From assembly GCA_949288335.1 (NCBI GenBank), contig CASEJU010000047.1, forward strand, positions 1-35,621: a stretch of DNA of 35,621 bases. The letters run 5' to 3'. The notes beneath the pieces are model-generated. The model made no database searches. It had not been told where the DNA came from and saw only the letters and a list, made by a program, of their open reading frames with translations. The position numbers and the translations under genes were made by a program. Of this stretch, positions 1 to 35,621 are shown one piece after another. Source of the DNA: an uncultured bacterium. GTDB taxonomy: Bacteria > Bacillota_I > Bacilli_A > RF39 > UBA660. Positions within the stretch are counted from its first letter, which is position 1; every line of letters begins with the position of its first letter.

Positions 1-48
1 ACTCCTATTCAATACAAAGAAAAAATGCTTGGTATTTCTAATTTATAA
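1..48 (+). CDS. IS3-family transposase, C-terminal fragment (5' end outside window)
   Basis: Reading frame 1 gives TPIQYKEKMLGISNL followed by TAA at 46-48. This matches the usual end of the DDE integrase core of IS3-group transposases, where a 'tP.qY' stretch closes the protein. Only 15 residues are visible, so the assignment also leans on the terminal-repeat-like sequence that starts 11 bases downstream. The gene would run on the plus strand, convergent to the thrS operon. Whether the rest of the element is intact cannot be seen. Confidence 0.6.
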   Translation, partial: TPIQYKEKMLGISNL

Positions 49-59
49 TCCCCCTCTAT

Positions 60-84
60 TGTCTACTTTTTCTTGACTAATGCA
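60..84 (+). mobile_element. Right terminal inverted repeat of the IS3-like element
   Basis: The 25-base segment starts TGTCTAC, contains TTTTTCTTGACTAATG and ends in CA. It lies just after the transposase stop, where an IS right end is expected; IS3-group ends typically read TG...CA. A near-identical 25-mer (22 of 25 bases) recurs at 8600-8624, supporting its identity as a mobile repeat. The left end and target duplication lie outside the window. Confidence 0.55.
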
Positions 85-103
85 AAATGTAAATAAAATT
101 AAG

Positions 104-132
104 AAAATCAGGACTAATTAATCCTGATTTTT
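104..132 (-). terminator. Terminator of the thrS operon
   Basis: The arms AAAATCAGGA and TCCTGATTTT form a 10-base inverted repeat around an 8-base loop. The thrS stop codon lies in the loop. On the minus strand the stem ends in GATTTTCTT, a moderate U-rich tail. Confidence 0.65.
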
Positions 133-1887
133 ACTTCTTTTATCTTTTATCTCATTTAATAATAATTCTATAAACATATCCTTGTCAACCGAGTAAGTTT
201 TATTAGAACCGTGCCTTCTATAACTTATTAAGCCACCATCTTTTTCTTTATCTCCTAATATTACTATAATAGGAATCTTCTTAGTTTGGGCCTCCCTCAT
301 CTTATAAGATAGTTTTTCTTCTCTATCATCTAGTTCTACTCTAACATTTTTTTCTTTTAAAGCGTTATAAACTTCGTTTGCATACTCTAAATGATAGTTA
401 TTATTAACTGGTATTAAGACAACTTGAACAGGTGCAAGCCAAGTTGGAAAAACTCCTTTAGTCTCCTCAATTAGAAAAGCAGTAAACCTATCAAACGTTC
501 CAAAAATTGCCCTATGAAGTACAACTGGTGTTTTTTTCTCACCGTTATTATCTATATAAGTTAAATCAAAGCGTCTTGGAAGAAGAAAATCTAATTGACA
601 AGTTGATAAAGTAACTTCAGGTCCAACCGCAGGTTTAACCTCAACGTCTAACTTAGGCCCATAAAAAGCCGCCTCGCCAATAGCTTCGAAATAATCTACC
701 TTAAGCTCGTTTAATACTTCTCTTAGTTTGTCTTCCGCGTTATTCCACATTTCATCATCATCAAAGTACTTTTCCTTATCTTCTTTATCCCTAAGTGACA
801 ATCTAAATTTATAATCTTTTATTCCAAAATCTTTATAAACATCTAGTATTAAACTTACAACCTTTTTAAATTCATCGCCTATTTGTTCTGGAGTAACAAA
901 AAGGTGTGCATCATTTTGACACATGCATCTAACTCGTTCTAAACCTTTTACCGCACCAGATGCTTCATACCTAAAGTCAGTTGCAAACTCGCCTATTCTA
1001 ATAGGAAGTTCCTTATATGAATGAAGTTTATTTTTATAAACAAGCATATGATGAGGACAATTCATAGGTCTTAAAACAAACTCTTCATCATCTACCTTCA
1101 TCGATGGAAACATGTTTTCCTTATAATGATCCCAGTGACCTGATGTTTTATATAAATCAACCGTTCCAACGCATGGCGTATAAACGTGCTCGTATCCCAT
1201 CTTTCTTTCTTTTTCATATATATAGTTTTCCAATTCTTTACGAATTATAGCACCATTTGGAAGCCATAAAGGCATTCCTGCTCCTACTAGTTCATGATTC
1301 ATGAATATTTCTTGTTCTTTACCTATTTTTCTATGATCCCTTTGTTTTCTTTCTTCTAGTTCTTCTAGATGTTTTTTTAAATCCTCTTCCGTCTCAAAAC
1401 AAATGCCATAGATTCTTTGAAGCATTTTATTTTTAGAATCACCCTTCCAGTATGCACCAGAGTGTTTTAAAAGTTTAAAGTACTTTAATTTCTTTACGGT
1501 ATCAACGTGAGGACCACGACATAAATCAGTAAAATCCCCTTGCGTATAACAAGAAATAACGGTATCATTAGGATCCATTCTTTCTATTAAATCGATTTTA
1601 TACGAATCATCTTTAAACATCTCAAGTGCTTCTTGTTTTGATATTTCGTGCCTTGTTATTCTTTTTCCATCTTTAGCAATTTTCTTCATTTCCTTTTCTA
1701 TTTTAGGCAAATCCTCATCCGTTAGAGTTTTATCGCCTAAATCAATGTCATAGTAAAATCCCTCTTCTATAACAGGTCCTACCCAGAATTTAGCTTTTGG
1801 ATATAAATGTTTTACCGCCTGTGCCATTAAATGTGCACAAGAGTGATTTAAAACGCTTAATTTTTCATCTTCTTTTATGTTTATCAT
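118..1887 (-). CDS. thrS: Threonyl-tRNA synthetase, TGS-less form
   Basis: This cytoplasmic class II synthetase charges tRNA-Thr with threonine. The 589-residue protein starts directly in the editing domain: HSCAH at about residues 15-19 and CRGPH at about 123-127 are its zinc and editing motifs. The N-terminal TGS domain found in most bacterial ThrRS (about 640 residues) is missing, as in several reduced Bacillota and Mollicutes. Motif 2 reads [20 protein letters not shown]. The catalytic zinc ligands are present: Cys in RPMNCPHH, His in NDAHLF, His in [13 protein letters not shown]. The C-terminal anticodon-binding domain starts near [10 protein letters not shown]. The start is preceded by AGAGGT, and the gene overlaps the small upstream ORF by 23 bases, suggesting translational coupling. 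It is the last gene of the T-box operon. Confidence 0.97.
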
Positions 1888-2149
1888 ATCTATTACCTCT
1901 TTTCATTTGTTTTTGTTTACTTCCATTTTTTCTTTTGTTATTTTGATAATTTATCTTCTCTTTAAAGCCACTATCATCATAATAAATTAATCCATGCAAT
2001 ACTTGATACAATTTTGAATCATACTCAAACATATCTTTCAACATAAATAAATCACTATATGGCAAATTTAATCTTTCTAAATATATTTTTTTCTTTTTTA
2101 TAGAAACGCTTTCATCTTTTAAATAATCAATAAGTAAATTAGTTATCAT
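1865..2149 (-). CDS. Small basic protein of unknown function between the nucleotidyltransferase gene and thrS
   Basis: This 94-residue protein has an N-terminal part of mixed helix-forming sequence ([20 protein letters not shown]) and a strongly basic, low-complexity tail rich in K, R, N and Q over the last 25 residues. I do not recognise a family. A start at 2149 is preferred over the in-frame ATG at 2164, because the G9 tract at 2154-2162 then sits as the Shine-Dalgarno about 4 bases upstream. The C-terminal codons contain the thrS ribosome binding site and the first codons of thrS, so translation of this ORF probably influences thrS initiation. The basic tail could contact RNA or the ribosome, but that is only a guess. 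It ends on TGA, uncommon in this window. Confidence 0.6.
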
Positions 2150-2153
2150 TTTT

Positions 2154-2162
2154 CCCCCCCCC
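2154..2162 (-). repeat. Homopolymeric G9 tract serving as ribosome binding site
   Basis: Nine consecutive C on the plus strand (G on the coding strand) lie just upstream of the ATG at 2149. In such AT-rich DNA this run is striking. It can pair with the anti-Shine-Dalgarno only in part, and runs of this kind are prone to length slippage. The upstream in-frame ATG (2164) sits on its other side, so a length change would alter both spacing and frame. Confidence 0.7.
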
Positions 2163-2176
2163 ATAAAATCATTTTC

Positions 2177-2935
2177 TTAATATACCACTTTAAATGTTCT
2201 GATGTTAAATCCACCGATTTTTTGATAGTAATAATTTATTAATGTTTCCATGTTTTTATACATCACGTTTGGTTTATCTAACTCAAAACATCTTGTGTAT
2301 AATTTAATAAACTCACGTTCCGGAAGTTTAAATACATGATATTTTCTTCTGTATTTTTCATCCGTTAAAATTTTATAAATCTTAGTTTTAGGCAACTTCG
2401 GCATACTTAAATACTCTGTGTATGCATCGTAAACAAGCCCTAACAGATTATAATATATTAAATTAAATTGTGGGTTATTCTCTTTTAAACACACCTTTAA
2501 TTCATCTAAATAGTCCCATAAGAAGTAATTATTCATATCTAATTTTTCAGAATTAATATTATTAATTGGTTTATCAATATACTCTAAAGCTTTATCTTGA
2601 AGATTTTTTACGCTTCCATCTAAATCATAAATTATTTTTCCATAAGCAAACATATTAGCAGTAGATAAATCATTATCATTAAACTCTTCTTCCATTTTTT
2701 TCTTTATTTTCCATACTGGACGCATAAAATATTCTATTAAGTAACTATTTGAATCAACATTTGCTCTTTCCTCATAATTCACATCATTTCTCAAAACCAA
2801 ATAAACATTTATATCAGAGCACTCGGTTTGACTATCATTTGCATAACTACCATATAAAATAGCCCCGATGACATTATCATCCTCTTCATACTTCTTTAAA
2901 AACTCCCTTAAGGCTAGTTTCCATTTTTCTATCAT
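2177..2935 (-). CDS. Nucleotidyltransferase-fold protein (ANT/KNTase-like), first gene of the T-box operon
   Basis: The 252-residue protein has the nucleotidyltransferase signature LYGSYANDSQTECSDINVYL at about residues 28-47. The G-S pair and first Asp are present, but the second position of the usual D-x-D is Asn, so catalysis may be weakened or lost. A later acidic strand residue (IEYF, about residue 71) could be the third carboxylate. The C-terminal half is helical, as in aminoglycoside adenylyltransferases and related substrate-binding regions. The start at 2935 follows AGGTG; the GTG codons at 2941 and 2938 belong to the leader. It follows the T-box terminator directly, so its expression should respond to uncharged tRNA-Thr. 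The substrate is unknown; a resistance enzyme, a tRNA-linked factor or a regulator are all possible. Confidence 0.7.
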   Translation of the reverse strand: MIEKWKLALREFLKKYEEDDNVIGAILYGSYANDSQTECSDINVYLVLRNDVNYEERANVDSNSYLIEYFMRPVWKIKKKMEEEFNDNDLSTANMFAYGKIIYDLDGSVKNLQDKALEYIDKPINNINSEKLDMNNYFLWDYLDELKVCLKENNPQFNLIYYNLLGLVYDAYTEYLSMPKLPKTKIYKILTDEKYRRKYHVFKLPEREFIKLYTRCFELDKPNVMYKNMETLINYYYQKIGGFNIRTFKVVY

Positions 2936-2957
2936 CACCACACCTACTTTCCTTTAA

Positions 2958-3169
2958 AGAAAAAAGCACATCCTTTAAAAGGAGTGCTTTTTGCACGGTA
3001 CCATCCTTACCTTTAACTTAATTTGATAACGTGTTTTTAAAACACGGGACTTCCTTTCGGTTCCTGCTTAAAAAGTAGTAATTTTATAACTATTTTGCCT
3101 AATTTTCACCAACCTTAGGCTCTCTTTAAAACATCATTATAAAATCATGTCTTTTATAATTGCATTTAT
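2958..3169 (-). promoter_or_regulatory. T-box leader, probable threonine (ACU) specificity
   Basis: The core T-box sequence GGATGGTACCGTGC lies at 3006-2993 on the minus strand, directly before a terminator. Upstream are a stem I apical part (AGAGAGCCTAA, loop, TTAGGC) and paired strands TTTTATAAT and GTTATAAAAT. An internal loop holds TTACTAC, in which ACU (3079-3077) followed by A fits a Thr specifier. Hairpins CCGAAAGG and CGTGTTT/AAACACG lie between stem I and the T-box. A Thr specifier agrees with thrS two genes downstream. The specifier loop is compact and was found by eye, so the codon is less certain than the T-box itself. Confidence 0.85.
2960..2992 (-). terminator. T-box attenuator terminator
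   Basis: On the minus strand AAAAAGCACTCCTTT and AAAGGATGTGCTTTTTTC form an 11-base-pair stem ending in a U run, immediately 3' of the T-box core. It is the conditional terminator that binding of uncharged tRNA would disrupt. Confidence 0.85.
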
Positions 3170-3175
3170 ACCAAA

Positions 3176-3204
3176 ATAATACTACAAAACACTTCTTAAG
3201 TCAA
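3176..3204 (-). promoter_or_regulatory. Promoter of the T-box/thrS operon
   Basis: The -35 TTGACT (3204-3199) and -10 TATTAT (3181-3176) are separated by exactly 17 bases. The predicted start near 3169 opens the T-box leader. Confidence 0.8.
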
Positions 3205-3272
3205 TTAATATTATTACTAAATTTAGACATAATAAAAACATAAATCTGTTTTATAATTAAATGGGTGATAAA

Positions 3273-4949
3273 ATGAATAAGAACATTAAAAAAATATTAA
3301 TTATTATACTTGTAATTATTTTAGCTATCATATTATATGCCGTAATCAATAAAGCGTACACCGCAAAGATAAAAGAAAAAGTAAACGACGTATCTTGGCT
3401 TAGAAAAAACGTTAAAATTTCGGAAGATTACTCCATTGGTTCAAGCATACTATCAGTTAATAAAATAAGTGATATTGATGTTTATAGTGATGCTTACCAA
3501 AAGGTAATAAATGAAAAAATAGAAGAACTTAAAGACAAAACCTATGATTTTGAAGATCCACTTTTGATATATAATGCTTACGGAACCAATAAATCGGGCA
3601 TTAACATGTACTTTAACACCAATGAAGAAAGCTACGTAACTTATACAATAACTGCAGAAGATAAAGATATTAAGGATTATACTAAAACCTTGTATAACGG
3701 TGGAGAAAATAATTTAACTAAAAACCATGAATACCAAATAACCGGTTTGGTAGCAGGTGAAATGCAGACAATAAAATTTAAGCTATATAATAAAGATAAT
3801 AAAGTAATCGAAACAAACACAATAAACGTATTTATGCCTGAAACAAGCGTCGACATAAAACTTGATGTAAAAAATGGTAAGTCTAAAAGCAAGTTAGAAG
3901 ATGGATTATACGCGGTCCTTGGCCATGACAAAAACTTTAATTCAAACATATACTTATATGATAATGACGGTATATTAAGAAGCGAAATACCACTTAACTC
4001 TTATAGAACAGATAGAATAATAAAAATAAATGATAACTTATTATACAGTTATACAAAAAGAGATTTTGCTCTTGTTAATAGATTAGGTAAAGTTATTAAA
4101 ACATATAAAATAGATGGTTATTACATGCATCATGATTTTATATATGATGATAATACAAACAATTTAATCATACTCGCTAATAAAGATGATGCCAACACCA
4201 TAGAAGACCGGGTTATAACCTTAAACTTAGATACTGGAAAAACCAAAGAAATAATTAATATGCAAGACTTTGCAAAAGACTTTTATGACACGGCAGTTGC
4301 ACCAGAAGATGGAAATACATACGGAGGTAACGAGCTTGATTGGGTACACTTAAATAGTTTATCAATAAATGGAAATGATATAGTTTTATCATCAAGAGAA
4401 TTTAGTACGATATTTTGTATAAGTGACTTTTATAATAATCCTACTTTAGAATACGTAATTGGAGATCCTTCAATATACGAAGGAACATCATTAGAAAGTT
4501 ATGCGTTAAAAAAGCAAGGAGACTTTATATCACAAGCAGGGCAACATACCATAACCTATTTGTTTGACGAAAGTTTAGGCGCCGGCAGGTATTATCTTAT
4601 AATGTTCAATAACAATTACGCCGGATCAAGAACAAGACCTGATTTTAATTGGGAACCATTCGTTGGAGCTGGTGATTATAATAACGGAGATGCATCAAAA
4701 TATTATAAATACTTGGTTGACGAAAATAATAAAACGTTTACCTTGGTAGATAGCTTTGATCTTGATTACTCATCAATCGTTTCAAGCGTGGAGCAATTAG
4801 ATAAGAACTTAGTTTCATCATCAGGGATGGATAATTCATTTAGTGAATATGATAGTAATCACGTACTTATAAGAAAATTTAATTACTCTTCTAAAAAATA
4901 TGCATATAGAGTATTTAAGTATAACTTTAATAGTTTCTGGTATTATTAA
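3273..4949 (+). CDS. Membrane-anchored arylsulfotransferase (ASST family)
   Basis: Arylsulfate sulfotransferases move a sulfate group from one phenolic ester to another phenol through a sulfo-histidine intermediate. The 558-residue protein has one N-terminal membrane segment (about residues 6-27) and no lipobox, so the rest should face outward. An N-terminal beta-sandwich-like region comes first, then the propeller. The family's catalytic region is visible as YYMHHDFIYDD (about residue 290), ELDWVHLNSLSI (about 355), LSSREFS (about 374) and GQHTITYLFDE (about 418); these supply the His and Arg residues expected from AssT. The ATG at 3273 has GGGTGAT just upstream, so it is preferred over 3261. 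The gene diverges from the T-box operon and ends at a bidirectional terminator. The natural donor and acceptor are unknown. Confidence 0.85.
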   Translation: MNKNIKKILIIILVIILAIILYAVINKAYTAKIKEKVNDVSWLRKNVKISEDYSIGSSILSVNKISDIDVYSDAYQKVINEKIEELKDKTYDFEDPLLIYNAYGTNKSGINMYFNTNEESYVTYTITAEDKDIKDYTKTLYNGGENNLTKNHEYQITGLVAGEMQTIKFKLYNKDNKVIETNTINVFMPETSVDIKLDVKNGKSKSKLEDGLYAVLGHDKNFNSNIYLYDNDGILRSEIPLNSYRTDRIIKINDNLLYSYTKRDFALVNRLGKVIKTYKIDGYYMHHDFIYDDNTNNLIILANKDDANTIEDRVITLNLDTGKTKEIINMQDFAKDFYDTAVAPEDGNTYGGNELDWVHLNSLSINGNDIVLSSREFSTIFCISDFYNNPTLEYVIGDPSIYEGTSLESYALKKQGDFISQAGQHTITYLFDESLGAGRYYLIMFNNNYAGSRTRPDFNWEPFVGAGDYNNGDASKYYKYLVDENNKTFTLVDSFDLDYSSIVSSVEQLDKNLVSSSGMDNSFSEYDSNHVLIRKFNYSSKKYAYRVFKYNFNSFWYY

Positions 4950-4980
4950 AAAGGTTTTCAAAATCAAGAAAACCTTTTTA
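4950..4980. terminator. Bidirectional terminator between the arylsulfotransferase gene and dnaI
   Basis: AAAAAGGTTTTC and GAAAACCTTTTT form a perfect 12-base inverted repeat around an 8-base loop, with U runs in both directions. It serves the two convergent genes. Confidence 0.9.
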
Positions 4981-5907
4981 TTATAATCTATTATTTTTAC
5001 TTATCATTTCCATATCAACGGTTAACTGTCTTATTCTTTCTATTATTCTTCTTGCTTTTACTTTTTCTGATTTATTATTTGTGGTAACACTTAAATGTTC
5101 TTCTAACTCTTTTAAGTTTAAATTAGACGTAATAAAAGTAGGAAGATTTTCTTGCATTCGGTATTGTAAAATAGTACCTAACACTTCATCTCTACTCCAG
5201 TTAGTTACCGCTTCTGCTCCTAAATCATCTATTAAAAGCAACTTAGCGTATTTAACCTCGTTAAATTTATCCTTAAACTCATCAGACGAACTTGATGAAT
5301 AACTAGCTTTTAAGTTTCTTAAGTACTCTGGATAATATATTATTACGCTTTTTACCTTTTCTTTTGCAAGTTCATTAAACATTGCTGCTATTAAATAAGT
5401 TTTTCCACAACCAAAATTACCATGTAAATATAATCCTTTTTTTATTTCACCTTTTTTATAATCTTTTATATAGTTTAAAATCCATTTTATTACTTCTTGC
5501 CTGTTTTTATCATCAGTATAAATATTTTTTACCTTAGCTTCCATAATTTCCTTTGGAACATCAAAGCTAGTTACGTTTTTTCTAAAGTAGTTTTCTTTTA
5601 AATACTTATTTTTATACTTACACGCAACGTATGAAAAATTAAGTTTTCCATCGCTTAAAACAGGCAAATAACAATATCCTTCCATTTTATTTTTACAAGT
5701 TAAAAGGCTCTTACATGACTTACAATTTTTATATTCTAAAGCAGAATCCTCTAACGATGAGGTGTATTTCATTAGTTCATCATCGCTTAAGTTTATACTT
5801 TGAACCAAACTATTAAACACCTCATCTTTTTTAGCTTCCTCAAAAGAAACCTTTAATTTATAATTTATGTTTTTTCCTTGCTTTATTGTTTTGTTAATAC
5901 TTTCCAT
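4981..5907 (-). CDS. dnaI: DnaI, replicative helicase loader
   Basis: DnaI is the AAA+ ATPase that loads the replicative helicase (DnaC in Bacillus) onto DNA together with DnaB and DnaD. The 308-residue protein has the expected N-terminal zinc-binding region (cysteines in CKSCKSLLTCKNKMEGYC, about residues 61-78). Its ATPase core has Walker A GNFGCGKT (about 164-171), Walker B LLLIDDLGAE (about 222-231) and sensor 1 TFITSNLNL. An Arg-rich RRIIERIR follows near the C-terminus. It starts with a good ribosome binding site (AAGGAG) 12 bases after dnaB, so the two form an operon, as in other Bacillota. Length matches the family. Confidence 0.95.
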   Translation of the reverse strand: MESINKTIKQGKNINYKLKVSFEEAKKDEVFNSLVQSINLSDDELMKYTSSLEDSALEYKNCKSCKSLLTCKNKMEGYCYLPVLSDGKLNFSYVACKYKNKYLKENYFRKNVTSFDVPKEIMEAKVKNIYTDDKNRQEVIKWILNYIKDYKKGEIKKGLYLHGNFGCGKTYLIAAMFNELAKEKVKSVIIYYPEYLRNLKASYSSSSSDEFKDKFNEVKYAKLLLIDDLGAEAVTNWSRDEVLGTILQYRMQENLPTFITSNLNLKELEEHLSVTTNNKSEKVKARRIIERIRQLTVDMEMISKNNRL

Positions 5908-5919
5908 AATAACTCCTTT

Positions 5920-7218
5920 TTATGAAAACTCTTTTAGCATATCCTTAAGAGATTTTTCTTCTTCAGTGCTTAATTCTTCTTTTTTTATACTTTGGTTAAA
6001 CCATTCTGGTAACACTTCGTTTTCTTCTTGTTTTTTTATATATTTAACATCCATTACCTTTTTTGATTTTTTATATTCTTTTTCAGCCTCTTTCATTGCT
6101 TCTTCCACGGTTTCTATATTAAGCCTTTTCCATTGTGATGCTATTGTCTCTAAAAAACCTCTTGTTAATTTTTTGTTGTTTATTTTAAGAACATAATCAA
6201 TTAAAACGTTAACAACTCCAGGATTTAATTTAAAATCACTCAAAAGAGTTTCTAATAATGATAAGTCTCTAGAAGATGGTTTTGCACCATTACTCCTTCC
6301 TTTTAAGAAATTATATGGTGTTGTATTTTCAAATACATATATCATTTTTGCTCTTTTATCCGCTGCACCAACTGGATTCTTAAGATATTCAGGCTGACTT
6401 TTATAAACAAGCGAAGGAAGTTTGTTTTGGTTTTCATATTTATAATAATTTCTTACGTTCTTTCTTAACAATATCTTATCAATAAGTCCATTTTCTTTAA
6501 TCGAATTAAGAATTGGCCCTTTCATGTCGCTTGCATCCATGTTATATATGAATGATAAGTTATTAATTAATTCTTTTACTTCTTTACTAAAAGTTTTATT
6601 AGTTATAACACCATTAGGTACCAAAGAAATTAAAAGATCAAAATCAAAGGCGTTATCTATCTTTATCTCACCAGTTTTATTGACCCTTAAATCTTCGTTT
6701 AAATTATCATAAGATGATGATGGTACACTTTCAAAAACTTCATCAAACGTACTGGTTAACTCCTCATAAGATGATAAGTTGATTCTTGGAACCTTAAAAT
6801 ATTTAAGTAGGTTTTCATACTCTTTTTTACCAACGTTATTATATAAAACTATGTTTAAAATCGGATGGTTAAAAAATTCTGAAGCAGGTATCGGTGAAAA
6901 CATTTCGTATACATAATTATTAACGTTCCCCTTTTTTACAAACGTCTTTAAAAGCCCTACCGCTTCTAGCTTTTTTCTTGCCGTTACAATAGAATCCATT
7001 TTTATTCTTAGGCTAGTCATTAAATGATGATGAGTATACTCATTACTTAAAAGTTCCGTTTTATCTAAATCAGCCCATAAAGTGTAATAAAGACTAACCG
7101 CCATACTACCGATTATTGGTTGATAAAGCATACTAATTATCTTTCTATCACTTTCGTTTAAAATAGTCCGGTTTACCACTACGAAAGTGTCCGCTGGTAA
7201 AATACTAATTTCTTTCAT
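5920..7218 (-). CDS. dnaB: DnaB, replication initiation and membrane attachment protein
   Basis: This is the Bacillota-type primosome protein DnaB, not the E. coli helicase of the same name. It acts with DnaD and DnaI in helicase loading at origins and restart sites. The 432-residue protein opens with the typical N-terminal winged-helix region (ILNESDRKIISMLYQPIIGS, about residues 18-37, then LYYTLWADL). Its C-terminal part has the DnaB/DnaD-type helical domain around LLSDFKLNPGVVNVLIDYVL (about 315-335) and an acidic tail. The start has AAGGAGGT upstream. A clear promoter lies at 7242-7270. Position before dnaI supports the call. Confidence 0.93.
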   Translation of the reverse strand: MKEISILPADTFVVVNRTILNESDRKIISMLYQPIIGSMAVSLYYTLWADLDKTELLSNEYTHHHLMTSLRIKMDSIVTARKKLEAVGLLKTFVKKGNVNNYVYEMFSPIPASEFFNHPILNIVLYNNVGKKEYENLLKYFKVPRINLSSYEELTSTFDEVFESVPSSSYDNLNEDLRVNKTGEIKIDNAFDFDLLISLVPNGVITNKTFSKEVKELINNLSFIYNMDASDMKGPILNSIKENGLIDKILLRKNVRNYYKYENQNKLPSLVYKSQPEYLKNPVGAADKRAKMIYVFENTTPYNFLKGRSNGAKPSSRDLSLLETLLSDFKLNPGVVNVLIDYVLKINNKKLTRGFLETIASQWKRLNIETVEEAMKEAEKEYKKSKKVMDVKYIKKQEENEVLPEWFNQSIKKEELSTEEEKSLKDMLKEFS

Positions 7219-7241
7219 AATAGTAAACCTCCTTAAGTTAT

Positions 7242-7270
7242 ATTGTAATTCATTTTTAAAGTTATTTCAA
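7242..7270 (-). promoter_or_regulatory. Promoter of dnaB-dnaI
   Basis: The -35 TTGAAA (7270-7265) and -10 TACAAT (7247-7242) have a 17-base spacer. Transcription would start about 17 bases before the dnaB ATG. It diverges from the small-RNA promoter at 7289-7317, with only 18 bases between the two -35 boxes. Confidence 0.8.
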
Positions 7271-7288
7271 TAACTAGCAAAACAAATA

Positions 7289-7317
7289 TTGAATAAAAAG
7301 TATTATCATTGTATAAT
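7289..7317 (+). promoter_or_regulatory. Promoter of the plus-strand small RNA
   Basis: TTGAAT (7289-7294) and a perfect TATAAT (7312-7317) are separated by 17 bases. No protein-coding frame with a ribosome binding site follows; a terminator lies about 80 bases downstream. Confidence 0.75.
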
Positions 7318-7323
7318 ATATAT

Positions 7324-7405
7324 GAAGGAAGCAGCTTAACTAGTTGTTTTCCAAAAAGTTTTCTAATTGAAGAACAGAGCCAGTATTTACCTGGCTCTGT
7401 TTTTC
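7324..7405 (+). ncRNA. Candidate small RNA (about 80 nt), possible antitoxin RNA
   Basis: It runs from the promoter at 7289-7317 to the hairpin at 7376-7400. Near its 5' end GGAAGCAGCT pairs with AGTTGTTTTCC (one bulge) around a small loop containing TAACT. The 3' end is a strong terminator followed by TTTTT. It contains no plausible ORF. It overlaps the 3' end of the predicted peptide mRNA on the other strand, as antitoxin RNAs of Fst-type loci do. Transcription is predicted, not shown. Confidence 0.6.
7374..7405. terminator. Shared terminator hairpin between small RNA and peptide gene
   Basis: ACAGAGCCAG and CTGGCTCTGT form a perfect 10-base-pair stem with a 7-base loop. The plus side ends in TTTTTC, a strong tail; the minus side in TTCTTC, a weaker one. 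It is one of the most GC-rich hairpins in the window. Confidence 0.85.
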
Positions 7406-7410
7406 TTACG

Positions 7411-7494
7411 TTATATAACAATCACTATGACTACTATTATAAGTAATATGATGATTAATCTTGGCGTAAATTGTATTTCAAACTTAAACCTCAT
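7411..7494 (-). CDS. Predicted 27-residue hydrophobic peptide, toxin-like
   Basis: The ORF begins MRFKFEIQFTPR, and residues 13-27 consist only of Ile, Leu and Val, ending directly at TAA. One short membrane helix with a charged N-terminus is the pattern of type I toxin peptides (Fst, TxpA and similar), though I recognise no exact family. An in-frame TGA lies five codons upstream, so the ATG at 7494 is the only start. Its Shine-Dalgarno (GGGAAG) is just 2 bases away, so translation may be weak. The mRNA would end at the hairpin shared with the plus-strand small RNA. A possible -10 is TATAAG at 7563-7558, without a clear -35. It could be a chance ORF. Confidence 0.45.
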   Translation of the reverse strand: MRFKFEIQFTPRLIIILLIIVVIVIVI

Positions 7495-7599
7495 AACTTC
7501 CCATATTCAAAAAAGAAACGGAAAACAAAGCTAGTATTTTTTTACTACTTCCCTATACTTATAATTAGACATAACTTTTTAAATTTACCCTAAAAATAA

Positions 7600-7627
7600 T
7601 AAAAAAGCTAAAATTAATTAGCTTTTT
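7600..7627 (-). terminator. Terminator of the gene at 7614-8513
   Basis: AAAAAGCTAA and TTAGCTTTTT form a perfect 10-base inverted repeat with a 5-base AT-only loop and a U run on the minus strand. The stop codon lies within it. Confidence 0.75.
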
Positions 7628-8513
7628 CGGCTTCAATAAACTTATAACTATCTTTATCTACTGAAAACTTAAACGTGTATTTATCTAAGTTATCTTGGTA
7701 CTTTTTATATAATTCTTTATCTTCTAGTTCAGAATCTGTTAAAGTTACCTCTGTTCCATCTGTTAAAGTTAATACATTTTTATTAGTACCAATACTTTCA
7801 GCAAAACCTATTACAACACTTATATATAATTCATCTTTTTCTATATAAGAATCAGTAACCCCATATACTGGCGTATTACCTCCATCACCACATTCACAAG
7901 AAAGCCATACATAAACGTTTTTCTCTTTAGAATAACCATATAAATCTGTAAATATTCTGTTTATATTATCTTTAACAGCATCATTTCCATTATCAAATTT
8001 ACTTTTATATGTTTTATTAACATCATCATAAGAATAGTATTCTAAGCCGTCTTCATCATAACATAATCCATAAAAATCACCATCTTCTACAAGCCAAGAA
8101 TGCTGATTATCTCCAAAAGGGCTTATGTCATCTTCAAAAAAGTCTTTACATGAATAACTGCTTGATTTTGTTTTCGTATTTTCTAATGCAACAGTAGTTT
8201 TATACTCATTATTATTAAATATGATATCATTTTTATTAGAATAGCTAAAATCATAATAATATTGTTCGCCAAAAATGTTTTTCATGATTTCATCTGCTTT
8301 TTGCGTATCAACTTTTTCTACTTTACTTTCTTCTTTTGCTTTATTTTCTTTTTTATCAACTTTTTCTTTCTCTTTATTTTGGTCATTTCCAATTACATAT
8401 CCTATGTATAATCCAGCTGCTACAATTATTAATATTCCTATTAATCTTAATATTCCTCTTATTATTTTTGTTTTCTTACTTGGTCTTCCTACCTCGTTTT
8501 TTATTACTCCCAT
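7614..8513 (-). CDS. Single-pass membrane protein of unknown function
   Basis: I do not recognise a family for this 299-residue protein. It has a short basic cytoplasmic start with GRPSKKTK (residues 9-16), one membrane segment (about 19-45), then a Lys/Glu-rich linker (about 49-72). The outward-facing domain holds only four Cys (SYSCKDFF, YGLCYDED, LSCECGD), the last two close together. Acidic residues and Tyr are frequent. It is probably a surface-anchored monocistronic protein: its own promoter is at 8546-8574 and its own terminator follows. The start is supported by AAGGAG seven bases upstream. Confidence 0.7.
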   Translation of the reverse strand: MGVIKNEVGRPSKKTKIIRGILRLIGILIIVAAGLYIGYVIGNDQNKEKEKVDKKENKAKEESKVEKVDTQKADEIMKNIFGEQYYYDFSYSNKNDIIFNNNEYKTTVALENTKTKSSSYSCKDFFEDDISPFGDNQHSWLVEDGDFYGLCYDEDGLEYYSYDDVNKTYKSKFDNGNDAVKDNINRIFTDLYGYSKEKNVYVWLSCECGDGGNTPVYGVTDSYIEKDELYISVVIGFAESIGTNKNVLTLTDGTEVTLTDSELEDKELYKKYQDNLDKYTFKFSVDKDSYKFIEAEKAN

Positions 8514-8545
8514 CTTCTTACTCCTTTTCTATCTTATTATGTGTT

Positions 8546-8574
8546 TATATTAACATACGCCCCCCAGGTGTCAA
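8546..8574 (-). promoter_or_regulatory. Promoter of the membrane protein gene at 7614-8513
   Basis: A perfect -35 TTGACA (8574-8569) is followed after 17 bases by AATATA (an 18-base spacing gives ATATAA). The spacer contains GGGGGGCG, unusual for this DNA. The promoter lies just beyond the IS-end relic at 8600-8624. Confidence 0.65.
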
Positions 8575-8599
8575 GTCCTACTCGGGTGGAAAATTAGGA

Positions 8600-8624
8600 T
8601 GTATATTTTTTCTTGACTAATACA
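8600..8624 (+). mobile_element. Solitary copy of the IS terminal repeat
   Basis: This 25-mer matches the IS right end at 60-84 in 22 of 25 positions, including TTTTTCTTGACTAAT and the final CA. No transposase reading frame lies next to it. It is probably a leftover end of a deleted element or a small derivative. Confidence 0.45.
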
Positions 8625-8651
8625 AAAAGAAGCTATTTATCAGCTTCTTTT
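8625..8651 (-). terminator. Terminator after the thioredoxin-fold lipoprotein gene
   Basis: AAAAGAAGCT and AGCTTCTTTT form a perfect 10-base inverted repeat around a 7-base loop; the stop codon lies within it. It probably also ends the rpsB-tsf transcript. Confidence 0.75.
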
Positions 8652-9220
8652 GTTGTTGTTTCTTCTATTAACATTTTATTAATCAAACTAGAAAAATTAT
8701 CTTTTAAAGTGTTTTTTTGTTCATCCGTTATTATTTCTTCACTATCAGAGTTAATTATTCCAATGTATACGCCAACTATGTTTCCTTTATTTACAAATAC
8801 TATGGTTGGTGCACTTATTCTTTTATTACCCTCATCATCAGATGTTATATATTCGGATAAAAGGTTAGCTAATTCCTTATATTCCGTTGTATTATTATCT
8901 CTTATGTCCTTAAAGTTATAATACAAAATGCTCTTAATATCTTTTTCTTTAGCAACTTTGTCTAAAACGGGAACAATCTCTTTACATAATGCACAAGATG
9001 GAAATCCAAGATATATAATCCCAGTACCACTACTAATTGTGTCCATAACATTATCATAAGTAGTATACTCATAAATATTATCTTTTTCAACGTCTTTATA
9101 TTCATCTTTAAATCTAATGCTATCCGTACTAACGTCATCTTCAACTTTTGTAACTTCTATGGTATCACAACCAGTTAATATAAGTAAAAAAGTTAGTACT
9201 ACTGCCACTAACTTTTTCAT
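8633..9220 (-). CDS. Thioredoxin-fold lipoprotein
   Basis: The 195-residue protein has a lipoprotein signal peptide: MKKLVAVVLTFLLILTGC, with the lipobox Cys at residue 18. After a linker, a thioredoxin-like domain carries IIYLGFPSCALCKEIVPVL, an active-site CxxC (C-A-L-C, about residues 76-79), and the cis-proline region ISAPTIVF (about 134-141). It should be tethered outside the membrane and act in thiol-disulfide exchange, perhaps on exported Cys-rich proteins such as the one at 14231-16138; that partner is only a guess. It starts 2 bases after tsf, so it is probably cotranscribed with rpsB and tsf, which is not a usual arrangement. Confidence 0.85.
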   Translation of the reverse strand: MKKLVAVVLTFLLILTGCDTIEVTKVEDDVSTDSIRFKDEYKDVEKDNIYEYTTYDNVMDTISSGTGIIYLGFPSCALCKEIVPVLDKVAKEKDIKSILYYNFKDIRDNNTTEYKELANLLSEYITSDDEGNKRISAPTIVFVNKGNIVGVYIGIINSDSEEIITDEQKNTLKDNFSSLINKMLIEETTTKEADK

Positions 9221-9222
9221 TT

Positions 9223-10095
9223 CTATTCACCTTTCATTTGAGCAGCTACTTCTTCAGCAAAATTTTCTTGGCGTTTTTCTAATCCTTCTCCTACTTCATA
9301 TCTAATTACGTCAATTATTTTACCACCGTTATTGCTAACAAACTTACCTACGGTAATGCTATTATCCTTAACAAAGTCTTGCTCTTCAAGGCAAATTTCC
9401 TTGTAATATTTATTAATTCTACCCATTACCATCTTTTCAGCAATGTTAGCTGGTTTTCCTTCTGCCATTGCTTGCTCAGTTAAAATTTTCTTTTCGTTTT
9501 CTACTTGTTCTTTTGGAACTTGTTCTTTAGTAACATATTCTGGACGCATTGCAGCAGCATGCATAGAAACATCTTTTGCAACTTCTTCAGACGCACCCTT
9601 AAGTAATGTTAAAACAGAAATTTTACCACCCATATGAATGTATGAACCAAAGTGTTCATCATCATTTTTTTCTAATAAAGTAAATCTTCTAAAAGAAATC
9701 TTTTCTCCTATCATAGCCGTCATTGAAGTAACATAATCATTTAACGTACCTTCTTGGCAAGATAAAGCTAAAGCCTCTTCGTTTGTTTTAGCGTTACTTT
9801 TTAAAATAGTATTTGCAACATCTTCCATGAATTTCTGGAATTTTTCGTTTTTAGCAACAAAATCAGTTTCGCAATTAATTTCAAGAATAACTGCTTTATT
9901 ACCATCTACTTTAACGGTAGATAAACCTTCTGCCGCAATTCTTCCCGCTTTTTTAGCAGCTTTTGCGATACCTTTTTCTCTTAACCATTCAGTTGCCTTT
10001 TTAACATCGTTGTCATTTTCCTCTAGAGCTTTCTTACAGTCCATCATGCCTGCTCCAGAAATATCCCTTAACTCTCTTATTAGACTTGCGTTCAT
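9223..10095 (-). CDS. tsf: Elongation factor Ts
   Basis: EF-Ts regenerates EF-Tu-GTP by nucleotide exchange during translation. The 290-residue protein has the UBA-like N-terminus (IRELRDISGAGMMDCKKAL), the conserved LEINCETDFVAKNEKF (about residues 72-87), and a C-terminal region with MAEGKPANIAEKMV and the closing FAEEVAAQM. Length matches the family. The start is set by AAGGAG. It follows rpsB by 55 bases, the standard rpsB-tsf order. Confidence 0.98.
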   Translation of the reverse strand: MNASLIRELRDISGAGMMDCKKALEENDNDVKKATEWLREKGIAKAAKKAGRIAAEGLSTVKVDGNKAVILEINCETDFVAKNEKFQKFMEDVANTILKSNAKTNEEALALSCQEGTLNDYVTSMTAMIGEKISFRRFTLLEKNDDEHFGSYIHMGGKISVLTLLKGASEEVAKDVSMHAAAMRPEYVTKEQVPKEQVENEKKILTEQAMAEGKPANIAEKMVMGRINKYYKEICLEEQDFVKDNSITVGKFVSNNGGKIIDVIRYEVGEGLEKRQENFAEEVAAQMKGE

Positions 10096-10120
10096 TTTTA
10101 TCTTCTCCTTTTTATGATTA

Positions 10121-10143
10121 AAGATGATTTAAAAAATCATCTT
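10121..10143 (-). other. Intercistronic hairpin between rpsB and tsf
   Basis: AAGATGATTT and AAATCATCTT form a perfect 10-base-pair stem with a 3-base loop in the rpsB-tsf gap. On the minus strand no U run follows, so it is not a standard terminator. It may affect mRNA processing, stability, or the S2 to EF-Ts ratio. Confidence 0.6.
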
Positions 10144-10150
10144 ATTTACA

Positions 10151-11179
10151 TTATTTTGTTAAAGCCTTAATTAACTCATCTTTCTTTAATTTAGAATATC
10201 CTTCGATTTTAGCTTCTTTTGCCATAGCCTTTAATTCAACTACGGTTTTTTTAGATAAATCTTCATCTTCTTTAATAACTTCTTTTACTTTTTCAGTTAC
10301 TTTTTTAGCAACCTTTTTAACCGTTTGTTTAGCAGCAGCTTTTACTTCTTCTACCTTTTCTTTAACAACTGGTGCCTTTTCTTTTACTTTCTTTTCTACA
10401 ACAGCTTTAACATCCTTAGCTAATTCCTTAACGTCACTAGCTACTTCTTTAGCGGTAGATTTTAACTTATCTTCTTCGGTTACATAATCTTCCATCGGTT
10501 TATTTGTTGCCTCACAAATAGCATTATTTAAAACCCCAAGCACGATTTTAACAGCACGAATAGCATCGTCATTACCAGGAATTACATAATCTACTAAATC
10601 TGGATCACAGTTAGTATCTACAATACCAAATACTGGTATGTTTAACTTGTGTGCTTCGTTTATTGCGTTAAGTTCCTTTTTAGGATCAACGATAATCATC
10701 GCTTGTGGTAACTTTTTCATTTCTCTTAATCCACAAAAATATGAATTTAACTTATCATATTCTTTACGAATCTTAACTACTTCTTTTTTTGGTAACTTAT
10801 CAAAAGTTCCATCTTTTTCCATCTTTTCAATTTGATCCAAACGATTAATTCTTCTTCTAATCGTTCTAAAGTTAGTAAGTGTTCCACCTAACCAACGTTT
10901 TGAAACATAATAGCTATCAGATCTTTTTGCTTCTTCTTCAGTAGCTTCCTGAGCTTGCTTTTTAGTTCCTACAAAAATAACCTTTCCACCGTTCGCGGCA
11001 ATTTCCTTTAAAGCAGCATATGCTTCTTCAATTTTCTTTACTGTTTTTTGTAAGTCTATGATATAAATATCATCCCTTGCAGTAAAAATATACTCTTTCA
11101 TTTTTGGGTTCCATCTTTTAGTTTGGTGACCAAAATGAACACCTGCCTCTAAAAGATAACTCATTGATACAACTGGCAT
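10151..11179 (-). CDS. rpsB: Ribosomal protein S2 with long C-terminal extension
   Basis: S2 is a small-subunit protein needed for late 30S assembly. The core is standard: [20 protein letters not shown] at about residues 9-28, then [14 protein letters not shown] and [12 protein letters not shown]. Residues 1-230 match the family's usual length. About 110 more residues follow: a Lys/Ala/Val/Glu-rich probable helix (about 238-305), then a small domain [15 protein letters not shown]...[12 protein letters not shown], which resembles Rho-N/SAP-type nucleic-acid-binding helix pairs. The extension keeps the coding style of the core and the frame is unbroken, so it looks genuine. The start has AAGGAGG upstream. 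Confidence 0.97.
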
Positions 11180-11300
11180 TTCTTTTTTCCTCCTTCGTTT
11201 TTTCCTCCAAGTTTTTCATCTTTATAATCCATCCTCTTCGGACACTCGGCTTACAAATCCAAACTTGTGTGTATTTTTTTCTTTCCATTAAGAAAAACCA
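11180..11300 (-). promoter_or_regulatory. Structured 5' leader of rpsB, possible S2 autoregulatory element
   Basis: The leader is about 120 bases. CAAGTTT (11267-11261) can pair with AAACTTG (11214-11208), closing a loop that contains CCGAGTGTCCGAAGAGGATGG. The closing strand runs into TTGGAGG, an extra Shine-Dalgarno-like motif, with AAGGAGG nearer the start codon. Such closing stems occur in ribosomal-protein autoregulatory leaders. The link to S2 is inferred from position only. Confidence 0.5.
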
Positions 11301-11305
11301 TGCAT

Positions 11306-11335
11306 ATTATAACACATACTTATTATATGTTACAA
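11306..11335 (-). promoter_or_regulatory. Promoter of rpsB-tsf
   Basis: TTGTAA (11335-11330) and TATAAT (11311-11306) are separated by 18 bases. The -10 is extended (TGTTATAAT). Confidence 0.75.
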
Positions 11336-11380
11336 GGTGTTTTTTTATATTTTATAAAGAAAAAAAGTGTTTTTTATTAT

Positions 11381-11998
11381 TTATTTTAATTTTTGTATTT
11401 CATTTATTAACGACTCAAATATCACATCACGACTAAATTTAGGCTTATCATATTCTATCCATATATCACTTGCACATCGTGATTTTTCTTCTACTTCATC
11501 TTTTCTATCTCCAAAAAATTCAAGATCTTTTTTAGCCTCTTCATATGAAAATGCACCTTCTAAATCATATAACTTAGCTTGAAAGTCGCACTCTATTTTA
11601 TAACAAAATAAAGCCTCCTTTGTTTTTCTTTCATTAAACTCATCTAATAACGCTTCTATTTCGCCTGCTTCCATTACGTCTTTTACAACCTCATGAACGC
11701 ATTTTTTACCTTTTTGTATTTTTTCTTCAGGCGTAATATTTGCTCTTATGGTAAAATCTTTCATTAGTATTTCTTCTAACTCGTGTAAAGTAAGCATTTT
11801 TAAGACTTTATACATATCTAAATTAAGTTTATACTCACTATTAAGTGCGATAGCAAGTATTAAACAACCATAAATATGTTCCGCAACAGACTCTAGTCTT
11901 TCTTTTTTTATGTTAACTTCTATCCAGCCAGTTCTTATTTTTTCTTTTAATTTTAAAGCTTGCATATAAAATGCTATAACTTTTTTATTCTTATTCAT
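11381..11998 (-). CDS. HD-domain protein (YfbR/HD_3-like phosphohydrolase)
   Basis: The 205-residue protein has the layout of YfbR-type 5'-nucleotidase and HD_3 proteins: RLESVAEHIYGCLILAIAL (about residues 33-51) supplies the first His, and MLTLHELEEILMKDF (about 68-82) the central metal motif. In that motif the classic His-Asp is His-Glu, a conservative change that could still bind metal. Family members dephosphorylate deoxynucleoside monophosphates or act on other phosphoesters; the substrate here is unknown. It starts 8 bases after priA with AGGAG upstream, so the two are likely cotranscribed. Confidence 0.8.
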   Translation of the reverse strand: MNKNKKVIAFYMQALKLKEKIRTGWIEVNIKKERLESVAEHIYGCLILAIALNSEYKLNLDMYKVLKMLTLHELEEILMKDFTIRANITPEEKIQKGKKCVHEVVKDVMEAGEIEALLDEFNERKTKEALFCYKIECDFQAKLYDLEGAFSYEEAKKDLEFFGDRKDEVEEKSRCASDIWIEYDKPKFSRDVIFESLINEIQKLK

Positions 11999-12006
11999 AA
12001 CTTCTC

Positions 12007-14169
12007 CTACAAATTTATTGGATTAAAATCAAGTTCAATCTTTATTTTGCTGTTTCCTTCGTATATTTTCAAAAGATTATTCAAGGTTAAATATAATTTT
12101 TCATCCTTTTTATATTTTAAAATAACCTGAAAATTAAAGTTTTTATTTACCCTTAAAACACTAGCCATCGAAGGCCCTAAAATTCTTGTTTTATCACTTA
12201 ATTCTTTTCTTAAATACAAACTTACTTTTTTTGCTTCGTTAATTCCGTAATCAAAATCCTTAGATGATATTTTAATTAAGGTTATAAAACAATACGGTGG
12301 ATAATTAAGCTTTTTTCTAATAAACATCTCTTTAGCAAAAAATCCTTTATAATCATGATTAGATGCACAAACAATACTATAATGTTCGGGATTAAAAGTT
12401 TGGATTATGGCCTCTCCTTTTCTATCAGCTCTTCCTGATCTTCCTATCGCTTGATCGAGCAAACTAAAAGTTCTTTCGCTACTTCTAAAATTAGGGATGT
12501 TAAGTCCTTGATCTGCATTTATCACGCCAACTAACGTAACCAAAGGAAAATTAAGTCCCTTTGCAATCATTTGAGTACCAACTAATATATCATATTTTCT
12601 ATCGTTAAAATCATTTATTATTTTAAAATGAGAGCCTTTTTTACTTGTGGTATCGGCATCCATTCTAATAACTTTTGCACTAGAAAACATTTTTTTTACC
12701 TCTTCTTCAATCATTTGGGTACCAGATCCTACTTCTCTTATCTTTTCTTTACAACTAGGACAAACGTCTTTTTTTACCTCTGCGTAGCCACAATAATGGC
12801 ACCTCATCATACCAGAAGTTTTATGGTAAGTTAGTGTTATGTCACAATTAGGGCACTTAAAAACATATCCACAAGAAGGACAAGTTAAATAATTAGCATA
12901 TCCCCTTCTATTTAATAATAACATTACTTGTTCTTTTTTATTTAATCTATCATTAATACTTTCTATTAATTCACTAGAAAACAATTTATTTCCTTTTCGA
13001 ATTTCTTTTTTCATATCTACTATTTTTACTTTAGGAAGAGGTTTATCATTAACCCGTTTATCAAGTTCAAGGTACTCATAATATCCTTTTTTAGCTCGTG
13101 CGAAACTTTCTATCGTAGGTGTTGCACTTGCAAGTATAACCGGACACTTATGTGTTAAAGATCTTTTAACGGCAATATCAAGCGTATTATACCTAGGATT
13201 ATTTTCCTGTTTATAACTTTCAGAATGTTCTTCATCTATTATTATTATCCCGATATTTTTAAGTGGAGCAAAAATAGCTGACCTAGCACCTATTACCAGT
13301 TTTACTTCACCACGGTTAATCCTTCTAAATTCATCATACCTTTCACCATCTGATAATGAGGAGTGTAAAATTGCTATATCATTACCAAATATTCCTTTAA
13401 AACGAGCGGTTATTTGAGGGGTTAAACTTATTTCCGGAACCAATATTATAGCTTCTTTACCTTGTTTTAAAACTTCTTTTACAACGTCTATATAAACTTC
13501 TGTTTTACCAGAGCCAGTAACCCCGTAAAGAAGATAAACCAAAGCGTTATTAAGAGCTTGTTTTATCTTGTTTGATACTTCTTGCTGCTTTTTAGTAAGA
13601 GTTATGGTCTTTAAATCAACCGTTCCAGAAACCTCCCGGTAAACCTCCTTATTAAACTCTATTACAATATTTTTTTCTATTAGTTTTTTAAGTGATGACC
13701 TACTTTTTATCTCACTTTTCAAAACCGACTTATTATTTGTTAAAAACTTAATTATTTCTAATTGCGCTTTAGTTTTTACCCCATCGTGACTAATATTTTC
13801 ATTTAATTTTACATATGTTTTGGTTTTAACTTTAGCACTCGTTTTATGATTTGCTTTCAAAGCTTTAGGAAGCATTGCCTGGTAAGTATATATTAATGAG
13901 CATAAATAACGTTCACTCATAAACTTACCAAGATTAATTAGCTCTGTATTTAATACTGGCTCTTCATCTATTACCTTTAATACTCCCTTAACATCAATAT
14001 CATCAGGTTTTTCTTCATAATCTAAAACAAAACCTTCGACTATTCTGTTTGAAAATGGTACCAAAACACGTTTACCTATTATGTTATTACACGCATCTTT
14101 AGAGACATGATAAGTAAAAGTCATGTTGTTTGATTTTACTCTGGTTTCAATTAGAACTTTTACATACAT
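12007..14169 (-). CDS. priA: Primosomal helicase PriA
   Basis: PriA recognises stalled forks and D-loops and starts helicase reloading. The 720-residue protein has an N-terminal DNA-binding domain (MTFTYHVS..GKRVLVPFSNRIVEGFV), Walker A LLYGVTGSGKTEVY (about residues 213-226) and Walker B IIIIDEEHSESYKQE (about 307-321). Eight zinc-binding Cys lie between CPSCGYVFKCPNC and CHYCGY/CPSC (about 438-480). Helicase motif VI is around QAIGRSGRADRKGEAIIQ. The ATG at 14169 follows AAGGAGAT and aligns with family starts. A longer frame to 14313 would run through the upstream gene's terminator and 3' end, so it is rejected. PriA completes, with DnaB and DnaI nearby, a Bacillota restart set. Confidence 0.97.
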   Translation of the reverse strand: MYVKVLIETRVKSNNMTFTYHVSKDACNNIIGKRVLVPFSNRIVEGFVLDYEEKPDDIDVKGVLKVIDEEPVLNTELINLGKFMSERYLCSLIYTYQAMLPKALKANHKTSAKVKTKTYVKLNENISHDGVKTKAQLEIIKFLTNNKSVLKSEIKSRSSLKKLIEKNIVIEFNKEVYREVSGTVDLKTITLTKKQQEVSNKIKQALNNALVYLLYGVTGSGKTEVYIDVVKEVLKQGKEAIILVPEISLTPQITARFKGIFGNDIAILHSSLSDGERYDEFRRINRGEVKLVIGARSAIFAPLKNIGIIIIDEEHSESYKQENNPRYNTLDIAVKRSLTHKCPVILASATPTIESFARAKKGYYEYLELDKRVNDKPLPKVKIVDMKKEIRKGNKLFSSELIESINDRLNKKEQVMLLLNRRGYANYLTCPSCGYVFKCPNCDITLTYHKTSGMMRCHYCGYAEVKKDVCPSCKEKIREVGSGTQMIEEEVKKMFSSAKVIRMDADTTSKKGSHFKIINDFNDRKYDILVGTQMIAKGLNFPLVTLVGVINADQGLNIPNFRSSERTFSLLDQAIGRSGRADRKGEAIIQTFNPEHYSIVCASNHDYKGFFAKEMFIRKKLNYPPYCFITLIKISSKDFDYGINEAKKVSLYLRKELSDKTRILGPSMASVLRVNKNFNFQVILKYKKDEKLYLTLNNLLKIYEGNSKIKIELDFNPINL

Positions 14170-14194
14170 ACCATCATCTCCTTCGTACAAAATA

Positions 14195-14223
14195 ATTATA
14201 ACAAAAAAAGAAGACTTATTTAA
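14195..14223 (-). promoter_or_regulatory. Promoter of priA
   Basis: An extended -10, TTTGTTATAAT (TATAAT at 14200-14195), lies 26 bases before the priA start. A weak -35 TTAAAT sits 17 bases upstream, within the terminator of the preceding gene. Confidence 0.55.
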
Positions 14224-14230
14224 GCCCTCT
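14203..14230 (-). terminator. Terminator of the Cys-rich surface protein gene
   Basis: On the minus strand AGAGGGCTT and AAGTCTTCT pair over 9 bases (two G-U) around AAAT, followed by seven U. It lies directly after the stop at 14231. Confidence 0.75.
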
Positions 14231-16138
14231 TTAACCATTATATGGTCTTTTATTACCGGTATAGCTCCATCCGTCAAGCGACGTTTGGGTAGACCATATA
14301 TATTTATTTTCACAATAAGTTTTATATGTTTTTTCTGCTTTTTTGCTTTCTGTTACATTAACGGTTTTAAAACATGTAGTTCCATTTAATGTATAACCCT
14401 CATCACAAGAATAAGTTTCTTTTTGTGTTATTTCTGTTTTAGTACACTTATCACCGTTTAAAGTATAACCAGGATAATCCTCACAAGTATACTTAGTATC
14501 AGAATTAGTTATAGCGCAGTGTAATTTATCTTCTGTTTGTACACTTCCAGAAGGACAAGAACATACCTTAACCTTAGTCTTAACGGTACACTTAGTTCCG
14601 TTTAAGGTATAAGTCTTAGTTGAAGTGTCAGAAGGACAATAATAATCATGTTTATCAATACATACCGTTGATGCTCCAGTTCCTTGTTTTTCCATGTAAG
14701 AAGGACACGTATACTCCTTAGTTACCTTACTACAATATTTTGGATCACTTGTTGTTTGTCCTATTCCATCACAATTATATGTTGTGGTTGTTTTCGTACA
14801 AGTTTTTTTAGATTCATCTAACTTATAATCAGAACCATATTTAGAACAACTATATTCATCGTACCATTTAGAACATACATTACCATTTTCATCATATCCT
14901 GAAGGACACGTTTTAGTTACGTTAGTTGCTTTTCTACATTTGTTTCCGTCATATAATGAATATCCTGGATATGCATCACATGAATAAGTAGGTTCTCCAT
15001 TTGCTACCTTCTTAAACTTCCAATATTTGTAAACGGTTCTTGTTGTAGTACAAGTATCACAAGTAAGTTCTTTCCAAGAATCAACAAGTTCTAATTTTTC
15101 GTTTTCACCAACGTACTGTAAATTAGGTTCATCAGTGGTAAGAGTTGATTCATAAACCCATTTATATCCTTGATATACCTTATCGGCATTAATAACGTCA
15201 TAGTTTTGAACTTCTATATAACTTACATCTTTTCTTTTCGTCGTTTTTACCGCACCTTTAACGTCATAACTGTTAACTTTATTAGCCGTTACTTTTTGCG
15301 TTACGGTGCTTTCGTTTGCTTTATAAGTAGTCTTTTTATAACCAGCGTCAATCGTTGAAGTTTTATAATCGGTTCTACAACTAGCATCAACAAGTTCAGT
15401 AGAACTTGAAGTAACTGGTTTAGCAGGTTTAGTATCAGTAGAAATTACGTCAGTTATTTCTTTTTTAGCTTCTGTTTGGATTACTTTAGAACCATTTTTT
15501 ATACACGTATCACCAGTTAAATAATAATCACTTGGACAAACGTATTTATCAAACTTTTCCGTGCACTCATTTCTTACAAACTGATACTCATAGATGGTAT
15601 CTGTTTTTTTTGTAGTGTACTTAGTTGTTGCTTTAGTAGTTATTTTCTTTGTCTTTTTAGTGGTGTTATTTACAACTTCTTTAGCACTTGTTGTTGCTAC
15701 CGTTGTATCAATTAAACACTCATCATTACAAAAATCATAACATCCGTAATGTTCTATTATATAATCTTGCTTATCGGTACATGATAAATAAACCTTTATT
15801 AGGTACTCATTTTCTAACTTAGTAATTTCAACGTAAGAATCCTCTTCGCTACAATAATTACCATTAGAATCCATAAGTGGCAAAATATACTTATTATCAA
15901 TCATTTCCTTTAAAGTCATCTTCTTAGAAGAATTAATGTCTTTAGGTAATCTTTCTAAAGTATAATAAGATTTTGCAACTTCTTTCATTCTGTCAATGTT
16001 ATCTGCAAAAATTTGATTATTAAGTGGTTTTAAATCTGGCATTGGAAATAACCATATAAGCAAAAATATAAAAATAATAATTAAAACTAATCTTATTAAT
16101 ATATCCTTTATGGTTAAGCCTCTTTTTTCTTCCATCAA
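14231..16138 (-). CDS. Membrane-anchored Cys-rich repeat surface protein
   Basis: I do not recognise a named family for this 635-residue protein. One membrane segment (about residues 12-31) is followed by a compact domain to about 150 that resembles pilin-like folds in pattern (helix, then YILPLMDSNGNYCSEEDSYV). Next come a Thr/Lys-rich stretch (about 150-185) and a long region with about nine Cys-bounded repeats of the type CPSGYDENGNVC, CEDYPGYTLNGDKC and CDEGYTLNGTTC. It ends with an aromatic motif (YIWSTQTSLDGWSYTG). This looks like a surface adhesin or matrix protein stabilised by disulfides. The start has GGGGGAG upstream, and it has its own promoter and terminator. Confidence 0.7.
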   Translation of the reverse strand: MMEEKRGLTIKDILIRLVLIIIFIFLLIWLFPMPDLKPLNNQIFADNIDRMKEVAKSYYTLERLPKDINSSKKMTLKEMIDNKYILPLMDSNGNYCSEEDSYVEITKLENEYLIKVYLSCTDKQDYIIEHYGCYDFCNDECLIDTTVATTSAKEVVNNTTKKTKKITTKATTKYTTKKTDTIYEYQFVRNECTEKFDKYVCPSDYYLTGDTCIKNGSKVIQTEAKKEITDVISTDTKPAKPVTSSSTELVDASCRTDYKTSTIDAGYKKTTYKANESTVTQKVTANKVNSYDVKGAVKTTKRKDVSYIEVQNYDVINADKVYQGYKWVYESTLTTDEPNLQYVGENEKLELVDSWKELTCDTCTTTRTVYKYWKFKKVANGEPTYSCDAYPGYSLYDGNKCRKATNVTKTCPSGYDENGNVCSKWYDEYSCSKYGSDYKLDESKKTCTKTTTTYNCDGIGQTTSDPKYCSKVTKEYTCPSYMEKQGTGASTVCIDKHDYYCPSDTSTKTYTLNGTKCTVKTKVKVCSCPSGSVQTEDKLHCAITNSDTKYTCEDYPGYTLNGDKCTKTEITQKETYSCDEGYTLNGTTCFKTVNVTESKKAEKTYKTYCENKYIWSTQTSLDGWSYTGNKRPYNG

Positions 16139-16165
16139 AACTCCCCCTTTGTTTGAATGCCATTT

Positions 16166-16194
16166 ATACTAGCACAAAAGCACAAAAAAGTCAA
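16166..16194 (-). promoter_or_regulatory. Promoter of the Cys-rich surface protein gene
   Basis: TTGACT (16194-16189), a T-rich 17-base spacer with TTTTTGTGC, then TAGTAT (16171-16166). The spacer repeats the TTTTGTGC motif twice. Confidence 0.7.
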
Positions 16195-16251
16195 CATTTC
16201 TACAATCTTTTTTAATAATGCTTCTCTTCTATAATTATAATACTATAAAAA

Positions 16252-16283
16252 TATAAAAAAAGACCTATTTAATATTAGATCTT
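16252..16283 (-). terminator. Terminator of the addBA-glyA-folD-smr operon
   Basis: On the minus strand AAGATCTA and TAGGTCTT pair over 8 bases (one G-U), followed by TTTTTTT. It overlaps the smr stop codon. Confidence 0.75.
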
Positions 16284-16549
16284 ACTTTTATGTACACAAG
16301 TGTACAACCCGGATTATAAGGATTAACATGAAAACTATCAACGTGTTTATCAGCGCTTAAAACCTTATTAGTTTCATCTTTTAAAGCACCAGTACCAAGA
16401 CCGTGAATTATAATTGCTTTTTTATTATTTAATAAATAGTTATCCATTATAAATTCCTTTATCAACACTCTCGCAGAATCCCTTATTTCACCATGCAAAT
16501 CAAGTGTTGGTAAACTATTTATAAAAACATCATCCATGGAAGTTTTCAT
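16265..16549 (-). CDS. Stand-alone Smr domain protein
   Basis: The 94-residue protein is essentially one Smr domain, as found at the C-terminus of MutS2: LDLHGEIRDSARVLIKEF (about residues 17-34), the IIHGLGTGALKDE motif (about 48-60), and the closing NPGCTLVYIKV. Smr domains nick or cleave DNA or RNA in recombination control and ribosome rescue. No MutS ATPase precedes it. It starts 2 bases after folD with AGGT upstream. Short solitary Smr proteins are common in Bacillota; the substrate here is unknown. Confidence 0.88.
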   Translation of the reverse strand: MKTSMDDVFINSLPTLDLHGEIRDSARVLIKEFIMDNYLLNNKKAIIIHGLGTGALKDETNKVLSADKHVDSFHVNPYNPGCTLVYIKVRSNIK

Positions 16550-16551
16550 GG

Positions 16552-17388
16552 TTACCTGTTTTGAACTTCATAGGCTTTAACCACGTTTTTTAAAAGCGAG
16601 GCAACCGTCATTGGACCTACTCCGCCGGGCACCGGAGTTATAAGAGAGGCTTTTTTGCTTACTTCTTTAAAATCAACGTCGCCACATAAAGAATCATTTT
16701 CTTTATTTATTCCAACATCAATTACAACCGCTTTATCTTTTACCATGTCCTTGGTAATTAAATTAGGATGTCCAGCTGCAACTATTAATACGTCAGCACG
16801 CTTCGTATAGTCTTTTATGTTTACGCTTTTAGAATGACAAATACTTACGGTGGCGTCATTTTGAAGTAAAAGCTGAATAAGAGGTTTACCAACCAAGTTA
16901 CTTCTTCCAACAATGCAAACATCTTTGCCCTTTAAAGGCACGTTATACATTCTTAATAATTCCATAACACCAGCTGGAGTACAAGAAACCAAGCATTCAT
17001 TTTCTAAAACTAAGTTACCAACGTTTTGATAAGTTAAACCATCAACGTCTTTTAAAGGGCTTATCTCATTTATTATCTTTCCTTCATCAAACCCGTTTGG
17101 AAGCGGTAGTTGAACCAAAATACCATTTACGCTTACATCTTCATTTAACCTTTTTATTTCGTTTATTACCAATTCTTCTGATATTGTTTCTGGAAGGTCT
17201 ATTTTAGTAAACTTAATACCAACCATCTCACATGCCTTTTTCTTGTTTCTTACGTATATTTCACTGGCTTTATTATCACCTACCATAATAACCGCAAGTG
17301 ATGGTGTTAAGCCGCACTTTTCGATTTTCTTTTTTATGTTTTTCTTAAGTTCTAGGCTAGCTGCTACGCCATCTATTATATTATTCAT
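16552..17388 (-). CDS. folD: FolD, methylene-tetrahydrofolate dehydrogenase/cyclohydrolase
   Basis: FolD interconverts 5,10-methylene-, methenyl- and 10-formyl-tetrahydrofolate with NADP. The 278-residue protein has [15 protein letters not shown] with the catalytic Lys (about residues 44-58), [14 protein letters not shown], the dinucleotide-binding [12 protein letters not shown] (about 157-168), and [15 protein letters not shown] near the end. The start at 17388 has GGAGG upstream and overlaps the glyA stop by 8 bases; the longer frame to 17421 adds 11 residues without support. Coupling to glyA makes sense because SHMT produces its substrate. Confidence 0.97.
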
Positions 17389-18619
17389 AATTAACCTCCG
17401 TGTAAATTGGATGTTCATCACACAACTTTTTAACCCGTTGTTTTAAATCTTCTAATACCTTTTTATTATCATAATTAGTTAAACACGCAGCAATTATTTT
17501 TCCAACTTCCTTAAAATCATTTTCATTAAACCCGCGAGTTGTCATGGCTGCGGTACCAAGCCTTATACCACTTGTTATAAAAGGAGTGGTAGGATCATAC
17601 GGAATCATGTTTTTATTACAAGTCACCCCAATGCCCTCTAGTATTTCTTCAGCTTCTTTACCAGTTAAGTTAACCGATTTTTTAACATCAATTAAAATTA
17701 AATGATTATCTGTTCCGTTAGTAATTACTTTAAAACCCTCTAATTTCAAAACATCACACAAAACCTTAGCATTTTTAACCACTAATTTTTGATACTTAAT
17801 AAATTCAGGTGTCATAGCTTCTTCAAAACACACTGCTTTAGCTGCTATTACGTGCATTAAAGGTCCACCTTGTATACCAGGAAAAACCGTTTTATTAACC
17901 TTTTTTATTATCTGCTCATTATTAGTTAGAATAATGCCACCTCTAGGCCCACGAAGTGTTTTATGAGTAGTTGAAGTTACAACATCAGCATACCTACATG
18001 GATTTTGATGAAGACCAGCTGCAACAATACCAGCAATATGAGCCATATCTACCATAAGATAAGCTCCACAAGCTCTTGCAATACTCTTAAACTCAGCAAA
18101 ATCGATTGCTCTTGAATAAGCTGATGCACCTGCTAAAATTAATTTTGGCTTTTCTTTCATCGCAAGTTTTCTTACCTCTTCATAATTAATCTGACAAGTT
18201 TCTTTTTCTACACCATAATGAACAAACTTATAATCTTGACCAGAAAAACTAAGATTATGTCCGTGCGTAAGATGGCCACCATCATCCAAACTCATCGATA
18301 AAACCTTATCACCTTTTTTTAACAAAGCCCGGTATACGGCCATGTTAGCACTAGAACCAGAATGAGGTTGTACGTTTGCGTAGCGAACTCCAAATAGCCT
18401 AGTTGCTGCATCAATTGCGATGTTTTCTATTTCATCAACAAACTTACAACCACCGTAGTATCTTTTAGAAGGATATCCTTCGGCATACTTATTAGTTAAA
18501 ATGCTTCCCTGCGCTTTAAGTACGTTTTCACTTACAAAATTCTCGGAAGCTATTAACTCTATGGTATTTTGCTGCCTTTTCTTTTCTTTTTCAATAACTT
18601 CAAAAATCTTATCAACCAT
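17381..18619 (-). CDS. glyA: Serine hydroxymethyltransferase
   Basis: This PLP enzyme converts serine and tetrahydrofolate into glycine and 5,10-methylene-tetrahydrofolate, the main one-carbon source. The 412-residue protein has [10 protein letters not shown] and [15 protein letters not shown] near the N-terminus. The PLP-lysine motif [15 protein letters not shown] is at about residues 213-227, and [17 protein letters not shown] at about 345-361. Length is normal. It begins 11 bases after addA with TAGGAGAT upstream, and folD is translationally coupled downstream. Confidence 0.98.
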
Positions 18620-18630
18620 CTTATCATCTC

Positions 18631-21600
18631 CTAAACTTTTATAAACTTCTTAAGTTTTATAGAGTATATGAACTTTCTAACCTTTTTAGCATTCATCTTT
18701 TGAATAAGTCCAATTTCATACAAATCAAGTTGCTTTTTATACCTTAACTTAAGTTCACAAGCGGATAAAACATCATCGCTTTTATAATCAACAATGGTAT
18801 AAATACCGTCTTTAATAAATAATAAATCCAGTACCCCACTAGTTAATATATTACCACTTTTTACCGATTTATCATAGTACGATGCTGGGATTTCAAAATT
18901 AATGGGCATCTCTTTGTAAACTTCATCACTCAAAAGAATATCATCGTATAAATCCGAAGTTAAAAACACAAATAAATTCTCCATTTTTAATTCTTTTTTT
19001 TGATCATTAGTAATTTTACCTAATTGAACCAAATGGCTTAATTCTTCCTCAAGCTCTTTAATTCCATACTTTTTAATCGGTAATAATTCTAAAACGCGAT
19101 GGTAAAGCGTTCCAAGCTGTGTGCCAGTTTCTTTTTCTTTCATAAACCTTGGAGTTTTTACATAGAAATGTTCTTCTTTTAAATCACTTACACTTACGTA
19201 AAGTGGCAAACAAACTTTGCTTTTATCATACTCATAACTAGATATCTTATTATACCAACAAGCATCAAATTGCTTTTTAGTTTTATCTTCATGTTCTAAA
19301 AATTCTTTTTCATCTATTTTTCTTTGGTCATAAACTTTTAGCATTACTTTCGATTCGGTTGCAAACGTTTTTGGAATAACCATACTAATACTTCTTAAAT
19401 CCTTTAAAGAAGGATGCCTTAATAACGCTGATATTAATATGTCTAAATAATTTTTAACACCATTTAAATACAATTTAGAAACAAGTTGTTTATCTCCCAT
19501 TTTTGATGCTGCTTTAGTTACTAAATTAGTTAAATTACTAGTAAATCCAGTTATTATTAGTTTTTCTTTAGCACGTGTTAAAGCAACGTATAAAACACGT
19601 AGTTCCTCAGATAGCATCTTACCTTTTTCATATTCTTTAAACGCCATTATCGGAACCGATTCATACTTTATTTTATAATCATTATCCCTTATGTTACAAA
19701 CAAAACCTAAGCTATCATTTACCAAAGCATCACTTCTTACGTCTTTAAAATTAAAGTTTTTACCAGTCTCACTTAGTATTACCACCGGATATTCTAATCC
19801 TTTAGATTTATGAATGGTCGTTATTAAAACATTGTCTTTGTCCGATAAAGGATTTACGCCTTCTAATGAGCCTTTATTTAGAATAACACTTTCTAAATAA
19901 TCTATAAAATCATGCAAACTATTTTTATCATTATCCTCAAACTTTACGGCATGATTTATCATTTGTGTTAAATTTTTGAACCTGGACGTTCCGCCTTTTT
20001 GTGAAGAAAGTATTTCTAAAACATTAAAGTCATTATATACTTTAGAAAGCGTATCGCTTATCAAATGATTACTAGAATAATTTCTAATGTTTAAAATTTT
20101 AAGAAAAAAGCAAGATAACTCCTTAACGGAAGATTCTTTTAAAGATTCATATAAACTTACCTTTTTATTTAAAGCACGTAAACTTGCAATATCATCTATT
20201 TTAACGTCAACCAAAGCAGAATTTAAAACACTCATTAAAGAAACGTCATCAAACGGATTATCAATCGTTTTAAGAAGATTTATAACAAGTTTAACTTCGT
20301 AGTTATCAAAATACTCCAAAGCCGACTCTAAATAAACGCTTACTTTTCTTTTTTTCAAGGCACTTGAGAAAACTTCAGCGTTTTTTAAAGACCTTAAAAG
20401 AATTACTATGTCACTAGGCTTTACTTTTCTCCATAAATTAAGTTTATTATCAAAAACCTTGTATCCAGAAGATAATAATGATTTTATTTTGTCCGCAACA
20501 ATGATGGCCTCTTTTTGGGTTTTAGTAAGTTCATCTTCTTCATCTTCATTTTTTTCCATACCATCAATTATTAAAACTCCAGTATCTAAATTCTTACCCG
20601 CTTCAAACGAAGCACCTAAATAAAGCTTTTCATCACGGTTATAGTCTACCTCTCCAAACGACTTACTCATCGTGTTTTCAAAAACAAAATTACAAAAATC
20701 CAAAACTTCTTTTCTACTTCTAAAGTTTTTAGACAAATTAATCAAATTAGGGAACCCATCTTTTTTTGCTTGTTTTTTATCCTCATTAAATATTTCAGGG
20801 CAAGCACTTCTAAATCTATAAATACTTTGTTTTACATCACCAACAATAAATAAATTTTCATCATTATTAGAAATTGCGTTAAAAATAACATTTTGTAAAT
20901 TATTAGTATCTTGATACTCATCAATTAAAATTTCTTTATAACGTTTTGATAGTGATTTAGCAAGTGGTGTTTTCTTTTTATCTTTAATTAATAATTCAAT
21001 TACGAAATGTGCTATGTCACTAAAGGAAAAAGAATTAATAAGTCTTTTTTCTTTTAACAAACAACATTTATAATCTTTTACAACCTCAAATAAAGTTTTT
21101 ACTACTTCTTTCGTTTTTCTTTGTTCGTTAAAAAACGTTTCATTATCAATAAAAGATAATTCGATATAATTTTTTCTTATGTCTTTTTTAAAATCGTCCC
21201 TTATCGTTTTATACTTAATCATTACCGCGTCATCTTTATGTCCCTTCGGCGTTCTTAAGGTATCAAACTCTATCGTATTAAGTCTTCTTTTTAAATCATC
21301 AAAGTTTTCTGCTAAAAGAAAATCCGTAATATAATTCTTTTCTTTTTTAACAATGGATAAAATCTTGTCAAAGTCTTCTGAAGAGTAATAAAGCTCTTCT
21401 ATAATTTCACTATAAAGTGCTTCGTAAGACGCCATTTTATCTTTTATTTGCTTTAAAAGTAAATCCATGTAAAAAGTATTTTTTTCTTCATAATTACTAG
21501 TTGCTTTACTTATAAACTCATCTGGAAAAGGAACCGTCTCCAAAAAAGACGAAACTTTTAAAACAACATCTTTAATTAAACTAGGTGCACCAGCGTTAAA

Positions 21601-22068
21601 CATGTCTAAGACTTCTACGTAGTTATCATACTTTTTAAAAGCATTTTTTAAAGTTTTATTTAAAACTTTATCCTTTAATACCGATTCTTCTTCATTTGAT
21701 AAGATACTAAAGTCTTTTTTTATTTTTAACTTACTAAAATTAGATCTAACAACATCACCATAAAAAGCGTCCATTGTAGTTATTTTTGCTAATGGTACCA
21801 ACGCCAATTCTTTTTTTAATCGTTTATCATCATTACTTTTTAAATAAGCTTCTTGTAATTTTTCTTTAATTCTTGCCTTCATTTCCTCGGCGGCAGCGTT
21901 GGTAAAAGTTACGATTAAAAGCTCACTTACACTCACCCCTTCTTCTATAAGCCTCATAACCCGCTGCGATAAAACGGCAGTTTTACCAGAACCAGCAGCA
22001 GCACTAACAATTATTTTACCTCCGCGCTTTTCAATCGCGTTTTTTTGATCCCGGGTCCAACTAGGCAT
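18631..22068 (-). CDS. addA: AddA, helicase-nuclease subunit of AddAB
   Basis: AddAB resects double-strand breaks for RecA-dependent repair, replacing RecBCD in Bacillota. The 1145-residue UvrD-type protein has Walker [20 protein letters not shown] (about residues 19-37), [17 protein letters not shown], Walker [48 protein letters not shown] and [15 protein letters not shown]. Its C-terminal nuclease carries [20 protein letters not shown] and YKKQLDLYE. The ATG at 22068 overlaps the addB stop by 8 bases and has AAGGTG upstream; the GTG at 22077 is an alternative. It may enter folate operon transcription downstream. Confidence 0.97.
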
Positions 22069-24937
22069 CTTTATCACCTTCTAACATCATTAAAACCTCG
22101 CTATTTTTAAAATTAACCGGCTTTCTTTTCTTTGATATTTTTTCGTCAAATTTACATATAGAAGAATACTTACAATAAGCACAAGAATCAACTCTTCCAC
22201 CGATTGGGTTTGCGTTAATTTGACCATTTATAATTTGGTTTGCAAAATCTTTTATAATGCTTTTTGCCTTACCAAAAATTAACTCTAAAGATTTATCATC
22301 AAATAAATACTCTTCATTTATCTTACCCCGCGTAGTAACCGATATAAAATCACCCATTTGGTCTTCGTTTAAAGCGTTTAAAACATCTTTATCACCATTA
22401 ATAAGCCCATTCATCTTTAGTCTATCATCAATTGACTTGTTTTTTTCTTGAATAGACATCTTACGTGATGATACACACTCCTTAATACCCGCTGGATAAT
22501 AAAGAACAGCAGATGGTTTAAGCTCTTTTTTAGTAATATTATTTTTACTTTCTTTTATCGCCAAAAGATATAAAAGCATTTGAAGATTAAGCCCCATTAA
22601 AATATCATCCAAGCGAAACTTTTTATCACCAGTTTTATAATCTATTATTCTATAATAATATTTATTTTCATCCTCAAAAACATCTATCCTATCCGCTATA
22701 CCAGATATACTTACCTTTTTGTTATCATCAAAGTCTATTACAACTGGTTTTATTATGTTATTATCATCTATTTTAAATTCAAAATACTTTGGCTTAAAAA
22801 GACTTATATTTGTTTCTTTTAAAATGTTTTTTATTATTAACACCAAATTAAAACCTAATTTATCTAAAACGTACCTAACCGTTTCATCAGTAATTTCGTT
22901 TTCAGCTAAATACTCATTTTTATACTTGGTAACAAAATCAATGATGTTTTCATCGTTTACTTGATCAAAATCATTTTTTATTATTTTTTCAAGAATAAAG
23001 TGTACGAAAGTACCTATTTTTCGGCTGTCAAAAACATATTTTTCCTTTATTTTAAGCTTAAGAGCACGTTCGCAAAAATGTGAAAAATTACATTTTGCAT
23101 AAGTCTCGATTTGACTAGGGCTTAAAAGTATTTCTTTACCATAAAGCATAAAAGCAGTATCCTTTGAAATCGTATAATTTAAATCGTTTTTATTTGATTC
23201 ATTAATCTTGTTAAAAGTATCATCATCATAAGGCATTATTTTATCATCTGATAAGTTAAGTGCATAATTAATTCTCATTAAATTTTTATTATACAAAATA
23301 TCATTAGTTACTTCTTTTAAGGTTAATTCATTTAAATAAGAAGAAGGCATCTTAAGTTTTAAGTCCAATCCTAACTTATGATTAGTTATGGTAACATTAT
23401 TATTCTTTACTAATCGATTAAAATAAAATTGTTCATTTTTTTCGTGTGAACTTAAAAGACTAATTAAAGAATCTTCAGAAAAATCATATTCATCAAGCAA
23501 ACCCGTTACATTAAACCTTTTTGGTATAACGTCATTTTGAGCACCAATTATATACACGTATTTTTTATCAAAAACAAAAGCATCTTTTAAAGAGGATACA
23601 AAAATAGCATCACTCATTAAAATCATTTTAGAATCCTCAAAAGAAACATCTTTAAGAATGTTTAAAATGTCCTGCAAACTGGTTTTTTCATCCGAATAAT
23701 CATTTATATAATCAAGCGTGTTAATTAATTTTATAGCCCCTTCATAATCCTCGCTAAAAAGCTTTTCAATTATTCCTTCTTCACTTAAATACGTATAAAT
23801 TATTTTTAAAATTTCAGTTGCAGAACGTTCTTTTACCAAGTTTTCTAATAAATATTTAACCGGAGTAAAAACGCTTTGCCTTGCTTCGTTTAACTTTTCT
23901 AAATCTAGCAAATCAACTTCACTTAACTTCTTTTTATCAGCGTTTGGATTATGGGTAAAAACCTTGTAAAAATCTTCGTCTTCTAAATTCCAACTATAAA
24001 CATAATTATCTATTTTATCAACCATTACCGAAGATAAATCAATAAGACCTAGCTTTAATAAAGAAACAAAGTTTTTAGAACTAAAATCTCCCTTTAAAAT
24101 CATGCAAAAAAGTTTAACAAAACGACTAGTTAATACGCCCGTTACCTTACTTTTATTAAAAGGATGATTAAGTAAAGTATCAAAATATGGGTAATAATCT
24201 TCTAAGGAGTTAGTTACTATTAAAAAGTCACTATACCGTGCTCCTTTTATTATTTTTTTAGAAATATCATTACTTATAAAGCAAACCTCATCTGACACGT
24301 CATTTAAAACTTTATAGTTTACTTCGTTTTTTTGATTATCTTTAGTTGTTTCATTTATTTTTAAACCAAGCTTATTTAGTTCATCAATGGTATTTTTATT
24401 TTCTCCACCCAAAAACAAAGAAACTTCTTTTTCTTCATCCATTTTTTTTATTATGGGATATATAACATCATCCATGTCACAAACGTTTAAAATTAAATAA
24501 TCATCATCAAATGATGCATTTTCCAATACGTAAGAATACAAAAGCCACTCGTTTATAAGCAAATGATCATCAAGTTTTTTTTCGTATTCTTTATATATTA
24601 ATGATAAGTCATTTATCTTATTGGAAGACTTTAATTTATAAGTTTTAAAATCTTTATATGTGCTTATTAAATCTTTTACTATTGATAAATCGTTTTTATA
24701 TAGCGCTAAACCATTACTAACAGTCTTTAACGCATCATACATAATTACATAATTTTCTTCTTTTGTTATAAGACGTTTATTACCATCGTAACAATTTAAT
24801 AAAAAATTCTTAAGGGTAAACATATTAAATGATTTATTTAAGAATTTTCTTTTATAATAAACTTCGTACTTAGAAGGTATTATAACCGTTAAATCATCTA
24901 ATTCCAAAACGTCTTTAATTGATACCAGCTTAATCAT
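22061..24937 (-). CDS. addB: AddB/RexB, second subunit of the AddAB helicase-nuclease
   Basis: The 958-residue protein is shorter than B. subtilis AddB (about 1,160) and lacks a recognisable N-terminal Walker A, more like RexB. Its C-terminal nuclease is clear: SPSQIETYAKCNFSHFCERA begins the Fe-S nuclease domain, IADRIDVFED and RIIDYKTGDKKF hold catalytic residues, and NLQMLLYLLAI follows. CAYCKYSSICKF supplies the remaining cluster cysteines near the end. The order addB-addA with an 8-base overlap is the family's standard. The ATG at 24937 is chosen with AGAAGGTG upstream; the GTG at 24946 overlaps that motif. Confidence 0.92.
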   Translation of the reverse strand: MIKLVSIKDVLELDDLTVIIPSKYEVYYKRKFLNKSFNMFTLKNFLLNCYDGNKRLITKEENYVIMYDALKTVSNGLALYKNDLSIVKDLISTYKDFKTYKLKSSNKINDLSLIYKEYEKKLDDHLLINEWLLYSYVLENASFDDDYLILNVCDMDDVIYPIIKKMDEEKEVSLFLGGENKNTIDELNKLGLKINETTKDNQKNEVNYKVLNDVSDEVCFISNDISKKIIKGARYSDFLIVTNSLEDYYPYFDTLLNHPFNKSKVTGVLTSRFVKLFCMILKGDFSSKNFVSLLKLGLIDLSSVMVDKIDNYVYSWNLEDEDFYKVFTHNPNADKKKLSEVDLLDLEKLNEARQSVFTPVKYLLENLVKERSATEILKIIYTYLSEEGIIEKLFSEDYEGAIKLINTLDYINDYSDEKTSLQDILNILKDVSFEDSKMILMSDAIFVSSLKDAFVFDKKYVYIIGAQNDVIPKRFNVTGLLDEYDFSEDSLISLLSSHEKNEQFYFNRLVKNNNVTITNHKLGLDLKLKMPSSYLNELTLKEVTNDILYNKNLMRINYALNLSDDKIMPYDDDTFNKINESNKNDLNYTISKDTAFMLYGKEILLSPSQIETYAKCNFSHFCERALKLKIKEKYVFDSRKIGTFVHFILEKIIKNDFDQVNDENIIDFVTKYKNEYLAENEITDETVRYVLDKLGFNLVLIIKNILKETNISLFKPKYFEFKIDDNNIIKPVVIDFDDNKKVSISGIADRIDVFEDENKYYYRIIDYKTGDKKFRLDDILMGLNLQMLLYLLAIKESKNNITKKELKPSAVLYYPAGIKECVSSRKMSIQEKNKSIDDRLKMNGLINGDKDVLNALNEDQMGDFISVTTRGKINEEYLFDDKSLELIFGKAKSIIKDFANQIINGQINANPIGGRVDSCAYCKYSSICKFDEKISKKRKPVNFKNSEVLMMLEGDKDA

Positions 24938-24961
24938 ACATAACACCTTCTTCTAAATAAC

Positions 24962-24967
24962 ATTATA
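24962..24967 (-). promoter_or_regulatory. Extended -10 of the addBA operon promoter
   Basis: TTTTGTTATAAT, an extended -10 with TGT before TATAAT, lies 24 bases before the addB start. The -35 is poor (TTCTTT at 17 bases). A terminator upstream supports a separate start here. Confidence 0.5.
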
Positions 24968-24980
24968 ACAAAATATAAAA

Positions 24981-25009
24981 AGAAAAAGAACCAATATGTA
25001 GTTCCCTTT
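24981..25009 (-). terminator. Terminator of the gene at 25008-25874
   Basis: On the minus strand AAAGGGAAC and GTTCTTTTT pair over 9 bases (two G-U) around a 9-base loop, followed by CTTTTT. Confidence 0.65.
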
Positions 25010-25874
25010 AACTTAATTTACTTATTTTTTTACTTAATTTCTTTTTTGAGCCAGGAGATAAATCATAAGTTTTTTTAAAAGCATTAGCATAACTATCATA
25101 CAATCCTGATTGATACGTAGCTTGACTTTTTTCATCTAAGAAAGAGAAAACATCTTCATCAATACCATCACAAAATTTGTTATAATAATTTCTTACAACG
25201 CTTTCTTTCTTACCAAATCCATTACCCTCAGCTTCATATGCATCCTTTACCGCTTTAACTAATAAAGTATACTTTATAGATGAGTTTAACCTATTTTTGA
25301 TAAACTCATCAATTTGATTTCCACCACGACTTACCCTATCAACTTCGTTTTGCAAAGCTTGATTATAATCATCATAATATTTTTTTATTTCTGAATATAT
25401 AAAGGAAATAAACCAATTATCCTCATCTATTTTTCTTCTTTGTTCATTTTTTAAAAGATATAATCTTACCTTAGAAGCATACTTATGAATTTTATTAAAA
25501 TCACCGCGAGGGCAATTAAGTAAATCTAAAAATACCTTGGTGTATACTAAAACATAATCATCAAATCTTTTTAGTTTATCTTGTATTAGGATTAACTTAT
25601 CATTACCTTTTTGTGTGCTAATCTTTTCTTTTTCTTTAGTTTGCTTAATAAAATCTAAATGATCATTAACTTGTTTTTCATCGTAAATAACTTTTGAAAC
25701 ACTTAAAGCATCAAAATCAAAAAGTGCTGCTAAAGAAGCTAAATAATTATTATTAGCATCTAAAAGCATCTTCTTTTTATTATAATTTTTACCATGCTCT
25801 CCATTAATTCCAACAACTTCGTTATATTTATTTTTATAACCTTCAATTTCATTAATAACTTTCTTATAAGTCAT
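25008..25874 (-). CDS. Hypothetical helical protein
   Basis: I do not recognise a family for this 288-residue protein. It has no signal peptide or membrane segment, so it is probably cytoplasmic. The sequence is rich in Lys, Asp, Asn and Tyr with long amphipathic helical stretches (for example about residues 10-60 and 75-120) and a basic C-terminus (SPGSKKKLSKKISKLS). The start has GAGGTGAT upstream. It has its own promoter with an inverted repeat over the start site (25904-25930) and its own terminator, so it is likely a separately regulated single gene. Confidence 0.65.
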   Translation of the reverse strand: MTYKKVINEIEGYKNKYNEVVGINGEHGKNYNKKKMLLDANNNYLASLAALFDFDALSVSKVIYDEKQVNDHLDFIKQTKEKEKISTQKGNDKLILIQDKLKRFDDYVLVYTKVFLDLLNCPRGDFNKIHKYASKVRLYLLKNEQRRKIDEDNWFISFIYSEIKKYYDDYNQALQNEVDRVSRGGNQIDEFIKNRLNSSIKYTLLVKAVKDAYEAEGNGFGKKESVVRNYYNKFCDGIDEDVFSFLDEKSQATYQSGLYDSYANAFKKTYDLSPGSKKKLSKKISKLS

Positions 25875-25903
25875 TTTATCACCTCAATTTTAAAGACCTA
25901 TAC

Positions 25904-25930
25904 ATAATATTCCACGTCTTGGGATATTAT
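25904..25930. promoter_or_regulatory. Operator-like inverted repeat upstream of the hypothetical gene
   Basis: ATAATATTCC and GGGATATTAT form a 10-base inverted repeat (one T-G) with a 7-base centre, ACGTCTT. It overlaps the edge of the -10 and the predicted start site, a good place for a repressor. As RNA it could instead be a 5' stabilising hairpin. Confidence 0.45.
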
Positions 25931-25958
25931 TATATCACGTTTTTTTAATTTTTGTTAA
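25929..25958 (-). promoter_or_regulatory. Promoter of the hypothetical gene at 25008-25874
   Basis: TTAACA (25958-25953), an 18-base spacer and TATAAT (25934-25929). The -10 overlaps the inverted repeat at 25904-25930. Confidence 0.55.
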
Positions 25959-25975
25959 AAAAATAAAATTAAAAT

Positions 25976-25998
25976 AAAAAGAGCCATTTTAGGCTCCT
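25976..25998 (-). terminator. Terminator of ppdK
   Basis: GGAGCC and GGCTCT pair around TAAAAT, followed by TTTTATTTTA on the minus strand. Confidence 0.8.
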
Positions 25999-26004
25999 TA
26001 ATAA

Positions 26005-28632
26005 TTATTTATCTTCGTTAATTTTTGCTTGCGCAGCAGCAAGTCTTGCTATAGGCACTCTAAATGGTGAGCAAGATACATAATCAAGACCAATTTTATG
26101 ACAAAACTCAACAGATGAAGGATCTCCACCATGTTCACCACAAATACCAACGTGTAAGTTTGGATTAACAGGTTTACCTAACTTAATAGCAGTTTCCATT
26201 AACTTACCAACACCAACTTGGTCTAGCTTTGCAAATGGATCGTTTTCGAAAATCTTATTATCATAATAAGACTCTAAGAACTTACCAGCATCATCCCTTG
26301 AGAATCCATAAGTCATTTGCGTTAAGTCGTTGGTTCCAAAGCAGAAGAAGTCAGCTTCTTTAGCTATTTCATCAGCGGTTAAAGCAGCCCTTGGGATTTC
26401 AATCATAGTACCAACTTCGTATTCTAAAGGGGTACCTGATGCTTTAATTTCAGCATCAGCAGTTTCTACTACTATGTTCTTAACGAATTTTAATTCTTTT
26501 ACTTCACAAATAAGTGGAATCATAATTTCAGGTTTAATATCCCAATCTGGATGTTTTTTCTTTACGTTTATTGCAGCACGAATAACAGCCTTAGTTTGCA
26601 TTCTAGCTATTTCTGGATAAGTAACCGCAAGACGGCATCCACGGTGTCCCATCATTGGGTTAAACTCATGAAGTGAATCAATTAAAATTTTGATTTCTTC
26701 AACCGTTTTACCTTGAGCATCAGCAAGCTTTTTAATATCAGCTTCTTCGGTTGGAACAAACTCATGTAAAGGTGGATCCAAGAATCTAATTGTTACTGGA
26801 TATCCTTGTAAAGCTTCGTATAGTGCTTCAAAGTCATTTTGTTGATATGGTAAGATTTTTTCAAGTGCTGCTTCCCTTTGTTCTACCGTATCAGAACAAA
26901 TCATTTCTCTAAACGCAGCAATTCTATCTTCCTCGAAGAACATGTGCTCAGTACGGCAAAGTCCTATACCTTCAGCACCTAATTCACGAGCCTTAATAGC
27001 GTCTGCTGGAGTATCAGCGTTCGTTCTTACCTTTAACGTTCTATATTTATCAGCCCAGTTCATAACACGTTCAAACTCTCCTTTGATAGTTGCATCAACG
27101 GTTGGAATTTGACCATCATAAATGTTACCAGTTGAACCATCGATTGAGATGTAATCTCCTTCGTGATAAGTTTTACCAGCTAAGGTAAACTTTTTGTTTT
27201 CTTCGTCCATTGCGATGTCTCCGCAACCAGAAACACAGCAAGTACCCATACCACGAGCAACAACTGCAGCATGGCTTGTCATACCACCACGAACGGTTAA
27301 AATACCTTGAGAAGCTTTCATACCAGTAATGTCTTCTGGAGATGTTTCAAGTCTAACTAAAACAACTTTTTCTCCTTTAGCATCCCATTCTACAGCATCT
27401 TCTGCGGTAAACACGATCTTACCACATGCTGCACCTGGAGATGCACCAAGTCCCTTACCTACTGGAGTGCTTTCTTTTAATACCTTTGCATCAAATTGTG
27501 GGTGAAGTAAAGTATCTAAGTTACGAGGATCAATCATTGCAACAGCCTCTTTTTCGGTACGCATTCCTTCATCTACTAAATCACAAGCAATCTTTAAAGC
27601 TGCTTGAGCAGTTCTTTTACCGTTTCTAGTTTGTAACATGTATAACTTACCATGTTCAACGGTAAATTCCATATCTTGCATATCTCTATAATGGTTTTCT
27701 AGGGTTTTGCAAACTTCTTTAAATTGTTTAAATGCTTCTGGGAATTTTTCTTCCATTTCAGCAATATGCATAGGTGTTCTAACACCTGCAACAACGTCTT
27801 CACCTTGTGCGTTAGTTAAGAATTCACCAAACAAACCTTTTTCACCAGTCGCAGGATCACGTGTAAACGCAACACCAGTACCGCAATCATCACCCATGTT
27901 ACCAAACGCCATGGCTTGAACGTTAACGGCAGTACCCCATGAATATGGAATATCATTATCCCTTCTATAAACGTTAGCTCTTGGGTTATCCCATGATCTA
28001 AATACGGCTTTAACTGCTCCCATTAATTGTTCTTTAGGATCATCTGGGAAATCAGTACCAACCTTTTGTTTATATTCTGCTTTAAATTGGTTAGCTAATT
28101 CCTTTAAATCATCAGCGTCAAGCTCAACGTCTTGAGTAACGCCTTTCTTTTCTTTCATAGCATCAATAAGTTGTTCAAAATATTTTTTACCAACTTCCAT
28201 AACTACGTCTGAATACATTTGAATAAATCTTCTGTAGCAATCCCAAGCCCAACGTGGATTATTAGACTTTTCAGCAATAACGTTAACTACGTCTTCGTTT
28301 AAACCTAAGTTTAAAATAGTATCCATCATACCTGGCATAGATGCTCTAGCACCAGATCTTACAGAAACTAAAAGTGGGTTTTCTTTGTCACCAAACTTCT
28401 TTCCAGTAATCTCTTCCATCTTACCGATGTACTCATTAATTTGAGCTTGGATTTCATCATTGATTTCTTTTCCGTCTTCATAGTACTGAGTACATGCTTC
28501 CGTAGTTATTGTGAAACCTTGTGGAACCGGAAGACCAATATTGGTCATTTCTGCTAAGTTAGCACCTTTTCCACCAAGAAGGTTTCTCATATCAGCGTTT
28601 CCTTCTTTAAAAAGGTAAACCCATTTTTTCAT
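26005..28632 (-). CDS. ppdK: Pyruvate, phosphate dikinase
   Basis: PPDK interconverts pyruvate, ATP and phosphate with phosphoenolpyruvate, AMP and pyrophosphate; in many fermenting Bacillota it runs glycolytically or replenishes PEP. The 875-residue protein has the N-terminal ATP-grasp region (LLGGKGANLAEMTNIGLPVP, about residues 18-37; TRDPATGEKGLFGEFL). The phospho-histidine loop is GGMTSHAAVVARGMG (about 449-463), and the C-terminal TIM barrel has GLCRTEHMFF and the catalytic Cys in GICGEHGGDP (about 828-837). Length is typical. AAGGAGG precedes the start. It is monocistronic with its own promoter and terminator. Confidence 0.98.
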   Translation of the reverse strand: MKKWVYLFKEGNADMRNLLGGKGANLAEMTNIGLPVPQGFTITTEACTQYYEDGKEINDEIQAQINEYIGKMEEITGKKFGDKENPLLVSVRSGARASMPGMMDTILNLGLNEDVVNVIAEKSNNPRWAWDCYRRFIQMYSDVVMEVGKKYFEQLIDAMKEKKGVTQDVELDADDLKELANQFKAEYKQKVGTDFPDDPKEQLMGAVKAVFRSWDNPRANVYRRDNDIPYSWGTAVNVQAMAFGNMGDDCGTGVAFTRDPATGEKGLFGEFLTNAQGEDVVAGVRTPMHIAEMEEKFPEAFKQFKEVCKTLENHYRDMQDMEFTVEHGKLYMLQTRNGKRTAQAALKIACDLVDEGMRTEKEAVAMIDPRNLDTLLHPQFDAKVLKESTPVGKGLGASPGAACGKIVFTAEDAVEWDAKGEKVVLVRLETSPEDITGMKASQGILTVRGGMTSHAAVVARGMGTCCVSGCGDIAMDEENKKFTLAGKTYHEGDYISIDGSTGNIYDGQIPTVDATIKGEFERVMNWADKYRTLKVRTNADTPADAIKARELGAEGIGLCRTEHMFFEEDRIAAFREMICSDTVEQREAALEKILPYQQNDFEALYEALQGYPVTIRFLDPPLHEFVPTEEADIKKLADAQGKTVEEIKILIDSLHEFNPMMGHRGCRLAVTYPEIARMQTKAVIRAAINVKKKHPDWDIKPEIMIPLICEVKELKFVKNIVVETADAEIKASGTPLEYEVGTMIEIPRAALTADEIAKEADFFCFGTNDLTQMTYGFSRDDAGKFLESYYDNKIFENDPFAKLDQVGVGKLMETAIKLGKPVNPNLHVGICGEHGGDPSSVEFCHKIGLDYVSCSPFRVPIARLAAAQAKINEDK

Positions 28633-28665
28633 TTATATTCCTCCTTCTTTAGTCAATACAAGCCT

Positions 28666-28695
28666 ATTATAGCACAAAAAAAATAGCACTTACAA
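28666..28695 (-). promoter_or_regulatory. Promoter of ppdK
   Basis: TTGTAA (28695-28690), an 18-base spacer with eight T, then extended -10 TGCTATAAT (TATAAT at 28671-28666). The -35 and spacer overlap the xerC terminator. Confidence 0.7.
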
Positions 28696-28708
28696 CAGTA
28701 ATTGCTAT
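28675..28708 (-). terminator. Terminator of xerC
   Basis: ATAGCAATTAC and GTAAGTGCTAT pair with one A-G mismatch around TGTT, then eight U. It is embedded in the ppdK promoter. Confidence 0.7.
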
Positions 28709-28756
28709 GTTTTTCCAACAATTTACAATGATTTTTTACTTTATTTGCATAACTAT

Positions 28757-29656
28757 TTAATTCTTCTTACTCCTTGGATGACAGTTTAAATATACGCTTC
28801 TTAATCTTTCGTTTGAAACATGCGTATAAACCTGTGTTGACTCAAGTGATTCATGCCCCAAAAGTTCTTGAACGGTTCTAATACTACAACCTTCATTTAA
28901 TAAGTGTGTTGCAAAAGAATGCCTTAGCATGTGTGGTGAAACATGCTTTTTTAAAGCCGCCTTTTTAACTATACCATCTATTATTTTTTCTACCCCGCGA
29001 GTAGTTATTTTTTTACCGTGCTCATTTATTATTAAATACTCACTAGAGGTATGATGCTTTTGTAAAAGCTTTTTTCTACCATCATTTAAAAATAAGTTTA
29101 TTGCATTTAAGCAATAATCACCAAAAGGATCTATTCTTTCTTTGTTTCCCTTACCTAATATTTTAATTTCTTTCCTATAAAAATCTATATCACTTAATTT
29201 TATGTTAACAAGTTCTGATACCCGAACTCCAGTTGCGTACAAAACCTCTAATATAACTTTGTTTCTTTGACCCAAGGAAGTATTTAAATCAGGAATATTA
29301 AAAATAACTTCTAGTTCTTCTACTCCTAAATACTTAGGTAATTTACGTTCTTTTTTAGGTGTTGAAACATATTTAAACGGATTGGTTTTAATTAGATCAT
29401 TATTAAACAAATATTTATAAAAACTCCTAAGGGATGATAATTTTCTAGCAATAGAATTTCTTGATAATTTTTTATTATATAACTCCATTAAATATCCCTT
29501 TATAAAATCATGGTCAACGGTTAAATAATTAAAATTCTTTTTATCTAAATAATCTTTAAATTCTAATATATCTATCTCATAATTTTTGGTGGTGTTTAAA
29601 GAATAGTTTTTTTCATTATTTAAATAATCTAAAAATTCATTTATCATGCTTTTCAT
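28757..29656 (-). CDS. Tyrosine recombinase XerC/XerD-like
   Basis: Xer recombinases resolve chromosome dimers at dif. The 299-residue protein has the N-terminal SAM-like domain (FLDYLNNEKNYSLNTTKNYE, about residues 6-25) and a complete catalytic set: Arg in YATGVRVSEL (about 167-176), Lys in ILGKGNKERIDPFG, HxxR in SPHMLRHSFATHLL, His in LLGHESLESTQ and Tyr in VYTHVS. The start at 29656 has GGTGAT upstream; a TTG at 29668 would add four residues. No integrase-type arm-binding domain or phage context is visible, so a housekeeping role is more likely. XerC versus XerD cannot be decided here. Confidence 0.9.
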   Translation of the reverse strand: MKSMINEFLDYLNNEKNYSLNTTKNYEIDILEFKDYLDKKNFNYLTVDHDFIKGYLMELYNKKLSRNSIARKLSSLRSFYKYLFNNDLIKTNPFKYVSTPKKERKLPKYLGVEELEVIFNIPDLNTSLGQRNKVILEVLYATGVRVSELVNIKLSDIDFYRKEIKILGKGNKERIDPFGDYCLNAINLFLNDGRKKLLQKHHTSSEYLIINEHGKKITTRGVEKIIDGIVKKAALKKHVSPHMLRHSFATHLLNEGCSIRTVQELLGHESLESTQVYTHVSNERLRSVYLNCHPRSKKN

Positions 29657-29683
29657 ATTTATCACCAACCCAATTATAACATA

Positions 29684-29717
29684 AAAAGATGACTACATTT
29701 TCATGTCTTCATCTTTT
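29684..29717 (-). terminator. Terminator of the gene at 29693-30913
   Basis: AAAAGATGA and TCATCTTTT form a perfect 9-base-pair stem on the minus strand with a U run. The final codons lie in the loop. An extended -10 for xerC (TATGTTATAAT, TATAAT at 29678-29673) follows directly. Confidence 0.7.
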
Positions 29718-30913
29718 ATAGGAAAGTTAGCATCAGAATAAGTGGTATTATTATCCATTTCATCTAGTTCGTACTGAAGATGTGATAACTTAAAATTCTT
29801 TTCTTCTAGTAATTCTGTTAACCCGGACTTAATATGATTACTAATATCAATACTATTTATTTTGTTTTTGCAATCCTCTATTTCATTTATTAAAGATATT
29901 ATTTCTTCTAATAGCGAACTTCTTTTTTCTAATATCATTTTATCTTTTTTACTTATGTCACCTTTAAGCATTTCTCTTGTTGTTTTAAGTTCATTTTCAT
30001 AAAACAATAGATAATTATTACAACTTGTTGCTGCACCATAATCGGTAGCATTCGAAATAGTATTATGATTATTTTCCATTCTTTTATTTGCATAACCATG
30101 TTTAATTAAACTATCTACAACCTTACTTTCCAAAAACTTCCTTGATTCATCATCATCATTTAATTTTAAAGTCATCCAATATGATCTTTCGTAAGTTTTT
30201 TCATCACTTAAAATTTTACGTTTTTTAGTTATTCTTAAGAGTTCATTTATTAATTTTTCTTTCTTAAAAATATCATTGTTAATGGTTTCTAATACAAAGT
30301 ATACATTTTCAGAATCAAGCATAACTAATTTTTCAAACGTATCATTTTTTAAATTACTATTATATTTTTTAGTTTGGTACAAAAGTATTCTTAGTTGCTC
30401 CATTTTTGTTATTCTGCCTGTTTCACTTACCTTTTTATTTTTGTTTTCTTCATATTTATCATCGAATAAACTGCACAAAAATTTTGCAAACTCAAGCTTT
30501 TCTTTTGGAGGATTTTCAAACTCTTCCTTTTTAATCATTAAACCAGCATCTTTTATTGCGTTATATAAATCTTTTTCGTAGCAAAAAAGCAAATCACTTT
30601 TATCGGAGTATTTAATAGGAATTTTTTCTTTAGCCGTTTTGGTTGAACTCATAAAAAAATGCATTTTATTTAAAACATCTTTATCTATATGTACTTTTTC
30701 ATTTTTTGAAATGTTATAACTCATAATTTTTTTTAACGTTTCTTCATCTATTATTGAAGTTAAGTAACCAGAATTTGATTTACCTTCATAAGTTGTATAC
30801 TTTAAAATGGATCGTAAAGAACCATAATATAACGGTATATTAGACCCGTTATATTCCGCGAACAAATAATACTTTTTATTAAAATTTTCTAAATACCATC
30901 TTTTTTCTTTCAT
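29693..30913 (-). CDS. Protein of unknown function, paralog-like to the next gene upstream
   Basis: I do not recognise a family for this 406-residue protein. It has no signal peptide or membrane segment. The N-terminal third (KKYYLFAEYNGSNIPLYYGS, then KMHFFMSSTK and DLLFCYEKDLYNAI) can be laid alongside the start of the protein at 31007-31792 (KKYTLYFKGTNKYGHEHEFP, RRFFITDN, VLYVEPKELFDLI). The similarity is weak but ordered. The C-terminal third is strongly helical, rich in Glu, Lys and Ile (about 320-390), and probably coiled-coil. It has its own terminator. There is no conserved catalytic motif I can name. Confidence 0.6.
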   Translation of the reverse strand: MKEKRWYLENFNKKYYLFAEYNGSNIPLYYGSLRSILKYTTYEGKSNSGYLTSIIDEETLKKIMSYNISKNEKVHIDKDVLNKMHFFMSSTKTAKEKIPIKYSDKSDLLFCYEKDLYNAIKDAGLMIKKEEFENPPKEKLEFAKFLCSLFDDKYEENKNKKVSETGRITKMEQLRILLYQTKKYNSNLKNDTFEKLVMLDSENVYFVLETINNDIFKKEKLINELLRITKKRKILSDEKTYERSYWMTLKLNDDDESRKFLESKVVDSLIKHGYANKRMENNHNTISNATDYGAATSCNNYLLFYENELKTTREMLKGDISKKDKMILEKRSSLLEEIISLINEIEDCKNKINSIDISNHIKSGLTELLEEKNFKLSHLQYELDEMDNNTTYSDANFPIKDEDMKM

Positions 30914-30994
30914 AAAACACCTACTAATTAAATGATATCACACATGTTTTCGTTTGTATACAACAAATTATTCTATTACTCTTTTATTATACAT

Positions 30995-31025
30995 GAAAAA
31001 AGAATATTAATTTTCATCATATTCT
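30995..31025 (-). terminator. Terminator of the gene at 31007-31792
   Basis: AGAATAT and ATATTCT pair over 7 bases around an 11-base loop, then six U on the minus strand. The stop codon lies inside. Confidence 0.6.
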
Positions 31026-31792
31026 TCTTCGTATTCTTTTATAAACTCATTTAAATTTTCTTCCATCTCATCTATAACCGCATTCATGTTAAGATCTTTG
31101 TTTTTTCTTTCTATCATCTTTGCATAATTTATTAGACTTTTTCCATCACTTACCGTTTTAAATAACTTTTTAAAAGCAAACGCCAAGTTTCTTCTTGACT
31201 CTATCGTTTGTGATAGTTTTTTTCCTAGTACCTTAATATTATCATCATCCGTTGCAATAGAAGCAATGTATAAATTATCATCATCTAAATTATACAAAGC
31301 ACGTTTAGCATCATACGTATCTATCATTTTTAATATTGGCTTATCTTTAACATAAGTTTCATATAAATAAGCAAAAAACTCATACTTTTTTTCATTAACA
31401 AAAGACGTTGGTGTGTTTAATAACACGTTTTGGAAGTCAAAATAACTCATTTTTACTTTACATATTAAATCAAAAAGCTCTTTTGGTTCCACGTATAAAA
31501 CATCAATATCATCTTCAAAAATAACGTTCATTATTGGTGTGTAATCATTATCAGTTATAAAAAACCTGCGCCCTAGTGATTCGTTACTTTCAAAGTCGGC
31601 TCCGTATCCTAATTCTTCTTTTATAAAAGATTTAACATTTGAAGGTAAATTATTAAATAAATCAACAAAATTAGTAGAATTACTGGTATACATATCAAGT
31701 TGTTTTAAATTTAATGAAGCGATTGGAAATTCATGCTCATGCCCATATTTATTAGTGCCTTTAAAATAAAGTGTATATTTTTTATTTGCCAT
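31007..31792 (-). CDS. Protein of unknown function, acidic C-terminus
   Basis: I do not recognise a family for this 261-residue protein. It begins ANKKYTLYFKGTNKYGHEHE, has a middle region with FFITDNDYTPIMNVIF and DIDVLYVEPKELFDLI, and a C-terminal helical part ending in a run of Glu, Asp and Tyr. It looks cytoplasmic. The order of motifs parallels the protein at 29693-30913, which suggests a tandem duplication followed by strong divergence. The ATG at 31792 has AGGAG eight bases upstream; ATG at 31798 is too close to it. Confidence 0.6.
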   Translation of the reverse strand: MANKKYTLYFKGTNKYGHEHEFPIASLNLKQLDMYTSNSTNFVDLFNNLPSNVKSFIKEELGYGADFESNESLGRRFFITDNDYTPIMNVIFEDDIDVLYVEPKELFDLICKVKMSYFDFQNVLLNTPTSFVNEKKYEFFAYLYETYVKDKPILKMIDTYDAKRALYNLDDDNLYIASIATDDDNIKVLGKKLSQTIESRRNLAFAFKKLFKTVSDGKSLINYAKMIERKNKDLNMNAVIDEMEENLNEFIKEYEEEYDEN

Positions 31793-31849
31793 TAACATCA
31801 CTCCTATTCTGTGATAATAATACCACTTTTAAACAAGTAAAGTCAATTT

Positions 31850-31882
31850 AAAAAAGACTAATAAAACATGTTATATTAGTCT
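31850..31882 (-). terminator. Terminator of the GtrA-family gene
   Basis: AGACTAATA and TATTAGTCT form a perfect 9-base-pair stem, then TTTTT on the minus strand. The stop codon lies in the hairpin. Confidence 0.8.
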
Positions 31883-32341
31883 ATTCTTCCTAAATACAAA
31901 TAATTTATTGGTAACGTAATTATACATAAACATAATTAAAGAGCCAAGTATTTTAGCTTTCATGTTTCCAATTTCAAAATCATTAATTAATATTGATAAA
32001 ACAAGCGAATCAAGTGGAAAACCTATTACTCTTACTATTATAAAATTAGTAAGTTGCTGTAACTTTCTTCTTTTTGTAATTGGTCTTGCTTTAAATATAC
32101 TTTGGTCCCAAACGTATAAAACCGAAAAAGAAATAACGTAAGAAAAAAGGTTTGCAACCAAATAATTACCATCCGTTATTAAATCAACTATAAAAAAAAC
32201 CAAATATAAAATACCCGTGCAAACAAGTGATACAAAACAGTATTTTATAAACTCTTCATTTTTATCATAAAACTTTTCTAGTTTTGATCTTTTTTTAAAT
32301 ATTTTTTTAAATATATTTTTTTCCTTCTTAAAAATATTCAT
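31871..32341 (-). CDS. GtrA-family four-helix membrane protein
   Basis: GtrA-type proteins are small membrane proteins thought to move polyprenyl-linked sugars for surface glycan modification. The 156-residue protein has a very basic N-terminal segment (about residues 1-25) and four predicted membrane helices: around FIKYCFVSLVCTGILYLVFF, NYLVANLFSYVISFSVLYVW, FIIVRVIGFPLDSLVLSIL and ILGSLIMFMYNYVTNKLF. The closing NYVTNKLFVFRK is typical of the family. No glycosyltransferase partner lies next to it. The start has AAAAGGAAG upstream and the promoter is at 32368-32396. Confidence 0.87.
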   Translation of the reverse strand: MNIFKKEKNIFKKIFKKRSKLEKFYDKNEEFIKYCFVSLVCTGILYLVFFIVDLITDGNYLVANLFSYVISFSVLYVWDQSIFKARPITKRRKLQQLTNFIIVRVIGFPLDSLVLSILINDFEIGNMKAKILGSLIMFMYNYVTNKLFVFRKNRLI

Positions 32342-32367
32342 AATTACTTCCTTTTTAAACTAACAAA

Positions 32368-32396
32368 ATTATAGCACAAAAAAAGAACGTAGACAA
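32368..32396 (-). promoter_or_regulatory. Promoter of the GtrA-family gene
   Basis: TTGTCT (32396-32391), a 17-base T-rich spacer, then extended -10 TGCTATAAT (TATAAT at 32373-32368). It shares TTTTTTTGTGCTATAAT with the ppdK promoter. Confidence 0.75.
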
Positions 32397-32403
32397 TTAT
32401 TTT

Positions 32404-32653
32404 ATGTGTCCATATTCTAATTACATATATTTCTTTTTTTGATTCATCTATCATGTATACAAGCCTGTTGCTGAACATTAATACGTCTTGAATACATTTT
32501 ATACTTTAAACTAAGCTTTTCATATGAAGGAGGGTAAAAAAATGGGTCTTCTTTTATTTTACACAAAAGATTATTAACTGTTTTAAGCAGTTTACTTCTT
32601 TCAATTAGTTTTTTATCTTTTAGCGTAAGTTTTGTAAACTTTATATTATACAT
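32404..32653 (-). pseudogene. Frameshifted YoeB/Txe-type mRNA interferase relic
   Basis: The first frame runs MYNIKFTKLTLKDKKLIERS... through EDPFFYPPSYEKLSLKYKMY to YSRRINVQQ, a clear YoeB pattern (DPF..PP.YE.L...YSRRIN). It then goes out of frame and stops. One base further on, the other frame continues RLVYMIDESKKEIYVIRIWT, exactly the rest of the family, including the C-terminal W-T-H. An extra base near CAGCAACAGG explains the break. YoeB's catalytic C-terminal His sits beyond the break, so the toxin should be inactive. Its ATG overlaps the antitoxin relic's stop by one base, the usual layout for this pair. Confidence 0.88.
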
Positions 32654-32913
32654 TATTCTTGCCAATCCTTAAGATCATATGTTTTTGCGTTTTCCCAGTT
32701 AGTTTCTTCATATGCTTTTTTCTAGGCTTTCTACATATCTAAATATACTATAAAGTATAATGTTTCTTGTATACTATTTCAGTCTTTTTCTGATATTATT
32801 ACCACATTATCTTACTTGGTATTAACTATTTTAACCGGGTTATAAAATGCGTTAACATCACTTACTATGCCATAAAGATTTGCTCTTGCATCTGTTATTT
32901 TATATTCTTTCAT
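32653..32913 (-). pseudogene. YefM/Phd-type antitoxin relic
   Basis: From ATG at 32913 the frame reads MKEYKITDARANLYGIVSDV, then NPVKIVNTK, then a TAA. The same frame continues DNVVIISEKD, TGA, NSIQETLY, two TAG codons, and finally NWENAKTYDLKDWQE before the last TAA. This is the YefM plan: N-terminal DNA-binding part with 'VVIIS..D' and a C-terminal toxin-binding tail. Four in-frame stops show that it is decayed. The N-terminal 33 residues might still be made. The TGA stands where YefM proteins carry Trp. Confidence 0.85.
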
Positions 32914-32936
32914 AAGTATCACCACTTTCTACAAAT

Positions 32937-32965
32937 ATTATGGCGTACCTTAAAATGTACGTCAA
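32937..32965 (-). promoter_or_regulatory. Promoter and operator of the decayed toxin-antitoxin pair
   Basis: TTGACG (32965-32960), a 17-base spacer, then CATAAT (32942-32937). The spacer holds the inverted repeat CGTAC (32944-32948) and GTACG (32957-32961), resembling the GTAC-containing palindromes bound by YefM. The control region looks better preserved than the genes. Confidence 0.6.
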
Positions 32966-32972
32966 CATAAAA

Positions 32973-32997
32973 AGAAAAAGAAGCTTATCTTGCTTCT
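32973..32997 (-). terminator. Terminator of spoVS
   Basis: AGAAGC and GCTTCT pair around AAGATAA, followed by TTTTCTTTTT on the minus strand. The stop codon lies in the loop. Confidence 0.75.
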
Positions 32998-33245
32998 ACT
33001 ATTAACTTAATTGCAGTTCTTTCCTCGCCTTCAATTACTATGTCCGTAAAGGCTGGGATGCAAACTAAATTTTTACCAGATGGAGCAACAAAACCTCTTG
33101 CTATTGCAATTGCTTTAATTGCTTGGTTTAAGGCACCTGCTCCTATTGCTTGTATCTCAACAGAACCTTTTTCTCTAAATACGTTAGCTAGTGCTCCTGC
33201 TACGCTAGATGGATTTGACTTTGATGAAACTTTAAGTGTTTCCAT
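32985..33245 (-). CDS. spoVS: SpoVS-like protein
   Basis: The 86-residue protein matches stage V sporulation protein S along its whole length: LKVSSKSNPSSVAGALANVF, then EIQAIGAGALNQAIKAIAIA, RGFVAPSGKNLVCIPAF and a closing basic IKLIVEAR. SpoVS is a small Alba-like protein needed for late sporulation in Bacillus, but it is also conserved in non-sporulating bacteria. The start has AGGAGG upstream and a TATAAT lies at 33278-33273. It is a single-gene unit. Presence alone does not show that the organism sporulates. Confidence 0.95.
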   Translation of the reverse strand: METLKVSSKSNPSSVAGALANVFREKGSVEIQAIGAGALNQAIKAIAIARGFVAPSGKNLVCIPAFTDIVIEGEERTAIKLIVEAR

Positions 33246-33309
33246 GAATTTTTCCTCCTTAATATTTTAGTCATTATAAATATATTAAAAAAGGAAGAAA
33301 ATATTCTTT

Positions 33310-33810
33310 TTACTGATTAAACATATCAATAACTTCAGAAAGATGGGTTATTTCAGGATAGTCACTACCTTCTAGTTCTTTTACAAACTTAATTCCAATA
33401 CCAAGTTTTTTTTGCCACTCTTTTATGTTACCGGAATAATCATCTATTAGTATTGCAGCAGACGCGTTAACAACCTCTGTTTTTGGTATTTCCTTTGGAA
33501 CAGAAACGATTGTTACTTGTGGTAAGTTTTTATGTAAATACTTTATTTTTTCTACCATTTCATTAGTTGAGTTAATATGCGTTAAGATGTACACATTAAA
33601 TTTTTTAGATGCACAGATCTTTTTTATTTCATTTATACTATCATTAATCGGTTCTGTTTCTTCTATTAGTTTTTTCCAATCAAGCTCTCTAAAAAAAGCC
33701 ATTACTTTTTCTTGATCTTTTAAATCAATTCCTCTTTTATTTAACTCCTCATATGATTTCGTCATGGTATCTAATATTACACCATCAAAGTCTATGTATA
33801 ATTGTTTCAT
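33310..33810 (-). CDS. HAD-superfamily hydrolase
   Basis: The 166-residue protein opens with the HAD motif I LYIDFDGVILDTM (residues 4-16, nucleophile Asp and general acid Asp). Motif II is VYILTH (about residue 74) and the acidic motif IV is ILIDDYSGN (about 120-128). Its small size and short cap resemble 5'-nucleotidase-like (NT5C/YqfW-type) HAD proteins, but the substrate cannot be read from sequence. Its ATG, with GGAAGGAG upstream, lies inside the 3' end of the pseudouridine synthase gene (26-base overlap), so the two are tightly coupled. Confidence 0.82.
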   Translation of the reverse strand: MKQLYIDFDGVILDTMTKSYEELNKRGIDLKDQEKVMAFFRELDWKKLIEETEPINDSINEIKKICASKKFNVYILTHINSTNEMVEKIKYLHKNLPQVTIVSVPKEIPKTEVVNASAAILIDDYSGNIKEWQKKLGIGIKFVKELEGSDYPEITHLSEVIDMFNQ

Positions 33811-34462
33811 TTTCTATCTCCTTCCATTTCGGTAATAACGTAAACTCTAGTACTTCTTTTCTTACCGGGTGACTAAATGATAATTTATATGCATAAAGTC
33901 TTATTTGTTCATTATTCTTGCTGCCATATAACTGATCACCATATAACGGATATCCTAAATATTTAAATTGTAATCTTATTTGGTGGTGACGACCCGTTAT
34001 TAAGTTTATTTTAACAATGGTTTTATCCTTATAATACCCCACTACTTCATAAGTAAGTTTTGATAATTTAGCTTCTTTAAAATGTTCATCCACAACTTTA
34101 CTCTTCCCCGTTTTAGAATCTTTATATAAATAATTTACTAACTCACCAGTTTTATTTTTTAATATACCATCAAGTACCGCAACATAAGTTTTATTAAACC
34201 TATGATTTTTAATTTCCTCGTTTAGTCTTTTCGCAGCTTTAGAAGTACGTGCAAAAACCATTATACCACCGACTGGTCTATCTAGTCTGTGGACAAGACC
34301 TATATAAACGTTACCGGGCTTATTATACTTTTCTTTAACATACTTCTTAACCATGGTAAGTAAATCAATATCCCCAGTAATATCACCTTGTGATAAAACG
34401 TTTACTGGTTTTTCAACAACTATTATTTGGTTATCTTCATATAGCACGTTTAGCTTATTCAT
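33785..34462 (-). CDS. RluA-family pseudouridine synthase
   Basis: RluA-type enzymes convert specific uridines of rRNA or tRNA to pseudouridine. The protein (225 residues from the start at 34462) has the family's VLYEDNQIIVVEKP near the N-terminus, the catalytic Asp in LVHRLDRPVGGIMVFARTSK (about residues 56-75), NKTYVAVLDG, and LITGRHHQIRLQFKYLGYPL. There is no S4 domain, so it resembles the shorter, S4-less members. The ATG at 34462 overlaps the stop of the methyltransferase gene; an ATG at 34477 is possible because the ribosome binding site is not clear. It ends with TGA, which shows UGA is a stop. Confidence 0.9.
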   Translation of the reverse strand: MNKLNVLYEDNQIIVVEKPVNVLSQGDITGDIDLLTMVKKYVKEKYNKPGNVYIGLVHRLDRPVGGIMVFARTSKAAKRLNEEIKNHRFNKTYVAVLDGILKNKTGELVNYLYKDSKTGKSKVVDEHFKEAKLSKLTYEVVGYYKDKTIVKINLITGRHHQIRLQFKYLGYPLYGDQLYGSKNNEQIRLYAYKLSFSHPVRKEVLEFTLLPKWKEIENETIIHRL

Positions 34463-35321
34463 CTTCCCATAAACCATAAATACCACACGGTAAAACAAGC
34501 ATGCTACCAGTCATTGGTAGTCCTACTTCACCTGATGATATTTTTCCTTTACGTTTTTTATTTACTGTTAAACTTAAAATGTTTTCAAGTACTTTAGAAG
34601 ACATTCCTGTTGTATATGAATTTATTAAGAAGAATAATGGGTTATCGCTTAATACTTCTTCACATAATTTTACTAAATCATACAAGTTATCTTCTATGTT
34701 CCAAACCTCGCCATTAGCACCTCTTCCATATGATGGAGGATCCATAATAATAGCATCATACTTATTACCACGTCTTATTTCCCTTTTAACGAATTTTATA
34801 ACGTCATCTACGATAAATCTAACGTATCTATCGGTTAAATTAGATGATGTTATGTTTTCTTTTGCCCAAGTGACCATTCCTTTTGATGAGTCTACGTGAA
34901 CAACGTCTGCCCCGGCATATGCGCATGCTACCGTTGCCCCACCGGTATACGCAAATAAGTTAAGGACTTTTATTTTTCTATTAGCATTTTTTATTTTATC
35001 AATCATAAAGTCCCAATTAACAGCTTGCTCCGGAAACAAACCAGTATGTTTAAAACCCATTTGTTTAATGTTAAAAGTTAAGTTTTTATACTTTACTTGC
35101 CAAGACTCTTTAATATCTTTTAAATTTTCCCAGTGCCCTCCACCTTTATTACTTCTAAAGTATTTGGCATTAGCACTCTTCCATAATTTTGGATAATTTT
35201 TTTCTTTCCATACTATTTGCGGATCTGGTCTATCTAAAACATAATTTCCCCAACGTTCTAATTTTCTGCCATCAGCCATATCTAATATCTCATAGTCTTT
35301 CCAGCCATTTGCAATTCTCAA
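34455..35321 (-). CDS. Class I SAM-dependent methyltransferase, RlmI/RlmK-like, TTG start
   Basis: The 288-residue protein has the SAM-binding motif KVLNLFAYTGGATVACAYAG (about residues 119-138), an acidic strand VVHVDSSKGMVTWAKEN, and the catalytic IIMDPPSYGRGANGEVW (about 191-207). These are the marks of rRNA methyltransferases related to RlmI and the RlmL C-terminal half. The N-terminal domain (WGNYVLDRPDPQIVW) is conserved in Bacillota homologs. TTG at 35321 is preferred because AGAGGTGG lies five bases upstream; the ATG at 35351 has no ribosome binding site. It heads an operon with the pseudouridine synthase and HAD genes, so a common role in RNA modification is plausible. Confidence 0.85.
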   Translation of the reverse strand: MRIANGWKDYEILDMADGRKLERWGNYVLDRPDPQIVWKEKNYPKLWKSANAKYFRSNKGGGHWENLKDIKESWQVKYKNLTFNIKQMGFKHTGLFPEQAVNWDFMIDKIKNANRKIKVLNLFAYTGGATVACAYAGADVVHVDSSKGMVTWAKENITSSNLTDRYVRFIVDDVIKFVKREIRRGNKYDAIIMDPPSYGRGANGEVWNIEDNLYDLVKLCEEVLSDNPLFFLINSYTTGMSSKVLENILSLTVNKKRKGKISSGEVGLPMTGSMLVLPCGIYGLWEDE

Positions 35322-35381
35322 GATAACCACCTCTAAAATTAATTTTATCATTATTAGATGAATTTTAAAAGAATTATAAAT

Positions 35382-35412
35382 AAAAAAAACAAGATGTTAT
35401 TTATCTTGTTTT
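35382..35412 (-). terminator. Terminator of the Rpn-like gene
   Basis: AAAACAAGAT and ATCTTGTTTT form a perfect 10-base inverted repeat with a 7-base loop, then TTTT on the minus strand. Confidence 0.8.
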
Positions 35413-35417
35413 ACATC

Positions 35418-35621
35418 TTAATTTTTTAATTTTTCTATTTCATCTATAGATAATCCTGTAGATGATGAAATAATTTTTTTATCAATACCTTCTTTAAGTA
35501 AATTCCTTGCAATTTCTTTTTGTTTGTTTAAAGCACCTTCTTTAAGGCCTTCTTCTTTTCCTTCTTTTAATCCATCTGCCTTTCCTTCGGCATGACCCTC
35601 ATTCCATCCTTCTTTTATCGC
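35418..35621 (-). CDS. C-terminal tail of an Rpn/YhgA-like PD-(D/E)XK protein (5' part outside window)
   Basis: The minus-strand frame from the window edge to TAA at 35418 reads AIKEGWNEGHAEGKADGLKE, more EGK/EGL-type repeats, then KQKEIARNLLKEGIDKKIIS and SSTGLSIDEIEKLKN. Repeated Glu-Gly-Lys units followed by 'IA..LL..G.....I...TGLS..EI..L' are the usual tail of Rpn-family (recombination-promoting nuclease, transposase_31) proteins. The nuclease domain itself is not in the window. Confidence 0.75.
   Translation of the reverse strand, partial: AIKEGWNEGHAEGKADGLKEGKEEGLKEGALNKQKEIARNLLKEGIDKKIISSSTGLSIDEIEKLKN

Follow-up and report, generated by a model that had tools for sequence, protein, structure and literature searches.

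A threonine T-box leader ahead of a nucleotidyltransferase-like gene, a small reading frame and thrS in an uncultured bacterium

The T-box leader and the genes that follow it

The window is the whole stretch of DNA that was analysed, 35,621 nt from an uncultured bacterium. Near its start lies a T-box leader followed by three genes, all on the minus strand, to which the coordinates of this locus refer. Starting from the leader (2977–3169), the strand passes into a gene termed NT here (2177–2941), continues through a small open reading frame (ORF; 1865–2164) and then enters thrS (118–1887). NT encodes a protein of 254 aa resembling nucleotidyltransferases of the ANT/LinB fold, identified from the ORF, Pfam matches and the predicted fold. 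Its ORF starts with a GTG at 2941, with the ATG at 2935 the likely start as it fits the starts of relatives. The small ORF, taken from the ORF list and unmentioned in a preliminary description of this DNA, encodes a basic protein of 99 aa and overlaps the start of thrS by 23 nt; neither Pfam nor NCBIfam matches it at E 1. The threonyl-tRNA synthetase (ThrRS) of 589 aa was assigned by Pfam and NCBIfam (726.6 bits with TIGR00418). Pfam recognizes its editing, core and anticodon domains, and finds no TGS domain. The end of NT is 290 nt from the start of thrS, with the small ORF lying between. By this gene order the three genes would be carried on one transcript, and the cotranscription of NT with thrS proposed in the preliminary description agrees with this apparent single transcription unit.

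The leader aligns with the full length of the T-box model RF00230 (positions 1–219 of 219) with a score of 66.2 bits (E = 2.3e-14 in a search of 371 bases). The gathering score of the model is 93 bits, so the leader is absent from a default scan. The five covariance-model T-boxes of the genus score between 62.6 and 78.3 bits, all below the Rfam gathering score. When five other loci of the genus were scanned with Rfam, the leaders of L057, L058, L062 and L068 matched RF00230, and L014 did not. The latter belongs to genome G008 (loci L014/L154), which has NT, the small ORF and thrS with no detectable T-box; the T-box core is present in the other 16 of 17 genus loci. A NUDIX gene stands before NT in G008. 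The consensus structure of 16 aligned genus leaders comprises 43 predicted pairs, of which 21 show at least one compensatory change.

A promoter-like site, TTGACT-17-TATTAT (3176–3204), was located by a sequence scan, and similar boxes are visible ahead of most genus leaders. It is the best of four such sites in the AT-rich leader stretch, where they are not rare (shuffled sequences average 1.5). An intrinsic terminator hairpin with a U-rich 3′ end occupies about 2961–2992, with a predicted folding energy of −14.6 kcal/mol (z = −4.1) that was equalled by none of 200 shuffles. It contains a 1-nt bulge, which is why a simple terminator scan found none at the leader. The sequence UGGU of the antiterminator bulge is found at 3000–3003. 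By sequence and predicted structure the leader is a genuine T-box. Its score below the gathering cut-off would be compatible with a chance resemblance, but the compensatory changes in the 16 leaders, together with the promoter-like site and the terminator in place, make this extremely improbable. The leader itself would be expected to control transcription.

The specifier codon is ACU (3077–3079, columns 107–109 of the genus alignment). It is ACU in 15 of the 16 genus leaders and ACC in one, both of them threonine codons; the 3′ side of the specifier bulge reads ACUA, or ACCG in one genome. The specifier call of TBDB favours nucleotides 2–4 counted from the end of the bulge (PMC7778990). Applied by eye to T-boxes of the same genome, the bulge rule gives GUA, CUA, UUC, AUG, UCU, UAC and GCU, matching valS, leuS, pheS, metS, serS, tyrS and alaS respectively. 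An eighth control, before an operon containing aspS, reads AAC. Because the same rule reads all seven unambiguous controls correctly, the threonine specificity of the window leader is secure as a sequence-based assignment. The T-box core, the terminator and the likely ACU specifier of the preliminary description are thus borne out.

Against the assignment stands the set of tRNA genes: the 28 tRNA loci of this draft genome yielded two tRNA-Thr species, of anticodons UGU and CGU, and no tRNA-Thr(GGU). Both species end in ACCA, and their discriminator A is able to pair with the final U of UGGU. Neither pairs fully with ACU, and the UGU species would require a U–U pair. The same mismatch occurs with the serine (UCU) and alanine (GCU) T-boxes of this genome, for which only UGA and UGC tRNAs were seen.

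The arrangement is general within the genus. NT was found in 17 of the 18 genus genomes searched (drafts, many of them metagenome assemblies), and leaving the small ORF aside thrS lies directly downstream of it in all 17. The small ORF was found by tblastn in nine of 17 loci, including that of the window. G016 was considered as a genus genome without NT, and is uninformative because its assembly lacks thrS also. The preliminary description had staked its reading on a threonine specifier, to be checked by a covariance search, and on the NT–thrS pairing extending beyond this genome. Both hold, with threonine specified in 16 of 16 leaders, no non-threonine specifier, and the pairing present in every genus genome with the locus. 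One member of the genus is Candidatus Aphodocola excrementigallinarum (L070). Partial thrS identity to the window is 62–83% in five loci (L004, L007, L008, L014 and L015) and 88–97% in the other 11; it is possible that thrS has been replaced in situ in these five, with NT staying put.

The nucleotidyltransferase-like protein and its catalytic aspartates

NT exceeds the Pfam cut-offs for Polbeta (30.6 bits, cut-off 26.9) and NTP_transf_2 (25.3 bits, cut-off 21). An AlphaFold2 model based on 19 sequences (pLDDT 88) superimposes on the ANT(4′)/kanamycin nucleotidyltransferase over 229 residues (Z = 13.2, 12% identity) and on the lincosamide nucleotidyltransferase LinB over 217 residues (Z = 12.4). 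Foldseek and structural alignment place small-molecule adenylyltransferases as the nearest full-length folds. The Pfam scores and the fold together assign NT to the nucleotidyltransferase (Pol beta) superfamily, in agreement with the earlier view that the first gene of the operon encodes a nucleotidyltransferase and not the synthetase. From the modelled fold the substrate would most likely be a small molecule.

Both domains of NT align with ANT(4′) and LinB, and 11 of the 17 genus proteins keep SDID. NT differs from them in being only about 10–16% identical, in the Asn of the window motif, and in its chromosomal position next to thrS. It shares the nucleotidyltransferase core with the antitoxins HalB (Hailong) and MntA, but lies below the curated scores, and in a scan of five neighbouring proteins Pfam reports no HEPN domain. 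The scores with the resistance families (12.8 against a cut-off of 350 for ANT_4p_I, 17.8 against 540 for LnuH and 16.7 against 450 for LnuF) and with the MntA type VII antitoxin model (21.3 against 60) are so far below cut-off that NT is placed no more finely than the superfamily. NT has no match in the plasmid collection. As a candidate defence gene it gave only weak matches, to the short candidate models PDC-S09 and PDC-M05A.

The motif that contains the first two catalytic acids is SDIN in the window NT (2807–2818), the second Asp being replaced by Asn45. The acidic positions are therefore D43, N45 and E70, departing from DxD with a third acid. SDIN occurs in four of the 17 genus proteins (the window, L010, L012 and L017) and SDID in 11. 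L006 and L007 have SSID, losing the first Asp instead, so that the second position is Asp in 13 proteins and Asn in four. All 17 have Glu or Asp as the third acid, and Gly31, Ser32, Lys102 and Asp106 are invariant. A catalytic Asp is missing in six of the 17 in total, requiring three changes on the tree. The genus proteins form a single clade (support 100/100). The branch that joins the window protein with L002 has support of 87/91, and is not among the best supported. In contrast to the genus proteins, SDxD is intact in 43 of the 43 outside homologues of the tree. Excluded from the tree were five loci that are duplicates, as well as two short rows, and the latter have SDID also.

The altered proteins remain constrained. 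For pairs in which both members lack a catalytic Asp, dN/dS is 0.14 (L010/L012), 0.12 (L006/L007) and 0.19 (L010/L017), and it is 0.04–0.16 in the other seven of the ten pairs compared. Loss of the catalytic Asp is thus recurrent in the genus, while NT remains under purifying selection. The Asn at the second catalytic position noted in the preliminary description is present in the window, but is rejected as a conserved catalytic trait as it occurs in just four of the 17. Judging from the superfamily, the Asn form of NT is probably inactive, so the window protein is probably related to the Pol beta superfamily by fold and not by catalysis.

Genes between the T-box and thrS in the bacterial family

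Genomes of 117 members of the bacterial family, mostly one per genus, were searched. thrS was found in 111, and the upstream DNA was read for 106; the five loci left out comprise three cut by contig ends, one with only a second type of thrS, and G114. An ORF of at least 50 aa lies between the T-box motif and thrS in 60 of the 106 loci, and in 34 thrS follows the T-box directly. The rest comprise three short gaps, three longer gaps without a counted ORF and six loci without a T-box motif. For 53 of the 60 intervals none of 200 mononucleotide shuffles contained so long an ORF, and for the other seven one to three did. The motif search was checked with the covariance model on ten loci. The covariance model finds a T-box in four of the six loci that lack the motif, and L243 and L153 have none by either method. 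L235, L145 and L234 add further examples, so that such a passenger ORF is present in at least 63 of the 106 loci. Passengers are closely apposed to the synthetase gene: of the 60, 55 have their stop no more than 35 nt from where thrS starts, and 30 or more overlap thrS. By tblastn with the first 100 residues of the window protein, thrS starts at the same point across the 106 loci. Some family genomes (L152, L157, L158, L160 and L168) have a second ThrRS-like gene that is shorter and differs at its N-terminus; in L152 (6635–8221) this gene stands after a covariance-model T-box.

The passengers are apparently diverse. At E 0.001 the 63 passenger proteins initially listed, among them NT and the small ORF from two genomes of the genus, form a largest group of 25; a further seven groups hold two to six proteins each, and 18 proteins stand alone. 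Clustering used 20 shuffled decoys per protein, and the largest group had 25 members in a single pass and 26 after iteration. The groups are approximate because the best single-pass decoy reached 1.1e-4. Iterated clustering without decoys merged 43 of the 63 and was dropped. Two passengers are metallo-beta-lactamase-like by eye. Some short passengers were considered as relatives of ribosomal protein L29; the best match (E = 0.00077) was below the cut-off and is not claimed. As a passenger, NT is confined to the genus of the window in the loci examined. In G124, from another genus, NT abuts thrS and no T-box was found.

Members of the largest group have a core in common. This thrS-linked family (for example L184, L196, L139, L150 and L161) consists of proteins mostly of about 130–240 aa with a basic tail and motifs resembling FLxxYxGI and ILVKDxxGNIxPYxNP. 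A 14-row profile built from thrS neighbours matches in 29 of the 117 family genomes, and in 28 of these the match is on the thrS strand and no more than 500 nt upstream of the gene. Overall, 28 of the 30 genomes with a match have it linked to thrS. Thirteen of the 28 linked matches come from genomes that contributed to the profile, which did not recover one of its own rows (L215). Of the 17 matches outside the training set 15 are linked to thrS, the exceptions being G019 (E = 5e-4) and G157 (12.7 kb from thrS). In G018, G023 and probably G085 the family member is located 5′ of the T-box instead of between the T-box and thrS. Among 247 genomes of the class, all five profile matches fall inside this bacterial family. 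No Pfam family is common to the 14 members, the best match to a solved structure has E = 0.023, and Foldseek gave no match at E 0.001. A possible relationship of the C-terminal hairpin to Sda is weak (Z = 3.9 over 38 residues) and is not relied on.

Passengers also occur in other synthetase units. The genome of the window has 11 T-boxes, ten of them assigned to synthetase units, and six of these ten begin with non-synthetase genes. The leading genes are a 117-aa ORF (leuS), a NUDIX gene (metS), DUF1653 with a 165-aa ORF (serS), a DNMK-type kinase (alaS), two genes (aspS), and NT with the small ORF (thrS); valS, pheS, tyrS and hisS directly follow their T-boxes. The genes preceding the synthetases at loci L278–L282 of this genome (NUDIX, DNMK kinase, DUF1653, hydrolase and small ORF) are unrelated. 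In four more genomes, in which 30 of 41 T-box places were read by eye, leuS is preceded by a small ORF in two and alaS by a kinase in two; leuS follows the T-box directly in two. Passengers after T-boxes are therefore a habit of the bacterial family.

Relatives of NT outside the genus stand beside thrS (L102) or serS (L100 and L072) in three of 49 loci (45 distinct). Adjacency was defined as within 50 nt on the same strand, in flanks of 1.5–4 kb or ended by the contig, and was sought with twelve synthetase queries, the Tyr query being a wrong ORF. L100 forms a T-box(UCU)–serS–NT unit. L094, with its longer stretch L169, holds a T-box–alaS–methyltransferase–NT unit, in which NT is one gene from alaS (methyltransferase by eye). 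By a rough estimate chance alone would give about 0.7 neighbours of this kind, and the links outside the genus are accordingly only suggestive. Beside the serS–NT unit of G098 is a reverse transcriptase-like ORF (by eye; L152, 2180–3507), accompanied by an Rfam RT-5 RNA (49.3 bits).

Possible roles of the nucleotidyltransferase

The explanation that we consider probable is an ordinary threonine T-box/thrS operon with a recruited, partly decatalysed NT passenger. The T-box would read uncharged tRNA-Thr through ACU and UGGU, preventing termination, and at low Thr-tRNA one transcript of NT, the small ORF and thrS would be made. NT would be a lineage-specific passenger, recruited between the T-box and thrS before the genus diversified. 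Its original activity was most likely nucleotidyl transfer to a small molecule, an activity that most species have most likely kept. In three lineages, including that of the window, it would probably be without catalysis yet retained, probably through a binding role or translational coupling to thrS. Against its being a mere passenger, the genus-wide retention of NT beside thrS could mean a specific role. One such role would be action on tRNA-Thr or ThrRS, for example nucleotidylating the 3′ end of the tRNA or the synthetase in threonine starvation. This would account for the linkage throughout the genus, for the outside relatives beside thrS and serS, and for those within T-box serS and alaS units. 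It is distinctly unlikely given that the closest full-length folds are small-molecule enzymes, that a catalytic Asp is lost in six of the 17, that some outside neighbours are expected by chance, and that apparently unrelated proteins fill the slot in sister genera. The part in tRNA-Thr handling suggested in the preliminary description finds no support from the folds or from the other occupants of the slot. Indeed, since other genes ride there in sister genera, co-regulation by itself argues only weakly for a function with tRNA, and does not prove one in amino-acid metabolism.

The three independent losses of Asp, with dN/dS of 0.12–0.19 in the affected pairs, could also mean that in this genus NT serves without catalysis, as a binding partner or regulator, or that it is chiefly a translated spacer coupling thrS translation to an upstream ORF, as the closeness of most passengers to the thrS start might suggest. 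This has some chance of being correct, but the retention of SDID in 11 proteins and the four invariant residues fit it poorly; NT itself ends well short of thrS with the small ORF between, and a mere spacer would not preserve an enzyme fold. A related proposal is that proteins serving ThrRS or tRNA-Thr have a place of their own in the interval from the T-box to the TGS-less thrS. NT would then be the non-catalytic, nucleotide- or tRNA-binding version of this genus, and the thrS-linked family the version in other genera; we judge this proposal unlikely. Lastly NT might inactivate a ThrRS inhibitor or other antibiotic, the drug raising uncharged tRNA-Thr and so inducing the T-box. That would explain both the ANT/LinB fold and why a drug-modifying fold is under T-box control. 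However, the presence of NT in every searched genus genome with the locus, the lack of a match in the plasmid collection, scores far below cut-off with the resistance models and the repeated loss of the catalytic Asp render it improbable.

As an ordinary threonine T-box operon, the locus resembles the Thr T-box/thrS leaders of Firmicutes (RF00230) in its Stem I threonine specifier, UGGN bulge, terminator/antiterminator and thrS target, and differs in that a nucleotidyltransferase and then a small ORF precede thrS. Of 34 Firmicutes, at least 29 keep ileS, alaS, serS and thrS under T-box control (PMC2494555), and T-box specifiers have already served for assigning functions to unknown genes (PMC2494555; PMC7778990). 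A search of the open literature, with two central T-box surveys outside its scope, found no paper joining a T-box, a nucleotidyltransferase and thrS. T-box regulation is known; new are the set of genes in the operon, the recurrent loss of a catalytic Asp and the slot that passengers occupy. The case illustrates both the value and the limit of T-box-based assignment of function: the leader reports threonine control, and other genes of the bacterial family ride in the same slot. The Asp loss and the thrS-linked family are targets for asking if ThrRS depends on a partner when it lacks a TGS domain.

The surroundings also bear some likeness to Bacillus subtilis, where ytxC is located between dnaI and thrS. 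In the window Pfam identifies DnaB_2 and DnaI-like genes close to thrS, and by eye such genes are close to it in several relatives too; NT is a different protein from YtxC, and is downstream of the T-box. Elsewhere in the genus, several members have the DnaI-like gene directly 5′ of the leader, and in the window an arylsulfotransferase-like gene (3261–4949, plus strand) is located between the DnaI-like gene and the T-box.
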